Source: Cryobacterium cryoconiti
GTDB lineage: Bacteria; Actinomycetota; Actinomycetes; Actinomycetales; Microbacteriaceae
Length of the DNA stretch: 64,000 nucleotides
Assembly (NCBI RefSeq): GCF_004403065.1
Contig: NZ_SOHA01000001.1
Coordinates: 1 to 64,000 of the forward strand
Direction: 5' to 3'
Within the stretch, counting starts at the first letter, position 1, and each line of letters begins with the position of its first letter. Shown here in pieces: positions 1-64,000 of the stretch. A program made the translations under genes and the position numbers. The notes beneath the pieces are model-generated. The model was not told the origin of the DNA. It searched no databases and saw only the letters and a list, made by a program, of their open reading frames with translations.

Positions 1-98
1 GGGAAACGCCCGGTCACATTCCGAACCCGGAAGCTAAGACTCTCTGCGCCGATGGTACTGCAGGGGGGACCCTGTGGGAGAGTAGGACACCGCCGGAC
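1..98 (+). rRNA. rrf: 5S ribosomal RNA, 3' part (5' end lies outside the window)
   Basis: The sequence matches the 3' four fifths of an actinobacterial 5S rRNA: the conserved stretch around CCGAACCCGGAAGCTAAG at 24-41, the GCCGATGGTACTGCA segment at 48-62, and the closing GTGGGAGAGTAGGACACCGCC strand near 75-95. The first 20 or so bases of the molecule are missing because the window starts inside the gene. The usual order puts 16S and 23S genes upstream. The exact 3' end is uncertain by a few bases. Confidence 0.93.
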
Positions 99-114
99 TA
101 AACTTGAAACACAC

Positions 115-144
115 AAAATGGCCACCTCAAGGGGTGGCCATTTT
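115..144 (+). terminator. Intrinsic terminator of the rRNA operon
   Basis: Perfect 12-bp inverted repeat AAAATGGCCACC (115-126) and GGTGGCCATTTT (133-144) with a 6-base loop, directly after the 5S gene. The 3' arm ends in four T residues. Position and shape fit a Rho-independent terminator that ends the ribosomal RNA transcript before the next protein gene. Confidence 0.85.
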
Positions 145-204
145 GCGTTAAGTTACGCTGGACAAGCCGGTCGTCATGACAGGCCAAATTACACAGGAGA
201 CACA

Positions 205-2016
205 GTGAGCCCTTCAGGAACGAACGACAACGAATCACGCGACGGCGGACGAGGCGAACGTCGTTCCAACGGGGGTTACCAGGGTCGGTCGGACCGCCCC
301 CAGCAGGGTGGTGACCGTGCCCCGCACCGGGGCAACTCGGACCGTCCGCAGCGTGATGGCGAGCGTCCTCCCTACCGCGGCAACTCTGAGCGCCCCTCCA
401 ACGGTGGAGAGCGTGCGCCTTACCGTGGCAACTCCGATCGCCCGTCCACCGGTGGATACCGCGGCAACTCCGAGCGTCCCTCCAATGGGGGAGAGCGTCC
501 TCCGTACCGCGGCAACTCCGAGCGTCCGCAGCGTGACGGGGAGCGTCCTCCGTACCGTGGCAACTCCGACCGTCCCTCCACCGGTGGCTACCGTGGAAAC
601 AACGACCGTCCGCAGCAGGGTGGCGAGCGTCCTCCGTACCGCGGCAACTCCGAGCGTCCTCAGCGTGATGGTGAGCGTCCTCCGTACCGCGGCAACTCGG
701 ACCGTCCGCAGCAGGGCGGCGACCGTCCTCCCTACCGTGGCAATTCCGATCGCCCCTCCAGTGGCGGCGCCGAGCGCAAGCCGTGGGCCAAGGACGGCGA
801 ACGTGCTCCGTATCGTGGCAATTCCGAGCGTCCGCAGCAGGGCGGCGACCGTCCTCCCTACCGTGGCAATTCCGATCGCCCCTCCAGTGGCGGCGCCGAG
901 CGCAAGCCGTGGGCCAAGGACGGCGACCGCCCCCAGCGCAACGATCGCCCCCAGCAGGGTGGCGACAAGCCCTGGACCCAGCGCGGCGGTTCACCGAACC
1001 GGGCCGGCGCCCCGCGCGGAGACGCCGGGAAGAAGCTGTGGACCCGCGACGGGGCACCGGCCCGCGGTGACCGCGATGCCCGTGTCGTCGAAGAGGAGAT
1101 GACCGAAGAGCAGCGCATGCAGCGCGAGCTGCGTTCGGTGCGCCCCCGCCACGACGACCCCGAGCTGCCCGACGACATTACGTCGCAGGACCTCGACCGG
1201 ATCGCCCGCAACGAGCTCAAGACCCTCAGCAAGGACAACGCCGAGGCCGTCGGCCGTCACCTGGCCATGGCTGCCCGGGTCATCGACGAGGACCCCGAGC
1301 TGGCTCACCGCCATGTCATGAGCGCCGCACGACGCGCCGGCCGGATCGCCGTTGTGCGTGAGAGCCTCGCCATCACCGCATACGCCACGGGCGACTTCGC
1401 CCTGGCGCTGCGGGAACTGCGCACCTACCGTCGCATCTCCGGTTCCAACGATCAGCTTGCGCTGATGGTGGACAGTGAGCGCGGCGTGGGCCGCCCCGAC
1501 CGGGCGCTCGAGCTGGGACGCTCCGTCGAGCGGGCCTCGCTGCCTGCATCCGTTCAGGTGGCCCTCGCGATCGCCATGTCCGGCGCCCGTCTGGACCTCG
1601 GCGAGACCGAGGCGGCCCTCAGCGAACTCGAGATCCCGCAGCTGAACCCGAAGACCGCGTTCTCCTACAGCGCCGAACTGTTCGCCGCCTACGCCGAGGT
1701 TCTCGGCGAGCTGGGCCGCGAGGACGAGGCCGACCTGTGGAACGAGCGGGCCGAACGGGCCGACGCCGCGGTGTCGGGCGTGACCGCGTTCGACGAGACC
1801 ATGGAGATCCTCGAGATCGACGAGGAAGAATCAGACGACGACGACGACGCGACTGACGTCTCGGACGAAGAGTTCGCGGACGAGTCCGACGAGATCGACG
1901 AGTCCGACGAGGACACCGACTCCGAGGACACCGACTCCGAGGACACCGACTCCGAGAACACCGACTCCACCGACGACGAGGCGGAGCACGATGCTGAGGC
2001 GTCGCCGCGTGCGTGA
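205..2016 (+). CDS. TPR-like protein with Arg/Gly/Pro-rich repeats and acidic tail (Rv1691-type)
   Basis: Encodes 603 aa. I chose GTG at 205 because AGGAGA (195-200) lies just upstream; the reading frame itself runs back into the 5S gene. Three parts are visible. Residues ~20-280 are low-complexity repeats of the type RGNSDRPQQGGDRPPY, strongly basic. Residues ~300-535 form a helical, TPR-like region (A-L-RELRTYR type helices). Residues ~535-603 are an acidic Asp/Glu/Ser/Thr tail with a repeated SEDTD unit. Its place directly before the HAD phosphatase, a small protein and tlyA matches Rv1691 in M. tuberculosis, a TPR protein of unknown role. The RG/RP-rich part could bind nucleic acid or phase separate, but that is inference. 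The repeats contain an exact 98-bp duplication. Confidence 0.8.
   Translation: MSPSGTNDNESRDGGRGERRSNGGYQGRSDRPQQGGDRAPHRGNSDRPQRDGERPPYRGNSERPSNGGERAPYRGNSDRPSTGGYRGNSERPSNGGERPPYRGNSERPQRDGERPPYRGNSDRPSTGGYRGNNDRPQQGGERPPYRGNSERPQRDGERPPYRGNSDRPQQGGDRPPYRGNSDRPSSGGAERKPWAKDGERAPYRGNSERPQQGGDRPPYRGNSDRPSSGGAERKPWAKDGDRPQRNDRPQQGGDKPWTQRGGSPNRAGAPRGDAGKKLWTRDGAPARGDRDARVVEEEMTEEQRMQRELRSVRPRHDDPELPDDITSQDLDRIARNELKTLSKDNAEAVGRHLAMAARVIDEDPELAHRHVMSAARRAGRIAVVRESLAITAYATGDFALALRELRTYRRISGSNDQLALMVDSERGVGRPDRALELGRSVERASLPASVQVALAIAMSGARLDLGETEAALSELEIPQLNPKTAFSYSAELFAAYAEVLGELGREDEADLWNERAERADAAVSGVTAFDETMEILEIDEEESDDDDDATDVSDEEFADESDEIDESDEDTDSEDTDSEDTDSENTDSTDDEAEHDAEASPRA
703..926 (+). repeat. 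Exact 98-bp direct repeat inside the TPR protein gene
   Basis: Positions 703-800 are repeated without change at 829-926, offset 126 bp (a multiple of three, so the frame is kept). Each copy covers roughly two of the shorter RGNSDRP-type peptide units plus an AERKPWAKDG segment. Perfect identity at third codon positions points to recent unequal recombination, so copy number may vary between strains. Confidence 0.85.
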
Positions 2017-3022
2017 GCCGGTCACCCCGCTAACCGGCGTCGACGTGGTGCTGGCCGACCTGGACGGCGTGGTCTACGCCGGTCCGGCGGCCATCCCGTT
2101 CGCGGTCGACAGTCTGAACCGCGCGGCTGAAACCGTGCGCGTGGGCTACCTCACCAACAACGCATCGCGCACCGACCAGTCCGTGGCGGACCACCTCTCC
2201 GACCTGGGCCTGCACACGGTGGCGACGGATGTCGTGACCTCGCCCCAGGCCGCCGTGCACCTGCTCGCGAACGAGGTGCCGGCCGGTTCGCGCATCCTCG
2301 TGATCGGCGGCGAAGGTCTGCTGAACGAGGTCGAGAAGGGTGGCTTCGTCGTCACCCGCTCGGCCGACGACGCTCCGGCCGCCGTGATCCAGGGCTTCTC
2401 GCCCGACCTCGGCTGGAAGGATCTGGCCGAGGCCGCGTTCGCCCTGCACCCGAACCAGGACGGCGTGGAGATCCCGTGGATCGCCACGAACACCGACTGG
2501 ACCATCCCGGTGGCCCGGGGGATCGCCCCCGGCAACGGCACGCTCGTCTCGGCCGTGCACATCGCCGTGGGACGCCTGCCCATCGTGGCCGGCAAGCCCG
2601 AGGTGGCCATCTTCACCGAGGCCGTGACCCGGTTCGGCGCCCAGGCGCCGCTGTTCATCGGCGACCGCCTCGACACCGACATCCTGGGCGCGAACCGGGC
2701 CGGCATCCCGTCCGCCCTCGTGCTCACCGGTATCGACAAGGCCAAGCAGACCCTGGCCGCCGATGCCAAGTCGCGGCCGACGTTCATCCTCGACGACCTG
2801 CGCCAACTGCACGAGCCCTACCCCGAGACGGTGTTCTCCAAGGACGGCTCCTCCGCCACGGTCAGTGGGGCCACGGTGCGCATCGTGGGTGCCGACGTCG
2901 AGGTCGTGGCCGACGGCGACGGGGCGATCAACCTGCTGCGCGCCGCCTGCGCCGTGATCTGGGCATCCGGTCGACCCATCTACGGGCTGAATGTTCCGGA
3001 GCGACTGTATCTCGGACGGTAA
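1991..3022 (+). CDS. HAD-IIA family phosphatase (Rv1692-type, glycerol-3-phosphate phosphatase-like)
   Basis: Encodes 343 aa. HAD motif I is LADLDGVVYAG (nucleophile Asp23, acid/base Asp25), motif II the Thr in YLTNNAS near residue 55, motif III the Lys of AGKPE, and motif IV FIGDRLDTDILGANRAG with two acidic Mg ligands. This is the NagD/PGP-like type IIA layout with the cap between motifs II and III. It has about 60 extra C-terminal residues after the core. The M. tuberculosis neighbour-equivalent Rv1692 is a glycerol-3-phosphate phosphatase acting in phospholipid turnover; the same substrate here is inference from synteny. ATG 1991 overlaps the preceding gene by 26 bp and has GAGGCGGAG upstream. 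Confidence 0.85.
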   Translation: MLRRRRVREPVTPLTGVDVVLADLDGVVYAGPAAIPFAVDSLNRAAETVRVGYLTNNASRTDQSVADHLSDLGLHTVATDVVTSPQAAVHLLANEVPAGSRILVIGGEGLLNEVEKGGFVVTRSADDAPAAVIQGFSPDLGWKDLAEAAFALHPNQDGVEIPWIATNTDWTIPVARGIAPGNGTLVSAVHIAVGRLPIVAGKPEVAIFTEAVTRFGAQAPLFIGDRLDTDILGANRAGIPSALVLTGIDKAKQTLAADAKSRPTFILDDLRQLHEPYPETVFSKDGSSATVSGATVRIVGADVEVVADGDGAINLLRAACAVIWASGRPIYGLNVPERLYLGR

Positions 3023-3032
3023 CGTGGAGAGG

Positions 3033-3203
3033 GTGAATCAGCCCCAGGTGACGACGCACGACGAAACCCCCGATCTTCTCTCGCGGCTGGCCGCGATCGA
3101 AGGCCGGCCGCTCGAGGAACGCGCGGCAGCCTACGTGCAGGAGCACGACCGGCTGCAGCGCGATCTCGAAGGCGGAGACGTACCCCGGGTGGGCCGGTCA
3201 TGA
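3033..3203 (+). CDS. Small conserved protein between HAD phosphatase and tlyA (Rv1693-position)
   Basis: Encodes about 56 aa, charged and probably helical, with a PLEERAAAYVQEHDRLQRDL segment that looks like a short amphipathic or coiled-coil helix. No enzyme motif. The stop overlaps the tlyA start (ATGA at 3200-3203), so the two are translationally coupled. The start is uncertain: GTG 3033 follows GGAGAGG closely, GTG 3024 lies nine bases earlier, and ATG 2991 lies inside the previous gene. M. tuberculosis has a similar-sized unknown gene, Rv1693, at this place. Confidence 0.6.
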   Translation: MNQPQVTTHDETPDLLSRLAAIEGRPLEERAAAYVQEHDRLQRDLEGGDVPRVGRS

Positions 3204-4096
3204 CGGGTTCCGACGGAACCCCGCTGGATGCCCCGGAGAGCAGCGTGCCCGACGCCAGCCCCACCGATCCCAGCGTCACCGGCGACCGGATGCCCGACCA
3301 GCGCCTCGACTCGGCCCTCGCCGAGCGCGGGCTGGCCCGGTCGCGCACCGTCGCCGCGCAGCTGATTGTGGCCGGACTGGTCACGGTCGACGGCGTGCCC
3401 GTGGTCAAGGCATCCGCCAAGGTGCGCCTCACCCAGGTGATCGAGGTGGCGGCCACCGACCACTACGTCAGCCGCGGCGCCCACAAACTCATCGCAGCGC
3501 TCGACGCCTTCGCCATTCCGGTCGACGGGCGCACGGTGCTCGATGCCGGCGCGTCCACGGGCGGCTTCAGCCAGGTGCTGCTCGAACGCGGCGCCGGCCA
3601 GGTCATCGCGGTCGATGTCGGGCATGGGCAGTTGGCACCCCAGCTGGCGAGCGAGCCGCGGCTCGTGCTGGTCGAGGGCTTCAACCTGCGCTACGCCACG
3701 GCCGAGAAGATCGCCGCGGCCTCCGGCGTTCCGCAGCGGGCCGACCTGGTCGTCGGAGACCTCTCCTTCATCTCACTGACCACCGTGTTGCCGGCCCTGG
3801 CGGCGACGGCAGCCGAGGGCGCCGACTTCGTGCTGCTGATCAAACCGCAATTCGAAGTCGGGAAGGGCAGCATCCGTGAGGGTGTCGTGCACGATCCGGG
3901 TCTGCGCGCCGATGCGATCGCCGGTGTTCTCTGGGCCGCCTGGGACCTCGGCCTCAAGACCAACGGCCTGATCGCGTCGCCCATCGCCGGCGGCGCCGGA
4001 AATCGCGAATACCTGTGCTGGCTGTCGAGCGCGGTCGGCAGCAATCCGACAGAATGGATCGAACGCACGACAGCACTGGTGGGAGTGACGAAATGA
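3200..4096 (+). CDS. tlyA: TlyA family rRNA 2'-O-methyltransferase / S4-domain protein
   Basis: Encodes 298 aa. An S4 RNA-binding domain (LDSALAERGLARSRTVAAQL onward, residues ~34-95) is followed by an FtsJ/RrmJ-type SAM methyltransferase: YVSRGAHKL, the SAM-binding VLDAGASTGGFSQ near residue 115, VVGDLSFISL, and LIKPQFEVG with the catalytic Lys. The family methylates 16S rRNA C1409 and/or 23S rRNA C1920 (E. coli numbering) and decides capreomycin sensitivity. The protein is about 30 residues longer at the N terminus than usual; ATG 3290 would give the usual length, but the ATGA overlap with the previous stop favours 3200. Followed by nadK with another ATGA overlap. Confidence 0.93.
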   Translation: MTGSDGTPLDAPESSVPDASPTDPSVTGDRMPDQRLDSALAERGLARSRTVAAQLIVAGLVTVDGVPVVKASAKVRLTQVIEVAATDHYVSRGAHKLIAALDAFAIPVDGRTVLDAGASTGGFSQVLLERGAGQVIAVDVGHGQLAPQLASEPRLVLVEGFNLRYATAEKIAAASGVPQRADLVVGDLSFISLTTVLPALAATAAEGADFVLLIKPQFEVGKGSIREGVVHDPGLRADAIAGVLWAAWDLGLKTNGLIASPIAGGAGNREYLCWLSSAVGSNPTEWIERTTALVGVTK

Positions 4097-5010
4097 GCGC
4101 ACCGCGCAACATCCTTGTCGTCGCGCACACAGGTCGCACGGATTCCCTCGAAGCCGCCGTCACCGTCTGCCAGCAGCTGCTCGCCGCGGGCGCCGTGCCG
4201 GTGCTGGCCCGCACCGAGCGCGCCGACCTGCTCGCGCACTGCCCGCACCTCGACGACCAGCTGGCGATCCTGCACGAGACCGTGGCCACCACCGAGCTCG
4301 AGCTCGTGATCGTGCTCGGCGGCGACGGCACCATCCTGCGCGCCGCCGAGATCGTGCGCGGCTGCTCCGCGCCACTCCTCGGCATCAACCTCGGCCACGT
4401 CGGGTTCCTCGCCGAGAGCGAGCGCGACGACCTGGGCGAGGCGGTGCGCCGCGCCCTGCTGCGCGACTACCTGGTCGAAGAGCGCATGGCCCTGGCCGTG
4501 CGGGTCAAACTCGGCGACGACGTCATCTATGAGACCTGGGCTCTGAACGAGGCCACGGTCGAGAAATCCAGCCGCGAACGGATGCTCGAAGTCGTCATCG
4601 AGGTCGACGGCCGCCCGCTGTCCTCCTTCGGTTGCGACGGGGTGGTCATGTCCACGCCCACAGGCTCCACCGCCTACGCGTTCTCCGGCGGCGGCCCGAT
4701 CGTCTGGCCGACGCTCGACGCGCTGCTGCTCGTGCCGCTCAGCGCCCACGCCCTCTTCGCCCGCCCGCTCGTCGTCGGCCCGGACTCCTCGCTGGCCGTG
4801 GAGGTCCTCGCCCGCACCGGGGGGGCCGCCGTGCTCTGCGCCGACGGCCGTCGCGTGCACGACCTGCCGCCCGGATCGCGCGTGATCGTGCGCCGCTCGC
4901 CCGTTCCCGTGCGCCTGGCCCGCCTGCACAGCGGCCCGTTCACCGACCGCCTGGTCAACAAATTCAACCTGCCCGTCACGGGCTGGAGAGGCCCGGTCGG
5001 GCGTGAATAG
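4093..5010 (+). CDS. nadK: NAD kinase
   Basis: Encodes 305 aa and phosphorylates NAD to NADP in the cytosol. The family signature GGDGT sits at residues 76-80, followed by LGINLGHVGFLAE, and the second conserved block TPTGSTAYAFSGGGPI contains the NAD-binding part of the beta-sandwich domain. Length is typical for actinobacterial PpnK. ATG 4093 overlaps the tlyA stop (ATGA) and has GGGAG at 4081-4085. Order tlyA-nadK-recN is conserved across actinobacteria. Confidence 0.96.
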   Translation: MSAPRNILVVAHTGRTDSLEAAVTVCQQLLAAGAVPVLARTERADLLAHCPHLDDQLAILHETVATTELELVIVLGGDGTILRAAEIVRGCSAPLLGINLGHVGFLAESERDDLGEAVRRALLRDYLVEERMALAVRVKLGDDVIYETWALNEATVEKSSRERMLEVVIEVDGRPLSSFGCDGVVMSTPTGSTAYAFSGGGPIVWPTLDALLLVPLSAHALFARPLVVGPDSSLAVEVLARTGGAAVLCADGRRVHDLPPGSRVIVRRSPVPVRLARLHSGPFTDRLVNKFNLPVTGWRGPVGRE

Positions 5011-5019
5011 GCGTTTCGC

Positions 5020-6717
5020 ATGATCGAGGAACTCGTCATCCGCGACCTCGGCGTCATTGCCGAGGCCACCCTGCCGCTCGGTCCCGGCTTCACCGCCGTC
5101 ACGGGCGAGACCGGCGCCGGCAAGACCATGGTGGTCACCGCGCTCGGCCTGCTGCTCGGTGAGCGTGCCGACCCGGGCCTGGTCCGCCAGGGACAGCCGA
5201 AGAGCTCGGTCGAGGGTCGCTGGCTGATCCCCGCCGACGGCACCGTCGCCGGTCGCGTGCGCGACGCCGGGGGAGACCTCGACGGACCCGAACTCATCCT
5301 CAGCCGGTCGGTGTCCGCGGAGGGACGCAGCCGGGCCGTGGTCGGCGGACGCAGCGCCCCCGCCAGCGTGCTCAGCGACCTCGGCGGCGACCTCGTGGTC
5401 GTGCACGGCCAGTCCGACCAGGTGCGACTGCGCACATCCGTCGCCCAGCGCGCCGCGCTCGACCGGTTCGCCGGTCCGCCGCTCGCCGAGACCCTCGCCC
5501 TGTTCCAGGAGGCGTACCACCGCTGGCAGGGCCACCAGGCCGACCTGGACCGACTCGTCGACGAGCAGGAGCAGCGCACCCGCGAGGCCGGGGAGCTGCG
5601 CACCGCCATCGACGAGATCGAGCTGGTCGCCCCGCAGCGCGGCGAAGACGAGGCGCTCGGCGAACGCGCCGAACGCCTCGGCAACCTCGAGGAGCTGCGC
5701 GTCGCCGCCGCCCAGGCCCGGGAATTCCTCTCCGCCGAGGAGAACCTCGACGACCTGCCCGACGCCGTGGCCCTGCTCGACTCCGCCCGGCGTCAGCTCG
5801 AACGGGCCGGCGAGCACGACCCGGCCCTGCCGCCCCTCGCCGAGGCTCTCGCGAACGCCGGTTTCCTGGTCGCCGACATCGCCGCCCAGCTCTCCAGCTA
5901 CCTGGCCGGGCTCGACGCCGACGGTGCCCGCGAACTCGAGGTCGTGCAGGAGCGCCGCGCCGCACTCACCGGTCTGGCCCGCAAGTACGCGGGCGGCATC
6001 GACGAGGCCATCGACTTCCTCGACACCGGCAGCGCCCGCCTGCTCGAACTCGACAGCGACTCCGACCGCATCGACACGCTCCGGGGTGAAACGGATGCCG
6101 CGCGCCAGTCGACCGACGACCTCGCCGACCGGCTCACCGGCATCCGCCTGGCTGCCGCGGAGGCCCTCGGAACGGCCGTGACCGCCGAACTGGCGGCCCT
6201 GGCGATGCCGAACGCATCGCTCGTGGTGGAGGTCGACGGCCGCGCCGAGATCACCGCCACCGGACGCGACACCGTGAAGATCCTGCTGCGCCCGCACGCA
6301 GGGTCGGAGCCGCGCAGCCTGGCGCGCGGCGCCTCCGGGGGCGAACTGTCCCGGGTGATGCTCGCGATCGAGGTCGTCATCAACGCGACCGACCCCGTGC
6401 CGACGTTCGTCTTCGACGAGGTCGACGCGGGCGTGGGCGGTGCCGCGGCCATCGAGATCGGCCGCCGGCTCGCCCGGCTGGCCGAAACCGCCCAGGTGAT
6501 CGTGGTCACCCACCTCGCCCAGGTCGCCGCGTTCGCCGGCAACCACCTCAGCGTCGTCAAGGACAGTGACGGCTCCGTCACCGCCAGCAGTGTGCGCCAG
6601 CTGCACGGCGACGAGCGCGCCGCCGAGATGGCACGACTTCTCTCCGGCCTGCCCGATTCCGCGAGCGGACTCGAACACGCCCGGGAGCTCATGAACCTCG
6701 CTCGCACCAACCGTTAG
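5020..6717 (+). CDS. recN: DNA repair protein RecN
   Basis: Encodes 565 aa, an SMC-like ATPase that gathers broken DNA ends for recombinational repair. Walker A is GETGAGKT at residues 29-36. The middle ~350 residues are Glu/Arg/Leu-rich coiled coil. The C-terminal head has the ABC signature [15 protein letters not shown] and Walker [15 protein letters not shown], then the conserved [15 protein letters not shown]. Length is in the normal range. It starts nine bases after nadK with no strong Shine-Dalgarno sequence, so translation may depend on coupling to nadK. Confidence 0.96.
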
Positions 6718-6728
6718 GTCAGCCCTCA

Positions 6729-8450
<1,722 letters not shown>

Positions 8451-8453
8451 GTC

Positions 8454-9146
8454 GTGACTGACGCCAGCGTGACCGCCTCGAACGTGACCGCCGAGAAGTC
8501 CGGCGAATCGGCCTCCGCCCCGCTGGCGGATGAGCCGGCCTTCGCGGCGGTCTCGGCCAGCGCGATCGTGTTCGACGGCAAGGTCTGGGATGTGCGCCGC
8601 GACACCTTCGGGTACAACGGCTCCGGCATCATGCGGGAGTACCTGGACCACCCGGGCGCCGTCGCGATCCTCGCCCTCGACGAGCAGGACCGGGTGCTCT
8701 TGATCAAGCAGTACCGGCACCCCGTGCGCACGCGCGACTGGGAGCTGCCGGCCGGTTTGCTCGACGAAGACGGCGAACACCCGCTCGTCGGTGCGCAACG
8801 GGAGCTGGCCGAAGAGGCCGACCTCGTCGCCACCGAGTGGAATGTGCTCGGCGAGTTCGCCACCTCGCCCGGCGGCTCCAACGAGGTCATCCGCATTTAC
8901 CTGGCCCGCGGTCTCGCCGCGGCCGCGGACGTCTTCGAGCGCACCGAGGAGGAAGCCGACATCGAGGTGCGCTGGGTACCGCTCGACGACTGCGTCGACG
9001 CCGTGCTCGCCCGCCGGGTGCAGAACCCGTCGCTGGTGATCGGCGTGCTCGCCGCCCAGGCCGCCCGCGCACGCGGGTGGAGCACCCTCGGCGCAGCGGA
9101 CGAGCCGTGGCCGCGGCATCCGGTCAATTGGGACCACACGGTGTGA
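8454..9146 (+). CDS. Nudix hydrolase, ADP-ribose pyrophosphatase-like
   Basis: Encodes 230 aa from GTG 8454, three bases after pyrG. The Nudix box begins with [14 protein letters not shown] and ends [10 protein letters not shown]; the catalytic REL-x-EE core is intact, with one residue inserted between the first Gly and Glu compared with the consensus and Asp where Gly is usual near the end. The upstream YRHPVR and downstream [16 protein letters not shown] match the ADP-ribose pyrophosphatase subfamily (NudF/Rv1700 position). The likely role is hydrolysis of ADP-ribose or related nucleotide sugars. The first ~35 residues are Ala/Ser/Thr-rich and probably disordered. Confidence 0.88.
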
Positions 9147-9150
9147 CCGG

Positions 9151-10290
9151 TTGGCCTCGCCTAACGATGTGAGCGGTGCGGGGGACGGTTCCGGCGTCGA
9201 AGTCGGCGTTGCCGCGGGCAGTCGCGTGCCGCCTGTCGGCGTTGTGCCGCCTGTCGGCGTTGTGCCGCCTGTCGGCGTGCCGCCTGTCGGGCCGGCCGTC
9301 GCGGCGGCCGTGGACTCGTATCTGCGCCACGTGGCGATTGAGCGTGGGTTGAGCACCAACACGGTGTCCGCCTACCGGCGCGACCTGGCCATCTACAGTC
9401 GTTGGCTCGGGGCCGAGCGCCTGACCGGCCTGGCCGAGGTGACCAGCCGGCACATCTCCGAATATGTGCGGTACCTCGGTTCCCGCGAGGAGTCGCCGCT
9501 GACGCCGGCGTCGATCGCGCGCATCCTCTCGACCGTTCGCGGGTTCCACCGGTTCCTGCTGGAGGAGGGCGTGGTCGAAACGGATGTCGCGCACGAGTCG
9601 AAGCCTCCGAAGCTCGGCACCCGGCTGCCCAAGGCCATCTCGATCGAGCAGGTGACCCGGCTGCTGGCGGCGACGGACGGCGACGAGGTGGCGAACCTGC
9701 GCGACAAGGCGCTGCTGGAGTTGCTCTACGCCACGGGAGCCCGCGTCTCGGAGGTGGTCAACCTCAACGTGGATGACGTGCTCGATCCCGAGGTGGTGCG
9801 TCTGACCGGCAAGGGCGACAAGCAGCGCATCGTGCCGGTGGGCAGCTACGCGCGCACGGCCATCGACACGTTCCTCGTGCGGGGGAGACCCCTGCTCTCG
9901 GCGCGCGGTCCGGCGACGCCGGCCCTGTTCCTGGGTCTGCGCGGCAAGCGGCTGAGCCGGCAGAACGCGTGGCTGATCATCCGGGCCGCCGCCGAAAGAG
10001 CCGGACTCGAGGGGCACGTGTCGCCGCACACGCTGCGGCACTCGTTCGCCACGCACCTGCTCGAGGGTGGGGCCGATGTGCGCGTGGTGCAGGAGCTGCT
10101 CGGTCACTCATCGGTGGCCACCACCCAGATCTACACCCTCGTCACCGCGGACACCCTCCGCGACATGTACACGACGGCGCACCCCCGAGCCCGGGTCGCC
10201 CGCCCTGCGCCGCTGGTCGGGCCGCCCGCGGTGGTCGAGCCGCCCGCGGTGGTCGAGCCGCCCGCGGTGGTCGAGCCTGTCGATGGTTGA
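9151..10290 (+). CDS. xerD: Site-specific tyrosine recombinase XerD
   Basis: The frame gives 379 aa from TTG 9151; GTG 9169 is an alternative. The SAM-like N-terminal domain starts near [20 protein letters not shown] and the catalytic domain has Arg in [26 protein letters not shown], the GHSS histidine and the nucleophile Tyr in QIYTLV. XerD resolves chromosome dimers at dif with XerC. Both ends are unusual. Residues ~26-48 are PPVGV repeats from an 18-bp tandem repeat (9226-9290). The last ~25 residues are PAVVEP repeats from another 18-bp run (10222-10275) that passes into an intergenic repeat array. The normal family end is near TTAHPRAR, so the tail is probably added by repeat expansion. 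Confidence 0.92.
9226..9290 (+). repeat. 18-bp tandem repeat encoding PPVGV units at the XerD N terminus
   Basis: Unit GTGCCGCCTGTCGGCGTT occurs at 9226-9243 and 9244-9261, then a 15-base form at 9262-9276 and a partial unit at 9277-9290. All indels are multiples of three. The region lies before the conserved XerD core, so it does not touch catalytic residues. Confidence 0.85.
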
Positions 10291-10401
10291 GCCTGTCGGT
10301 GGTTGAGCCTGTCGGTGGTTGAGCCTGTCGAAACCCGGTGACCTGCCCCCTTCCGTTGGTTGACCCGGTCGGTGGTTGAGCCTGTCGAAACCCGGTGACT
10401 C
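10222..10401. repeat. 18-bp run in the xerD 3' end merging into a GGTTGAGCCTGTCG array
   Basis: Three copies of CCGCCCGCGGTGGTCGAG (10222-10239, 10240-10257, 10258-10275) encode the end of XerD. They run directly into repeated GGTTGAGCCTGTCG words and two full copies of GTTGAGCCTGTCGAAACCCGG followed by TGAC (about 10315-10343 and 10374-10399). The same word family recurs at 10629, 10930 and 23827-23895. Confidence 0.85.
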
Positions 10402-10447
10402 GGCCTCCGAGCCCCGCCCCCAGACATCCGTCACCAAGGCCGTCCTT

Positions 10448-10540
10448 GCATAACTCCTGCAATTTGAGAGAGGCACCGTAATCGCCCGCGTGTTTCCGGG
10501 GGTTCCGGTGCCGATCCTGAGAATTTGCAGGAGTTATGCA
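10448..10540. repeat. Palindromic element 1: 93-bp imperfect hairpin
   Basis: Outer arms TGCATAACTCCTGCAA (10448-10463) and TTGCAGGAGTTATGCA (10525-10540) are perfectly complementary. Inner arms GGCACCG and CGGTGCC continue the stem around a loop rich in CCG/GGG. It lies between the convergent genes xerD and the mshB-like gene. No coding signal is seen. Confidence 0.85.
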
Positions 10541-10628
10541 CGTTCGGTGCTCGTTTTAGGAATGCCAGCCTGCAGCTGCCCAGCGAGCCGTCCAGCCGGA
10601 TCCGCCCGCGGCCATGGCGGCGCCCGAT

Positions 10629-10740
10629 CGGTGGTTGAGCCTGTTGAGACACGGTGACCTGACCCGCAATGCCGCGTGACTGTTCCCGTTTCGGACAACT
10701 GTTGCCCGTGTGCCGGCAACAGTTGTCCGGAACGGGAACA
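10629..10740. repeat. Composite repeat, copy A (112 bp) with 60-bp hairpin
   Basis: The unit begins CGGTGGTTGAGCCTG and ends in a 60-bp hairpin at 10681-10740 with 26-bp arms (one mismatch), starting TGTTCCCGTT, around the 8-base loop CGTGTGCC. The same 112-bp layout recurs exactly 301 bp downstream at 10930-11041. Confidence 0.88.
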
Positions 10741-10806
10741 TTAGCGGTCGGGAGCCGGCGCGCCGCCCGCGCGCCGCCCGCCGCCCACGGGCATCCGTCG
10801 CGTTGC

Positions 10807-10881
10807 TAACTTCGGAGATTCTCGCAACACGCCGTTCGTGCAGCGACGAAATGCGGCGTGTCGCGCTTTTCTCCGAAGTTA
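10807..10881. repeat. Palindromic element 3: 75-bp hairpin between the two composite copies
   Basis: Outer arms TAACTTCGGAGA (10807-10818) and TCTCCGAAGTTA (10870-10881) are perfectly complementary; inner arms ACACGCCG and CGGCGTGT continue the stem. Its sequence is unrelated to the hairpins in the flanking composite repeats. Confidence 0.82.
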
Positions 10882-10929
10882 CGTGACGGATGCCGCGAGC
10901 GCCCCGTTCGCGGCCGGTGCGGCCCCCAT

Positions 10930-11041
10930 CGGTGGTTGAGCCTGCCGAAACCCGGTGACCCGGCCCGCGAACGCGCCTGACTGTTCCCGTTCCGGACAAT
11001 TGTTGCCCGTGTGCCGGCAACAGTTGTCCGGACCGGGAACA
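10930..11041. repeat. Composite repeat, copy B (112 bp) with 60-bp hairpin
   Basis: Second copy of the unit at 10629-10740. The hairpin occupies 10982-11041 with the same 8-base loop CGTGTGCC. Differences from copy A fall in both arms of the stem, and the stem itself stays nearly perfect, as expected if the fold is under selection or the copies are young. Confidence 0.88.
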
Positions 11042-11072
11042 ATCGCGGCGGGGTCACCGGTTCAGGTCGGCC

Positions 11073-11810
11073 TCAGAGCAGCCGCAACCCCACCGCGGTG
11101 ATGATCGGTTCGCGCTGCCCTCCGGAATGCACGATGTGCGCGCCGTCGACGGTGAGCTGGCTCGCGTGGCAGCGCAGGGCATCCGTCACCGTGGCGAGGT
11201 ACTCCGACAGGTCGAACCACTCCGCACCGTCAACCATCGAGTGCACGACCTCGGCGAACGCGACCCGGGCCGTGCGACTGGCCGCCAGCGCCGCCTCGTG
11301 CATGCGCACGTGATCCGGATGCCCGTACCCGCCGCCGTTGTCGTAGCTGATCACCAGCGCCGGCCGAAGTCCCGCCATCAGGGCGGCCACATCCGCCGTC
11401 ACCTCGGCCAGCGGCGCCCGCACCAGAGCGTCGTCGTCGATGTCGGCGGCTGGCCCGGCCAGGCCGGGGCGGATCCAGGTCATGCCCGAATCCCGGTAGG
11501 CGCGCGGTGAGAGGCCACGAGCGCGAGCGGGCGCGGCCCCCAGCCAGAACCGGTCTCCGGCTGCGATGCCGAGGGCCGCTGTGGCGCCCGCGAGTTCCCG
11601 TTCGCGTTCGCGGGTGAGCGCCTCCGTGCCCTCGAGCACCGACAGCGGCCCGGTCACAACCTCACCCTGCTCGCCGCGCGTGGCGGTCAGCAGCGACACG
11701 CGGATGCCGCGGGCCACCAGCTCCGCGATCAGCGCACCCGTCGCGATGGTTTCGTCATCGGGGTGGGCGTGCACGAACAGAACGGTGGGAACCCCGTCGA
11801 GCAGGCTCAC
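11073..11810 (-). CDS. PIG-L family deacetylase, MshB-like
   Basis: Encodes 245 aa on the minus strand from GTG at 11810, overlapping the stop of the upstream glycosyltransferase (GTGA). The zinc-binding FVHAHPDDETIATG motif is at residues ~12-25 and the second motif YGHPDHVRMHEAA near 150. The fold is GlcNAc-PI/GlcNAc-inositol deacetylase. Pairing with an MshA-like glycosyltransferase suggests MshB, which deacetylates GlcNAc-inositol in mycothiol synthesis. It is about 50 residues shorter than typical MshB or Mca, so another N-acetylglucosamine-conjugate substrate is possible. It ends convergent with xerD, separated by the palindromic repeat field. Confidence 0.75.
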   Translation of the reverse strand: MSLLDGVPTVLFVHAHPDDETIATGALIAELVARGIRVSLLTATRGEQGEVVTGPLSVLEGTEALTRERERELAGATAALGIAAGDRFWLGAAPARARGLSPRAYRDSGMTWIRPGLAGPAADIDDDALVRAPLAEVTADVAALMAGLRPALVISYDNGGGYGHPDHVRMHEAALAASRTARVAFAEVVHSMVDGAEWFDLSEYLATVTDALRCHASQLTVDGAHIVHSGGQREPIITAVGLRLL

Positions 11811-13066
11811 GCGCGCAGCAGTGAGGGGCTGCGGTCGCCGGCCCCGGGCCGCACCAACGAGCGGTAGACCGTGACGAGGCCGTCGGCCGATCGCGGCCAG
11901 TCCAGGTGCTCGGCCCGCTCGCGCGCGGCCAGCGACAGGCGCCGGGCGAACGCGGGGTTCGAGAGGATCTGGGTGAGCGCCCCGGCCCAGACCTGCGGGT
12001 CGCGCGAGTCGACTACCACGCCGGTGTCGCCGTCGAGCACCGCTTCGCGCAGTCCGCCGGCCGCCGCGGCCACCACGGGCACGCCGCTCGCGGCCGCTTC
12101 GAGGGCCACGAGCCCGTAGGTCTCGGAGTGTGAGGGCACGAGAACGATCCGGGCTCCGCTGAGCAGCAGGGCCAGGTCCACGCGGGACTGCGGCCCCACG
12201 AATCGCACGCTGCGCTCGATCCCATGCCGGGCCGCGAGGGCCCGCAGCTCGTCGATGTAGCCGTCGTAGTCGGCCGACGCGTCGCCGGCGATCACGAGTT
12301 CGGGCCGGATCGCCTCGGGCACGGCCGCGATCGCCTCAATGGCCAGGTCGAGACCCTTCAGCGGCTGCAGGCGGCCGGCGACGACGGCGTAGCCACGGAT
12401 GTCCCGCGGCCCCGCCGCGTAGTCCCGCGGCTCGGCCGGCAACAGGTCCGTCGGCCGGAACAGGATCCCGTCGACACCGGGCAGAACGATCGTGATGCGC
12501 TCGGGCGAACCGCCGAGCCGCTGCACGATGGTGTGCGCCTCGGCCTCGCTGATGGCGACCAGGGCGTCCGACTCCTGGGCGAGCCATTCCTCGCCGGCCA
12601 TCCGGCCGGGGGACTCGGGGCGCTCGCCCGCCGACAGCGGCGTGGACGGGTCGGCCGCGATGCTGTGGAAGCTCTGCACGTGCGGAACGCCGCGGCGGCG
12701 GGCGAGCGGCAGCGCGGCCATCCCGGAGAACCAGTGGTGCGAGTGGATGACGTCGTAGGGTCCGAGGGCATCCATCTGCAGTCGGAAGGCGTCGATGAAG
12801 TTCTCGTGGTCGCCCTTGGGCACGGGCCGAGCCGGGCCGGCGTCGAGGAAGCGGAGCGTCACCCCGGGGCTCAGCTGCTCCGTTTCCGACAGGGGGGAGG
12901 ACCGCCGGGTGAGGATTTCGACGTGGTGGCCGGCGGCGGCGAGAGCCTCGGCCTGGTGGCGCACGACCACGTTCATGCCTCCGGCGTCACCCGAGCCAGG
13001 CTCAGCGCCCGGCGAAGTGTGCAGGCAGACGAGAGCGATCCGGAGGGGTGTGATGAGGAGAGGCAC
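11807..13066 (-). CDS. mshA: MshA-like glycosyltransferase family 4
   Basis: Encodes 419 aa, GT-B fold. The N terminus has LVCLHTSPGAEPGSGDAGGM followed by NVVVRHQAEAL, matching the donor/acceptor loop of D-inositol-3-phosphate glycosyltransferase (MshA). DVIHSHHWFSGMAALP, ERITIVLPGVDG and the E-x7-E type block PSHSETYGLVALEAAASGVPV are the other family marks. MshA transfers GlcNAc from UDP-GlcNAc to inositol phosphate, the first step of mycothiol synthesis. Coupling to a PIG-L deacetylase supports this. A sucrose-phosphate synthase-like role is less likely. Start GTG 13066 lacks a clear ribosome binding site; a start a few codons later is possible. Confidence 0.78.
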   Translation of the reverse strand: MPLLITPLRIALVCLHTSPGAEPGSGDAGGMNVVVRHQAEALAAAGHHVEILTRRSSPLSETEQLSPGVTLRFLDAGPARPVPKGDHENFIDAFRLQMDALGPYDVIHSHHWFSGMAALPLARRRGVPHVQSFHSIAADPSTPLSAGERPESPGRMAGEEWLAQESDALVAISEAEAHTIVQRLGGSPERITIVLPGVDGILFRPTDLLPAEPRDYAAGPRDIRGYAVVAGRLQPLKGLDLAIEAIAAVPEAIRPELVIAGDASADYDGYIDELRALAARHGIERSVRFVGPQSRVDLALLLSGARIVLVPSHSETYGLVALEAAASGVPVVAAAAGGLREAVLDGDTGVVVDSRDPQVWAGALTQILSNPAFARRLSLAARERAEHLDWPRSADGLVTVYRSLVRPGAGDRSPSLLRA

Positions 13067-13251
13067 TTCAAAATCTTAACTCACGACCCTGTGACCGACC
13101 CCGTTCCGTCCCATCCAGCGGATGACACGCCCGATTCCCGCCGGATTCAGGCCGCAGACCGGCGATTTTCGGCGATCCGTGCCGCACCTTGCCCGATCCG
13201 ATCGCTACAGTGGACACAGTGACAGGTGTAAGACGGATCGAGGACATCTCA

Positions 13252-14139
13252 GTGGCGCGCAAGCAAGATGACCGGACGCGACTTCCCGGTTTAGACGAGG
13301 TACCGGTCGGTGTGACCGGCCGCCCCAAGCGTGACTTCGACGAGCCCCCGGTTCTGCCCGGCCACGGCCCGGCGCGCATCATCTCGCTGTGCAACCAGAA
13401 GGGCGGCGTCGGCAAGACGACGACCACCATCAACCTGGGTGCCGCCCTCGCCGGCTACGGCCGTCGCGTGCTGGCCATCGACTTCGACCCGCAGGGCGCC
13501 CTGTCCGCCGGTCTCGGTGTGCCTACCCACGATGTGACCACCATCTACGACCTGCTGCTCAGCGGCTCGGTCAACCCCTCCGACGCCATCCAGAAGACCT
13601 CGGTGCACAACCTCGACATCATCCCGGCGAACATCGACCTGTCCGCCGCGGAGGTGCACCTGGTCAACGAGGTCGCCCGCGAGCAGATCCTGGCCCGTGT
13701 GCTGCGCAAGGTGTCCGGCGACTACGACGTCATCCTGATCGACTGCCAGCCGTCGCTGGGCATCCTCACCGTCAACGCCCTCACGGCCAGCCACGGCGTG
13801 CTGATCCCGCTCGAGTGCGAGTTCTTCGCCCTGCGCGGGGTGGCGCTTCTGATCGAGACCATCGACAAGGTGCGCGACCGGCTCAACCCGGCCATCGAAC
13901 TCGACGGCATCCTGGCCACCATGTTCGACTCCCGTACGCTGCACTCCCGCGAGGTGCTCGAGCGGGTCGTGGACGCGTTCGGCGACAGCGTGCTCGAAAC
14001 GGTCATCGGCCGCACGGTCAAATTCCCCGACGCGAGCGTCGCGGGCATCCCGATCACCGAGTTCGCGCCCGAGCACGCGGCGGCCAAGGCCTACAAGCAG
14101 GCGGCGCGGGAACTGATCCAGCGTGGCGCCGTCGCCTGA
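13252..14139 (+). CDS. parA: ParA/Soj family ATPase
   Basis: Encodes 295 aa. The deviant Walker A CNQKGGVGKTTTTIN lies near residue 50 and DFDPQGALSAGLG follows, as in chromosomal ParA. Walker B-like VILIDCQPSLGIL and the C-terminal FPDASVAGIPITEFAP are present. I chose GTG 13252 because GAGGA (13240-13244) is at the right distance; the frame stays open back to TTG 13189. The gene sits directly before scpA/scpB, as Rv1708 does in M. tuberculosis; this ParA-like protein differs from the origin-proximal parAB pair. It overlaps scpA by 17 bp. A role in chromosome segregation or in positioning condensin is inferred. Confidence 0.9.
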   Translation: MARKQDDRTRLPGLDEVPVGVTGRPKRDFDEPPVLPGHGPARIISLCNQKGGVGKTTTTINLGAALAGYGRRVLAIDFDPQGALSAGLGVPTHDVTTIYDLLLSGSVNPSDAIQKTSVHNLDIIPANIDLSAAEVHLVNEVAREQILARVLRKVSGDYDVILIDCQPSLGILTVNALTASHGVLIPLECEFFALRGVALLIETIDKVRDRLNPAIELDGILATMFDSRTLHSREVLERVVDAFGDSVLETVIGRTVKFPDASVAGIPITEFAPEHAAAKAYKQAARELIQRGAVA

Positions 14140-14932
14140 CGCGGCCGCACCGAAGTCGTTCTCGGTTGCCCTCGGCAACTTCGAGGGGCCGTTCGACCTG
14201 CTCCTGTCCCTGATCGGCAAGCACGAACTCGACATCACCGAGATCTCGCTCAGCCGCGTCACCGACGAATTCATCGCCTACCTGCGCGGCCTCGACCACG
14301 ACGAGGAGCTCGACCAGGCCACCGAGTTCCTGGTGGTCGCGGCCACCCTGCTCGACCTCAAGGTGGTCGGGCTGCTGCCGCAGGGTGAACTCGTCGACGC
14401 GGAGGACGTGGCCCTGCTCGAGGCCCGCGACCTGCTGTTCGCCCGGCTGCTGCAGTACCGCGCCTTCAAGAGCGCGAGCGCCTGGTTCCAACAGAGGCTC
14501 GACACCGAGTCCACCCGGCACGTGCGGGCGGTGCGGCTGGAGGAGAAGTTCCGCCGAAAGACGCCCGAACTGGTCTGGACCCTGTCCCTCGGCGACTTCG
14601 CCGCCCTGGCCGCCCTCGCCCTCACTCCGCGTGAGCTGCCCCGCGTGGGGCTCGAGCACCTGCATGCGCCGCTGGTCAGCATCCGTGAGCAGGCAGCCTA
14701 CGTGGTGCGGATGCTGCGCGGCGGCGACACCCTCACGTTCCGCGAGCTGATCGTGGGGGCCGAGGAGAAGGGCGTCGTGATCGCCCGTTTCCTGGCCGTG
14801 CTCGAGCTCTACCGCCTCGGCGCCCTCTCTTTCGACCAGCTCGTGCCGCTCGGCGACCTCAGCCTGCACTGGAGTGCCGAGAACTGGTCCGACGACACCC
14901 TCGCCAACCTCGGAGCCGACTATGAACAGTGA
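14123..14932 (+). CDS. scpA: Segregation and condensation protein A
   Basis: Encodes 269 aa from GTG 14123. The kleisin N terminus is seen as NFEGPFDLLLSLIGKHELDI followed by ITEISLSRVTDEFIAYL, with FLVVAATLLDLKVVGLLP after it. ScpA bridges SMC heads and binds ScpB to form the bacterial condensin. The C-terminal winged-helix part (FLAVLELYRLGALSFDQ) is present. It overlaps parA upstream and scpB downstream, so the three are probably translated as one unit. Confidence 0.94.
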   Translation: MAPSPDAAAPKSFSVALGNFEGPFDLLLSLIGKHELDITEISLSRVTDEFIAYLRGLDHDEELDQATEFLVVAATLLDLKVVGLLPQGELVDAEDVALLEARDLLFARLLQYRAFKSASAWFQQRLDTESTRHVRAVRLEEKFRRKTPELVWTLSLGDFAALAALALTPRELPRVGLEHLHAPLVSIREQAAYVVRMLRGGDTLTFRELIVGAEEKGVVIARFLAVLELYRLGALSFDQLVPLGDLSLHWSAENWSDDTLANLGADYEQ

Positions 14933-15575
14933 CACAGCGACCGCGACAGCGACCGCGGCAGTGAACGCACAGAACGCACAGAACGCAGAGAACACAGTGA
15001 ACGACGAGGGCGCGGATGCCCGCCGCCTCCCGCTCGAACGCACCCTCGAGGCCATCCTGATGGTCGCCGACGAGCCGCAAGGGCTGCTGCAGCTCGCGGC
15101 CGCGGTCGATGCCACGCTGGCCGAGACGCGGGCATCCGTCGCCCGGCTCGTGGCCGACTTCGACGGGCTCGCCGGCACCGTGCGCCGCGGCTTCGAGCTG
15201 CGTGAGGTGGCCGGCGGCTGGCGCATCTACGTGCGGCCCGAACACGATGTGACGGTGGCCGACTTCGTGGTGACGCAGAACCCGAGCCGGCTCTCGCAGG
15301 CGGCGCTGGAAACCCTCGCCGTGATCGCGTACAAGCAACCGATCAGCCGCGGGGCTGTAGCCTCGATTCGTGCCGTAAATGTGGATTCGGTCGTGCGCAC
15401 GCTGCTCGGCCGCGGTCTGATCACCGAAGCGTTCACCGACAGTGAGACCGGTGCGATCAATTACGGCACCACAGACCTTCTGCTAGCCCAGCTCGGAATC
15501 AACTCGCTCGACGAGTTGCCCTACCTATCGCCGTTGCTCAATGACGGCGCGAACGGATTTGAGGAACTGCCATGA
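14922..15575 (+). CDS. scpB: Segregation and condensation protein B
   Basis: Encodes 217 aa from ATG 14922, preceded by GGAG at 14912-14915 and overlapping scpA by 11 bp. Two winged-helix domains are visible: LERTLEAILMVADEPQGLLQ and LSQAALETLAVIAYKQPISR with the conserved RGAVASIRAVNVDSVVRTLL. The first ~30 residues are low complexity (TATATA, NAQNAQNAEN) from short tandem repeats in the DNA. ScpB is the dimeric regulator of the SMC-ScpA complex. The stop overlaps the rluB start (ATGA). Confidence 0.94.
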   Translation: MNSDTATATATAAVNAQNAQNAENTVNDEGADARRLPLERTLEAILMVADEPQGLLQLAAAVDATLAETRASVARLVADFDGLAGTVRRGFELREVAGGWRIYVRPEHDVTVADFVVTQNPSRLSQAALETLAVIAYKQPISRGAVASIRAVNVDSVVRTLLGRGLITEAFTDSETGAINYGTTDLLLAQLGINSLDELPYLSPLLNDGANGFEELP

Positions 15576-16369
15576 CGAACGACAACCAGGGGATTCAGGG
15601 GACACCCACCAACCCCGAGGCCGCCGCCGACGGCGTGCGCCTGCAGAAGGTCATGGCCTCCGCGGGCGTCGCCTCGCGGCGCGTGTCCGAAGAGATGATC
15701 GCCGCCGGCCGCGTGCGCGTGAACGGCAAGGTCGTCACCGAGCTGGGCCGCCGCATCCACCCGGACTCCGACCTGATCATGGTCGACAACGTGGCCGTGC
15801 AGCTGGACACCAGCCGCCGTTACGTGATGCTGAACAAGCCCGTCGGCGTGGTCTCGTCGATGCAGGACGAGAGCGGACGCCCCGACCTGCGCGAGTTCAC
15901 CGACCAGTTCGAGGAGCGCCTGTTCAACGTGGGCCGCCTCGACGCGATGACGAGCGGCCTGCTGATCCTGACCAACGACGGCGATCTCGCGCATGTGCTC
16001 GCGCATCCGTCGTTCGGGGTTCTGAAGACCTACATCGCCAAGGTCGAGGGCCGCGTGTCGCCGCAGACCATCCAGCTGCTGCAGAACGGTATCGAGCTGG
16101 ACGACGGCCCCATCTCCGCCGACAAGGCGCGCCTCCTGACCAGCCCTCCCGGCGACGGTTTCAGCCTGGTCGAGCTCACCCTGCACTCCGGCCGCAACCG
16201 CATCGTGCGCCGCATGATGGAGGCCGTCGGCCACCCCGTCGTCGACCTCGTGCGCCGCCAGTTCGGCCCGCTGCACCTCGGCACGCTGCGCGTGGGCGAT
16301 GTGCGCGACCTGACCAAGGCGGAACTCGGCCAGCTGCTCACGGTGTCGCGGGCCGAAACGAAGATCTAG
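15572..16369 (+). CDS. rluB: Pseudouridine synthase RluB/RsuA family
   Basis: Encodes 265 aa. An N-terminal S4 domain (RLQKVMASAGVASRRVSEEM) is followed by the RsuA/RluB catalytic domain with YVMLNKPVGVVSS and the catalytic aspartate in NVGRLDAMTSGLLILTNDG. RGRNRIVRRM-like GRNRIVRRMMEAVGHPV is the conserved C-terminal block. The enzyme makes pseudouridine in helix 90 of 23S rRNA (family knowledge); the exact site here is inferred. ATGA overlap with scpB. The order scpA-scpB-rluB is widely conserved. Confidence 0.93.
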   Translation: MTNDNQGIQGTPTNPEAAADGVRLQKVMASAGVASRRVSEEMIAAGRVRVNGKVVTELGRRIHPDSDLIMVDNVAVQLDTSRRYVMLNKPVGVVSSMQDESGRPDLREFTDQFEERLFNVGRLDAMTSGLLILTNDGDLAHVLAHPSFGVLKTYIAKVEGRVSPQTIQLLQNGIELDDGPISADKARLLTSPPGDGFSLVELTLHSGRNRIVRRMMEAVGHPVVDLVRRQFGPLHLGTLRVGDVRDLTKAELGQLLTVSRAETKI

Positions 16370-16383
16370 TCCAGGAGCTCCAC

Positions 16384-17466
16384 GTGGTTGAATCTCGCCT
16401 GATCGGGCCCGTGCGCGTCGTGGGTGCCGGCCTGCTCGGCACCAGCATCGGCCTGGGCCTTCGCGCGCGCGGCATCGACGTCATCCTCGCCGACGCGTCG
16501 CCGACCAACCTCAGCATCGCCGTCGACTACGGCGCCGGCCGGGCCGGGCGACCCGGTGATGCGCCCCAGCTGATCGTGGTCTGCGTGCCGCCCGATGTGA
16601 CGGCCGAGATCGTCGCGCGCGAGCTGGCTGCCTTCCCGCAGGCGATCGTGACGGATGTCGCGAGCGTCAAGCTGGCCCCGCTGCAGGAGCTCCGAATGAT
16701 GGGGGCCGACGTGTCCCGCTACATCGGCGGTCACCCGCTGGCCGGCCGCGAACGCGGGGGACCGCTCTCCGGCCGCGCCGACCTGTTCGTCGGCCGCCCC
16801 TGGGTGGTTGCCGCGCACGACGCGATCAGCTACCAGCAGGCCACCGCGATCGACGACCTCATCCTCGACCTGGGCGCGACCCTGGTGGAGATGAGCCCGG
16901 AGGAGCACGACCGCGGCGTCGCGTTGATCTCTCACGTGCCGCAGGTCGTCTCCACGATCATGGCCCGCCGGTTGACGGATGCCCCCGGCTCGGCCCTGAA
17001 CCTCGCCGGGCAGGGTCTGCGCGACGTGACCCGCGTCGCCGCGAGCGACCCGGATCTGTGGGTGCAGATCCTCGGCGCGAACGCCGAACCCGTGCGGGAC
17101 ATCCTGCTGGCCTACCGTGACGACCTCGACCGGTTCATCGACGCGCTCGCCGACCCGGCCGCGCCCGGAGCACGGCGCAAGGTGGCCGAGGAACTCACCG
17201 GCGGCAACGCCGGGGTGGCCCGCCTGCCCGGCAAGCACGGCCAGGACCGCCGCTACGCCTCGTTCATCGTGATGATCGACGACCGGCCCGGCCAGATCGC
17301 CCGGCTGCTGCACGAGATCGGCGAGCTGAACGTGAACATGGAAGACCTGCGCCTGGAGCACTCTCCGGGCGCCCAAATCGGCTTGGCCGAAATTTCTGTA
17401 CTCCCTGAGGCCGTAGGTCGCCTCACCGAAGAGCTGGCCGCCCGCGGCTGGCGGATTGCTGGTTAA
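16384..17466 (+). CDS. tyrA: Prephenate dehydrogenase with C-terminal ACT domain
   Basis: Encodes 360 aa from GTG 16384 with AGGAG at 16373-16377. The Rossmann motif [17 protein letters not shown] starts near residue 9. The dehydrogenase helical domain carries [14 protein letters not shown] (substrate His) and [13 protein letters not shown]. The last ~75 residues ([20 protein letters not shown]) form an ACT domain, suggesting tyrosine feedback. It makes 4-hydroxyphenylpyruvate for tyrosine synthesis. Insertion of tyrA between rluB and cmk differs from M. tuberculosis but is seen in other Micrococcales. Confidence 0.92.
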
Positions 17467-17468
17467 TC

Positions 17469-18155
17469 ATGGGTCGTCACTCAAGCCCCCACATCGTCGC
17501 GATCGACGGACCGGCCGGCAGCGGCAAGTCCAGCGTCAGCCGCGCCGCCGCCCGCCGCATCGGCTTCGACTACCTCGACACGGGCGCTGCCTACCGGGCC
17601 TTCGCCTGGTTCGTCAGCGACCGGGGGATCGACACCGAGAACACCGACGCCGTCGTGGCCGCCCTGGGCGACTTCGACTACTCCATCGGCATCGCCCCCG
17701 ACGAGCACGTCGTGCGGGTCGGTGAAACGGATGTCACCGACGCGATCCGCGATCCCGCCGTCTCCGCCCTCGTCTCCTCCGTGGCCCGCATCCCGGAGGT
17801 GCGCACGCACCTCACCGAGCTGTTCCGCAGCATCGCGGCGAGCTCCCAGCGCACCGGAATCGTGATCGAAGGCCGGGACATCACCACCGTGGTGGCCCCC
17901 ACCGCGGAGATCCGTATACTGCTCACGGCTTCCGAGGAGGCTAGAATGGCTAGGCGCTCTGCGGAAATATCGACCCAATCGGCTGAAACCGTGGCGGAAC
18001 AGATGCGATCGAGGGATCGCGCTGACTCACAGGTAGTCGAATTCATGAGCGCCGCAGACGGTGTGACCACCGTCGACTCCACCCATCTCGACTTCGAACA
18101 GACCATTGACGCGGTCCTCGACGTCATCAATACATACCGCGAGGCCATCGCATGA
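17469..18155 (+). CDS. cmk: Cytidylate kinase
   Basis: Encodes 228 aa. P-loop GPAGSGKS at residues 14-21, then [16 protein letters not shown], the CMP-binding [18 protein letters not shown] block with GRDI before it, and the lid region [20 protein letters not shown]. It phosphorylates CMP and dCMP. Two bases after tyrA, with a weak ribosome binding site, and overlapping der by four bases (ATGA). cmk-der is one of the most conserved pairs in the block. Confidence 0.95.
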
Positions 18156-19669
18156 CCAACAACAACGACTTCGACGACACGATCCCCGACCTCGACTCCG
18201 AGCTGGTAACGCGCTTGGACGACCTCGATGACGATCTGGTGACGCAACGCGCCGCCGCGCTTCGCACCGGGCTCAATGAGTACGATCTCGCCGACGAGGA
18301 CTTCGACGTTCTCGACTCGGTGACGGAAGACCCCGACGCCATCCAGTACCTGCCGGCCCTGCCGGTCATCGCCATCGTCGGCCGCCCGAACGTGGGCAAG
18401 TCGGCACTCGTGAACCGCATCCTCGGCCGCCGCGAGGCCGTCGTGGAGGACACCCCCGGGGTGACCCGCGACCGCGTGACCTACAAGGGTGAATGGCACG
18501 AACGCCGCTTCAGCCTCGTCGACACCGGCGGCTGGGAGCCCGACGCCAAGGGCATCGACGCCTCCGTCGCCGCCCAGGCCGAACTGGCCATCGAACTCTG
18601 CGACGTCGTCATGTTCGTCGTCGATGCCAACGTGGGTCCCACCTCCACCGACGAAGCCGTCGTGCGTCTGCTGCGCAAGGCCGGCAAGCCCGTCTTCCTC
18701 GTCGCCAACAAGGTCGACGACATCCGCCAGGAGCCGGAAGCCGCGAGCCTGTGGGCGCTCGGCCTCGGCCAGCCCTGGCCCGTCTCGGCCCTGCACGGCC
18801 GCGGCGTCGCCGACCTGCTCGACGCGATCCTCGAGGAACTGCCCGAGATCTCCGCCGTCGCCAAGCAGGAAGTCGGCGGACCGCGCCGCGTCGCGATCCT
18901 CGGCCGCCCGAACGTGGGCAAGTCGAGCCTTCTGAACAAGGTCGTCGGCGAGGAGCGCGTTGTCGTCAACGAGCTCGCCGGCACCACGCGCGACCCGGTC
19001 GACGAGCAGGTCGAGCTCGGCGGCAGGGTATGGCGCTTCGTCGACACGGCCGGCATCCGTCGTCGCGTGCACCTCTCCCAGGGCGCCGACTTCTACGCGT
19101 CGCTGCGCACCAGCGCCGCCCTCGAAAAGGCCGAAGTGGCCGTGGTCCTGATCGACGTGACCGAGGTGATCAGCGAGCAGGACGTGCGCGTGATCGACCT
19201 GGTGCTCGAATCAGGTCGCGCCCTCGTGCTGGCCTTCAACAAATGGGACCAGATCGACGACGACCGTCGCCGCTACCTGGAACGTGAGATCGAGCAGGAC
19301 CTGGCGCACGTCTCCTGGGCCCCGCGCGTGAACATCTCGGCCAAGACCGGCCGCCACATGGAGAAGCTCGTTCCGGCCCTCGAGACCGCTCTCGAAGCCT
19401 GGGACACCCGCATCGCCACCGGCAAGTTCAACGCGTTCCTCGCCGAGCTGGCCGCGTCGCACCCGCACCCCGTGCGCAGCGGCAAGCAGCCCCGCATCCT
19501 GTTCGGCACCCAGGCGTCGAGCCGCCCGCCGACCTTCGTCATCTTCACCACCGGGTTCCTCGACCCGGGCTACCGTCGCTACATCCAGCGTCGCCTGCGC
19601 GAGGTGTACGGCTTCGAGGGAAGCCCGATCAACATCAGCATGCGCGTGCGCGAGAAGCGCAAGCGCTAG
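18152..19669 (+). CDS. der: Ribosome-associated GTPase Der (EngA)
   Basis: Encodes 505 aa. Two tandem Era-like G domains: G1 motifs GRPNVGKS at residues 77-84 and about 251-258, G3 DTGGWEP and DTAGIRR, G4 NKVD and NKWD. A KH-like C-terminal domain follows ([20 protein letters not shown]). The ~70-residue acidic N-terminal extension ([20 protein letters not shown]) is typical for actinobacteria. Der is needed for 50S subunit assembly. Last gene of the conserved run; a terminator-like structure follows. Confidence 0.96.
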
Positions 19670-19688
19670 GCAGCCGCTCAACACCAGA

Positions 19689-19746
19689 CCCCGGACAGGC
19701 GTGGAACTCCACACCCCCCGTTCGGGGTCTTTGGTTTGTCCGGGGG
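19689..19746 (+). terminator. Probable terminator after der
   Basis: CCCCGGACA (19689-19697) pairs with TGTCCGGGG (19738-19746), enclosing a smaller hairpin ACCCCCCGTTCGGGGT (19712-19727) followed by TTTGGTTT. Position directly downstream of der and the nested stems fit a transcription stop, but the T-run is broken. Confidence 0.55.
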
Positions 19747-19934
19747 CGCGTCTAAATTTATCGTGAGTCAATTTCAGAGACTCCCACAGCAGTCCCAGCC
19801 CGCATGCCCGACGGCACTGGACCCGAAATCCGCTTCGCCCGAACACTCCGGGACCTCTCCCGACGACCCGCCGATTCGCCAGACCCGATATCTCGCGAAT
19901 CGATTCAATCCCTGGCCCTAACCGAGGATTCTCC

Positions 19935-22250
19935 ATGCTCACGAAGCCGAAAACTTCGCCTGCCCGCAAACGTCAATTCGGTGCCGAACGCAGCACCACA
20001 CCCCTCCCGATCGTGCATGACCGGCCCAGTGACGCCAAGATCACCTGGGGTCGTGTGGCCATCCTGGTCACCGTTCTCGCCTGGATCGTCTACCTGGTGT
20101 ACACGATCATCCGTGAGTTCCTGAACAACGGAACGCAGAGTTTTCGGTTCACCACCGAGGCCATCTCCTATGTGGTCGTCGTCACGTGCCTCACCTTTTC
20201 CGCGCTGATGTACCTGATCATGCGTCAGGGTGCCCTGCGCCGGTTCCGGGACCACGTGCGTGTGCCCCGCGCCGAGCTGGACAGCCACTTCGCCGTGAAT
20301 CAGGGATCGATGACCGTGCTGGTGCCCTCCTACAGCGAGGAGCCCGGCGTCGTGCGCGGCACCCTGTGGTCGGCCGCCCTGCAGGAATACCCGTCGCTGC
20401 GGGTGGTGCTGCTCCTGGACGACCCGCCTCACCCGGCCGACCCGGCCGTCGCCGCGCAGCTCGCGGTGTCCCGGGCGATCGCCCAGGGCATTGCCGACGC
20501 GCTCGAGGAGCCGCGGTCCCGCTTTGCGAACGAGCTGCTGATCTGCGAGCTCGAACTGGCGGCGAACCCGGAGGTGAGCGCCGACGCCGTGCGCGAGCTC
20601 GCCGGCAACTACCGCTGGGCCGTCTCCTGGCTCGACCGGATGGCCGCCGCGGAGACCGTGGCCGACCACGTGGACACGTTCTTCGTGGAGCAGGTGCTCG
20701 GTGGGCTCGCCGCCGAACTGGCCATCACCGCCACGGCCCTGCACGCCGCGGCCGACGAGAACACGGCCCCCACCGGGCAGCGGATGCTGGAACTGCACCG
20801 CCGTCTGGTCTGGACCTTCTCGGCCGACCTGGCCACCTTCGAGCGCAAGCGCTACGCCTCCCTGTCGCATGAGGCCAACAAGGCCATGAACCTCAACGCC
20901 TACATCGGGTTGATGGGCGGCTCGTACCGCAGTGAGGACACCCCGGCCGGTACCGTTCTGCGGCCGCTGACCGGCCGGGACGCCGCCGGCGCCGACGTCG
21001 TCGTGCCCGACAGCGACTACCTGCTCACCCTGGACGCCGATTCGCTGCTGCTGCGCGACTACTGCCTGCGCCTGGTCTACTTCCTCGAGCAGCCCGACAA
21101 CGCCCGCGTCGCGGTGACGCAGACCCCGTACTCGTCGTTCCGCGGTGCGCCCACCCGCATCGAACGTCTCGCCGGGGCGACCACCGATATTCAGCACATC
21201 CTGCACCAGGGCATGTCGTTCTACGGCGCCGCCTTCTGGGTGGGAGCCAACGCCGTCATCCGCAAGCGGGCGATGGAGGACATCGTCGAGGTCGAGACCG
21301 TCGGCGGCTTCGAGGTGCGCCGCTACGTGCAGGACCGCACCGTGATCGAGGACACCGAATCGAGCATCGACCTCGGCACCCACGGCTGGACCCTTGCCAA
21401 CTACCCCGAACGGCTCAGCTACAGCGCCACGCCACCGGACTTCGGTTCGTTGATCGTGCAGCGTCGCCGCTGGGCGAACGGCGGGTTGCTGATCCTGCCC
21501 AAGCTGTGGCGCCAGGTGCGCGAGCGCAAGCGTCAGGGGCACCCGGTGCCGCTGACCGAGCTGTTCCTGCGCATCAACTACATGACCTCGATCACCTGGG
21601 CCAGCTTCGGCCTGGTGTTCCTGCTGGCCTACCCCTACGACAGCAAGCTGCTCAGCCCCGTCGTGGTGCTCGCCGCCCTGCCGTACTTCCTGGCCATGGG
21701 CAGCGACCTGCGCTACTGCGGCTACAAGTTCAGCGACATCTTCCGCATCTACGGGTTCAACCTGGTGCTGCTGCCGGTGAACCTCGCCGGTGTGCTCAAA
21801 TCGCTCGAGCAGGCGCTGACGAGCAAGAAGATCCCCTTCGCCCGCACCCCGAAGGTGAAGAACCGCACCGCCGCTCCGCTCCTGTTCGTGCTGGCGCCCT
21901 ACTTGATCGTCGCGTTCTCGGCGCTCACCCTGTGGCGTGACCTGCTCGCCGAGAACTGGGGCAACGCGGCGTTCGCGGCGTTCAACGCGGTGTTCGCGCT
22001 GGCGGCGATCCTGGCCAACATCGGCCTGTGGAGCTCCGTCGTCGACGTGTGGCTGGGCCTGACCCAGTGGATGTACGTGGACCGCAAGCCGCGGGCATCC
22101 GCCGAGCAGGCGACCGCCGGTCGACCGGATGCCGCGCTGGGCTGGCGTGCGGTGATCTACCATGGGTATGCGCCGGGCGAGGTTCCCTCGGGGGTGCGGT
22201 CGGCATCCGATGCCGGCGCTGACCTGCACAGCATTCGGAGCCGTTCATGA
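19935..22250 (+). CDS. Membrane glycosyltransferase family 2, processive polysaccharide synthase-like
   Basis: Encodes 771 aa. Two N-terminal membrane helices (VAILVTVLAWIVYLVYTII and AISYVVVVTCLTFSALMYLI) precede a large GT2 domain with SMTVLVPSYSEEPGVV, the metal-binding TLDADS near residue 368 and the QRRRW motif near 508. At least four more membrane segments follow (MTSITWASFGLVFLLAY onward). This topology matches processive synthases of the cellulose/chitin/hyaluronan type. A ~100-residue helical insert between the first GT motifs is unusual. The stop overlaps the start of a GH18-type gene, as polysaccharide synthases are often paired with a matching hydrolase. The sugar is unknown. Confidence 0.82.
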   Translation: MLTKPKTSPARKRQFGAERSTTPLPIVHDRPSDAKITWGRVAILVTVLAWIVYLVYTIIREFLNNGTQSFRFTTEAISYVVVVTCLTFSALMYLIMRQGALRRFRDHVRVPRAELDSHFAVNQGSMTVLVPSYSEEPGVVRGTLWSAALQEYPSLRVVLLLDDPPHPADPAVAAQLAVSRAIAQGIADALEEPRSRFANELLICELELAANPEVSADAVRELAGNYRWAVSWLDRMAAAETVADHVDTFFVEQVLGGLAAELAITATALHAAADENTAPTGQRMLELHRRLVWTFSADLATFERKRYASLSHEANKAMNLNAYIGLMGGSYRSEDTPAGTVLRPLTGRDAAGADVVVPDSDYLLTLDADSLLLRDYCLRLVYFLEQPDNARVAVTQTPYSSFRGAPTRIERLAGATTDIQHILHQGMSFYGAAFWVGANAVIRKRAMEDIVEVETVGGFEVRRYVQDRTVIEDTESSIDLGTHGWTLANYPERLSYSATPPDFGSLIVQRRRWANGGLLILPKLWRQVRERKRQGHPVPLTELFLRINYMTSITWASFGLVFLLAYPYDSKLLSPVVVLAALPYFLAMGSDLRYCGYKFSDIFRIYGFNLVLLPVNLAGVLKSLEQALTSKKIPFARTPKVKNRTAAPLLFVLAPYLIVAFSALTLWRDLLAENWGNAAFAAFNAVFALAAILANIGLWSSVVDVWLGLTQWMYVDRKPRASAEQATAGRPDAALGWRAVIYHGYAPGEVPSGVRSASDAGADLHSIRSRS

Positions 22251-23818
22251 GCGCAGCGACCGCGAAGGCCCACTCGACCGGACGTTCGCGCCGGCTGTCC
22301 CCGTTGCGGGTGCTGCTGTCGATGGTGCTCGTGGCCATCCTCAGTGTCAGCGGCTATTTCGGCTTCCAGCTGTGGAGCAGCGCCCAGGCGGCCGACGCCT
22401 ACGAGCCCTGGTTCGCCGGCTACACCGACCTGACCGCCACCCCCGTGTACAACTTCGAGACGCCCGATTCCGAGGCCGGGCGCGACGTGGTCTTGTCGTT
22501 CATCGTGGCCGATAAGACGGATGCCTGCACGCCCACCTGGGGTACCTACTACACCCTGGACGGAGCGGCGGAGGGGCTCGACCTCGACCGGCGTCTCGCC
22601 CGGGCCGAGCAGCTCGGCGGGCAGGTCGTGGTCTCGTTCGGCGGGTTGCTGAACGACGAACTGTCGACCGGCTGCACCGACCCGGCCCAGCTGGTCGAGG
22701 CGTACACCGCGGTGATCGACCGCTACGAGGTGACCACGATCGATCTGGACATCGAGGGTGGCAACCTGACCGACACCGCGGCTGGTGAGCGCCGGGCCGC
22801 TGCCATGGCGACCCTGCAGGAGAAGCGCAGCGCGGCCGGCCAGGACCTGGCCGTGTGGCTCACCCTGCCCGTGTCTCCGGCCGGGATGACCGCCGACGGC
22901 GCGGCATCCGTCAGCCAGATGCTCGAAGCAGGTGTGGATCTGGCCGGCGTGAACCTGATGACGATGGACTACGGCGCCAGCCGGGCCGACGGCGACAGCA
23001 TGGCTGAGGCGTCGATTCAGGCGTTGCAGGCCGCGCACAAGCAGTTGGGCGGGCTCTACAAGCTGGCCGGCATCGACCTCACCGCGGCCACGCTGTGGAC
23101 GAAGATCGGTGCCACGCCGATGATCGGCCAGAACGATGTGGAGGGGGAGATCTTCAGCCTGAAGGACGCCGCCGAGTTCAGTGCGTTCGCGCAGGAGACC
23201 CGGATCGGGCGCATGTCGTTGTGGTCGCTCAACCGCGACCAGACCTGCGGCTCGAACTATGTCGACCTCAAGCGGGTGTCGAACTCGTGCAGTGGCGTCG
23301 ACCAGGGTGACACCCGGTTCGCCGACGTGCTCGCGAAGGGCTTCGACGGCCGCCCCGAGGCCGGGGCGTCAGCCCAGACGACGGATGAGGCGGACCTGAT
23401 CGGTGACCTGACCGATGACCCGGCGACGAGCCCGTACCCGATCTGGGCCGAGGAGTCGTCGTACCTCGCCGAGACCAAGGTGGTCTGGCACCGCAATGTG
23501 TACCAGGCCAAGTGGTGGACGCGCGGCGACCTGCCCGACAATCCCGTGCTGAACTCGTGGGAGACGCCGTGGACGCTGATCGGGCCGGTGCTGCCGGGGG
23601 AGAAGCCGTTCGAGGCGGCCACCCTGCCGGCTGACACCTACCCTGCCTGGGACGGGGCCGCCACCTACGAGAAGGGTGCGCGCATCCTGATGGACGGTGT
23701 GCCCTTCGAGGCCAAGTGGTGGAACCAGGCCGAGAGTCCCGAGGCAGCCTCGTCGAACCCCGACGGTTCCCCGTGGACCCCGCTCACCGCGACGGAGATC
23801 GCCGCCCTACTGAAGTGA
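22247..23818 (+). CDS. Exported GH18-like protein with two CBM5/12-type chitin-binding modules
   Basis: Encodes 523 aa. Basic N terminus plus hydrophobic VLLSMVLVAILSVSGYFGF (residues ~26-45) is a signal anchor or signal peptide. The TIM-barrel region resembles GH18: VVVSFGG and VTTIDLDIEGGNL match SxGG and DxxDxDxE, but the first Asp of the latter is Thr; the catalytic Glu is kept. YPIWAEESSYLAETKVVWHR with AKWWTRGDLP, and a second copy YPAWDGAATYEKGARI with AKWWNQ, are aromatic CBM5/12 modules. ATGA overlap with the GT2 synthase. Likely trims or holds the polymer made by its partner. Confidence 0.82.
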   Translation: MSAATAKAHSTGRSRRLSPLRVLLSMVLVAILSVSGYFGFQLWSSAQAADAYEPWFAGYTDLTATPVYNFETPDSEAGRDVVLSFIVADKTDACTPTWGTYYTLDGAAEGLDLDRRLARAEQLGGQVVVSFGGLLNDELSTGCTDPAQLVEAYTAVIDRYEVTTIDLDIEGGNLTDTAAGERRAAAMATLQEKRSAAGQDLAVWLTLPVSPAGMTADGAASVSQMLEAGVDLAGVNLMTMDYGASRADGDSMAEASIQALQAAHKQLGGLYKLAGIDLTAATLWTKIGATPMIGQNDVEGEIFSLKDAAEFSAFAQETRIGRMSLWSLNRDQTCGSNYVDLKRVSNSCSGVDQGDTRFADVLAKGFDGRPEAGASAQTTDEADLIGDLTDDPATSPYPIWAEESSYLAETKVVWHRNVYQAKWWTRGDLPDNPVLNSWETPWTLIGPVLPGEKPFEAATLPADTYPAWDGAATYEKGARILMDGVPFEAKWWNQAESPEAASSNPDGSPWTPLTATEIAALLK

Positions 23819-23826
23819 CCCGTCCC

Positions 23827-23895
23827 GGTCTCGACAGGCTCGACCACCGCTCGCCCCGGTGGTCGAGCAACCCGGTGGTCGAGCTTGTCGAGACC
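23827..23895. repeat. Inverted pair of the GGTGGTCGAGCCTGTCG repeat between convergent genes
   Basis: Arms at 23827-23848 and 23874-23895 are 22 bp with one mismatch; a third GGTGGTCGAGC word lies in the loop. The same repeat family occurs at 10266-10400, 10629 and 10930. Lying between two converging genes, it may act as a bidirectional terminator. Confidence 0.8.
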
Positions 23896-23908
23896 CGGCG
23901 ACCCAACC

Positions 23909-24364
23909 TCAAGACGCTCGCACACTCTCCTCCAACTCGCTCTCCTGCTTCTCCGCCGTCTCCGCCTTCTCACCCTCGCCGCTCTCAACGCCCGACTCAC
24001 CAGCATCCGTAACCGGCACCGCCGTCACTCCCAGCTCGTCCTCAAACTCCTCCTCCTCGTCAACAACAACGACGTCCTCCACAACACTCGCCACCACGGC
24101 ACCCCGCACCCGCACCTGCGACGCCAGCGCCAGCAGCATCCCCAACACTCCCGCCCCAATCAGCACGCTCCCCAGCGTGCTCCCGGACTGCGCGGCAAAG
24201 TACCCCGCATAATCCTGAGACGCCGAGGTGTAAAACTCGGCCTGAGCGCCATTCGACGAGCTCAGCACCAGCCACCCCACCACGGTGACAATCACGCCGG
24301 CCACCCATAGCGCCACCAGGGGAAGGTTGAGTTTGGTCAGGATGCCTGCAGTCTTGTTCGCCAT
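23909..24364 (-). CDS. Small two-helix membrane protein with acidic tail
   Basis: Encodes 151 aa; ATG at 24362-24364 with AGAAGGAAA just upstream on the minus strand. One membrane helix at residues ~14-34 (LVALWVAGVIVTVVGWLVL) and another at ~65-83 (LGSVLIGAGVLGMLLALAS), then ~65 residues rich in Glu/Val/Ser. I do not recognise a named family. The tail is low complexity and its codons are repetitive (GAG/GTC). It ends against the GH18 gene with the inverted repeat between them. Confidence 0.7.
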   Translation of the reverse strand: MANKTAGILTKLNLPLVALWVAGVIVTVVGWLVLSSSNGAQAEFYTSASQDYAGYFAAQSGSTLGSVLIGAGVLGMLLALASQVRVRGAVVASVVEDVVVVDEEEEFEDELGVTAVPVTDAGESGVESGEGEKAETAEKQESELEESVRAS

Positions 24365-24615
24365 GATTTCCTTCTCTCGTGATGCGGCCCGTTCGGCCGA
24401 TCGCCAAGGTACGTTCGCAACCTATGAGCCCGCTATCAACGCGCGCGGGAATCCCTGAACGCCACCTGCGCGCCCGCGGTGAGCCCTGCTCCACAGGATT
24501 CATCGCCCGGATTTGCCCGCTGAGGCCCCATACTGTGCGCGAGTGCTCTCCGGACGCGGTAAGCTATTCGAGTTGTCTCCTGTTGGTTCTGTTAGTCGGA
24601 ATCGCGCAGGAGCGG

Positions 24616-24692
<77 letters not shown>

Positions 24693-24695
24693 AAT

Positions 24696-24729
24696 GTCCC
24701 GGGAACTCAAGGGTTTCCGGGACTTTTTT
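24696..24729 (+). terminator. Intrinsic terminator of tRNA-Pro
   Basis: GTCCCGGGAA (24696-24705) pairs with TTCCGGGAC (24715-24723), one bulged base, followed by TTTTTT. Strong Rho-independent terminator a few bases after the tRNA. Confidence 0.88.
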
Positions 24730-24870
24730 GGTTAAGAGATTTGATGTTCCCATCACTACCCCATCACTTTCAGCCCATTTCAGCCGCTTTGCCGGCCCTG
24801 CCGTGCGGTGCGCCGAGGTTGGTTTCGGTTCCTCCCGATCGTCCGGGATCGCCCGGCACACCTCCTGGGT

Positions 24871-25194
24871 ATGAGCATTCACAACGAGAACCCAACCTCT
24901 CCTTCCACCGACGACTGGGGCCTGGAGCCCCTGGTGGACGTTGCCGAGCTGGCCGCCTACCTGGGCATCCCGATCTCCACCGTCTACGACTGGCGGGTGC
25001 ACGGCAAAGGCCCTGCCGCCTGCCGGTTCGGCAAACACCTGAAGTTCGTTGTCTCCGATGTGCGGGCCTGGATTGCCGAGCAGCGCGAGCCGGGTGGCGC
25101 CGTCCGGTCGGTTCGACGCTCGGACCCGTTACCGGGACTGGGACGGTCGGACGCGCCAGAATTAGGCCACCGGAGAGACCACCAGGGCTGCTGA
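24871..25194 (+). CDS. Excisionase-like helix-turn-helix protein, 3' end altered
   Basis: Encodes 107 aa from ATG 24871. Residues ~18-70 form an AlpA/HTH_17 excisionase domain: LVDVAELAAYLGIPISTVYD with GPAACRFGKHLKFVVSDVRAWI after it. Small proteins of this kind control excision of integrative elements and usually precede the integrase gene. Here the domain is followed by ~35 residues (from about SVRRSDPLP) that are the integrase 5' end read in the wrong frame, so the true C terminus has been lost or the two genes originally overlapped. Probably no longer functional in excision, since the integrase is broken. Confidence 0.72.
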   Translation: MSIHNENPTSPSTDDWGLEPLVDVAELAAYLGIPISTVYDWRVHGKGPAACRFGKHLKFVVSDVRAWIAEQREPGGAVRSVRRSDPLPGLGRSDAPELGHRRDHQGC

Positions 25195-25383
25195 GCGATC
25201 GCTGAAGAACAAGCTCACGACGAGATACCTGCAGCAGCCGATGAATACGTCGCTGACGCCGGAGAGATCGTTCGAGGACTTGGCGACGTACTGGCTCGAG
25301 GGCATCGACATGGAAAAATCGAACCGTCGAGGACGACCCGGAATCTGTGCGAGCGCAACATGCGGACGCTCGTGATCCGAGTG
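25091..25383 (+). pseudogene. Relic of a tyrosine integrase (N-terminal part only)
   Basis: Reading from 25091 gives RVAPSGRFDARTRYRDWDGR, then TRQN, a TAG stop at 25163-25165, and ATGETTRAAERSLKNKL, SFEDLATYWLEGIDMEK. After the A-run near 25312-25316 the homology shifts frame and continues as IEPSRTTRNLCERNMRTLVI. This is the arm-binding and SAM-like N terminus of actinobacterial phage-type integrases. At least two lesions (a nonsense codon and a frameshift) and loss of the whole catalytic domain make it a pseudogene. It lies next to tRNA-Pro and an excisionase gene, so it marks an old integration event. Confidence 0.75.
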
Positions 25384-25449
25384 TGCCGCATATTGCGATC
25401 AGACAGTCGCAGAGATACTGTCACGAAACCCTCTCAAAGGAAGCCTCCA

Positions 25450-25620
25450 ATGAAACCCAACCCCGAGTCCGACGGCGAGTACACCGACACGGAACCTGAA
25501 GCCGACGCGACGACCCCAGCTGACGGGCGTGCTTTAACTGAATCGGACGTCGAAGGCGAGTACACAGATAGCGACACCCCCAACGAGGCCAACCCCCAGG
25601 ACACCCCTCCGCCGACCTAG
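25450..25620 (+). CDS. Small acidic protein with EYTD repeats
   Basis: Encodes 56 aa from ATG 25450 with AAAGGAAG at a good distance upstream. Very acidic and Pro/Thr-rich, with two DGEYTDTE/EGEYTDSD units about 30 residues apart. Not a known enzyme. Similar short EYTD-repeat proteins are familiar in Microbacteriaceae as unknowns, from memory only. It lies at the broken end of the integrase, so it may be cargo or the first host gene after the deletion. Confidence 0.55.
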   Translation: MKPNPESDGEYTDTEPEADATTPADGRALTESDVEGEYTDSDTPNEANPQDTPPPT

Positions 25621-26369
25621 AACCTGATCGAGTCCGACTGGCTCTGTCCCCGTTGAATCTCTCGTTCCCTCTGCCTCGAGCCCTGGAGAAGGTCTGCTCT
25701 AGCACCGCCTCACGGCACGTCTTCCGGGGTCTGAAGCCACCCACCGATCTGAGGCTATTCGGGCCGCGGACGGGCCACGGCTGCCCGGCAGTGGCAAGCT
25801 CAGCGGCTGCGGGGCTCAGCGTAACGGCACACCGGTTGGCCCATGGCGACCAAGCGAAACGGCCTGCCAACCAGAGCACTCGCGCCGACGGCCGCGAGCC
25901 GCAGAACCAGGCATGGACCGTGGCGCCGCGGCCGATTCTGGCAGATTGAGATGGCACCCGAGCACGTCGAAAGACTTTTTCACGAACTGGTGATCGGTGG
26001 AGATCCTGAAGTCGTCGGCGCGATTGGGAACCCCGAGCACGGCCTCCTGAAGCTTCGGGCCGTTGGCCCCCGCGTTTTCGCGCCGCGGCCACCGGTTCAC
26101 CTGCCTCAAGTCAGACGAACACGCGGTCACGTCATCCACGCGCCATCGCTGCGGTGCGACGCCGGTCTGAGCGATGCGGATATACCTCGCCGTTGTGGGC
26201 ACTATCGCGATCGGGCGTTTCCATCTATATGCAGTACCAGTGCTGACATGCAACGATCTTGAATCACTCGCCTCCGGTTATTGACGCCGAACTTGCGACG
26301 AAGGACACCGAATCGTCGCTGTTGGTGCCCGGCACGTTTCCGGATCCGAATAACGTTCCGAAAACAAAC
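25621..26369. other. 749-bp stretch without a convincing gene
   Basis: Open frames exist on both strands (for example 25843-26262 on + and 25816-26253 on -), but none has a ribosome binding site or recognisable domain and they overlap each other. Third-position GC preference is weak. This looks like decayed DNA within the accessory region. Confidence 0.5.
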
Positions 26370-27221
26370 TCAGAATATGTCGGCGCTTGGGGTCTTCAGA
26401 GGCGGGCGGACCTCTGCAGCGTCTGCACGCAGTTGAGGCAACCCCAGTCGGCGCAGGTGTAGCCCGCCGAGTACCAGAAAAAGTGCCGAGAGGAGCGCTG
26501 CGGCGGCCAGCGCCGGCAGGTCTGGCGCGGTGCCGAACACCGGTTTGACCAGCTCGGCCAGTGCTAGTGAGAAGATAAGGGTGAAGCCCAGCACATACAG
26601 GGCCGGCAGCAGCACAAGGCCGACGCCGCGGTTGCGGAATACGAGCACAGCGAGGATCAGGAACGCGGGCATGATGAAGCCCAGGTCCAGGATGAAGATG
26701 GAGTACAGCGAGTCGATCTGGTCCCGGTCGCGCATGAGTGGGATCAGCATCGCTATCCAGAGTGGGTAAAACATCAGCGGCTGGAGTAGCGCGCCGACAG
26801 CGGAGACAACCCGCAGCCCGCGCGGCATCGTTGCCTGCTCCATCACCTCTCGCCGCAGGTTGGCCGTGCCGTAGACCACGCTCCAGAACGCCAGGGTGAA
26901 GATCGCCAGGTAGACAAGGTAGAAGCCGTTGTAGGCCCGCTCGATCACGTAGATGCCGTACGCGTAGAAGAGGTAGCCGAGCAGGCCCAGCGCGAGTAGC
27001 TGCTGCCGGCACCGATTGGGACGGGCAAGAGCGGCAAGCACGAGAAGACCGATCCCGGCGAGCACCGAGATGATGTCCTGTGCGAGCGCCCCAGGAAGCA
27101 GCGTCTCGGCGACGAGTCCGGCGTAAAGGCTCGGATTCAGGATGCCGGCGACTGCGGCGACGATGGCCGTCCCGCCGGTTACAGACCATAGCAGCCGGTT
27201 CAGCCCGAGGTTCGCGATCAT
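26370..27221 (-). CDS. Polytopic membrane protein, unknown function
   Basis: Encodes 283 aa; ATG at 27219-27221 with AGGAAG upstream on the minus strand. About eight hydrophobic segments (LLWSVTGGTAIVAAVAGIL, IISVLAGIGLLVLAAL, LLALGLLGYLFYAYGIYVI, FYLVYLAIFTLAFWSVVY, VVSAVGALLQPLMFYPLWI, and three more). A charged loop carries RRGVMEQATMPRG-like sequence. No transporter or enzyme signature is seen. C-terminal ~25 residues are cytoplasmic and charged. Flanked by gene-poor DNA on both sides. Confidence 0.72.
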   Translation of the reverse strand: MIANLGLNRLLWSVTGGTAIVAAVAGILNPSLYAGLVAETLLPGALAQDIISVLAGIGLLVLAALARPNRCRQQLLALGLLGYLFYAYGIYVIERAYNGFYLVYLAIFTLAFWSVVYGTANLRREVMEQATMPRGLRVVSAVGALLQPLMFYPLWIAMLIPLMRDRDQIDSLYSIFILDLGFIMPAFLILAVLVFRNRGVGLVLLPALYVLGFTLIFSLALAELVKPVFGTAPDLPALAAAALLSALFLVLGGLHLRRLGLPQLRADAAEVRPPLKTPSADIF

Positions 27222-27556
27222 ACTTGCTTCCTAGTCCTTTGGGCGAAGATTCGCAGCGCACACAAGTGGGCCCCCCGAATACGGGACGTTCCGTTGTCGG
27301 TGGTTAGGCCCAGCTATCCCCGGCCTTTGGGATGCGAACGCACTTCGTCAGTGGGTGTGGCCGCGTTGCGCACACTTAGGTGAGCAGCTTTTATGGGCAT
27401 CCGCCGCACGTGAGTTCGTGGGCTCGAAAGCGCTAGCCCACGAGGAGAGAAGTAGTACATCTCAGACGCGACTGAACGATTGCATGCACGGCAGGCACGT
27501 CGCCGCTAAATGCCCACGCAACACCCGGTCGGCATCCGTGGCGGTGGAGCTGCAAG
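27222..27556. other. 335-bp intergenic stretch
   Basis: No coding frame with a start signal is seen on either strand. It should hold the promoter of the minus-strand membrane protein at 26370-27221 and the 3' flank of the small gene at 27557-27805. I see no clear repeat or hairpin. Confidence 0.45.
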
Positions 27557-27805
27557 TCATAGTGTCTTGCTCGAGAAAGCGTTCGGGTCGAGACCGGCGA
27601 TTCGACGCGCATGATCTTGGAGTGCTTCTTCGCTCACGGTGTGTCCAACATATGCAAATCGTTCGCGCAGCGCGTCGAGGACTTGGGCTTCGCTGTGGCC
27701 GGCGAGGTCGGCTTCCTCCTGTGCGAGAATACCCGCTACTTTGGCCTCGTCCGATTGAGAATGCTGGTCTTGGATCGGTTCACTCTGTGTACCGTTATCA
27801 GTCAT
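27557..27805 (-). CDS. Small acidic protein, unknown
   Basis: Encodes 82 aa; ATG at 27803-27805 with a strong GGAGGA upstream on the minus strand, which is the main argument that it is real. N-terminal ~20 residues are polar and disordered-looking (TQSEPIQDQHSQSDE), followed by helices DEAKVAGILAQEEADLAG and VLDALRERFAYVGHTVSEEA. No named family recognised. Confidence 0.55.
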   Translation of the reverse strand: MTDNGTQSEPIQDQHSQSDEAKVAGILAQEEADLAGHSEAQVLDALRERFAYVGHTVSEEALQDHARRIAGLDPNAFSSKTL

Positions 27806-28061
27806 GCTGGTCCTCCGATCTCAGGGGTTGTGCTGGTAAGCCTAACGTTCAGAGTGACGACTCGTCCGCCGCGGCCGCCCAAGAAGTCGTTCGGTTCTGG
27901 CGCACTCCCATAATCACTCTCCGACTATCCCGGGGGACCCTACGAACGCGATCCCGTTTGTGCGGTGAATGCTCTCCTACCGGCTATCCGGAGCTGGGAA
28001 CACGGACGACTCTGCCGCTAGTGGATTGGAGGCGCCGGATCTGCCCGGCCGGGTCCGCCGA

Positions 28062-29786
28062 TCAGGACAACCCGACGATCTCGCCGTTCTCGTCTATGTC
28101 GATGCCTTCGGCTGCCGGTGCAGACGAGAGACCAGGCATGGTGCGCATGTCGCCGCAGAGGGGATAGATGAACCCGGCCCCGATCGAGGCACGCACCTCA
28201 CGCACCGGCAGTCGCCACCCGGTGGGTGCTCCCTTGATTTTGGGGTCGGCCGACAGGGACAGGTGTGTCTTGGCGATGCACACCGGCAGGCTTCCGAAGC
28301 CTGCCCGCTCGTACTTGTCGAGTTGCCGAGCGGCCAGCGGCGAGAGGTCCACGCCGTCGGCGCCGTACATCTCGCGCGCGATCACATCGATCTTGTCGAC
28401 CAGGGGAAGTTCGTCGGGATAGAGCCGGTGGAAGCTCGACGGTTCAGCGCAGGCCTCCGCAACCGCCTCGGCCAGCTCGACCGCACCCCTGCCGCCTTCG
28501 GTGAAGTGGTAGCTGATCGCCGCGCGCACACCTTCCTCTGCTGCGACGTCCATGATCGCCTGATGCTCACTGGCGTAGTCGGTGGGAAATGCGTTCACCG
28601 CAATGACCGGCGTCACTCCGTGACGGCGGATGTTGGCGATCTGCCGGCGCAGGTTCACTGCCCCGGCGATGACGTCGTCGGGATTCTCGGCGAGCATCTC
28701 CGGCGGCAGCGGTCGGCCGGCGACGACCCGGTACTTGTTTGAGTGAGTTTTCAGGTCACGCACGGTCGCGACGATGACGGCGGCATCCGGCGCCAGCCCG
28801 GAGGCACGGCACTTGATATTGAAGAACTTTTCCGCGCCGATGTCTGCACCGAACCCCGCCTCGGTGATGAGGTAGTCACCGGCATGGATGCCGATCAGAT
28901 CGGCGAGCACCGAGGAGTTACCGGTGGCGATGTTCCCGAACGGACCGCTGTGCACGAGCACTGGCGTCTGCTCCACGGTCTGCATCAGGTTCGGCTTGAT
29001 GGCGTCCTTGAGTATCGCGGTCATGGCGCCGGCCGCCTTGAGCATCTCGGCGGTCACCGGTTCGCCGCCGCGGTTGTAGCCGACGACGATTCTTCCCATC
29101 CGTTCACGGAGATCCCGCAACGACGTGCACAGCGACAACAACGCCATCACCTCGCTGGCTGCGGAGATGTCGAAACCGGATTGGAACGGATTGCCGTCGT
29201 CAGGACCGCCGAGCCCGGTGATGATGGTGCGCAGCTCGCGATCGTTGACGTCGAGGACACGTCGCCAGGTGATCTCATGGGGGTCGAACCCGAGACGGTT
29301 TCCCTTGTGAATGTGGTTGCCGATCATCGCCGACAATAGGTTGTGGGCCGCGGTAACGGCGTGCGTGTCGCCGGTCAGGTGCAGGTTCAGTGCCTCCATC
29401 GGGACCACCTGAGCGTAGCCGCCACCAGCGGCTCCGCCCTTGATGCCGAACGTCGGCCCCATCGACGGCTGCCGTATCGCGACGATCCCGAGCTTGTCGA
29501 TGTGCCGGAAGCCCTGACCGAGCCCCACCGCGGTGGTCGTCTTGCCTGACCCGAGTGGAGTCGGCGTGATTGCGGTGACGACGACATACTTGGCCCGTGG
29601 ACGGTCACGGAGCTCATCGATCGCATCGAGGGAGATCTTCGACGCCGCACTTCCGTACGGTTCCAGCAGGTGTGGACCGATGCCCATGTCGGCTGCAACC
29701 TCTTCAAGCGGACGACGGACCGCAGCGCGCGAGATAGCGAGATCCGACGGCATGGTCGTGGTGATTGATCGAGATGGCTTGAACAT
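28062..29786 (-). CDS. fhs: Formate--tetrahydrofolate ligase
   Basis: Encodes 574 aa; ATG at 29784-29786 with GAGGAGG upstream on the minus strand. It uses ATP to join formate to tetrahydrofolate, giving 10-formyl-THF. The ATP-binding loop is TPTPLGSGKTTTAVGLGQG near residue 75. Other family blocks are RQPSMGPTFGIKGGAAGGGY, HLTGDTHAVTAAHNLL and TEAGFGADIGAEKFFNIKCR. Full family length. The gene stands alone on this strand, with the ABC exporter upstream and in the same direction 73 bp away. Confidence 0.96.
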   Translation of the reverse strand: MFKPSRSITTTMPSDLAISRAAVRRPLEEVAADMGIGPHLLEPYGSAASKISLDAIDELRDRPRAKYVVVTAITPTPLGSGKTTTAVGLGQGFRHIDKLGIVAIRQPSMGPTFGIKGGAAGGGYAQVVPMEALNLHLTGDTHAVTAAHNLLSAMIGNHIHKGNRLGFDPHEITWRRVLDVNDRELRTIITGLGGPDDGNPFQSGFDISAASEVMALLSLCTSLRDLRERMGRIVVGYNRGGEPVTAEMLKAAGAMTAILKDAIKPNLMQTVEQTPVLVHSGPFGNIATGNSSVLADLIGIHAGDYLITEAGFGADIGAEKFFNIKCRASGLAPDAAVIVATVRDLKTHSNKYRVVAGRPLPPEMLAENPDDVIAGAVNLRRQIANIRRHGVTPVIAVNAFPTDYASEHQAIMDVAAEEGVRAAISYHFTEGGRGAVELAEAVAEACAEPSSFHRLYPDELPLVDKIDVIAREMYGADGVDLSPLAARQLDKYERAGFGSLPVCIAKTHLSLSADPKIKGAPTGWRLPVREVRASIGAGFIYPLCGDMRTMPGLSSAPAAEGIDIDENGEIVGLS

Positions 29787-29859
29787 GGTGCCTCCTCAGC
29801 GACTCAGCGCCCCTGGGGCCTGGTGACCCAAGCGTACTGTCAGGCCCCGGGCTCAGTGA

Positions 29860-31761
29860 CTAGGTCAGGCTCAGCGTTTCCTCGTCGGCCGCAACATCCG
29901 TCTGCACGGCGAACTGGGTCCGGTGCAATTCCTCGTACCGCCCACCCACAGCCAGCAGTTCCTCGTGCGTACCGCGCTCCACGATCGAGCCGTCCTCAAC
30001 CACGAGGATCAGGTCCGCGCTGCGGATGGTGGAGAGGCGGTGTGCGATCACCATCGCCGTCCGTCCCTCGAGCGCCTCGCTGAGCGCCGCCTGCACGGCG
30101 GCCTCAGACGTCGAGTCCAGCGCCGCCGTCGCCTCGTCGAGGATGACGACGCGCGGCTGGGCGAGCAGGAGCCTCGCGATGGTCATCCGCTGGCGCTCAC
30201 CCCCGGACAGCCGGTAGCCACGCTCCCCGACCATGGTGTCCAGCTGGTCCGGCAGGGACCGGATGAGCGGCTCGAGCCGCGCTCGGCGCACGGCGTCCCA
30301 CACCTCGTCGTCGGACGCCTCCGGCCTTGCGAGGCGCAGATTGGAGAGGATGGTTTCGTGGAACAGGTGGCCGTCTTGCGTCACCATGCCCAGGCTGTGC
30401 CGCATGGAGGCGAAAGTGACATCGCGGACATCCGTCCCTGCGAGGCGCACGGCGCCGCTGTCGACGTCGTACAGGCGCGAGAGGAGCTGCGCAATTGTGG
30501 ACTTGCCGGCACCGGATGTCCCAACGAGGGCAACGGTCTGCCCCGGCTCGATCCTGAAGGATACGCCGTGCAGCACCTCCTCGCCGCCGCGGGTGTCCAG
30601 CGTGGCAACCTCCTCGAGAGAGGCGAGGGACACTTTGTCCGCGGACGGGTAGGCGAAGCGCACGTTGTCGAACTCGACGGCCACGGGGCCTTCGGGAACG
30701 GCGACGGCGTCGGGCTTCTCCTTGATGAGCGGGTCGAGGTCCAACACCTCGAAGACGCGCTCGAAGCTGACCACCGCGCTCATGATCTCCACCCGTGCGT
30801 TTGCGAGGCTGGTGAGCGGCGCGTAGAGGCGGGTGAGGAGGAGCGCCAGGGTGACCACGTCACCGGTATTCAGCTGGCCGGCGAGTGCGAGGAAGCCGCC
30901 GAGCCCATATACGAGGGCGAGGGCGAGAGCGGAGACGAGCATCAGGGCGGTGAAGAAGACGAACTGCAGCATCGCGGTCCGCACCCCGATGTCGCGCACA
31001 CGGGCGGCGCGAACGCGGAACTCCTCGGCCTCCTCGTCGGGCCGGCCGAACAGCTTGACGAGGGTGGCGCCAGGCGCCGAGAAGCGCTCGGTCATCTGCG
31101 TGCTCATGGCGGAATTGTGATCGGCGGCCTCGCGGCGCAGCGCGGCGAGGCGGCTGCCCATGCGGCGCGCGGGTATCAGGAAGATGGGGAGCATGATCAT
31201 GGCGAGAACCGTCACGAGCCAGGACGTGTTGAGCATGACGATCAGGGTGAGGGTCAGCGCCACGAGGTTCGTGACCACGCCGGACAGCGTGCCGCTGAAG
31301 GCCTGCTGGGCGCCGATCACATCGTTGTTGAGGCGGCTCACGAGGGCGCCCGTCCGCGTGCGGGTGAAGAACGCGATCGGCATCTTCTGCACGTGGTTGA
31401 AGACGGAGGTGCGGAGGTCCAGGATCACGCCTTCGCCGATCCGCGCCGAGTACCAGCGCGTCACGAGTGACACGGCGGCGTCGGCCACGGCCACGAGGGC
31501 GATGACGACGGCGATCCATATGATCGTGGTGACCTCGCCCTGGGCGACGATGACGTCGACCACCTGGCCGGCGAGTACCGGCGTTGCGACCGCGAGGAAT
31601 GCTCCCACGATGGAGAGAGCGATGAAGATCAACAGCTTGGACCGGTAGGGCACCGCGAACGTCATGATCCGCCGCACGGACTCACGGGAGAAGCCGTGTT
31701 TGCCGTCCCTGGCGGTAGAGATCTTGTACAGCGAGCTCCAGGCCGCGCCTTCCATGCTCAT
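29860..31761 (-). CDS. ABC exporter, fused permease and ATPase
   Basis: Encodes 633 aa. I chose ATG at 31761 because GGAAGGAA lies just upstream; a TTG seven codons earlier is weaker. Six membrane helices in residues ~45-330 (LLIFIALSIVGAFLAVATPV, IIWIAVVIALVAVADAAVS and others) form a type IV ABC exporter domain. The ATPase has Walker A VGTSGAGKST, Q-loop MVTQDGHLF, signature LSGGERQRM, Walker B VVILDEATAALD and the H-loop IAHRLST. A ~20-residue insertion with LASLEEVATLDTRGG interrupts the NBD before the Walker A. Works as a homodimer or with a second half transporter; substrate unknown (lipid or drug). Confidence 0.93.
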   Translation of the reverse strand: MSMEGAAWSSLYKISTARDGKHGFSRESVRRIMTFAVPYRSKLLIFIALSIVGAFLAVATPVLAGQVVDVIVAQGEVTTIIWIAVVIALVAVADAAVSLVTRWYSARIGEGVILDLRTSVFNHVQKMPIAFFTRTRTGALVSRLNNDVIGAQQAFSGTLSGVVTNLVALTLTLIVMLNTSWLVTVLAMIMLPIFLIPARRMGSRLAALRREAADHNSAMSTQMTERFSAPGATLVKLFGRPDEEAEEFRVRAARVRDIGVRTAMLQFVFFTALMLVSALALALVYGLGGFLALAGQLNTGDVVTLALLLTRLYAPLTSLANARVEIMSAVVSFERVFEVLDLDPLIKEKPDAVAVPEGPVAVEFDNVRFAYPSADKVSLASLEEVATLDTRGGEEVLHGVSFRIEPGQTVALVGTSGAGKSTIAQLLSRLYDVDSGAVRLAGTDVRDVTFASMRHSLGMVTQDGHLFHETILSNLRLARPEASDDEVWDAVRRARLEPLIRSLPDQLDTMVGERGYRLSGGERQRMTIARLLLAQPRVVILDEATAALDSTSEAAVQAALSEALEGRTAMVIAHRLSTIRSADLILVVEDGSIVERGTHEELLAVGGRYEELHRTQFAVQTDVAADEETLSLT

Positions 31762-32024
31762 TGAGGTTCCTTCCGTGGGCAACAGTCCAGCTTAGATGGC
31801 GAGTTGCCCGAGCTTGGCGACGCGGCTGCCGAGGTGACGCGCGGTGCGGCGGTCAGGACCGCGGCGGGGTTCGCGGTCATTTCACGACTGTGCGCCGGCT
31901 CCGAGGTAGCAGCCAAGACGGTTGTCGTCATGGTCGGTGGACGTGGTGGTGTTCCAGCCGGGGAGCGGCCCGAGACTGACCCAATGCATGCCTGAACGGG
32001 CGAGGGCGCGACTGGAAGTTGCTT

Positions 32025-32273
32025 TCAGCGCTGGTTTTCGGCCCAGGCGATGGAATGCTGGGCCTGCCCCGCAGTGAGGACCGTTTCTGCTCCGCAGTTC
32101 GTGCACCGGTTGACGTATGTCGTCGAGAACGCGAACAGTGAAATGAAGAACAAGGTGAATCGGTTGGAGCGCCGGATCACGTCTTGCGTTGCCTCGACGT
32201 GGCAGTACCCGCAGACGAAGGAGACCACATTCACGATGCTCTCGGTGAGGCGATTGCCGAAGATTAAAAGCAT
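32025..32273 (-). CDS. Small zinc-ribbon membrane-associated protein
   Basis: Encodes 82 aa; ATG at 32271-32273 with AGAAGGA upstream. Two Cys pairs, CGYC near residue 21 and CTNC near 58, make a zinc ribbon split by a hydrophobic FTLFFISLFAFSTTYV stretch. This arrangement matches the actinobacterial zinc-ribbon family in which a short aromatic hydrophobic segment sits between the two knuckles. Function unknown. Confidence 0.7.
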   Translation of the reverse strand: MLLIFGNRLTESIVNVVSFVCGYCHVEATQDVIRRSNRFTLFFISLFAFSTTYVNRCTNCGAETVLTAGQAQHSIAWAENQR

Positions 32274-32645
32274 GAACTAGTCCTTCTTCTGAATTCGGGC
32301 GTAGCGGGAGGGCGGGGTTGCTCAGCTCTAAGACGTCAGCGGAAAGCGGAACGTCACGCACAACGATGACTTTCGGAGCATTCTGAAGAACGGCCGTGTC
32401 GACATCGACATCATCAGATGTGCGTGTGAAGTCCTGGTTGATGCGGGTCTTGCGAAACAAGAGCATGGGTCGGCTGCGAATGCGGCCCCCGCTTACGGGC
32501 CCGCTTGACGACAGCACATCCCGCTTCTGCGAGTTGCTGTACTCTGAACGGACTGTCCCGAACGAGACAAGTGATCTCTGAGGGGGGATGCAATGGCGCG
32601 GTGTTATCAAATCCCAGCCTCATTCCTCTATTTCCGGAAGATGTG
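32274..32645. other. 372-bp intergenic stretch before the GAF-ANTAR cluster
   Basis: No coding signal with a ribosome binding site is seen, although the downstream frame stays open from 32505. It holds the divergent promoters of the zinc-ribbon gene and the first GAF-ANTAR gene. Base composition is lower in GC than the housekeeping block. Confidence 0.45.
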
Positions 32646-33323
32646 ATGCACGAAAGCAAGAACGATTTCGTGGTTGCTGAACCCACGGATTTGTGTCTGC
32701 CGTTTATCGACGACCTCGGCGTCACCGGTGTGACAATCGCCGTTTTCGGACCGAGGGGCGGTCAATCCACCATCTGCTCGAGTGATGCGGTCGCGGCGCG
32801 GATCGACGAATTGCAGTTCGATCTTGGCGAAGGCCCGCAGTGGGCCACACTCAAATCCGGACTCCCGACGCTCGTGCCGGATGTTTCTACAGGCACCCAT
32901 GATTCCTGGCCCATTTTTGCAGCTTCGATCAGTTCACTTCCTGTGGGCGCGCTCTTCTCGTTCCCCTTGCTTATGGGAGCAGTCACTGTCGGCACCGTCG
33001 GGTTATACCGGCGAACTGCAGGCGCCTTGAGCCCGCAGCACAGAGAGATCGCAGTGACTTTGGCGTCGGCCATGACGGATGTTGCCGTGCGCCACGCCAT
33101 CGCAGGTGCCGACAATGAAGACGCACGAGAGTCGATGGTGACCCCGGCGATGAGGCGCGAGGTTCATCAGGCCATTGGCATGATCCTTGTGCAACTAGAT
33201 ACCACTGCTACGATCGCCTACTCGCGCCTGCAGGCCCACGCTTTTGCCAACGGTCGAACCGTTCAGGACATCGCCCGCGACGTCGTCAGTAGGCACATGA
33301 GCTTTAGATCTCTCCCCGAATAA
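32646..33323 (+). CDS. GAF and ANTAR domain protein (1 of 3)
   Basis: Encodes 225 aa from ATG 32646 with CCGGAAG upstream. The GAF domain spans residues ~15-150, with LDEGPQW-like LGEGPQWATLKSGLPTLVPD that normally reads GEGPC in this family. The last ~60 residues are an ANTAR domain: REVHQAIGMILVQLDTTATI then AYSRLQAHAFANGRTVQDIA. ANTAR domains bind paired hexaloop RNA hairpins and act as antiterminators; GAF probably senses a small ligand. First of three such genes within 2.8 kb. Confidence 0.85.
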   Translation: MHESKNDFVVAEPTDLCLPFIDDLGVTGVTIAVFGPRGGQSTICSSDAVAARIDELQFDLGEGPQWATLKSGLPTLVPDVSTGTHDSWPIFAASISSLPVGALFSFPLLMGAVTVGTVGLYRRTAGALSPQHREIAVTLASAMTDVAVRHAIAGADNEDARESMVTPAMRREVHQAIGMILVQLDTTATIAYSRLQAHAFANGRTVQDIARDVVSRHMSFRSLPE

Positions 33324-33348
33324 TTTCACTACCGAGAAAGAGCAAGCC

Positions 33349-34104
33349 ATGGCTGACCTCACGCGCGAAGCGAAGCTGAATAGAGCGTTCGTTAAACTCG
33401 CCGACACCCTCACGGACGATTTTGACGTCGTTGACCTTCTCCAGAACCTCGTGGAACAGTGCTCGGAAATTCTCGACACCCAAGCCGCGGGTCTGATGCT
33501 CCTCGATGGTTTGGGCGAGTTGCAGCTCGTGGCATCCACCAGTGAAGAAACGACACTCATAGAGGTGATGCAGCTGAACGCGGGCTCCGGACCGTGTGTC
33601 GAGTGCTTCACGACCGGGCAACCGGTGACCGTTGGCGATATCGAAGGTTCCGGGGATCGGTGGCCGGCCTTCCGTCTTGAAGCGATACGACAGGGTTTCA
33701 AATCCGTGCACGCGACCCCAATGCGTCTTCGAGGCCAAGTGCTTGGGGCTTTGAACATGTTCAGCATCCACGTGGGTGAACTGGTCGCCGCTGACGCCGC
33801 TGTTGCGCAGGCCCTGGCCGACGTTGCCACCATCGGACTGCTGCAGGAGCGAGGAAGCAGAGAGCAGACTCTTGTCGCTGCGCAGTTGCAGCGAGCCCTG
33901 AACTCCCGAGTTCTGATCGAGCAAGCAAAGGGCGTTGTATCGGAAAGCGCTGGGCTGACCATGGACGAAGCATTCGCGGCTTTGCGGAAATATGCTCGCG
34001 ACCGCAACCTCACGCTCACCACCGTGGCCACCGCGGTTATCGACCGCAGCATCGATTTGGGAAGCCGCGTCGGCGCGAAAGGCGAAGCCGGCTCACGAGT
34101 CTGA
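33349..34104 (+). CDS. GAF and ANTAR domain protein (2 of 3)
   Basis: Encodes 251 aa, 25 bp after the first GAF-ANTAR gene. GAF domain at residues ~20-165 with LNAGSGPCVECFTTGQPVTV and FKSVHATPMRLRGQVLGALN, close to the standard family sequence. The ANTAR helices follow: ALNSRVLIEQAKGVVSESAG then LTMDEAFAALRKYARDRNLT. The shared AKG motif and aromatic positions look intact, so RNA binding is plausible. Probably an RNA-binding antiterminator controlled by its GAF domain. Confidence 0.9.
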   Translation: MADLTREAKLNRAFVKLADTLTDDFDVVDLLQNLVEQCSEILDTQAAGLMLLDGLGELQLVASTSEETTLIEVMQLNAGSGPCVECFTTGQPVTVGDIEGSGDRWPAFRLEAIRQGFKSVHATPMRLRGQVLGALNMFSIHVGELVAADAAVAQALADVATIGLLQERGSREQTLVAAQLQRALNSRVLIEQAKGVVSESAGLTMDEAFAALRKYARDRNLTLTTVATAVIDRSIDLGSRVGAKGEAGSRV

Positions 34105-34230
34105 ATCTGGCACGGCGAATGGCCGTGTCCCTGATGCTGACGAGAATTGACTCGCAGGCAGCTCGGCCATAGGGTCTAATTGTTGCTCCAGCCCTCGGCA
34201 GCGGTTTATTCGCTGATCCGGGGAGCACAA

Positions 34231-34548
34231 ATGCGTGACAGTCGGCTTTATCCACGCACCGATGACGCATTCACGAGCACATCGTTTGCCGATCTTATTA
34301 ACGAAGACGCGGCGAACTACTGCTGCAGTCACTGCATGTCGATCACGCAGATGTCGGCTTACGGCTGGCTGGTGCGTCGCGAGCCTCGCGTGGAAAGTTC
34401 TGATGGACTCCTCGGCTGCGTGGAGCAACAAAACAAAAGTTTCCAAGGAATGGAAATCGGCGGCGGTTTTCGCTGGACCACCTTCACAGCGCTTCGCGCG
34501 CTTGGCATCGCGGCAGAGTCCGGATCCGCCCGGTTGGTGAGCGCATGA
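34231..34548 (+). CDS. Small protein of unknown function in the GAF-ANTAR cluster
   Basis: Encodes 105 aa from ATG 34231 with GGGGAG at a good distance. Contains a NYCCSHCMSITQMSAYGW segment with three cysteines, then VRREPRVESSDGLLGCVEQQ and a final FRWTTFTALRALG helix. Not recognised. It lies between the second and third GAF-ANTAR genes and could be under their control. Codon use is less GC-biased than in the housekeeping genes. Confidence 0.45.
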   Translation: MRDSRLYPRTDDAFTSTSFADLINEDAANYCCSHCMSITQMSAYGWLVRREPRVESSDGLLGCVEQQNKSFQGMEIGGGFRWTTFTALRALGIAAESGSARLVSA

Positions 34549-34751
34549 CCGCGATCACTCCTGTGGGAGTTCCGACGAATGGCTCCGATCGCCGGCCCGC
34601 GCTGCCGCAATCTGCTGTTCGCGGCAGTGTACTGACGTTCTCAGCCGACCTGACTGCAGTCATCGCCCTGTGGGTTTCGGAAATCGCCGTGCCCAATTCG
34701 AGACGATCCCCACACGAGGAAGCCTGTGTGGAGCGCCAGCGTCAGGCGTAG
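34545..34751 (+). CDS. Possible small coupled protein
   Basis: A 68-aa frame starts at ATG 34545, overlapping the stop of the previous gene as ATGA, with GTGAGCGC just before. It contains one hydrophobic stretch (VLTFSADLTAVIALWVSEIA). No family recognised and coding bias is weak; the overlap is the only positive evidence. Confidence 0.3.
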   Translation: MTAITPVGVPTNGSDRRPALPQSAVRGSVLTFSADLTAVIALWVSEIAVPNSRRSPHEEACVERQRQA

Positions 34752-34760
34752 CGTTCGCCA

Positions 34761-35441
34761 ATGAGTATGTACAACGATGGAAAGGTTGTCGTCGAGGTCA
34801 TGAGGGCACTCGCAGAAGCATCGGAATCCGGTTACGAAGCCAGCGACACCCTTGACCTCTTGGTGCAGGCCGCAACCTCGTTCACGCGTGTTGTTGAGGC
34901 CGGCATCCTGATAGCTGACTGCGATCAGCACCTTCACGTTGTCGCCTCTTCAAAGGAGAGGAGCGCTGACGTCGAGGAAGCGCAGCTGGGCTTCGAGCAA
35001 GGGCCGTGCCTCGTGGCGTTTCGTACTGGTGAAACTTTGGACGTGCCGAACATCGCTGCATCTTGGCGCGCTTGGCCTACGTTCGCTGCCATCGCCGAAG
35101 CCCGCGGGTTCCAGGCCGCGCACGTGGTTCCCTTACGTCCCCGGGGACACAACGCCGGGGTGTTGTGTCTCTTTTTGGAGGAGCTCGGCCCAATGAATGA
35201 CAGAGATGCTGCGTCGATCGAGGTTTTGGTCCGTGCCGCGACAACCAACCTCGACGAGGAATTGCCTCAAGCGCTTGACGCTCGGGTGACGATAGAGCTA
35301 GCCAAAGGGGTTCTCGCTCAGCAGTATGGAGTGCCCATGGGCGTCGCGTTCTCACTCTTGCGCGCTCATGCGCGGAAGACGGATACGCGATTGAGCGATA
35401 TCGCCGGAAAGATTGTGGACAGCCGAGGCAAATTTAGATGA
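34761..35441 (+). CDS. GAF and ANTAR domain protein (3 of 3)
   Basis: Encodes 226 aa. GAF domain residues ~15-165 with LGFEQGPCLVAFRTGETLDV and FQAAHVVPLRPRGHNAGVLC; ANTAR at the C terminus with ALDARVTIELAKGVLAQQYG, then VPMGVAFSLLRAHARKTDTR. It is closer to the second copy (EQGPC, AKGV) than to the first. ATG 34761 has no strong ribosome binding site; a start a few codons further in (second Met) is possible. Likely an RNA-binding regulator; target transcripts unknown. Confidence 0.88.
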   Translation: MSMYNDGKVVVEVMRALAEASESGYEASDTLDLLVQAATSFTRVVEAGILIADCDQHLHVVASSKERSADVEEAQLGFEQGPCLVAFRTGETLDVPNIAASWRAWPTFAAIAEARGFQAAHVVPLRPRGHNAGVLCLFLEELGPMNDRDAASIEVLVRAATTNLDEELPQALDARVTIELAKGVLAQQYGVPMGVAFSLLRAHARKTDTRLSDIAGKIVDSRGKFR

Positions 35442-35505
35442 ACGCAGACGACCATGCTGAAGAGGAGGATCAGCAGCAACCGGTCAGGTAAGCCACGGCG
35501 GAGGC

Positions 35506-35805
35506 TTACTGTCTCAGGATGCGGGATTTCTCCTGTTCGAACTCAGCGGTGGTCAGCACGCCCGCTGACAACAGCTCGCCAAGCTGTGTGAGCTGGGCGA
35601 TCCGGTCACTCGCGCCGGCCGGCTGGGCAGGGCCCTTTGGTGCCGGCGGTTCCGGGGTCGGCCCGCCCGGCACGGACTAATTTTGGTCAGCCCACCGGGC
35701 TTGCTGCCGCCGCTGCACTCGGCCGTGAACGGAACTGGCAACAGCAACAGTAGCTGCGGTCTTCAACAGGCCCACGATGCGACGTGCTTCCGCCGCTTGC
35801 GACAT
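35506..35805 (-). pseudogene. SHOCT-domain protein interrupted by an in-frame TAG
   Basis: On the minus strand one frame of 100 codons begins ATG 35803-35805 with MSQAAEARRIVGLLKTAATV and SSVHGRVQRRQQARWADQN, meets TAG at 35677-35679 (codon 43), and continues PGGPTPEPPAPKGPAQPAG then DRIAQLTQLGELLSAGVLTT, ending in the SHOCT signature EFEQEKSRILRQ and TAA. Only that one codon breaks a normal small SHOCT protein (TAT/CAG/TGG type single-base change). No ribosome binding site is visible, which also argues for a dead gene. Termination at 43 aa or amber readthrough cannot be excluded. Confidence 0.7.
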
Positions 35806-35806
35806 G

Positions 35807-35848
35807 GGGAGAGGGACTTGCTCGCGGCGCGGGCAGGTTGGTAGCTAC
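35807..35848 (+). pseudogene. Fragment of a histidine phosphatase gene
   Basis: The 23-mer starting CGCGGCGCGGGCAGG at 35823-35845 is identical to 47628-47650 inside the histidine phosphatase gene, and the flanks continue the match (GAGGGACTTGCTCG here, GAGGAACTTGCCCG there). It encodes GEGLARGAGRLVA against GEELARGAGRLVA. Homology stops on both sides, so only about 40 bp remain, lodged beside the broken SHOCT gene. Confidence 0.6.
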
Positions 35849-36068
35849 GCCCAACGGGTCCTTCGGCTCGTTCCATCGCGTCGTTGATCCCTCACATCAG
35901 GACACGGTTCTTCTCCGTTCGCGCCCAACGTGGAGGCCCGTATTATCGTCAATCTGCGCGACCCGGCGGTCCGCCTTTCAGCGGGCATAGACCTTGGGGA
36001 CGCCGTCGCGATGCTCTCCTCGTCGTGATTGTCGGTCCTGTCGTCGTGCCTGTCGGTATGGTCGGGGC

Positions 36069-36584
36069 ATGACCATCGAACTGCGCACCGTATCCGCTGA
36101 CGACTGGCGGGTCTGGCGGCCGGTGCGGCTCGCGGCGCTGACCGACGCGCCTGGCGCCTTCGGTTCACGCCTGCAAGAGTGGGCAGACGCGTCGGATGAC
36201 CGTTGGCGTGAGCGTCTGTCGATCCCGGGAGCGATCGATATTCTGGCTGTCGATGTCGACGGGAACACCCCCGTCGGCATGGCCACGGGGATCCCGTGCA
36301 CGGATGCCGCCAGCCGCGCCGAGCTCATCTCCATGTGGGTCGACCCCGCCGTTCGTAGTCGTGGTGTCGCCAGTGCGCTCATCACCGCGATCGCACGTTG
36401 GGCGGCGAGCACTGGCGCGACGACGCTCGTTCTGTCCGTGATGCCGGACAATGTCGCAGCCCGACGAACCTATGAACGAAACGGCTTTGTCGTGTCCGAT
36501 GAACCCGGCGATCTACTGCCGAGTGGCCGGCGCGAGCTCGTCATGCTCCGCGATCTCAGCCCCGAGCGCACCGAGAGGGACTAA
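36069..36584 (+). CDS. GNAT family N-acetyltransferase
   Basis: Encodes 171 aa from ATG 36069. The GNAT fold is seen in IELRTVSADDWRVWRPVRLA at the N terminus, the acetyl-CoA loop MWVDPAVRSRGVASALITAI near residue 95-115 (RxxGxA), and the C-terminal VLSVMPDNVAARRTYERNGF. That last block is typical of N-acetyltransferases acting on small amines or peptides. The substrate cannot be read from sequence. The stop is convergent with, and overlaps by four bases, the phosphotransferase gene on the other strand. Confidence 0.85.
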   Translation: MTIELRTVSADDWRVWRPVRLAALTDAPGAFGSRLQEWADASDDRWRERLSIPGAIDILAVDVDGNTPVGMATGIPCTDAASRAELISMWVDPAVRSRGVASALITAIARWAASTGATTLVLSVMPDNVAARRTYERNGFVVSDEPGDLLPSGRRELVMLRDLSPERTERD

Positions 36585-37387
36585 AAACGTGCTGCCGGAC
36601 GAGACCGCGGGGACTCTCGTGTCGGATGCTTTTGCGATGGCGAGAGGGCTCGCTCCCAGGCCGTCTGGTTTTGGGTGACATATTCGGCAGCGTCACGCCA
36701 GAAGTCCCCGTGGCCGTTGACGTACATATCGGCCCACGGTTGGTGTCCGGTCTCGTTGGCGTTGCGCAACATGTCGAACATGGCCGCGGTCCGTTTCGCC
36801 ATGGCTGCCGGAAGGGCCGCACGGAGTTCGGTATCGGCCCCGTACCCGTCGACGAAAGCACGCAGCCTTGACGCTGCCGCCTCGACAGGTTCACCCTTGA
36901 TTAGCATGCCAAAGGCTTGGGCGGCGTAGGCCAGATCCCACAGCCGGGTGCTCGGGCCGGTCGCATCCCAATCGATGAAGACCCAGCGATCGCCGATGAC
37001 CAGATTCCACGGCGCAAGATCGTTGTGACACATCAGGTTCGGATTCTCGACTGGCAGCAGCATCTCCCAATCCCTAGCGTCGGGGATGGGAACGGATTCA
37101 CTCACGTCGTGGATTCGGCGAATCATTCGACCCACCCGCCGCAGATCAGCGGCTCTGAGCGGCATCTGGCTTGACGCCATGCTGCCTTCCGCAAACTCGA
37201 CCGATTGACGACCGGACTCATCGCGGCCGAGTGGTTGAGGAGCATCCACTCCGTGTGCTCGGAGAATAGCGAGATAGCTCTGCACGAAAGCTGTGTTTTC
37301 GATCCAGGGCTTTCGCACGGTCCCGCCGACTTGGACGACGGCGCCTGAGGCGTTGCCCCCGGTGAGTTCTTGCTCTTCCTCGCCCAT
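36581..37387 (-). CDS. Phosphotransferase of the APH/choline kinase fold
   Basis: Encodes 268 aa. Catalytic loop LMCHNDLAPWNLVIGD (HxDxxxxN type) and the metal-binding WVFIDWDATGPSTRLWDLAY place it in the aminoglycoside phosphotransferase/choline kinase superfamily. The N-terminal nucleotide lobe is short (GTVRKPWIENTAFVQSYLAI), as in APH-like enzymes of actinobacteria. It could phosphorylate an aminoglycoside, a sugar or a small alcohol; the sequence alone does not tell. Downstream neighbour of a Nudix gene on the same strand. Confidence 0.8.
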   Translation of the reverse strand: MGEEEQELTGGNASGAVVQVGGTVRKPWIENTAFVQSYLAILRAHGVDAPQPLGRDESGRQSVEFAEGSMASSQMPLRAADLRRVGRMIRRIHDVSESVPIPDARDWEMLLPVENPNLMCHNDLAPWNLVIGDRWVFIDWDATGPSTRLWDLAYAAQAFGMLIKGEPVEAAASRLRAFVDGYGADTELRAALPAAMAKRTAAMFDMLRNANETGHQPWADMYVNGHGDFWRDAAEYVTQNQTAWERALSPSQKHPTRESPRSRPAARF

Positions 37388-37438
37388 ACCAGCAGGCTAC
37401 TGCTCACAGGTCAGCTCGAGAGGCGCCTTCAGCGGGAG

Positions 37439-38023
37439 CTAGACACTGCTTTGGTGCCTGATTTCGTCAAGAATCCTGCGTAAGCGGTGCTCAAAGTTCA
37501 CAGGCACGTTGTCGGGCAGTTCTGTTACTGGCCACCAAGCGACATCCTCGCTCTCAGTGCTGGTGGACGGGGTTATGTCTGTTCTCGCGATTGCGCCGAA
37601 GCCGATGTCCCAATGAACGCTGCACCGTGCAAAGCCGGCACCCAGGGCGTGCTGGTCGACATCCAAGATGGCGCCGACCGGACGGATGTCGTTGATGCCG
37701 CCTTCCTCACGGGCTTCGCGGAGGGCCGCCGAGGCAACTGATCTGTCCGTTGCTTCAACGTGACCGCCAAGCTGAACCCAGAATCGACCCTTCTTATGGA
37801 AGCAGAGCAGCACCTTGTCCAGATCGGGGGTGAAGACGAAACAGCTCGCAGTCACGTGCTCCGCACCCCCGTCGCGATCCAGCGCAGATCCAGGAGAGGC
37901 ACCGACGAAGGAGACGTACTCATCACGCAGCGCGCCCTGGGTGTGCCCAAGGGATTTCCAGGCGTTGAGCGTGTCAATCAAATCTGCAGAGACGACCGGG
38001 TAGGTACCTGCAGCGTTGACCAT
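37439..38023 (-). CDS. Nudix hydrolase
   Basis: Encodes 194 aa. The Nudix box is FWVQLGGHVEATDRSVASAA continuing LREAREEGG, with the REAREEGG core intact. The N-terminal part includes ASCFVFTPDLDKVLLCFHKK and a cap helix region (LIDTLNAWKSLGH). C-terminal WWPVTELPDNVPVNFEHRLR is usual for this clan. The substrate is unknown; a nucleoside-diphosphate derivative is likely. Starts 36 bases upstream of the region that carries the 20-bp repeat at 38067. Confidence 0.85.
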   Translation of the reverse strand: MVNAAGTYPVVSADLIDTLNAWKSLGHTQGALRDEYVSFVGASPGSALDRDGGAEHVTASCFVFTPDLDKVLLCFHKKGRFWVQLGGHVEATDRSVASAALREAREEGGINDIRPVGAILDVDQHALGAGFARCSVHWDIGFGAIARTDITPSTSTESEDVAWWPVTELPDNVPVNFEHRLRRILDEIRHQSSV

Positions 38024-38066
38024 GACCCCACCCTACTGAGACACCGGCACGTGGGCTCATAAACCC

Positions 38067-38086
38067 AACGGTCTCCGGGCGTGTGT
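38067..38086. repeat. 20-bp direct repeat, left copy
   Basis: The 20-mer beginning AACGGTCTCCGGGCG and ending GTGT is exactly repeated at 38573-38592, 506 bp away. The pair flanks the 85-aa membrane protein gene at 38303-38560. Confidence 0.8.
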
Positions 38087-38302
38087 TTGTTGGTAAGTGG
38101 CCTGCGAGCTTGGCAGTCTTGCCGAGTGCTTGTTTCGGAGCCGGAGCCGGAGACTTGGGTTGGGTATGCGTGGCCGCGGCAATAGGCTGTGGCTAACCGA
38201 GGGGGACATCGGGGAATCGCTTTGGGTCCTCCGCTCGCATCCCACCTGTTCAAAATAGTTAGGTGATGTGGCCGGGACGGAGCTCAAGAAAGGATCCTCG
38301 CA

Positions 38303-38560
38303 GTGGAGATTGTGACCTCATTCGCTGGGGCCGTGCTCTCACTGGTCGTCCTTGGAATCGTGCTCTATGCGGTGATCCTGACAGCCAAGCTATTCAGATA
38401 TTGGCGACAGACTCGCTCTGCGGAACGGGCGCGGAGAAGGCAAGAGCTTTCCGATTCGCGGATTCGCGATTCGCTTCAGGTGGCTGGATTCAAGGACTCG
38501 GAAATCGAAGATGCTCTCCGCAACTCCGGGAGCGTTGGGCCACCGACAGCTCAGGAGTGA
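38303..38560 (+). CDS. Small single-pass membrane protein
   Basis: Encodes 85 aa from GTG 38303 with AAAGGA at 38289-38294. One membrane helix at residues ~5-30 (AGAVLSLVVLGIVLYAVILTA), then a basic stretch RYWRQTRSAERARRRQE and an amphipathic end with two similar units SRIRDSLQVAGF and SEIEDALRNSG. It is the only + strand gene among minus-strand neighbours and sits between two exact 20-bp direct repeats, so it may have arrived as a small insertion. Confidence 0.6.
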   Translation: MEIVTSFAGAVLSLVVLGIVLYAVILTAKLFRYWRQTRSAERARRRQELSDSRIRDSLQVAGFKDSEIEDALRNSGSVGPPTAQE

Positions 38561-38572
38561 GACGCTGACGGG

Positions 38573-38592
38573 AACGGTCTCCGGGCGTGTGT
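38573..38592. repeat. 20-bp direct repeat, right copy
   Basis: Exact copy of 38067-38086, lying between the 3' ends of the small membrane protein gene and the GNAT-like gene. Confidence 0.8.
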
Positions 38593-38599
38593 CCTTGTT

Positions 38600-39196
38600 C
38601 TATTGCGACATTGTGAGGCTGAGCCAGCGTTCTTCGATGGCATAGCCGAGATGTTCATTCATGCGGATGCTGCCGGCGTTAATCTGAGCACCCCCGGTGC
38701 CGAAGATCCTGACTCCCTCGTCGGCTAATGCCGTGATCGATGCGGCCTTCACAGCAACGGCGAGCCCTCTGAGGCGGTAGGAGCGGTGGACGGAAGTGAA
38801 TTCGGTTTCCGCGCGCGTGGCCGTCAGGCCAATTACGCTGACGGCCGCGAGTTGCCCGTCAGTGATGGCACCAAAGAGGCGGTACCCCGATTTCCACAGT
38901 TCGCGCATGTCGGACTCGTCTCGGTGCGGCACGGATGTCGCTGGCGTAAACGGGTAGTCGGCGTGGTTCAAGGCTTCCAGGGCCGTGACCTGAGGCGCCC
39001 AGCCGGGATCGAGTTCCTCGATCAGGAATCCTTGTTCCGTTGCCGCGACGACCGCCGCGCTCAACACCGATAGGTCGGGTGGATCGCTGAGGCGCAGGCG
39101 GGCGCCCCACGATTCGCCGACAACGACGTACCCCGCCTCGGTTAGATGCTGCAGGCGTGGATCGTTGAATTGGACTACCTCTATATCCGCGGTCAC
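38600..39196 (-). CDS. GNAT-like acetyltransferase
   Basis: Encodes 198 aa from GTG 39194-39196 on the minus strand; no good ribosome binding site. The C-terminal half carries a GNAT core: TEFTSVHRSYRLRGLAVAVK with the RxxGLA acetyl-CoA loop, then ITALADEGVRIFGTGGAQIN and AGSIRMNEHLGY, the usual end of N-acetyltransferases. The N-terminal half is less typical and resembles the first of two GNAT domains, so the protein may be a degenerate tandem GNAT. Substrate unknown. Confidence 0.75.
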   Translation of the reverse strand: MTADIEVVQFNDPRLQHLTEAGYVVVGESWGARLRLSDPPDLSVLSAAVVAATEQGFLIEELDPGWAPQVTALEALNHADYPFTPATSVPHRDESDMRELWKSGYRLFGAITDGQLAAVSVIGLTATRAETEFTSVHRSYRLRGLAVAVKAASITALADEGVRIFGTGGAQINAGSIRMNEHLGYAIEERWLSLTMSQ

Positions 39197-39313
39197 GAGG
39201 ACAGTTTGTCAGAGTGACTGTTGGCGAACGCCTTCGGGGCGCTCCCGTAGGGCGGAGTGCTTTCAGGGTAGGTGGTACATGAAATTGGTCTCTCGGCGCC
39301 GACCTCATTTCGG

Positions 39314-40009
39314 TCACGACCGAACGAGGCGCACGCCGGTCGCGAGCAGCCAGACGAGCCAGGCGGCGAACCCTAGGAGCCCGACGAAGATCAGCGTCGA
39401 GCCGTCGGCGATCGCGAGGCTGCCGAGCCCCGCGGCGAGCAGCAGGCTCCCACTCACCAGGCCCAGCAGGCGCTGCCAAGCCGGAGTCAGCCCGCTCGCG
39501 TGCGCGGCGAGAGTCACGCCGAAGCAGGTGGTGCCGATCATCGGCAGCGCCAGCGCGAACGCCGCCGCGTGAATCTGCCAGACGAGCTCGAAAGCGGGCG
39601 TCGGCTCGGCGAGCCCGCCGGCGGAGAGCGCGAGCCCGATCTGCGTGACGTTGAACAGCACGAAGATCGCCGCCAGCGTCGCGCCAGCGGCCAAGGCCAG
39701 GCGCGACCAGCCGACGCCCGCTCCGCCGCGCCGCTCCACGAGGCCGTGCAGGCCCGTCACGAACACCAGCAGCAGCGGCAGGTACAAGGCCACCAGACCA
39801 GAAATGATCGCGATCGCGTCGCGGTTGGTCGCGTAGTAGGCCAGCACTTGCTCGATCGGATCGCCATAGCCCGGAGCGCCCGTTACCGTGAACAACACGT
39901 TCTCTATCACCACCAACACCGCGAAAGCGATCGCCGCGGCACCGACGAACCGGCCTCGAGCGAACGCAGTGCGGGCTGGCGGGGTGGCGGTGTTCTTCGG
40001 TGATTTCAT
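39314..40009 (-). CDS. Polytopic membrane protein, DUF4386-like
   Basis: Encodes 231 aa; I chose ATG 40007-40009 because AGGAGAG lies just upstream and the longer frame begins with non-hydrophobic, low-quality sequence. Six or so membrane helices (FVGAAAIAFAVLVVIENVLF, IAIISGLVALYLPLLLVFVT, LALAAGATLAAIFVLFNVT, and others). The spacing and the PGYGDPIEQVLAYYATN loop resemble DUF4386-type proteins, a weak assignment. It follows the DUF2306-like gene with a possible 18-codon coupling frame in between. Confidence 0.72.
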   Translation of the reverse strand: MKSPKNTATPPARTAFARGRFVGAAAIAFAVLVVIENVLFTVTGAPGYGDPIEQVLAYYATNRDAIAIISGLVALYLPLLLVFVTGLHGLVERRGGAGVGWSRLALAAGATLAAIFVLFNVTQIGLALSAGGLAEPTPAFELVWQIHAAAFALALPMIGTTCFGVTLAAHASGLTPAWQRLLGLVSGSLLLAAGLGSLAIADGSTLIFVGLLGFAAWLVWLLATGVRLVRS

Positions 40010-40062
40010 TTTTCTCTCCTGAGATGCGGCCGGATGGCCGGCGGGATGTCGAGGGGGTTCAT
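40006..40062 (-). CDS. Possible 18-codon coupling frame between two membrane protein genes
   Basis: ATG at 40060-40062 overlaps the stop of the DUF2306-like gene (ATGA) and the frame MNPLDIPPAIRPHLRREK ends in a TGA that overlaps the ATG of the next gene (again ATGA). The start of this frame lies in a 21-bp exact copy of the DUF2306-like gene's own start region (40769-40789), so both begin MNPLD. It may be a leader for translational coupling, or just a duplication scar. Confidence 0.3.
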   Translation of the reverse strand: MNPLDIPPAIRPHLRREK

Positions 40063-40784
40063 GATGTGAGCGCGCCACGCCTCGCACGACCGCGCCTGCG
40101 TCGGCTGGTCCGTCGCAGGATAAGTAACTCCGCCACGACACTGTTGATCAAGAAACCCGCGGCGACCAGCCATGCCTCGCCGAATGAGTCGACCTCACCG
40201 ACATTGAGCGTCCACAGTGTGACGACGAGCGCCTGGGTTCCGCCGGAGACAGCGATCGCGTAGGCGCGCGTCATCCATGCTCCGTGCGCAACGAAGTCGC
40301 GACGCGTGATCGCGATCACGGCGAGCACAAGAAACACTGTCATCGGCACGGCGAAGACGAGTCGAAACATCGCGAGTGCGAATTCATCAGGGGGTCCACC
40401 GAAGAAAACTGCGAGCCAGATGCTTGACAGTGTCGCGATTAATCCAGCGGGGATCAGTGCACGGCCGGCCGTACGGTGCCAACCGCGCCGAATTCGCAGT
40501 GCTGGAGAGAACTGGATTGCGCCGAGAATGCAGAACACGCTCATGGCCACGATGTGCGCAACGACCGCTACGGATGTAGCCACCAGCATTTCGCTCTCGG
40601 GCTCAGCGATCCCGTCCGTCAAGCGAAGCACACCGCCGAGTACGGGAAGGGCGCTGAGGATCAAGAGGCCGGTTATGGCAAGCCATCCGCTCCTCGGTCG
40701 CTGCCGCTCGCCCTTCTGCTGAGCAATTGGGCGGGTGGCCGTCATCTTTTGGTCGATCGAGAAGCTCTTGTCGAGGGGGTTCAT
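40059..40784 (-). CDS. DUF2306-like membrane protein
   Basis: Encodes 241 aa; ATG 40782-40784 with AGGAGAG upstream on the minus strand. About six helices; the blocks VAHIVAMSVFCILGAIQFSP, RRGWHRTAGRALIPAGLIAT and ITRRDFVAHGAWMTRAYAIA match the DUF2306 family, whose conserved His and Arg lie at helix ends and recall cytochrome b561-like or ferric-reductase-like folds. Function unproven. Likely in one transcript with the quinone-oxidoreductase gene upstream and the DUF4386-like gene downstream. Confidence 0.78.
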   Translation of the reverse strand: MNPLDKSFSIDQKMTATRPIAQQKGERQRPRSGWLAITGLLILSALPVLGGVLRLTDGIAEPESEMLVATSVAVVAHIVAMSVFCILGAIQFSPALRIRRGWHRTAGRALIPAGLIATLSSIWLAVFFGGPPDEFALAMFRLVFAVPMTVFLVLAVIAITRRDFVAHGAWMTRAYAIAVSGGTQALVVTLWTLNVGEVDSFGEAWLVAAGFLINSVVAELLILRRTSRRRRGRARRGALTS

Positions 40785-40848
40785 GATGTCTCTCCTGGGG
40801 TGTCGAGGGAGCGCACGGCGCGCCTGTCGCGGATGAAGATCTGGCGGC

Positions 40849-41841
40849 CTACTCCTTGGTGTTGTTCAGGCTGGTGACGTTGATGGTGACCTTCCCCCTG
40901 GCGTGCTCCTCAACGAAGTAGCGGATCGCCTCAGGCGTCTCAGCGAGCGGGTAGCTGCGGTCGACTGGCGGCGTGATGGTGCCGGCGTCGATGAGCTGCC
41001 GAAGAACTTCGAGGTCGACCCCGCTCGCGTTCGCGGAGAGGGGTCGTAGGTTCTGGGTCACGAACATGCCCAGCAGCATCGCTGCAAGCATCCGTCGGAT
41101 CGGACCGAGCACGCGTCCCCCGTTGCCCGACGCCAGCACCAGAGTTCCGCGACGAGTGAGGGCCCGCCTGCACTCGGCGACCGATCGGTTGCCGACGAGG
41201 TCGATGATCACGTCGTAGCGAGCCTCGCCCGTCGCGAAGTTCTCAGCCGTGTAGTCGATCACGTGGTCTGCGCCCAACGTGCGCACGAACTCGAGATTTG
41301 CGGTGCTGCAGACGCCAGTCACTTCGGCCCCGAACGCCTGAGCCAACTGCACGGCGAAGGAGCCGACTCCGCCGGACGCCCCGTTGATCAGCACCTTGTC
41401 GCCCGGCTTGATCTTTGCGACTTCCCGCACGCCCTGCAGCGCCGTCGTTGCGGCGATCGGCACGGCAGCCGCCTCGCTGAAACTGATTCGCGAGGGTTTC
41501 TGAGCGAGGCGCTTCTCGTGGGCGACGGTGTACTCAGCGAAGCTGCCGGCATCCACCTCCGCATAAACCTCCTCGCCAACGCTGAAACGGCGCACGTTGT
41601 CGCCCACAGCCTCGATCACGCCGGCCACATCCCTGCCCCGCGTCAAGACCGTGGGCCGCCGCAGGCCGAACGCCAACCTCGCAACGAAGGGTTCACCCTG
41701 CATGAGCAGCCAATCGGCCGAGTTGACGGATGCTCCCAGAACCCGGATGAGGACTTCGTCCTTCGCCGCGACGGGCCGGGCAACAGTCACGTATTCGAGA
41801 GTGTCCAGTCCGCCGTAGCGGTATTGGGTTATCGCCTTCAC
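40849..41841 (-). CDS. NADPH:quinone reductase / zinc-less MDR family oxidoreductase
   Basis: Encodes 330 aa from GTG 41839-41841. MDR fold: N-terminal GroES-like part MKAITQYRYGGLDTLEY-type, VLTRGRDVAGVIEAVGDNV, and the nucleotide-binding INGASGGVGSFAVQLAQAFG (AxxGVG) near residue 155. The cysteine/histidine zinc ligands of alcohol dehydrogenases are missing, as in quinone oxidoreductases. NADPH is the likely cofactor. It lies five bases after a truncated DUF6326 gene and is divergent from a TetR gene, so it is the probable regulated enzyme of this locus. Confidence 0.88.
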   Translation of the reverse strand: MKAITQYRYGGLDTLEYVTVARPVAAKDEVLIRVLGASVNSADWLLMQGEPFVARLAFGLRRPTVLTRGRDVAGVIEAVGDNVRRFSVGEEVYAEVDAGSFAEYTVAHEKRLAQKPSRISFSEAAAVPIAATTALQGVREVAKIKPGDKVLINGASGGVGSFAVQLAQAFGAEVTGVCSTANLEFVRTLGADHVIDYTAENFATGEARYDVIIDLVGNRSVAECRRALTRRGTLVLASGNGGRVLGPIRRMLAAMLLGMFVTQNLRPLSANASGVDLEVLRQLIDAGTITPPVDRSYPLAETPEAIRYFVEEHARGKVTINVTSLNNTKE

Positions 41842-41846
41842 CGTTC

Positions 41847-42077
41847 TCAGCGCCCCTCGGGGTCGAGCCCGTTGACCGGCTCGTGGAGGATGTCGCCACC
41901 CCGGAGCTTGTCGATTTCGCCGGGCTGGTACCGGTGGTGGTAGTCGATGTAGAGGACGAGGAACATGAGGCTCGTCCAGGCTGCCGCAGGCTTGGCTTGC
42001 ACGGGCATGCGCAGATCTTGCAGCGTGCTCTGGGACGGCGGATTCTCTCGTGCTGTGTGGGATCGAGGCGTTCTCAT
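41847..42077 (-). pseudogene. Truncated DUF6326-like membrane protein
   Basis: A 76-aa frame from ATG 42075-42077 with a good AAGGAG. The part STLQDLRMPVQAKPAAAWTS then LMFLVLYIDYHHRYQPGEID matches my memory of the N terminus of the DUF6326 family, which is normally about 140 aa with three or four helices. After residue ~60 the sequence changes to GGDILHEPVNGLDPEGR and stops five bases before the oxidoreductase start. It looks truncated, probably by deletion when the downstream gene was joined, but may still be translated as a coupling frame. Confidence 0.55.
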
Positions 42078-42112
42078 CACAATGCTCCTTGGCTTGATTC
42101 GTCGAATCATGA

Positions 42113-42126
42113 CTTACGACTGTAAG
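42113..42126. promoter_or_regulatory. Probable TetR operator, site 1
   Basis: CTTACGACTGTAAG is an inverted repeat (CTTAC/GTAAG arms, four-base centre). It recurs with the same arms 33 bp away at 42146-42159, between the divergent oxidoreductase locus and the TetR gene. Confidence 0.65.
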
Positions 42127-42145
42127 GACTGATCGCCAGAGTAGC

Positions 42146-42159
42146 CTTACGAGCGTAAG
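42146..42159. promoter_or_regulatory. Probable TetR operator, site 2
   Basis: CTTACGAGCGTAAG has the same CTTACGA half and GTAAG arm as site 1. It ends 17 bases before the ATG of the TetR gene, so a bound repressor would block its own gene as well as the divergent one. Centre-to-centre spacing of 33 bp is about three helical turns. Confidence 0.68.
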
Positions 42160-42176
42160 TGCGCAAGGATGGGTGG

Positions 42177-42872
42177 ATGACGCCGCGCGCACCGCTGAGC
42201 AGGGACAGCGTTATCGGCGCGGCCGCTGCGGTGGCCGACCGCGCGGGTGTTGCGGCCGTGAGTATGCGCAGTGTCGCGAAGGTGCTCGGCGTTGAGGCTA
42301 TGTCGCTCTACCATCACGTGCCAGGCAAGGAAGCGCTGCTCGACGACCTTGCCGACTGGGTGTTCGAGAGGATCGAGCTGCCCGAGGTCGGTGGAACCTG
42401 GCGGGAGGCGCTGACCGTCCGGGCACGATCGGCGCGGTCGGTGCTCACGGCTCATCCGTGGGCGCTGGGGATGATGGAATCGCGCCCTCACCCCGGCCCG
42501 GCACTGCTGCAGCACCACGACCGGTTACTGGGCGTGCTGATGACCGACGGCTTCAGCGTCGCGCTCGCGATACACGCGTTCTCCGCCATCGACGCCTACG
42601 TGTACGGGTTCGCGCTGACCGAGACGAGCCTGCCGTTTGAACCGGGGGATGGCGCCGAGGAGGCGTTCGCCGTCACGGTCGCGGCGCCGGCGGAGCTGTA
42701 TCCGCACATTGCGCGCTCGCGCGCCGAGCTGTTCGGCGATGGCGGTTACGCGTTCGCGGACGAGTTCGACTACGGCTTGGAACTGCTGCTGGAGAGCCTG
42801 GAACGTCGGGTCGCCGACGCGGGCCCCGCGCTACGCCAGCGTTCTGATCCAGGCGCCAAGCGAAAACCGTAA
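42177..42872 (+). CDS. TetR/AcrR family transcriptional regulator
   Basis: Encodes 231 aa from ATG 42177 with AAGGA at 42165-42169; an in-frame GTG at 42159 is less likely. The N-terminal helix-turn-helix is SRDSVIGAAAAVADRAGVAA then VSMRSVAKVLGVEAMSLYHH, typical of TetR. The C-terminal domain (ALGMMESRPHPGPALLQHHD, FSAIDAYVYGFALTETSLPF) is the TetR_C ligand domain of the tetracycline-repressor subgroup. Divergent from the oxidoreductase cluster with two matching operators in between. Confidence 0.9.
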   Translation: MTPRAPLSRDSVIGAAAAVADRAGVAAVSMRSVAKVLGVEAMSLYHHVPGKEALLDDLADWVFERIELPEVGGTWREALTVRARSARSVLTAHPWALGMMESRPHPGPALLQHHDRLLGVLMTDGFSVALAIHAFSAIDAYVYGFALTETSLPFEPGDGAEEAFAVTVAAPAELYPHIARSRAELFGDGGYAFADEFDYGLELLLESLERRVADAGPALRQRSDPGAKRKP

Positions 42873-42935
42873 GAACCAACGAAACGTCTAGGCTCCTGAG
42901 GTCATCCGGGCAGCCCCGCCCGGCGGCGGTTGTGG

Positions 42936-43131
42936 GTTCTCTGATGACGCCTTCCTTGTAGATGAACTCCTTGGCGTCGTCTGTCGACGACATGACCGCC
43001 GTGTCAGTCGCCGCAGCGTCTCGTTGCGAGGTCCAGGCGTGAGGTTCGGTCGCATCGGCCGGGGCCTCGAACGTGCCCACCCAGTAGACGGCGGTGATGT
43101 CTTCGCTCCCGAGCTCCCAGTCGATGCTGAT
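42936..43131 (-). pseudogene. Fragment of a small unknown-function protein
   Basis: On the minus strand one frame reads WELGSEDITAVYWVGTFEAP then WTSQRDAAATDTAVMSSTDD and KEFIYKEGVI. This resembles a family of short actinobacterial proteins with a WTS...D...TDP..EF pattern, known to me only as unknowns. The usual C-terminal strand is replaced by unrelated Pro/Arg-rich sequence and no start signal is visible, so it appears to be a remnant. Confidence 0.35.
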
Positions 43132-43150
43132 GACACTCCTGCGGTCTCGG

Positions 43151-43762
43151 TCAGGCCGAGCCACTCCACGGCGCGGGCACGATGATCCACAGCACGACGG
43201 CCGGCTCTCCACCCTCGACCTGCCAGGTGTGCGGCTCGCGACCGGGGAAGGTCAGCGCGTCGCCGGCGTGGACGGCCACGGTTCGACCGGCGAATCGCAC
43301 GGTGAGTGATCCCGAGACGACGTGGAGCGCTTCGACGTCGCAGTTGATCGTGTAGAGATCGGCCCCGCCGTGCGCGTCGGGCTCGAGTTCTGATCGCAGC
43401 AGCTGAACCCGCTCCTCGCCGCGCGGCGACATCAGCCGCTCGTCGGCGCGCACTCCGCCCAAGTTGATCCGCGGAGCGTCGGCGTACGCGACATGGTGGA
43501 TTTCGGGTTCGGCGAAGAGCGCTCCGACGGGCAACGAGAGCACCTGACACAACTGGACAAGCGTTGCCACGCTCGGTGACGTCTCGTCGCGCTCGACCCG
43601 GCTGATGAAGCCCTTGCTGAGGCCCGTCGTCTGAGCGACCTGGGCGAGTGACATGCCCTGAGCGGTGCGCGCGGAGCGCAGCTTGGCGCCGATGGGTGTC
43701 GCGGTGCCTTCGGCGGTGGGATGGATGGCTCGCACAGGTCCTCCTCGACGCTGCTCACACAT
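43151..43762 (-). CDS. XRE family regulator with cupin sensor domain
   Basis: Encodes 203 aa from ATG 43760-43762 (AAGGA upstream) or 194 aa from GTG 43733-43735 (GAGGAGG upstream). The helix-turn-helix is KLRSARTAQGMSLAQVAQTT followed by GLSKGFISRVERDETSPSVA. The C-terminal cupin_2 domain holds LHVVSGSLTVRFAGRTVAVH and GDALTFPGREPHTWQ. Such SinR-cupin proteins sense a small molecule and usually repress an adjacent catabolic operon. It is divergent from the ureohydrolase operon. Confidence 0.87.
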   Translation of the reverse strand: MCEQRRGGPVRAIHPTAEGTATPIGAKLRSARTAQGMSLAQVAQTTGLSKGFISRVERDETSPSVATLVQLCQVLSLPVGALFAEPEIHHVAYADAPRINLGGVRADERLMSPRGEERVQLLRSELEPDAHGGADLYTINCDVEALHVVSGSLTVRFAGRTVAVHAGDALTFPGREPHTWQVEGGEPAVVLWIIVPAPWSGSA

Positions 43763-43768
43763 TCGTCC

Positions 43769-43797
43769 TTGACGATCCGCGCGGGGCAGCATACGGT
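43769..43797 (+). promoter_or_regulatory. Candidate sigma-70 promoter of the ureohydrolase operon
   Basis: TTGACG (43769-43774), a 17-base spacer, and TACGGT (43792-43797). The ATG of the first gene lies about 40 bases further on. It also lies within the 5' flank of the divergent XRE gene, so repressor binding here could affect both directions. Confidence 0.45.
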
Positions 43798-43838
43798 TAG
43801 CGCAGTAGTTGTCTACAGCGTACCGAAAGTTGTCAAAT

Positions 43839-44801
43839 ATGCAACCGTTCAGCAAAGATGCGACGAGTGAGCCCCGCGGGCCGGTGGACGCAAGTGTCGT
43901 GCCCCGGTTCGCTGGAATCGCGACCTTTGCGCGACTCCCGCGGCTCGACGAGGTCGAGCGGGCAGACATCGCGATCGTCGGCATTCCCTTCGACAGCGGG
44001 GTGAGCTACCGACCCGGTGCTCGCTTCGGTCCCGCGCATGTGCGCGAGGCCTCGCGTCTACTGAGACCGTACAACCCGGCGCAGGACGTCTTCCCGTTCG
44101 GCGCCCAGCAGGTCGCCGACGCCGGTGACATCGCCGCGAACCCGTTCGACATCGCTGCTGCCGTGGCCGAGATCGAGGCGGGTGCGCGCCAGCTCAGCGA
44201 GCACGCCGACCGATTAGTCGCCATCGGCGGAGACCACACGATCGCTCTGCCGCTGCTCCGTGTCGCGCACGCGCAGCACGGGCCCGTCGCGGTGTTGCAC
44301 TTCGACGCCCACCTCGACACGTGGGACACGTACTTCGGGGCGCCGATGACTCACGGGACCCCCTTCCGTCGAGCGTCCGAAGAAGGCCTCATCGACCTGA
44401 CCGCGAGCATGCACGTCGGCATCCGCGGCCCCCTGTATTCGAAGGACGACCTCGAGGACGACGCCCGGCTCGGCTTTGCGATCGTCACGAGCGAATTCGT
44501 CGAAGAGCACGGCGTCGCGGCCGCCATCGAACGCATCCGCGCCAGAGTCGGAGATGCACCGCTCTACATCTCGATCGACATCGACGTACTCGACCCCGCC
44601 CACGCTCCGGGAACAGGAACTCCGGAGGCGGGCGGGCTCACGAGTCGAGAACTGCTCCGGATGCTGCGTGCCCTGGCCGACCTGCGCATCATCGGCGCCG
44701 ACGTGGTCGAAGTCGCCCCCGCGTACGACCATGCCCAGCTGACTGCTGTCGCGGCCAGCCACGTCGTCTACGAGTTGCTGAGCGCGATGGCACCTGGATG
44801 A
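43839..44801 (+). CDS. Ureohydrolase (agmatinase/guanidinobutyrase family)
   Basis: Encodes 320 aa from ATG 43839. The binuclear metal site is complete: [22 protein letters not shown] (DAHxD) and [20 protein letters not shown] (SxDxDxxDP, PGTGTP). [14 protein letters not shown] is the substrate loop typical of agmatinase-like enzymes. It splits urea from a guanidino compound. Agmatine is the usual annotation, but the operon holds an NCS1 permease and a cyclase-family hydrolase rather than polyamine genes, so 4-guanidinobutyrate, another guanidino acid or guanidine itself are possible. Regulated by the divergent XRE-cupin protein. Confidence 0.87.
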
Positions 44802-44878
44802 CCCACCCCGTGCGACACGGCCCCGACCCGACGTAGAAGTCCCGAACCCGACCGATTAGCCCGACACAGGAGACGCCC

Positions 44879-45274
44879 ATGACACTGCCCACCCCGACGG
44901 ACGAAGCAGTCCATGCCGCGGCATCCGCCATCGTCGAGGCGTTCGCCGCCACCGACGGCCCGCGCTACTTCTCACTCTTCGCACCCGACGCAACCTTCGT
45001 CTTTCACACCGAACCAGCGCGAATCGAGGACCGGGCTGCCTACGAAGCCATGTGGGAGGAGTGGGTGGGTGGCGGTTGGAGTGTGGAATCCTGCGCATCG
45101 AGCGCGGCCGCAGTGCAGGCGTTTCCCGGCGGAGCCGTCTTCACCCACTCCGTCAGCACAAGCGTGATCACCGCGGACGGACCGATGTCCTACAAGGAGC
45201 GCGAAACGATCGTCTTCCGGTCTGATTCTGCCGGCCTCATTGCCGTCCACGAACACCTCTCACCCCAGCCCTGA
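44879..45274 (+). CDS. NTF2-like (SnoaL/DUF4440-type) protein
   Basis: Encodes 131 aa from ATG 44879 with AGGAGA upstream. The cone-shaped NTF2 fold is suggested by AASAIVEAFAATDGPRYFSL, FAPDATFVFHTEPARI and FTHSVSTSVITADGPMSYKE. Such proteins act as small hydrolases or isomerases, or bind ligands. Genes of this type often sit with ureohydrolase and permease genes in actinobacteria, from memory. Exact role unknown; it may detoxify or bind an intermediate. Confidence 0.78.
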   Translation: MTLPTPTDEAVHAAASAIVEAFAATDGPRYFSLFAPDATFVFHTEPARIEDRAAYEAMWEEWVGGGWSVESCASSAAAVQAFPGGAVFTHSVSTSVITADGPMSYKERETIVFRSDSAGLIAVHEHLSPQP

Positions 45275-45303
45275 CCCGACCCCATTCATCGAGGAGCCCA
45301 AAG

Positions 45304-46680
45304 ATGTCGCTCTACACCCGTATCGAAGGCCGACTGGACACCAATTCAGATGACGCGGGCCCGGTTCGCGGAACCTACTCGCTCGGCCGCGTGCTCATGA
45401 TCTGGCTGGCCGCGAACCTTGTAGTCACCACCCTTCTTACCGGCACCCTCTTCGTGCCGGATGTGCCGTTCGGCCTCGTCATCGCCCTGATCGTCGGCGG
45501 AACGATTGTCGGAGCAGCAGTGCTCGTGACGATCGGCGCGATCGGAACGCGCACCGGCCTGCCGACAATGGCAATCACGCGCGGACCCTTCGGGACCCGT
45601 GGGAGCCTGTTGCCGGTGGCCGCCAACGTGGTCATCCTCATGGGCTGGAGCTGGGTGCAGGCGATGCTCGCCGGGATCGCCCTCAACTACATCGTCGCGT
45701 CGATGACCGGGTTCTCGAACCCCGTCATCTTCGCGGTGCTCTGCCAGACGATCGTCGTGATCCTCGCGATCTTCGGCCACGCCGGAGTCGCTCGGGTGGA
45801 ACCGTGGTTCGCCGCGGTCATCCTCGCGATCGCCGCCTACATCTTCGTCGTGGCATTCTCTACGTTCACGCCGGCTGAGTTCTCGGCCATCCCGGCGTCG
45901 CTCGAGCCGTTCTACTCCCCGGGACTGGCGTTCGATGTCGTGGTCGCGACCGCCATCTCGTGGACGGTGCTCTCGGCCGACTTCAACCGCTTCGCATCGT
46001 CGACCCGCGCGGGCGTGGTCGGCTCGGGAATCGGTTACACGCTGTCGACGGTGATCTCGATGTCGCTCGGCGCGAGCGCGATCGGCTACGTCGTTCTAGG
46101 GGGCGGCGACGCGATGCCGTTCGATCCAGTGACGATCATCGAACCCTTCGGCGCCCTCTTCGCCGTCGCGATCTTCCTATCCGTGATGGCGACGAACACG
46201 ATGGTCGTCTACGGCATGGTCACAAGCGTGGTCAACGCGCTCCCCGGCCGCCGGGTGAAGTTCCTGCCCACCGCGATCGTCCTCGGGCTCATCTCGATCA
46301 CCGGTTCGACCTTCTTCGGTCTGCTGGCCCAGTTCACGACCTTCCTGGTCACGATCGGCGCCCTGTTCGCACCGATCTTCGCGATCATGATCGTCGACTA
46401 CTACATCGTTGCCCGCGGCAGCTACAACGCCGACATCCTGAAGGCTCAGGGTGGTCGCTACTGGTACACCGGCGGCATCAACTGGCTTGCTGTCGCGTCA
46501 TGGGTGGTCGGTGCGACGTCTGCCTACGTGTGGGCCTACGTGTGGCCGCTTCCGTTCGGTGCGACCATTCCCGCCTTCCTCCTGACCTTCGCCATCTACT
46601 TGGCTTTGTCGCTCGCGCGCCGCAGCAGGACGCCTTTCGAGCCCAGCCAGCACCTCGCCGATGTCGACACCTCTCGCTGA
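45304..46680 (+). CDS. NCS1 family permease (cytosine/purine/hydantoin type)
   Basis: Encodes 458 aa from ATG 45304 with GAGGAG upstream. Twelve membrane helices are expected; segments such as LMIWLAANLVVTTLLTGTLF, LVIALIVGGTIVGAAVLVTI, ATAISWTVLSADFNRFASST and LLAQFTTFLVTIGALFAPIF fit the NCS1 (CodB/Mhp1) fold. GPFGTRGSLLP and SADFNRF correspond to conserved positions of the first and sixth helices that line the substrate site. It likely brings in the compound broken down by the flanking hydrolases. NCS1 substrates are nucleobases, hydantoins, allantoin and related ureido rings. Confidence 0.88.
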   Translation: MSLYTRIEGRLDTNSDDAGPVRGTYSLGRVLMIWLAANLVVTTLLTGTLFVPDVPFGLVIALIVGGTIVGAAVLVTIGAIGTRTGLPTMAITRGPFGTRGSLLPVAANVVILMGWSWVQAMLAGIALNYIVASMTGFSNPVIFAVLCQTIVVILAIFGHAGVARVEPWFAAVILAIAAYIFVVAFSTFTPAEFSAIPASLEPFYSPGLAFDVVVATAISWTVLSADFNRFASSTRAGVVGSGIGYTLSTVISMSLGASAIGYVVLGGGDAMPFDPVTIIEPFGALFAVAIFLSVMATNTMVVYGMVTSVVNALPGRRVKFLPTAIVLGLISITGSTFFGLLAQFTTFLVTIGALFAPIFAIMIVDYYIVARGSYNADILKAQGGRYWYTGGINWLAVASWVVGATSAYVWAYVWPLPFGATIPAFLLTFAIYLALSLARRSRTPFEPSQHLADVDTSR

Positions 46681-47341
46681 CGGCCCTGGAGCGCCGCCGC
46701 GCACGGCGCTCCGGGACCTCAGCCACCCGATCACCGACGGCATGCCGGTGTATCCCGGCGACCCGGCGGTCCACGTCGAAGCCGCGCTGGACCTCGACCG
46801 TGACGGGGTGGCCGTGACGGGGCTGCGAATGGGGTCTCATACCGGGACGCACATTGATGCGCCGTCCCATACCGTCCCCGGTGGCCGGACAATGGCCGAT
46901 GTGGCCCTCGACGAGCTCCTCGGCGATGCGCTGGTGGTGCGGGTACGAGCGCTCGCCGAGGGCGAGGTATACGGGTGGGACCGGCTGAATGCGGAGCATC
47001 CGCTACCGGATCGACTGCCCCCGATCGTCGTGATCGACACGGGCTGGGCGCGGTGGTTCGGCGACACACGCTCCGTGCGGCATCCGGCCCTCGATGCCGG
47101 TGCTGCGAGCGAGCTCGTCGCCCGCGGGATGCGGATCCTCGCGGTCGACACGCTGAGTCCCGACCCGACCGGTACGTCGTCGGCCGACTTTCCCGTGCAC
47201 GAGGTCGTGCTGGGCGGTGGCGGGCTGATCGTCGAGAACCTCTGCGGACTGGATGACCTGCCCTCACGGGTGCGGATCGGCTTCTTCCCCCTGCGCCTCG
47301 GCGGCGACGGGGCGCCAGTGCGCGCGGTCGCCTTCCTCTGA
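46661..47341 (+). CDS. Cyclase family metal hydrolase (kynurenine formamidase/isatin hydrolase-like)
   Basis: Encodes 226 aa, overlapping the permease by 20 bp. The PF04199 metal motif MGSHTGTHIDAPSHTVPGG (HxGTHxDxPxH) is intact, LRDLSHPITDGMPVYPGDP is the usual N terminus, and AVDTLSPDPTGTSSADFPVH the C-terminal conserved block. Family members hydrolyse amides and lactam rings (N-formylkynurenine, isatin). In this operon it may open a cyclic amide or ureide before the ureohydrolase acts. Start ATG 46661 has a weak ribosome binding site and probably depends on coupling. Confidence 0.87.
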   Translation: MSTPLADGPGAPPRTALRDLSHPITDGMPVYPGDPAVHVEAALDLDRDGVAVTGLRMGSHTGTHIDAPSHTVPGGRTMADVALDELLGDALVVRVRALAEGEVYGWDRLNAEHPLPDRLPPIVVIDTGWARWFGDTRSVRHPALDAGAASELVARGMRILAVDTLSPDPTGTSSADFPVHEVVLGGGGLIVENLCGLDDLPSRVRIGFFPLRLGGDGAPVRAVAFL

Positions 47342-47471
47342 GGCCGGGCAGGAAACGATCCGGTCGAGATGTCCGTTTTCCCACCCGCTTCGAATGCAAG
47401 CAGGGGGGAACGCTCGCCTTTCCAGCAATCAAGAACCCCCATTGAACCGGGGGTGACACTACTGTTGCCGT

Positions 47472-48128
47472 ATGTTCACGAACGAGCCGCTGCCCAGCCA
47501 CCCCGCTCCGGATAACCCGTCCGGGAAGCTGATTCTCTTGCGTCACGGTGAGACGGAGTGGTCGAAGGCTGGCAAACACACTGGGCTCACGGATATTCCG
47601 CTCACTGCCCGGGGGGAGGAACTTGCCCGCGGCGCGGGCAGGTTGGTAGCCGACTACGATTTCTCGCTCGTGCTGACGTCGCCGCTGCAGCGTGCGCGAC
47701 GCACTGCTGAGCTCGCCGGCCTTCATGCTGAGGTCGATCCGTTTCTCGTCGAATGGGACTACGGCGGGTACGAGGGGCGCACGACGCGGGACATCCGCAG
47801 CGAACTCGGCTACAACTGGAGCGCATTCACCCACGGCGTGATTCGCGGTGAAACGCCCGGCGAGACGGTCGAGGAGGTTGCCGCCCGCGCGTCGCGGGTT
47901 CTCACACGGGTGCTGCCTGCGATGGTCGAGGGAGATGTCGCTCTGATCGCGCACGGCCATTTCCTGCGCATTCTGACCGCCGTGTACCTGAGGATGGCCC
48001 CTCGATTCGGTGCTCAAATCACCCTGGATGCTGGATCAGTCTCCGTGCTGAGCTTCTACCGTGAGCAGCCGGCCATCTTGTCGTGGAACTACGGAGACGA
48101 ACTGCCGTTGGTGCCCTCAGAGTCCTAA
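47472..48128 (+). CDS. Histidine phosphatase family protein (phosphoglycerate mutase fold)
   Basis: Encodes 218 aa. The catalytic LILLRHGETEWSKAGKHTGL is at residues ~20-39 and the second arginine and histidine motifs are SPLQRARRTAEL and DVALIAHGHFLR. The family includes acid phosphatases and cofactor-dependent mutases; the short length favours a phosphatase acting on small phosphate esters. The sequence near residue 54-60 (RGEELARGAGRLVA) is the source of a 40-bp fragment found at 35807-35848. Confidence 0.88.
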   Translation: MFTNEPLPSHPAPDNPSGKLILLRHGETEWSKAGKHTGLTDIPLTARGEELARGAGRLVADYDFSLVLTSPLQRARRTAELAGLHAEVDPFLVEWDYGGYEGRTTRDIRSELGYNWSAFTHGVIRGETPGETVEEVAARASRVLTRVLPAMVEGDVALIAHGHFLRILTAVYLRMAPRFGAQITLDAGSVSVLSFYREQPAILSWNYGDELPLVPSES

Positions 48129-48157
48129 GTCGTGACCCACGTCGTCGAGGTCTGATC

Positions 48158-49009
48158 TCAGCGCACGCGTTGGGCGGTGAACTGCAGGCGCGGATGAGCG
48201 TAGAAGTTCTGAGCCTGCACCAGCTGCAGTTCTCGCTCACCCGACTGATACGTCAGCTCGATGAGATCGAACACGCTGGACGCTGTCCGTGCCAGCGCTT
48301 CAGCGGCGTCACCGGTCGCGCGGTAGTGCGCCGAGAATAGAGCCGCAGTAACGTCACCCGATCCGTTCGCTTTGAAAGGCAGATGGGGAGTCTGAACGAT
48401 CCAGGCGCCCGCAGCATCCACTGCCAGCATCTCGATGGTGCCGGGCTCGCGGTCGGGGCGCTCCACGCTCGTCACGAGAACGGTGCCCGGTCCCATCGCC
48501 CGGGCGAGGTCGACGGAGGCGAGCGTCGAGTCCAGCGTCGTCGGCTCGGTTCCGGTGAGGAATCCCAACTCGAACTGGTTCGGAGTAATGATGTCGGCCA
48601 CAGGGACCACCCGATCCCGCAGCAGGTCGGGGATCTCGGGCGCCACGAAGCACCCGGACTTCGCGTTGCCCATCACAGGGTCACACGCGTAGATGGCCGC
48701 GGGGTTCGCCGCTTTCACCCGCCGCACCGCATCCACGATGACGTCGCCGATCCCAGTGCCGCCCTGGTATCCCGAGAGCACGACGTCGATCTGGGGGAGC
48801 ACGCCCCGTTCCTCGATGCCGAGGATCACATCGTGCACATCCTCGGGCGCGATGAGGGATCCACGCCACGCGCCATACCCCGTGTGGTTGGAGAAGTTCA
48901 CCGTGTTGACCGGCAGCACCTCTACCCCGATGCGCTGGAGGGGGAACACCGCCGCTGAGTTGCCAACGTGGCCGTGAGCGACGGCCGACTGAATCGAGAG
49001 AATCTTCAC
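48158..49009 (-). CDS. pdxY: Pyridoxal kinase PdxY
   Basis: Encodes 283 aa from GTG 49007-49009. The start KILSIQSAVAHGHVGNSAAV and PLQRIGVEVLPVNTVNFSNH then TGYGAWRG are the pyridoxal kinase hallmark (ribokinase superfamily). ACDPVMGNAKSGCFV and FKANGSGDVTAALF include the metal and anion-hole GxGD-type motif (GSGD). It phosphorylates pyridoxal in the vitamin B6 salvage pathway. Divergent from the ECF sigma gene, 163 bp between starts. Confidence 0.93.
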   Translation of the reverse strand: MKILSIQSAVAHGHVGNSAAVFPLQRIGVEVLPVNTVNFSNHTGYGAWRGSLIAPEDVHDVILGIEERGVLPQIDVVLSGYQGGTGIGDVIVDAVRRVKAANPAAIYACDPVMGNAKSGCFVAPEIPDLLRDRVVPVADIITPNQFELGFLTGTEPTTLDSTLASVDLARAMGPGTVLVTSVERPDREPGTIEMLAVDAAGAWIVQTPHLPFKANGSGDVTAALFSAHYRATGDAAEALARTASSVFDLIELTYQSGERELQLVQAQNFYAHPRLQFTAQRVR

Positions 49010-49172
49010 AACCTCAATCTTCCTCTCTTCGAGCAGTCCGGGCTGCCGAGGAGCACGACGGTGGGCTCGGGGCCGCTGCCCTCGATCAAGGACGTCCACG
49101 CACAGTGACGCGATCTCCGAAAATTCGGCGTGCTGCGTGCAAGACTGACGGCGGAAGCGACATATTCAGTAC

Positions 49173-49745
49173 GTGAGCATCGCCGACACCCCAGCCACCG
49201 CCGACATGAGCGAGGAAGCGGCGATGCCCGACAGCGCAGACCCACCCAAGCCGGCGGCCGACATCGACTGGTTCACCGAGGTCGTCCGGGAGCACTCGAC
49301 TGCGCTCGTGCGCTACTTCGCCCGCCGCGGACCGCGTCAGGATGCCGAGGACCTGGCCGCTGAGGTCTTCGCCACAGCCTGGCGACGCCGCAACGACCTG
49401 CCACGGGAGGCCGTGCTGCCGTGGCTGTATCGCACGGCGGGATTCACCCTCGCGAATTCGCGCAGGAAGCACCTCGATCTTCCCGTCGACGCGGTGCCCG
49501 AGTCGGGTGCGGTGCGAGTCGACGGCGATCCGGAGCTGAACCTCCTGTTCGATGCGGAGCTCCGCGGCGCGCTTGCCAGCGTGGGGGAGCGCGACCGGCA
49601 CATCCTTCTCCTCCATGCGTGGGAAGGTCTCGACGGAGCCGAGCTCGCCGGCGTGCTCGGCATCTCCCGATCCGGGGCGGACGCCGCGCTGTCGCGTGCA
49701 CGCAAGCGACTGCGAGAAGCCTGGGGCGAGCGGATGTCGTTCTAG
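49173..49745 (+). CDS. ECF-type RNA polymerase sigma factor
   Basis: Encodes 190 aa from GTG 49173. Region 2 is FTEVVREHSTALVRYFARRG then QDAEDLAAEVFATAWRRRND; region 4 is LASVGERDRHILLLHAWEGL then DGAELAGVLGISRSGADAAL, followed by SRARKRLREAW. No anti-sigma with the zinc HxxxCxxC motif is adjacent; the next gene encodes a membrane protein that may play that part. Two 19-bp direct repeats lie right after the stop, before the membrane protein gene. Confidence 0.9.
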   Translation: MSIADTPATADMSEEAAMPDSADPPKPAADIDWFTEVVREHSTALVRYFARRGPRQDAEDLAAEVFATAWRRRNDLPREAVLPWLYRTAGFTLANSRRKHLDLPVDAVPESGAVRVDGDPELNLLFDAELRGALASVGERDRHILLLHAWEGLDGAELAGVLGISRSGADAALSRARKRLREAWGERMSF

Positions 49746-49782
49746 GCTTCTGCAAGATTCGGCGGCTTCTGCAAGATTCGGC
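49745..49782 (+). repeat. Tandem 19-bp direct repeat after the sigma factor gene
   Basis: GGCTTCTGCAAGATTCGGC at 49745-49763 is repeated exactly at 49764-49782, starting in the last bases of the sigma gene's stop codon region. Could be a regulatory duplication in the 86-bp gap before the membrane protein gene, or a slippage scar. Confidence 0.8.
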
Positions 49783-49831
49783 ACGCTCCGCACATATCCC
49801 AGGTGAACCGAAATTCCGGAGGCTGATCGAC

Positions 49832-51127
49832 ATGAACGACGACGACGAACAACGAGACCCGGTTGCCCGGCTGCGTGCCGCCGACCCGGCGGGGGATATC
49901 GAAGCGCGTGCCGGGTTCGCCGACGAGGTCGTCGCGCGGATCACCGGCCCTGAGGCCGAACCGATGGTCGACTCGGCACCCGTGGCCGACCTGGGCACGG
50001 AACGAGCACGCCGCAGGCCACGCTGGCTCCCGTTCGTCGCGGTCGCGGCGTCGATCGCGATCGTGGGTGGCGCGGGATACGGGATCGGAGCGACCACAGG
50101 CGGGTCGAGCAGCCTCGCCGACGGCGCTGCTCCGCCCATCACTCTGCAGTCCAACGGGGGGCCCGAAAGCGTCGTGCAAGGCGGCATCGAGCCATCCGTT
50201 GGCGCCGGCGCCGCTATCGACCAGAAGATGTCTCCCTTGACTTACCCCTACGGATCCGGCCGGAACGCCTTCAGCGCCTCCGGTCTGGGCACACAGGCGG
50301 GCACAGCTCAGTCCTACGCCTACGACCCCCGTTCGGCATCCAACGCAGACACGGTCGCGGCGCTCGCCGCGGCGCTCGGCATCGGGTCATCAGTGGAACT
50401 GCGGGATGGCAGCTGGGTCGCCGGCCCGTCGGACGGCAGCGCCCCGAGCCTGTCAGTGAGTCTTGACGGCATGCTGTCCTTCTACTTCCAGAACCCCGAG
50501 GTGAACCCGTGGCAGTGCGAGGGTGACCAGGCCTGCGAGCCGACCGGTCAGCCGCCCAGCGAAGACGCCGCGATCGGGGCACTGCGGGAGCTCCTCGCCG
50601 CCGCCGGTCGGGACCCTGCCGCGTTCGAATTCACCTCTCAGGTGTGGGAGGGCTCTCCCACACGAAGCGCCGAGGCAAAACCGGTCATCGATGGGCAGCA
50701 ACTCGACCAGGGGTGGGCAGTGGAGCTGGCAGAAGACGGTGTCGTCAACGCCACCGGGGCCCTCGCCGACGTCGTCGATCTCGGGACGTACCCGGTGGTC
50801 AGCGAGCAGGAGGGCTTCGAACGACTCTCAGACCCGCGGTTCAGCGCAGCGGCGACGACTCTGCCGATCGCCCTCCGCGATCAGGCGACCACGACCGAGG
50901 AATGGGTGGCACCGACGGAACCGCCTGCAACACCCGTCGCCGGCATCTCCGTCTCCTGGCCGGTGACCAACGTCGAGATCGTCAGCGCACGCCTCGGTCT
51001 CACCAGCCAGTGGCAGCCGGACGGGAGCGTCCTGTTAGTCCCCGCGTACGCGTTCACGGATGCCGAGGGCGGCACCTGGTCGGTTCTCGCCGTGGGGGAA
51101 TCGATGCTCGACTTCCGGGCCTTCTAG
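49832..51127 (+). CDS. Single-pass membrane protein, likely partner of the ECF sigma factor
   Basis: Encodes 431 aa from ATG 49832 with GGAGG at 49818-49822. A short acidic cytoplasmic part (MNDDDEQRDPVARLRAADPA) is followed by ARRRPRWLPFVAVAASIAIV, one membrane helix at residues ~67-87, and a ~340-residue outside domain rich in Ser/Gly with two Cys (WQCEGDQACEP). This matches membrane proteins encoded after ECF sigma genes in actinobacteria. No zinc anti-sigma motif is seen, so anti-sigma activity is inferred from position and topology only. Confidence 0.78.
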   Translation: MNDDDEQRDPVARLRAADPAGDIEARAGFADEVVARITGPEAEPMVDSAPVADLGTERARRRPRWLPFVAVAASIAIVGGAGYGIGATTGGSSSLADGAAPPITLQSNGGPESVVQGGIEPSVGAGAAIDQKMSPLTYPYGSGRNAFSASGLGTQAGTAQSYAYDPRSASNADTVAALAAALGIGSSVELRDGSWVAGPSDGSAPSLSVSLDGMLSFYFQNPEVNPWQCEGDQACEPTGQPPSEDAAIGALRELLAAAGRDPAAFEFTSQVWEGSPTRSAEAKPVIDGQQLDQGWAVELAEDGVVNATGALADVVDLGTYPVVSEQEGFERLSDPRFSAAATTLPIALRDQATTTEEWVAPTEPPATPVAGISVSWPVTNVEIVSARLGLTSQWQPDGSVLLVPAYAFTDAEGGTWSVLAVGESMLDFRAF

Positions 51128-51266
51128 ACCATCTGTCGGTGACGAGCATAGTTTGCAGTCATGACGGTGGGATCGCGCGACGAACCAAGCTGGGGGAGTC
51201 GTGGCGCCAGTTACGAAACGACGCCTGACAGAAATCGCGGCGGGCCCGAACCAGTAGGTTGTGGCT

Positions 51267-51803
51267 ATGCGTATCAGGGGGTTTCGAGGGGCGAGTGCGG
51301 TTCTGGCGGCGGCTTGTTTGGCGGTGGCAATGAGCGGATGTTCTGGGTCGTTACCGGAAACTGGAGGGCCAGTTTCTGCGCCGACGGTGACCGTAACCAT
51401 GACTCCGACTCCGACGCCGACCCCGACTCCGACGCCAGAAAGCGATACATGCGACAACGCTTTCACCGCTGATCTGAATTCGAAAATGGCGACGGACGGG
51501 CTCACTTTTCGTGATGACGGCCCCCGCGGAGACCTGGATTCACTGGTCGGAGCTGACGGTCTGCGCTGCGAGTGGACGAAACCGCAGACGGACCTGACCA
51601 TTCGGTACGCGAGCTGGACTCGGGATATGCCGGCTTGGGATGTTCTGAGAGCTCAGCTTCTGGCCGACGGGTATACCGAGACCGGCCCGTGGGCGGTTAG
51701 CCGGCCGACTCCGGAGTTCGACTCCGCGTACAGCTACCGCGACGGCGTCATCCACTACGCGAGCCCAGCCCGTTTCATCGGGTGGGTAACTGCACTGCAA
51801 TAG
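51267..51803 (+). CDS. Lipoprotein with Thr-Pro linker
   Basis: Encodes 178 aa from ATG 51267 (GTG 51261 also possible). Signal peptide MRIRGFRGASAVLAAACLAV ends in the lipobox AMSGCSG, so Cys ~25 would be lipidated. A TPTPTPTPTPTPESD linker from a simple ACTCCGACN repeat joins the anchor to a small globular domain with two Cys (CDNAF, RCEWTK), probably a disulfide. No known family recognised. TP repeats of this sort also occur in the next gene. Confidence 0.75.
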   Translation: MRIRGFRGASAVLAAACLAVAMSGCSGSLPETGGPVSAPTVTVTMTPTPTPTPTPTPESDTCDNAFTADLNSKMATDGLTFRDDGPRGDLDSLVGADGLRCEWTKPQTDLTIRYASWTRDMPAWDVLRAQLLADGYTETGPWAVSRPTPEFDSAYSYRDGVIHYASPARFIGWVTALQ

Positions 51804-52043
51804 GCGGTGGCGCTCGCGGATGGTGACCGCTCACCGCACCTAACGACCAGCGTCCGGAACCGGCCTGGCCGTAGGAGCCAATCGAACCGACATTCGCCCC
51901 ATGCTAGGTGACGGGGACTCGGCCGCGCCCCTCTTGTTCCCCGTTCTGGGGTGAGCGCCTTGTCTCCGACCACGCCCCGCCTCCAGTACGTTTCGATCAG
52001 GCGTGTGTGCACTCGGTGTCGAGCGCATTGGAATGGGGATCAA

Positions 52044-53744
52044 ATGACGAATTTCGGCGAGCAACAAGAGCAACCAGCGACGGCTCAAGCGGGCGACGAA
52101 ACGCCGTTCTTCACCTTTGCCTCCGACATTGACGGCAAGAGCGCCACCGTCTCGGTCTTCCGGGATCGAATCGAGTGGTACAGGCTTCCTGGTGCGTCCG
52201 GTGGCACGCTCACGGCCGGTCTAGTGAATCTGGGCACGTCGCTCTTCGCGTCAGCCTCAACGAACGGCAAGAGCGCGACAGGGAGGATCCCCGTTGCGGA
52301 CATGTTGAGCGTCACTACTTCGCGAGGCCTTCGCAAGACGAAAGTCTCGCTGGTCGCCGCAGGCACCACCGTCGACTTCCGCGTGTCCCACGCCGATGCC
52401 GTCCGGGTCAAGAGCGTTCTCAAACAGCTGATCCTCGAGGCACACCCGCCGATGATGGCCCGACTCGGGAAATCGTTGGTCTCGAACTTGACGGGGTCCC
52501 AGCCGACTCTCAGCACCTGGATTCTTGGCGGTCTGGTCGCTTTCTTCGCCCTGATGTTTGCGATCGTTGGTGGATTCCCGGCAATTCTCGTCATTCTGGG
52601 AATGGCCGCCCTGGTGACCGGTGTGTATGCGATCGCCGGTCGCCGGCCATGGGCATCCCTTCCGGCCCGCCAGACCGTTGTGGTCGCGCTGGCTGCCAGC
52701 CTCGTGTTCTTCATTTCGGGTGGGGTCGTTGCTGCGGCGCCAGGTGCAGGTGATATTGCTGTTGCAGAGCAGCCCACGGCTAGTGCGACACCGAGCGCAA
52801 GCCCCACCCCGACCCCGACACCGACGCCGACTCCTGGCCCGGAGTTCTCCGAAGAAGCACCGGTCGACCCCACGACAGTCTCCGCTCCGACCGAGGCCGC
52901 ATCGGTCGTCGCAATAGACACAGGCTCCACCAACACGACGGCCCTCGAGCTGCTCGCAACGATCCCCGTCAAGGGCAAGGCCGCAAAGACCGGCTACGAG
53001 CGCACCGGCATGTTCGGCTCCGCCTGGATAGACGTGGACCAGAACGGATGCGACACCCGCAACGACATCCTCGCCCGGGACCTGACCACAATCACCCTGT
53101 CCGGAACCTGTCGGGTGATGACCGGTTACCTGGTCTCGCCGTACACCGCCTCGCCAATCGCCTTCGTTCGGGGTCAGGACACGTCAGCGTTCGTGCAGAT
53201 CGACCACGTCGTGGCTCTGTCCAATGCGTGGCAGACCGGAGCTCAGCAACTCACTCAGGCTCAGCGCGTTTCCCTGGCAAACGATCCCATCAACCTCCTC
53301 GCCGTCGATGGTCGCTCCAACGCTCAGAAGGGCGACGGCGACACCGCAACCTGGCTGCCATCGAACAAAGCGATCCGCTGCGGCTACGTCGCCCGTCAGG
53401 TGTCGGTCAAGGCAACGTATGGCCTGTGGGTCACTCAGGCCGAGCACGACGCGATGACTCGCATCCTCGGCTCCTGCACGGGTGAAATGGCGCTGACCTC
53501 CTCGTTCACTCCGGCGCCCGCTCCGGTTGTTGTCGCTCCTCCGGCGCCGGCTCCTGTCGTGGCACCGGTACCGGACCCGGAACCGGCACCAGCAGCCCCG
53601 GCCCCGGCCCCTGCACCAGTCGACGTTTACTACGAGAACTGCGATGCTGTGCGTGCCGCGGGAGCGGCCCCCATCCAAGCTGGATCGCCGGGCTTCCAGC
53701 CCAAGTTCGACCGTGACAAGGACGGCATCGGCTGCGACGCCTGA
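52044..53744 (+). CDS. Membrane-anchored protein with HNH (GmrSD/DUF1524-type) nuclease and excalibur domains
   Basis: Encodes 566 aa from ATG 52044 with GGGGA upstream. Residues ~15-135 form a PH-like cytoplasmic domain (FTFASDIDGKSATVSVFRDR). Two or more hydrophobic segments follow (ILGGLVAFFALMFAIVGGFP, VVVALAASLVFFISGG). After a TPTPTP linker, residues ~305-490 resemble GmrSD/DUF1524 HNH nucleases: DVDQNGCDTRNDILARDL, FVQIDHVVALSNAWQTGAQQ, NDPINLLAVDGRSNAQKGDG. The C-terminal YYENCDAVRAAGAAPIQAGS with DRDKDGIGCDA is an excalibur calcium-binding motif. Probably an exported or surface nuclease. Confidence 0.88.
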   Translation: MTNFGEQQEQPATAQAGDETPFFTFASDIDGKSATVSVFRDRIEWYRLPGASGGTLTAGLVNLGTSLFASASTNGKSATGRIPVADMLSVTTSRGLRKTKVSLVAAGTTVDFRVSHADAVRVKSVLKQLILEAHPPMMARLGKSLVSNLTGSQPTLSTWILGGLVAFFALMFAIVGGFPAILVILGMAALVTGVYAIAGRRPWASLPARQTVVVALAASLVFFISGGVVAAAPGAGDIAVAEQPTASATPSASPTPTPTPTPTPGPEFSEEAPVDPTTVSAPTEAASVVAIDTGSTNTTALELLATIPVKGKAAKTGYERTGMFGSAWIDVDQNGCDTRNDILARDLTTITLSGTCRVMTGYLVSPYTASPIAFVRGQDTSAFVQIDHVVALSNAWQTGAQQLTQAQRVSLANDPINLLAVDGRSNAQKGDGDTATWLPSNKAIRCGYVARQVSVKATYGLWVTQAEHDAMTRILGSCTGEMALTSSFTPAPAPVVVAPPAPAPVVAPVPDPEPAPAAPAPAPAPVDVYYENCDAVRAAGAAPIQAGSPGFQPKFDRDKDGIGCDA

Positions 53745-53803
53745 TGAATCGCGGCCAACGGCCTCCAATTTTTGAACGAACACCGCACTGCTAGGTTTGC
53801 GAC

Positions 53804-54124
53804 ATGGTCGAAATTTCAGTCCGCGACGAAATCGCGGCCTTCGTCGCCGAGCGTGATTGGGCGCAGTTCCACAGCCCCGAGAACCTGGCGAAGAGCATCG
53901 CCATCGAAGCCGGCGAACTACTCGAGTGCTATCAGTGGAACGCCGATGCCGACACCGATCGCGTGCGCGATGAACTGGCCGACGTGCTGACCTACTGCCT
54001 GCTTCTGGCGGACCGCCTCGGGGTGGACGCCGACCAGATCGTTCTCGACAAGCTGGTCAAAACCCGCCAGAAGTATCCGGTCGACAAAGCCCGGGGGCGC
54101 AGCGTCAAATATGACGCACTTTGA
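53804..54124 (+). CDS. MazG-like nucleotide pyrophosphohydrolase
   Basis: Encodes 106 aa. All-alpha NTP pyrophosphohydrolase: SPENLAKSIAIEAGELLECY gives the first acidic pair (EAGELLE) and RVRDELADVLTYCLLLADRL the second (DELADV), the metal-binding pattern of MazG/RS21-C6. It hydrolyses nucleoside triphosphates to monophosphates. It overlaps the next gene by 14 bp, so both proteins are made together. With a helicase-nuclease partner this suggests a role in phage defence or nucleotide stress. Confidence 0.87.
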   Translation: MVEISVRDEIAAFVAERDWAQFHSPENLAKSIAIEAGELLECYQWNADADTDRVRDELADVLTYCLLLADRLGVDADQIVLDKLVKTRQKYPVDKARGRSVKYDAL

Positions 54125-55892
54125 GATCGAGCGGCTCGACTTCACTAAAGAAGCGGTGCGGGCCTGGGCGCCGCGCGACCACCGCAATACCAATTGGCCG
54201 GTCGTCTACGTTTTGGACGATGCTGAGGCCGGCGGTAAAGCCGCGGTCAGGGGCAGCCTCAACGATGTCTACGTGGGGGAGTCGCGCAACGCGGCCGGGC
54301 GCATGCGGCAGCACTTCGAGTCGGCCGGCAAGAAGCACCTGAGCACGGTGCGGGTCATCGTCGACGCCACTTTCAACAAATCGGTGTGCCTGGATCTCGA
54401 GTCCTACCTGATTCGGATGCTCGCCGGCGACGGTTTCTACCGCGTGCTGAACCGCAACGACGGAATAACTGAGGCGGACTACTACGATCGCGGTCGGTAC
54501 CGTGAGACCTTCCGCGAGGTGTTCGACGAGCTCCGGCGTGACGGGGTCTTCACCCGGAGCATTCCCGAGATCGAGAACAGCGATCTCTTCAAGCTGTCCC
54601 CGTTCAAGGCGCTCTCGACCGATCAGGCCGTCGCCGTCGATGGCATCCTCGAGGGGCTCTTCGAAGATCTGAGGGCAGGCACCGACAGCACGATCGTCGT
54701 GCAGGGTGACCCGGGCACCGGCAAGACCGTGGTCGCGATTTACCTGCTCAAGCTGCTCGTCGACATTGCGACCTCGGCTCCTGACGATGATGTAGACAGT
54801 GATTCCCTGTTCTCCGAGTTCTTCGTGCCGGGTTACCGGGAGCTTCTCACGGACATCCGGATCGGCCTGGTCGTGCCACAGCAGTCCCTGCGTGAGTCCA
54901 TCAAGAAGGTGTTCCGCAAGACGCCCGGACTGCGCCCGGACATGGTAATGACCGCATTTGACGTTGGTTTCGCAGAGGATGACTTCGACCTGCTCATCGT
55001 CGACGAATCGCACCGGCTGAACCAACGAGCCAATCAGCCCTCGGGTGTTCAGAACAAGAACTTCAGCGAGATCACCCAGAAGCTCTTCGGGAGCGACGAC
55101 AAGACGAAGACCCAGCTCGACTGGATCACCGCGAAGAGCAAGCATCAGATCTTCCTGCTGGACGCGGCGCAGAGCGTTCGCCCGGCCGATGTGCCACCCG
55201 AGTTGTTGACCGGTCTCGTGCAGCAGGCGAAACTCTCGAGGCGTCACCATCCGTTGATGTCGCAGATGCGTGTGCAGGCCGGGGCGGACTACGTCGGCTA
55301 CGTCAGGCGCATCCTCGACACGACCACCGGGACCGGCACCTCGCCGGCAGTAACTGCCGAGCTGTTCGACGGCTACGATTTTCGCCTGTTCGACAGCATC
55401 GCTGGGATGCAGGCGGAGATCCGTCGGAAGGATACCGAGGTCGGCCTCTCGCGCCTGCTCGCCGGGTATGCGTGGGCCTGGAAGACAAAGACCGACAAGA
55501 CCGCCTACGACATTGAGATCGGCGGTTGTCAGCTGCGCTGGAACAGCACACAGACCGACTGGATCGCGTCGCCCAAGTCGGTGGACGAGGTCGGATCGAT
55601 CCACACCGTGCAGGGATACGACCTCAACTACGCGGGTGTGATCATCGGCCCGGACCTTCGCTTCGATCCCGTGGCGGGCAAGCTGATCATCGATCGCGGG
55701 TCGTACTTCGACAAGAAGGGCAAGGAGAACAATCCGGTCCTCGGCAAGACGTACACCGACGACGACCTCCTGCGGTTCATCACCAACATCTACGCGGTAC
55801 TGCTCACCCGCGGAATCCGGGGGACCTACGTGTATGTCTGCGATCCCGCGCTTCGCGAGTACCTGCGTGGATTCATCCCGATCGCTGTGTAG
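54111..55892 (+). CDS. GIY-YIG nuclease fused to a Schlafen-group-3 (DUF2075) helicase
   Basis: Encodes 593 aa. Residues ~28-115 are a GIY-YIG nuclease: VVYVLDD and DVYVGESRNAAGRMRQHF give the two Tyr and the Arg, LESYLI the Glu, LNRND the last Asn. From ~160 on is a DUF2075/PF09848 ATPase: Walker A GDPGTGKT at 199-206, GLVVPQQSLRESIKKVF, Walker B FDLLIVDESHRL near 292-303, HTVQGYDLNYAGVIIGPD (motif VI region) near the end. The fusion resembles helicase-nucleases of anti-phage systems. Overlap with a MazG-like gene strengthens this. Confidence 0.9.
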   Translation: MTHFEIERLDFTKEAVRAWAPRDHRNTNWPVVYVLDDAEAGGKAAVRGSLNDVYVGESRNAAGRMRQHFESAGKKHLSTVRVIVDATFNKSVCLDLESYLIRMLAGDGFYRVLNRNDGITEADYYDRGRYRETFREVFDELRRDGVFTRSIPEIENSDLFKLSPFKALSTDQAVAVDGILEGLFEDLRAGTDSTIVVQGDPGTGKTVVAIYLLKLLVDIATSAPDDDVDSDSLFSEFFVPGYRELLTDIRIGLVVPQQSLRESIKKVFRKTPGLRPDMVMTAFDVGFAEDDFDLLIVDESHRLNQRANQPSGVQNKNFSEITQKLFGSDDKTKTQLDWITAKSKHQIFLLDAAQSVRPADVPPELLTGLVQQAKLSRRHHPLMSQMRVQAGADYVGYVRRILDTTTGTGTSPAVTAELFDGYDFRLFDSIAGMQAEIRRKDTEVGLSRLLAGYAWAWKTKTDKTAYDIEIGGCQLRWNSTQTDWIASPKSVDEVGSIHTVQGYDLNYAGVIIGPDLRFDPVAGKLIIDRGSYFDKKGKENNPVLGKTYTDDDLLRFITNIYAVLLTRGIRGTYVYVCDPALREYLRGFIPIAV

Positions 55893-55986
55893 TCGACCTG
55901 ACCCGGGTGCCTGACCGCAACGGCCCGACCACCCCCAGGCAGTAGTCTGTGACGAGCGCAGCACACCCGGGGGGAAGAGCCGCATC

Positions 55987-56778
55987 GTGAGTATGACGAA
56001 TGTTTCAGTGTCGAGCGCTGCTCGTCAACGCATCCGTTCGTTCTCGGTCTGGGTGTGGGTTTTCGGCACCATGGTGCTTTTCGTCTTCGCGCTGAACACG
56101 TTCGGCGGAGGCGGCGAGAACGAGTTGGCGAACGGCGATGCGTTCAGCCCGTGGGAAGTTGCGGACCCACCTGTCTTCGAATCAAACGGAGTCACGTATT
56201 CGGGTGAGGCCAGCGGCCTGATCAAGATTCCCCTCGAGGATCACGATCAGGCCCCGTATCTGGTGAGCCTGGTCACCGGCGGCTACGTGAGCCTGTACGT
56301 GACCGAAACCTACGATATCGGTCAGGATGCCGACAACCGTGCCTACCCGACCAATGTGGGCGCGGTCGTGGGCCCCGAGGAGTTGCTGTTCGTCCCGCCC
56401 GACGCCGATCTCGAGCTCTGGGTGGAGACCGACGTCCCCTGGGAAATCACGCTGAAGCAGCCCCGGGTCACCGAGATCGCCGGCGGCTTCGCCAGCGGGG
56501 CGGGCAACGACATCCTCGTCTACCGGGGCGACGCGGCCAGCGCCCGCTTCGTGCACAAGGGAACGGGTGTGTTCTACGTCACCTTCACGACCCTCGGCAG
56601 GCCGGTCGGCGGGTCGATCATCAGTAACGGCGAGGTCGACGTGCGCCAGTCCTGGCCACCGAGCGACGCTGTCTACTTCTCCATCGAGTCCGACGGTTCC
56701 CCGAACGCCTGGTCCGTCGATATCGACGAACTGGCGACGGATGCCCCGACGCCCGACCCCCAGAAAGGAACGCAATGA
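55987..56778 (+). CDS. Membrane-anchored beta-rich protein, first gene of the Ycf46 operon
   Basis: Encodes 263 aa from GTG 55987 with GGAAG upstream. One membrane helix at residues ~20-40 (VWVWVFGTMVLFVFALNTF); the rest is outside, with a Val/Tyr/Asp-rich beta pattern and no Cys. I do not recognise a family. The stop overlaps the AAA ATPase start (ATGA), so it is part of the same translation unit and probably the surface component of the complex. Confidence 0.75.
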   Translation: MSMTNVSVSSAARQRIRSFSVWVWVFGTMVLFVFALNTFGGGGENELANGDAFSPWEVADPPVFESNGVTYSGEASGLIKIPLEDHDQAPYLVSLVTGGYVSLYVTETYDIGQDADNRAYPTNVGAVVGPEELLFVPPDADLELWVETDVPWEITLKQPRVTEIAGGFASGAGNDILVYRGDAASARFVHKGTGVFYVTFTTLGRPVGGSIISNGEVDVRQSWPPSDAVYFSIESDGSPNAWSVDIDELATDAPTPDPQKGTQ

Positions 56779-58400
56779 GTTTCGCCCAGACGCTCGACCA
56801 GGCCTTCAAAGCCCGCCTGCCGCTGCTGTACATCGAGACCAGCGAGGAGGTGCGCGCGCTCGAAGGAATCACTCGCGCCGCCCAGGCGCTGCGGCGCCCG
56901 CGCGAGGTCTGGACCTGGACCAGCGCCACCGGGCTGATCGGCCCCGACGGCAAGGGCGTCATCAACACGGCCACCCCCACCCGGGCGCTCGACCATGTCG
57001 TCGGCATCCCGGAGAACGCGGTCTTCGTCTTCTGCGACCTGCACGCCTACTTCGGCTCAGAGCAGCGCCCCGGCGACCCGGTCATCATCCGCAAGGTGCG
57101 CGAGACGGTGCTCGAGCTTCGGCACGCGGATGCCGCGCGTGCGCTGATCGTGACGGCCCCGGTGCGCGCCATCCCGCCGGAGCTGGACAAGCTCGCCCAC
57201 CTGCTCGAATTCCCGCTGCCCAACACGACCGAGCTGCGTTCCATGCTCGACGCGATGATCGAGAACAACTCGTCGGGCAGCGGCCGCATCAGCGTGAAGG
57301 CCGACGAGAAGACCCTCGAGGCCCTCGTGCAGGCGGCGCGGGGCCTCACCATGTCGGAGGCCGAGAACGCCTTCGCCCGGGCCATGGTCGACGATGGCCA
57401 ACTCGCCGCGGGCGACATCACGGTCGTGCTCGACGAAAAGCGCCAGATCGTGAGCAAGTCGGGTCTGCTCGACTTCGTCACCAAGGCGCTCGACCTCGAC
57501 TCCGTCGGCGGCCTGAACAACCTCAAGCGCTGGCTGTCCCGGCGCGACGGCTCCTGGCTGGGCGAAGCCGAGGAGTTCGGCCTGCCGGCCCCCAAGGGCG
57601 TGCTCATTACCGGCGTGCCCGGCTGTGGCAAGTCGCTCACCGCAAAAGCGATGGCCGCCTCCTGGGGGCTGCCGCTACTGCGGCTCGACATCGGCCGGAT
57701 CTTCTCCGGGCTCGTCGGCTCCTCGGAGCAGAACCTCCGCAACGCCCTCGCCACCGCCGAAGCCGTCGCCCCGTGCATCCTCTGGGTCGATGAGATCGAG
57801 AAGGGCTTCTCCAACACCACGGGCACCGGCGACTCCGGCACCACCGCCCGGGTCTTCGGCTACTTCCTCACCTGGATGCAGGAGAAGCAGCATCCGGTGT
57901 TCGTCGTCGCCACGGCCAACAACATCGACTCGCTGCCGCCGGAGTTCATGCGCAAGGGCCGTTTCGACGAGATTTTCTTCGTCGACCTGCCCACCGCTGT
58001 GGAGCGGCGCGCGATCTGGACCATCCAGCTCTCCTCCAACGCCACCGGCGGCAACGGTCTCGCGGCCTTCGGCGCCGCCGACGTCGAGAAGCTCGTCGCC
58101 GACAGCGAGAACTATTCGGGCGCGGAGATCGAGCAGGCCGTGATCGTGGCCCTCTACGAGGCCTTCGCCGAGCGCCGCCCGGCGACCCTGCGTGACCTCA
58201 CCGAGGCGATCACCAACATGATCCCCCTCGCCGTGACCCAAGCGGAGGAGGTGCAGACCATCCGGGCCTGGGCCGAGGTGCGCGCCGTGCGGGCCACGGG
58301 CAGTGAAGACATCGACCCCGAAGAAGACGCCCTGGTCGGCGCCGTCGACACCGGTGCGGGGCTCTCCAGCCGTCGCGGTGGACGCACCGTGGATTTCTAA
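56775..58400 (+). CDS. AAA ATPase, Ycf46 family
   Basis: Encodes 541 aa. N-terminal ~230 residues are a degenerate AAA-like domain typical of Ycf46 ([38 protein letters not shown]). The active AAA module has Walker A GVPGCGKS at 280-287, Walker [10 protein letters not shown] at 335-343, sensor ATANN at 379-383 and the arginine-finger region [11 protein letters not shown] at 392-402. Ycf46 is known from chloroplast genomes and cyanobacteria, where it affects CO2 uptake; its biochemistry is unknown. A hexameric unfoldase-like machine acting on the neighbouring proteins is inferred. Confidence 0.93.
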
Positions 58401-58409
58401 GGACATCCC

Positions 58410-58622
58410 ATGACAGACAAGCAGCTCATCGTGCAGGTACGCCCCGACGGCAGCGTGCACGCCGAAACCCTCGGCATGCACGGCAACGAGTGCCTTGACT
58501 ACATCGCCGTGCTCGAGAACATGCTCGACGCCGAGACCACCGCGTCGTCGTTCACGGATGCCTATGCCCAGGTCGAGGCGCAGCAGGAGTCGACGGCAGA
58601 GAACTGGGACGGCACGCCGTGA
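58410..58622 (+). CDS. DUF2997 family small protein
   Basis: Encodes 70 aa with AAGGACATCCC before ATG 58410. LIVQVRPDGSVHAETLGMHG then NECLDYIAVLENMLDAETT matches the DUF2997 family, whose conserved Gly-x-x-Cys-x-Asp block is GNECLD here. Such proteins are found next to ycf46 and DUF1257 genes in cyanobacteria. Function unknown; the single conserved Cys could bind a metal or cofactor made by the radical SAM partner. Confidence 0.87.
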   Translation: MTDKQLIVQVRPDGSVHAETLGMHGNECLDYIAVLENMLDAETTASSFTDAYAQVEAQQESTAENWDGTP

Positions 58623-59368
58623 CCCTGCTCGAGACACCGCGGATGCGCGGAGCGAGCCCCGCGCTCGGCACCGTTGAACCCACCGAACGACCCGGTGGTG
58701 AGCTGCGCTGGTCACGGTTCCTGCCCGCGACGACGGCCGAAGGCCCCGGCCTGCGCGCGGCCCTCTGGGTGCAGGGCTGCAGCGTTCGCTGCCCCGGCTG
58801 CTTCAACCCGCAGCTGTGGGCCGAGACCGGCGGCCGGCTCGAGAACACGGCCGATCTGGCCGCGAGCTGGGTGACGGATGCGCTCGGCGCGCACGCCCAG
58901 GGAATCACCCTTCTCGGCGGTGAACCGTTCGATCAGGCCGAGGGCCTGGCGACGGTCGCCGAGGCCTTCCGAGCCGCCGGACTCAGCGTGATGACCTTCT
59001 CCGGCTACCCCCTCGAGCGGCTCACCGAGTGGTCGGCGGCACGGGTCGACGTGGCCCGGCTGCTCGCCGCCACCGACCTGCTCATCGACGGGCCCTACCT
59101 CCGCGACCAGCCCGATGCCGTGCGCCCCTGGCTCGGCTCGACCAACCAGGGCATCCGTGCGCTCACCCCCGTCTACGCCGACGAGGTCGCCCGCATCGAA
59201 CAAAACGGCGGGCTCGACCGGCTCGAGATCCGCATCCGCCCCGACGGGCAGATCGACGTGAATGGCTGGGCCGACGACGCCGCCCTCGAGCAGCTTCTGC
59301 ACGACCTTGGCCCACGCCAGGACCGTCCCCAATCGCACCGGCCCGGAATGAAAGCGAGACTCGCATGA
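58619..59368 (+). CDS. 4Fe-4S single-cluster radical SAM protein, activase-like
   Basis: Encodes 249 aa from GTG 58619, overlapping DUF2997 by four bases. The cluster motif is GCSVRCPGC with Cys54, Cys58 and Cys61 (CxxxCxxC), then LLGGEPFDQAEGL (GGEP for SAM). The size and FNPQLW after the motif match NrdG/PflA-type activating enzymes, which make a glycyl radical or modify a partner protein. No ribonucleotide reductase or formate lyase gene is near, so the target is probably a protein of this operon. The 35-residue N-terminal extension is unusual. Confidence 0.88.
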   Translation: MTLLETPRMRGASPALGTVEPTERPGGELRWSRFLPATTAEGPGLRAALWVQGCSVRCPGCFNPQLWAETGGRLENTADLAASWVTDALGAHAQGITLLGGEPFDQAEGLATVAEAFRAAGLSVMTFSGYPLERLTEWSAARVDVARLLAATDLLIDGPYLRDQPDAVRPWLGSTNQGIRALTPVYADEVARIEQNGGLDRLEIRIRPDGQIDVNGWADDAALEQLLHDLGPRQDRPQSHRPGMKARLA

Positions 59369-59859
59369 GTGTCACCCTGATCCTGCTTCCCATCGCCCTG
59401 GCCGCTGCCGCCGCGGCCGGAGGAGTCGGTGTTCTCGGCGCCGCGGTCACGGCGAAGGGCGGGAACGACTCCGGCCCGGCCGCAGAGATCCGGGTGCGCA
59501 CCCGGATGAAGGACAGCACGCTGCTCGCCGAGGCCCTGACGAACCTCGGCGCCTCTGCGATCGACGTGTCGCGCACCCGGGTCACCGCTGAAATCGACGG
59601 TGTTTCGCTGACCATGACCCTCACCGACGACGGCGTGTGGGAGGCCCATGTCGAAGGCCGGGACGGGCACGAAGTCACCCTCGCCAGCGCGACCGAATTG
59701 CTGCAGCGACTCGACGGCGAGTATGCCGCGATGGTGCAGCGGGCCGTCGCGGAGAAGATCCGCGCACGCGCGGAGAGCTCGGGCTTCGACCTCGTCTCGG
59801 AGACCAGGGAAGCGGATGACACCGTGACCATGGTGCTCAACGTTCGCGCCCAGGCGTGA
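59365..59859 (+). CDS. Membrane-anchored Ycf35/DUF1257-like protein
   Basis: Encodes 164 aa from ATG 59365, overlapping the radical SAM stop (ATGA). The N terminus has a hydrophobic LILLPIALAAAAAAGGVGVL helix, not usual for this family; the rest (IRVRTRMKDSTLLAEALTNL, then VTAEIDGVSLTMTLTDDGVW) resembles DUF1257/Ycf35, known from cyanobacteria and plastids. The family is a small beta-alpha protein with no known activity. Its gene order after ycf46 and DUF2997 supports the match. Confidence 0.72.
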   Translation: MSVTLILLPIALAAAAAAGGVGVLGAAVTAKGGNDSGPAAEIRVRTRMKDSTLLAEALTNLGASAIDVSRTRVTAEIDGVSLTMTLTDDGVWEAHVEGRDGHEVTLASATELLQRLDGEYAAMVQRAVAEKIRARAESSGFDLVSETREADDTVTMVLNVRAQA

Positions 59860-59877
59860 TGAACCGATGACCAACCG

Positions 59878-60657
59878 ATGACGAACAGGGCGAACACGGC
59901 GTCCGCGACGGGACCCTCGATCGGCTGGCGCCTGGGCGCGAGCTCCTGGTTGCTGCTCCTTTTCGTCGGTAGCGGCGCCCTGGCTGCGCTGGCGTTCGGG
60001 CTCCTCGCCGGTGTCGCCCGGCGTCGGTCCTGGACGATCTTCGCCGGGGTGTACGCGGTGGCCGCCATCATCGCGCGGATCCCAGAGGGGAATCTGGGGC
60101 AGATCACCCAGGGCAGTCTGTTCCTGGTGGTGATGCTGCACGGCCTGATCATCAATCAGAGTTGGCTTCTGCTGCTCTGGGGCCGCAAGGAGAACGGCCT
60201 CACGTTCATCGGCACTCCACGCCGCGCCCCACGCCGCAGGAAGTCCCGTGCCCGGACTGCCGCCACGCCCCGCCGGCGCGCGGCGGCGGTCACGAAAGAA
60301 GCAGTCCCGAAGGAAGCCGAGAAGCTGCTCAGCGGCGGCGGCACGTCGAGGTCTGATTACGTCGCCGATACGCCGGCATCGACGCGTTCGGCGCCGGTCG
60401 CCACGGTCGCCGCCGCCGAACTGGTCGACGTGAACACGGCGAACCAGCGTACGCTCGCGAAGCTCCCCGGCATGGACCGCTTGCTGGCGAAGGCGGCGGT
60501 CACCGAGCGCAGCAAGCGCGGCGGCTTCGCCTCCCTCGACGCCTTCGCCGCGTCGGCCGGGCTGCAGCCGCACGAAATGGTGCGCCTGGGCAGTGAGGCC
60601 TTCTGTTCGACCCGCCCGCGGGCCCCCCGCAGCTTCGGCCGCCGCGTCGACTACTGA
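59878..60657 (+). CDS. Membrane protein with C-terminal helix-hairpin-helix domain
   Basis: Encodes 259 aa from ATG 59878. Three hydrophobic segments in the first ~110 residues (SWLLLLFVGSGALAALAFGL, WTIFAGVYAVAAIIARI, LFLVVMLHGLIINQSWLLLL). A basic linker ([20 protein letters not shown]) leads to a ComEA-type helix-hairpin-helix: VDVNTANQRTLAKLPGMDRL then AKAAVTERSKRGGFASLDAF. HhH domains bind DNA backbone. Last gene of the operon; could tether the system to DNA or to another protein at the membrane. Confidence 0.8.
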   Translation: MTNRANTASATGPSIGWRLGASSWLLLLFVGSGALAALAFGLLAGVARRRSWTIFAGVYAVAAIIARIPEGNLGQITQGSLFLVVMLHGLIINQSWLLLLWGRKENGLTFIGTPRRAPRRRKSRARTAATPRRRAAAVTKEAVPKEAEKLLSGGGTSRSDYVADTPASTRSAPVATVAAAELVDVNTANQRTLAKLPGMDRLLAKAAVTERSKRGGFASLDAFAASAGLQPHEMVRLGSEAFCSTRPRAPRSFGRRVDY

Positions 60658-60684
60658 GCCGGCAGCTGCCTGCAACCCGCGGGC

Positions 60685-62076
60685 TTAGAACGGTGGGGGT
60701 TCGTCCGGCTCCGGCGGCCCCATCGTGGCGTCAGTCGGCCGCACCGGAGCCGGCCCGGAGTCACCCGTCGACCTGGGCCGCTTGTCAGGCGGGCGGATGA
60801 TCGTGGCCGGCTCGCTCAAGAAGGTGCGCCCCGTCGGGGAAGTCCACTCCAGTGTGCCGTCGGCACGATGCACGTAGCTCCACCGGGTCTCCGACTTCAG
60901 CGCGTGGTCGGCCGGGCACAAATGCGCGAGATTATCGTGCGCCGTCAGACCTTCGAACTGCCAATCGAGAGTGTGGTCCAGGTCGGAATGCGCCGCGGCC
61001 CGGCGGCAGCCCGGCCACCGGCAGGTTTCGTCCCGCACTCGCAGGTACCGTCTCAGGTGTTTCGGCACCTTGTACCGGGTGCGGCCGACGGACAGCACGA
61101 CCCCGGTTTCCGGGTGGGTCAGGATTCGGATGAAACTCGGCGCCCGGGCCGCGATCTCCCGGGCGGTGTCGGGGTCGATGGGTCCGTATCCCTCCAAATG
61201 GCCGGGTTCCTCCGAGTGGCCGAGGAGGGTCAGCACCGGGACGGTGACATGAACGGTGCCGCGGACACCTTTGCCGACACCTTTCGCGGTGACCCCGTCG
61301 AGGATCAGGTCGGCGAAGGTGTCCGCGCGTAGCTGGGTGAGGGTGCGGGGCTCGTCGGGGGCCAGCAAGCTGATCCCCATCACGGTGATGCGGTCGTACG
61401 CTGCTTTCACTTTTTCCGCCGAGTCGACCCAGGACAGTGACGCCATCCCGTCGGCCTCGGGTTCGAAGACCACCCGCCGGTCAGCGACGGATTTCTGGTG
61501 CCGGGCGGTGATCGTTTCGGGGTGCAGCCGTTCCCGCAGCACGCGCGCCTTGTACTTCAGGTTCGCCACGGTCAGATGGGGTGCGGATCGCAGGAGGGCC
61601 TGTTCGAACCCGGGTAGTGCCTCCGCGGGCAGCGACCAGGCCTGGTGCATGATCGCCTGCGCGTGCCGGTACGTGATCGACCCATCGAGCAGGGCGGCCC
61701 TCGTCGCCGGCAGTTCGTGCAAGAGGGTGCGGCTTTCGGCGATCAGGGTCTCCGCCGACCGCACCGGCAGCCGCAGGGTGCAGGCCAGCTCGGTCACGAA
61801 CTCTCGCTCGGCGATCATTGCGGCGTCCCACCGGGCGAGGGGCACCTTCGCGGCCAGCGCGACCTTCGTCGGAACCATGGCTGCTTGCCGAGCCGCCGTC
61901 TCGGCGAACCGGCGGGCCTCATCGACCTGTTCGACGAGGCGTGCGTGCACCCGCGCGGCCTCGGCCTGCGTCTCCCGGATCGCGTCGAAGTGACGACCGA
62001 GGGTCTCCATCTGCTCCACAGCTGAGGGCTTCATGAGACACACGTTACGGGCACCCACTGACATTCGACGTCGCAT
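60685..62076 (-). CDS. DUF222 and HNH endonuclease domain protein (13E12 type)
   Basis: Encodes 463 aa; I chose ATG 62074-62076 because AGGAGGG lies eight bases upstream, though a start at 62032-62034 would also be possible. The DUF222 region occupies residues ~30-330 (ARWDAAMIAEREFVTELACT, LRADTFADLILDGVTAKGVG). The HNH motif is RDETCRWPGCRRAAAHSDLD then HTLDWQFEGLTAHDNLAHLC, near residues 370-410, and ends YVHRADGTLEWTSPTGR. Members of this family are repeated in mycobacteria (REP13E12) and often linked to prophage-like or mobile DNA. A nuclease role is inferred. Confidence 0.88.
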   Translation of the reverse strand: MRRRMSVGARNVCLMKPSAVEQMETLGRHFDAIRETQAEAARVHARLVEQVDEARRFAETAARQAAMVPTKVALAAKVPLARWDAAMIAEREFVTELACTLRLPVRSAETLIAESRTLLHELPATRAALLDGSITYRHAQAIMHQAWSLPAEALPGFEQALLRSAPHLTVANLKYKARVLRERLHPETITARHQKSVADRRVVFEPEADGMASLSWVDSAEKVKAAYDRITVMGISLLAPDEPRTLTQLRADTFADLILDGVTAKGVGKGVRGTVHVTVPVLTLLGHSEEPGHLEGYGPIDPDTAREIAARAPSFIRILTHPETGVVLSVGRTRYKVPKHLRRYLRVRDETCRWPGCRRAAAHSDLDHTLDWQFEGLTAHDNLAHLCPADHALKSETRWSYVHRADGTLEWTSPTGRTFLSEPATIIRPPDKRPRSTGDSGPAPVRPTDATMGPPEPDEPPPF

Positions 62077-62285
62077 CCGGGCACCCTCCTGCACCCTGTG
62101 GATAACCTGATCAAACCTGGTTTGTGGAGGAGGAGATGACGGCGGAGGGCATGCTGAATTTCGGTCAGGAGGCCGCCCCGGCGGGCGTTCGTCACGAAGG
62201 GACGGTGGCGGGTGAGAGACTGGCCAGACACAGTCAGCCCGGCGGGCGCACCCCGCACCAGCTGTTCCTACCAAGGAGTTCAACG

Positions 62286-64000
62286 ATGAACATGCCCGTC
62301 GCAGCATCCGTAACACTGCCCGTCGCCGGCCTCGCGCCCCGCGAACAGCGAGCAGGCCTCGATGTCGCCGTCTCGTTCGCCGCGTTCGTCGAGAATGAAG
62401 CGCTGACCGGCACCGGCATCGCCGCGGACGCCTTCTGGCAGGGCTTGAGCGCGCTGATCAGCGACCTCACGCCCAAAAACATAGAACTGCTCGGCACCAG
62501 GGATGACCTGCAGGCCCGGATCGACGCCTTTCACCAGGCTCACCCCGGCCAGCCGGATCCGGCCGAGTACCGCGCCTTCCTGACCGAGATCGGGTACCTC
62601 GCGCCCGAACCCGGAGACTTCACCATCACCACCACGAACGTCGATGCGGAGATCGCGTCGCAGGCCGGGCCGCAGCTTGTCGTTCCGCTGCTCAACGCGC
62701 GGTTCGCCGTCAACGCGGCGAACGCACGCTGGGGTTCGCTCTACGACGCGCTCTACGGCACCGATGCGATCCCGGACGACGGCGGCGCGGCCCGGGGAGA
62801 CTCCTACAACGCCGTCCGGGGCGCACAGGTCATCGCCCGCGGACGGGCTCTCCTCGACCAGGCCGTCCCGCTCGAGAACGGTTCGCACACGGATGCCGTC
62901 GCGCACCGGGTCGAGAACGGCAAGCTGGTCGTCGCTCTGGGGGACGGGTCATCCGTCGCATTGGCCGACCCCTCGGCGCTGGTCGGCTACCGGGGCGAGC
63001 CGTCGGAGCCGTCGTCTCTGCTCTTCGTTCATCACGGACTGCACCTCGACGTGATCATCGACCGGGCCGCACCCATCGGGGCCACGGATGCTGCGGGCAT
63101 CCAGGACATCGTGCTGGAGTCCGCGGTCACAACGATCATGGACCTCGAAGATTCGGTGGCCGCAGTCGACGCCGACGACAAGGTGCTCGGCTACCGCAAC
63201 TGGCGCGAGCTCATGCGCGGAACGCTGAGTGAGACCGTGCGGAAGGGTGCCGGCGCCTTCACGCGAACCATGAACGGCGATCGCGTTTACACGGCTCCTG
63301 GTGGCGGCGAGTTGACGCTGCCCGGCCGGAGCCTGCTGCTGGTGCGCAACGTCGGGCACCTGATGCAGACCGATACCGTGCGTGACGCCTCCGGCGTCGA
63401 GGTCTTCGAAGGCATTCTCGACGCGGTGGTGACCGTTCTCGGTTCGTTCCCCGATCTGGTCGGCGAGACCCGCGGCGGCAACTCACGCACCGGCTCGGTG
63501 TACATCGTCAAGCCGAAGATGCACGGCCCCGACGAGGTGGCGTTCACCGTCGACCTGTTCGCGCGGGTGGAGCAGCTCCTCGGCCTGCCCCCGCTCACCG
63601 TGAAGGTGGGGATCATGGACGAAGAACGGCGAACGACGCTGAATCTGCGGTCCTGCATCGCCGTAGCCGCTGAGCGCATCGTCTTCATCAACACGGGATT
63701 CCTCGATCGCACCGGCGATGAGATCCACACCTCCATGCACGCCGGGCCGATGGCCACCAAGAGCGAGATCCGCTCCATGCCCTTCATGGCCGCCTACGAG
63801 AACGCGAACGTCGACGCCGGTCTCGCAGCCGGTTTCCCCGGCCGGGCTCAGATCGGCAAGGGCATGTGGGCCATGCCCGATCTCATGCACGACATGCTCG
63901 AGAAGAAGGTCGCGCATCCGCTCTCGGGCGCAACCACGGCCTGGGTCCCGTCTCCCACGGCGGCGACGCTGCACGCGACCCACTATCACGCGGTCGACGT
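62286..64000 (+). CDS. glcB: Malate synthase G (3' end outside the window)
   Basis: The frame from ATG 62286 (AAGGAG at 62271-62276) is open to the window end: 571 of about 725 residues. It joins glyoxylate and acetyl-CoA to malate in the glyoxylate cycle. Family blocks: [101 protein letters not shown]. The catalytic aspartate/glutamate region at [10 protein letters not shown] is present. Isocitrate lyase is not in the window. Confidence 0.95.

Follow-up and report, generated by a model that had tools for sequence, protein, structure and literature searches.

The operon described here carries a five-gene core, encoding a Ycf46-like AAA+ ATPase (AAA), a DUF2997 protein, a radical SAM protein (rSAM), a relative of Ycf35 and a membrane HhH protein, in which the AAA and HhH proteins end in the same short C-terminal tail, and we are modestly inclined to regard this tail as a code by which proteins dock on the AAA machine. 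The window, that is, the whole stretch of DNA that was analysed, comprises 64,000 nucleotides of Cryobacterium cryoconiti (GCF_004403065.1, contig NZ_SOHA01000001.1, positions 1-64,000, forward strand). An earlier note on this DNA had placed a six-gene operon at 55987..60657, and all six open reading frames were found there, with the following features:

55929..60663, + strand: whole cassette; blastn homology with six other Cryobacterium loci is limited to this stretch
55987..56778, + strand: protein 1, GTG start, 263 aa, N-terminal membrane anchor (TM 18-36)
56775..58400, + strand: Ycf46-like AAA+ ATPase, 541 aa, ATGA overlap with protein 1
58380..58400, + strand: C-terminal tail of the AAA, GRTVDF-stop
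58410..58622, + strand: DUF2997 protein, 70 aa, 9-bp gap after the AAA, conserved G..G..C
58619..59368, + strand: NrdG-like radical SAM protein, 249 aa, GTGA overlap, CxxxCxxC and GGEP
59365..59859, + strand: membrane-anchored Ycf35/DUF1257 relative (protein 5), 164 aa, ATGA overlap, one N-terminal TM
59878..60657, + strand: membrane HhH protein, 259 aa, starting 18 bp on, ComEA/GspK-like HhH at 180-234, tail
60637..60657, + strand: C-terminal tail of the HhH protein, GRRVDY-stop

By hydropathy, one TM-like segment each was seen in protein 1 and protein 5 and two in the HhH protein. A promoter and terminator scan returned nothing that exceeded shuffled sequence.

All five core genes were found together, within 6 kb and on the same strand, in 74 of 81 AAA loci, most loci having been gathered via the AAA. 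They occur in at least four orders, shuffled between phyla, and this conservation across phyla excludes a grouping by chance, so that the earlier note's proposal of a co-inherited, membrane-linked unit holds for ycf46 and its four core neighbours. It does not extend to the first gene, which encodes the anchored outside protein and was found in 31 of the 81 loci, in two copies in 18 of those 31. Protein 1 is a lineage add-on of Microbacteriaceae/Georgenia; it gave no convincing Pfam match and no known family, and its domain is predicted to lie on the outside. At one locus (L050) the AAA and HhH genes form a pair, both tailed, with none of the other three core genes within 8 kb; since that genome has DUF2997 elsewhere, the pair is no proof of a two-part system. 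The L052 locus ends at its contig end.

Judged from the sequence comparisons, the module is mobile and cassette-like. The module AAA was found in 8 of 57 Cryobacterium genomes. Blastn matches to five of the other Cryobacterium loci start at 55929-55941 and end at 60657-60663, the sixth locus being cut at its contig end, and the flanks of the cassette are unrelated among these loci, except that in L032 the next gene gives a match of 347 bases, which is out of place. All five core genes were also found together on three plasmids and one viral contig, and viral contigs also carry the AAA-DUF2997-rSAM triad; the viral rSAM of L230 had no relatives in the named phage collection at 1e-15. An upstream MazG-like gene was rejected as a part of the module, as was the SLFN-g3/GIY-YIG helicase next to the module in the window. 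Strong matches to this helicase (E <1e-50) were obtained in 14 of 57 Cryobacterium genomes, of which 11 lack the AAA.

The shared tail, Rx(VIL)(DE)(hydrophobic)-COOH, was present on 75 of 82 AAA and 74 of 84 HhH proteins, as counted with a pattern that was widened after first counts of 68/82 and 49/84 and later varied further, and with HhH proteins collected by an HMM that includes tail columns and so favours tailed members. No DUF2997 (0/77), rSAM (0/77), Ycf35-like (0/80) or protein 1 (0/49) sequence carried it, and it was found in 3 of 7058 other ORFs of at least 60 aa, this background being all six-frame ORFs, many of which are not genes. The table of AAA tails covers homologues of at least 200 bits, partly near-copies. 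When the 3.43-Mb genome of the organism itself was searched at the DNA level for GR-x-(V/I/L/M/F)-D-(F/Y)-stop, Arg being encoded by CGN, the two matches were these two genes, and a reversed control gave one match. Out of sample, the AAA and HhH proteins of three plasmid modules, their genes verified by HMM, end in RQIDF/RKLDI, RTFEF/RRLEF and RRIDF/RTLDL. Seven AAAs with an HhH neighbour were off the pattern, namely six from Micromonosporaceae (L045-L047, L049, L053, L148) and L080 (RALTF), while for six tailed AAAs the HhH gene was not found; a looser hydrophobic-acid-hydrophobic end was seen on 6 of 27 untailed AAAs, all groups taken together.

A separate clade of viral AAAs is also tailed, and there 22 of 28 products of the neighbouring gene finish in a looser hydrophobic-D/E-hydrophobic form, as against 83 of 1102 other ORFs. 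Neither rSAM, DUF2997 nor HhH was seen beside the AAAs of this clade, and rSAM or DUF2997 as the reader of the tail is thus disfavoured. As the loci were mostly gathered via the AAA, its presence at all tailed loci says less than is apparent. In the monomer model of the AAA its tail comes out disordered, so that no docking site could be read from the model, which speaks neither for nor against docking.

Ycf46-like AAA proteins consist of an inactive N-terminal RecA-like domain and one active AAA domain, over about 500 aa. The operon AAA (Pfam AAA, E 1.5e-30) has this layout, with Walker A (GVPGCGKS) and Walker B (LWVDE) in the AAA domain, an N-domain without Walker A, and both motifs confined, as invariant residues of the alignment, to the C-terminal half. 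Its structure model contains a confident N-domain of strands alternating with helices, and the closest solved structures were VCP/CDC48-type. We thus take it to be a Ycf46 relative from its domain layout rather than from a curated model or a reference Ycf46. The AAA tree is a quick one, built on 117 of 198 rows after thinning, with tail columns possibly included.

The HhH protein matched Pfam HHH_3 (E 6.2e-10). DNA-binding HhH domains of the ComEA type have two intact G-h-G hairpins; here the second seems to be lost, being replaced in an alignment by eye with a PH motif, and by a crude test 73 of 84 HhH proteins have PH within their last 80 residues. This degenerate hairpin makes DNA binding by the domain uncertain and weakens the earlier suggestion of a DNA-binding tail domain. 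Four relatives (L070, L138, L173, L185) have a third tailed protein, a membrane Mrr nuclease (Mrr_cat, E 1.5e-19 to 2e-23; GGVD...QCK).

The DUF2997 protein is a member of its Pfam family (E 4e-12; 46.3 bits against a gathering cut-off of 24.1). The rSAM matched Pfam Fer4_12 (1.7e-30); its Radical_SAM match (4.9e-4) did not reach the cut-off of that model, and the CxxxCxxC cluster motif that defines radical SAM enzymes is present in all 77 aligned stretches. DUF2997 was found at 86 of 87 rSAM loci (75/76, and 11/11 viral contigs), and a Treponema plasmid has AAA and rSAM with neither DUF2997 nor HhH found within 13 kb. The idea that the rSAM modifies an operon partner is thus upheld to the extent that DUF2997 appears from these counts to be the likeliest partner, with the Treponema plasmid standing against it, and we consider it probable that the rSAM acts on DUF2997. 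The conserved Cys, which had been offered as the target, fits less well, as all 30 of 30 cyanobacterial copies, in whose 3.1-kb surroundings no rSAM was seen, have it too; it is thus not kept for the rSAM alone.

Protein 5 did not match the Pfam DUF1257 model and by that rule is not a member. An HMM of its relatives, however, detected Ycf35 beside DUF2997 in 30 of the 30 best-scoring cyanobacterial-phylum DUF2997 loci (E 7e-5 to 1e-9), and hhalign of the module alignment against a Ycf35 alignment gave a probability of 94 (E 1.1e-7). By these profile comparisons protein 5 is a distant Ycf35/DUF1257 relative, which, with its one TM-like segment, agrees with the earlier description. Its model has a confident alpha/beta domain at 42-160 (pLDDT 82.5); in a fold search with it the best PDB match (E 0.012, TM 0.39) did not pass the threshold of E 0.001, and a search for solved sequence relatives gave no trustworthy one, the best (0.0014) being a designed protein.

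Parts of the module have counterparts elsewhere. The operon shares homologous DUF2997 (G..G..C) and Ycf35 domains with the cyanobacterial cluster DUF2997 - ycf35 - fed7, as given in the portion of PMC4284462 available, and some cyanobacterial-phylum loci likewise have AAA homologues beside DUF2997. Canonical Ycf35, however, begins MSHF and has no anchor; the Ycf35-DUF2997 pair stands without AAA, rSAM and HhH in 30 cyanobacterial loci (3.1 kb each), and cyanobacterial-phylum AAAs outside Gastranaerophilales-type loci have no full tail, some having a looser end, whereas the operon AAA is fully tailed. According to the available portion of PMC7159879 (eLife 2020), MoxR-vWA ternary conflict systems have an ATP-driven core, the rSAM of an FtsH ternary subtype is thought to modify a small peptide effector, and GrpE and Hsp70 belong to another type of conflict system; the terms Ycf, HhH and helix-hairpin had no match in that portion. 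The operon resembles these systems in its ATP-driven core and rSAM, but neither vWA nor MoxR was found in it with Pfam. With IetAS/TRIP13-type defence ATPases it shares the AAA domain only, no partner of those systems being recognised by PADLOC. The HHH_3 domain on a membrane protein recalls ComEA/GspK, from which the HhH protein differs in its PH motif at the second hairpin position, its tail and its AAA and rSAM operon; none of the other operon proteins reached the cut-off of a competence or type II secretion family.

We tentatively prefer, with a little under even confidence, a mobile, self-contained membrane machine, an AAA with tail-docked partners and a radical-modified DUF2997, that has DNA at the membrane as its object. 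The AAA hexamer would sit at the inner membrane face, seated on the anchored Ycf35-like protein, and an HhH or Mrr partner would reach it via its own copy of the tail, in competition with the AAA tail. ATP hydrolysis would then pull on or remodel the tailed partner, while the rSAM would modify DUF2997, which would then license the ATPase as a sensor or cofactor subunit. DNA at the membrane is proposed as the object because its partners carry HhH and Mrr domains, and the likeliest such DNA would be that of incoming plasmids or phages; that the machine is DNA-directed is in itself possible rather than probable, and that it serves defence proper is doubtful. A more specific version has distinctly less in its favour, in which the code R-x-(V/I/L)-(D/E)-hydrophobic-COOH would recruit interchangeable membrane effectors (HhH/Mrr) to Ycf46-like AAA motors and DUF2997 would be a radical-modified licensing protein, possibly with a glycyl or thiyl radical at G..G..C, in a so far undescribed mobile system that acts on DNA at the membrane and of which viruses use trimmed versions.

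The module might instead serve stress-linked protein quality control, the AAA remodelling membrane or redox proteins and the HhH domain being a protein-protein module, which we regard as unlikely although several observations suit it. At L135, of the cyanobacterial phylum, AAA, DUF2997, Ycf35, Hsp70 and a GrpE-like protein lie in a row, and at L142 AAA, DUF2997 and rSAM are paired with Hsp70; in these variants, however, no HhH and no full tail were seen, L135 ending in the looser LQLEI. Cyanobacterial Ycf46 appears to influence carbonic anhydrase and the use of CO2: according to the portion of PMC7496141 available, slr0374 (Ycf46) of Synechocystis belongs to a stress operon, and EcaB activity falls when the gene is inactivated. 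The apparent loss of the second hairpin also suits quality control, as does the single chromosomal site shared by most Microbacterium loci (adenylosuccinate synthetase accounts for four of the scanned flank proteins), whereas housekeeping fits poorly with a module that occurs in 8 of the 57 genomes from a single genus, on plasmids and on a viral contig. Anti-plasmid or anti-phage defence acting on DNA at the membrane, which we hold to be no likelier than quality control, would agree with the patchy, mobile distribution, the adjoining helicase and the tailed Mrr nuclease, but the helicase is no partner and viral contigs themselves carry the triad. PADLOC IetA models match the operon (best 2.5e-24), though the match is limited to the AAA domain, and the NCBIfam IteA score of 67.8 bits falls far short of its cut-off of 510; apart from AAA-domain matches the operon proteins had weak viperin matches and the component set of no listed system. 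When 118 flank proteins of 11 loci (81 available) were compared with 113 proteins of 11 control stretches, obtained from 20 arbitrary coordinates in the same 11 genomes, 28 PADLOC families (25 listed) were matched at 1e-15 in the flanks against 10 in the controls. Among the listed families mad3 had three members and each other was matched by one protein of the 118; most of the surplus consists of single-member DrmMI and type IIG models, several of which may have matched the same one or two proteins, and the rest resembles the controls. Enrichment near defence genes was thus not clearly seen.

Two further alternatives concern single components. The rSAM could be a reserve or alternative activase of the anaerobic ribonucleotide reductase or of another glycyl-radical enzyme, its neighbours being unrelated, and it is indeed NrdG-like (NCBIfam NrdG 3e-25, 89 bits), though under the cut-off of 126.1 and thus not an NrdG member. 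This we consider very improbable, as the rSAM accompanies DUF2997 across phyla and viral contigs and the single NrdD gene of the genome, which lies on this contig about 45 kb further downstream, has its own adjoining NrdG above the cut-off (180.4 bits), with which the operon rSAM shares 33% identity over 178 aligned positions. The rSAM as the missing reductase activase, named earlier as a refutation, was therefore rejected; the statement that no glycyl-radical enzyme lies nearby agrees, as far as NrdD is concerned, with the distance of the sole NrdD gene. C-terminal hydrophobic tails can act as protease signals, and the tail could accordingly be a signal for turnover or processing that a host protease or other host factor recognises, or else a relic of gene conversion. 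We give this little credence beside docking, since the tail is on the motor itself and is kept across phyla on proteins of different families, and gene conversion would hardly explain the similar end of an unrelated viral partner.

The tail common to the AAA and HhH proteins, the mobility of the module as a cassette, its copies on plasmids and in viral DNA and the tailed Mrr nuclease of some relatives are new beyond the earlier note, whose description of the system as undescribed agrees with our finding no account of the module in the available portions of the open-licence PubMed Central literature, including PMC4284462, PMC7159879, PMC7496141 and PMC5940233. With five genes in fixed company and one tail on two of their products, the module opens testable biochemistry, in what binds the tail, what change the rSAM makes to DUF2997 and what load the motor moves. 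Within the sources available, we know of no established biochemical function for Ycf46, Ycf35 or DUF2997. Should the tail prove to be a recruitment code, its last six residues would allow new effectors to be found.

An ORF check of the window found all six open reading frames of the operon (55987..60657, plus strand), with their overlaps and gaps, as the earlier note had described them. Family scans matched the Ycf46-like AAA protein, DUF2997, the radical SAM protein (rSAM) and the HhH membrane protein, while the same scans gave no convincing family match for proteins 1 and 5. A profile HMM built from the module relatives of protein 5 detected the Ycf35 protein adjoining DUF2997 in 30 of 30 cyanobacterial-phylum loci, these being the best-scoring DUF2997 loci among those found, and hhalign aligned the two families with a probability of 94 (E 1.1e-7). 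On this sequence comparison protein 5 is a distant relative of Ycf35/DUF1257. Its structural model contains a confident alpha/beta domain (residues 42-160), for which a search of the PDB returned no significant match. By hydropathy, protein 1 and the Ycf35-like protein each have a single TM-like segment and the HhH protein has two; AAA, DUF2997 and rSAM have none. By the positive-inside rule, the Ycf35-like domain, the HhH domain and its C-terminal tail would be cytoplasmic, and protein 1 would lie outside.

When GTDB contigs were searched with the AAA protein as query, 379 relatives emerged, and the best 80 of these 379, together with the window, were used as a set of 81 loci. By profile search, the region within 8 kb of the AAA gene contained DUF2997 in 77 loci and rSAM in 76; the Ycf35-like and HhH proteins were there in 78 and 79 loci, respectively, and protein 1 in 31. 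The five core genes were complete, on one strand and within 6 kb in 74 of the 81 loci. Of the 31 loci carrying protein 1, 18 have it twice. The order of the core genes differed between groups as follows.

Microbacteriaceae: AAA, DUF2997, rSAM, Ycf35-like, HhH
Micromonosporaceae: AAA, Ycf35-like, DUF2997, HhH, rSAM
Most Gastranaerophilales loci: HhH, rSAM, AAA, Ycf35-like, DUF2997
Clostridial and Coriobacteriaceae MAGs: DUF2997, HhH, rSAM, AAA, Ycf35-like
Paenibacillus faecis (L069) and a Planctomycetaceae MAG (L073): yet other orders

That the gene content stays the same while its order is shuffled between groups marks these genes out as a functional unit.

The AAA and HhH proteins both end in R-x-(V/I/L)-(D/E)-hydrophobic, usually with G preceding the R. 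Counted as [GER][RK]x[VIL][DE][FYLIVM]-stop, this tail was found in 75 of 82 AAA proteins and in 74 of 84 HhH proteins, the latter count being biased upward because the HhH profile contains tail columns. A narrower first pattern, widened after the ends were inspected, had given 68/82 and 49/84, respectively. The tail was found in none of the DUF2997 (0/77), rSAM (0/77), Ycf35-like (0/80) or protein 1 (0/49) sequences, and in only 3 of 7058 other ORFs at least 60 aa long. Two further checks are less open to these biases. A search of the window's whole genome for DNA encoding GR-x-(V/I/L/M/F)-D-(F/Y)-stop, with CGN codons for Arg, hit exactly two places, the ends of the AAA and HhH genes, and in three later plasmid modules the tail was present on 3/3 HhH and 2/3 AAA proteins, the third AAA ending in RTFEF. 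In the AAA tree the module AAAs formed one supported group, 34/37 of them tailed, and AAAs of Bacillota and the cyanobacterial phylum that lack the tail fell outside it; a looser hydrophobic-acid-hydrophobic end was present in 6 of 27 untailed non-viral AAAs. Among the AAA homologues collected before the viral scan, 88 had both the tail and an adjoining HhH gene, 6 the tail without HhH, 7 HhH without the tail and 20 neither, a table given without a p-value because its rows are related.

A second, separate group of viral AAAs in the tree was tailed in 19 of 26 cases, and no other module genes were seen there. The neighbouring gene in these viruses (ORFs of about 250-390 aa, 28 loci, for example L272:5944-8359) encoded a hydrophobic-D/E-hydrophobic C-terminus in 22 of 28 cases versus 83 of 1102 other ORFs; the L272 product matched phrog_11021 and no Pfam family. 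Leaning on this viral group, we infer that the reader of the tail would be the AAA protein or a factor that binds it. Because the AAA served as the entry point to most loci, tailed loci lacking it could have been missed. Four cyanobacterial-phylum loci (L070 from Gastranaerophilales, L138, L173 and L185) carried a third tailed protein, ending in YG(R/K)(K/R)LDI, with two or three TM-like segments, an Mrr_cat domain and a GGVD...QCK motif; that of L070 is one of the three background hits. These predicted membrane Mrr-type nucleases adjoin paralogous HhH proteins which are likewise tailed.

The rSAM family retained CxxxCxxC in 77/77 and GGEP in 76/77 sequences. The operon rSAM is NrdG-like, with a score under the NrdG cut-off. 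The possibility that it is the missing activase of a ribonucleotide reductase elsewhere in the genome was ruled out, since NrdD of this genome has its own adjoining NrdG, which scores above the cut-off and is 33% identical to the operon rSAM. The earlier note had proposed instead that rSAM modifies an operon partner. Among loci retrieved with the AAA, rSAM came with DUF2997 in 75/76 genomic and 11/11 viral cases, while the HhH and Ycf35-like proteins were absent from 10 of the 11 viral rSAM loci; as its near-constant companion, DUF2997 would be the likeliest rSAM substrate. An exception to the pairing is a Treponema succinifaciens plasmid (L295:5354-7509), where the gene after rSAM and an AAA ending in VRKLEM is annotated as phage baseplate assembly protein V, and where a search for DUF2997 and HhH found neither. 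The DUF2997 cysteine was invariant in 77/77 module copies and in 30/30 cyanobacterial-phylum copies, and as no rSAM was seen in the 3.1-kb stretches that contain the latter, this residue has a role beyond rSAM.

AAA and DUF2997 were also combined in several cyanobacterial-phylum loci (L132, L135, L144 and others). L135 (5330-9741) and L142 (6363-10428) both encode an AAA without the full tail, DUF2997 and Hsp70; to these, L135 adds a GrpE-like protein and Ycf35, and L142 adds rSAM. The two loci represent a chaperone-containing form of the module. The combination of AAA, DUF2997 and rSAM, without HhH and without the full tail, occurred in ten viral loci. Their contigs measure 60-244 kb, eight being at least 148 kb long, and three of the loci are near-identical.

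Viral triad loci: L217, L218, L226, L228, L230, L232, L233, L242, L244, L264

The rSAM of L230 had no match at 1e-15 in a collection of named phages. Together, these combinations suggest a core of AAA and DUF2997, often with rSAM and Ycf35, and exchangeable partners, either Hsp70 or the tailed HhH and Mrr proteins. One Dactylosporangium genome (L050, L147, L148) holds several Ycf46-like AAA modules of differing types, one a tail-less DUF2997-rSAM-AAA set that has a canonical-type Ycf35 close by. An AAA-HhH pair lies on a contig (L080) labelled as a Bordetella parapertussis MAG; its AAA ends in RALTF, and its assembly yielded no DUF2997. The taxon label may be wrong, because this AAA groups with that of Paenibacillus in the tree.

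The module is patchily distributed. At E 1e-60 or better, the AAA was present in 8 of 57 Cryobacterium, 6 of 150 Microbacteriaceae and 7 of 199 Bacillota genomes; among these seven the module accompanied the AAA in Paenibacillus faecis, and no module genes adjoined the other six in the stretches examined. By the Pfam cut-off, DUF2997 occurred in 2 of 296 Actinomycetota versus 87 of 146 cyanobacterial-phylum genomes. Of six Cryobacterium loci with DNA homology to the window, the five that are not truncated match from 55929-55941 to 60657-60663. The flanks of the Cryobacterium modules fall into several clusters; in Microbacterium, one site is shared by 14-15 loci and another by three. Just upstream in the window (51951-55892) lie genes for a GmrSD_C/Excalibur protein, a MazG-like protein and a GIY-YIG plus SLFN-g3 helicase. 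Of 57 Cryobacterium genomes, 14 matched this helicase strongly, and 11 of the 14 lack the module AAA; in nine such AAA-less genomes no module DNA followed the helicase, and in four of the nine a GmrSD_C-type gene came after it. All five module genes, confirmed by HMM and with tailed AAA and HhH, were carried by Paenarthrobacter and Rhodococcus plasmids, the latter typed as conjugative, and the complete five-gene module was present on a viral contig (L212).

We found no published description of the five-gene module in the open-licence literature; published work on the cyanobacterial AAA links it to stress and CO2 use (PMC7496141). A defence system was among the functions envisaged in the earlier note. 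However, PADLOC enrichment in the flanks was not clear (28 families versus 10 in controls, from few proteins), most Microbacterium loci occupy one common site, and the second HhH hairpin appears degenerate, all of which argue against such a role. The best reading of the operon is a tail-docking machine, with a predicted DNA-directed role that rests on the HhH domain, the Mrr domain and the mobility of the module.
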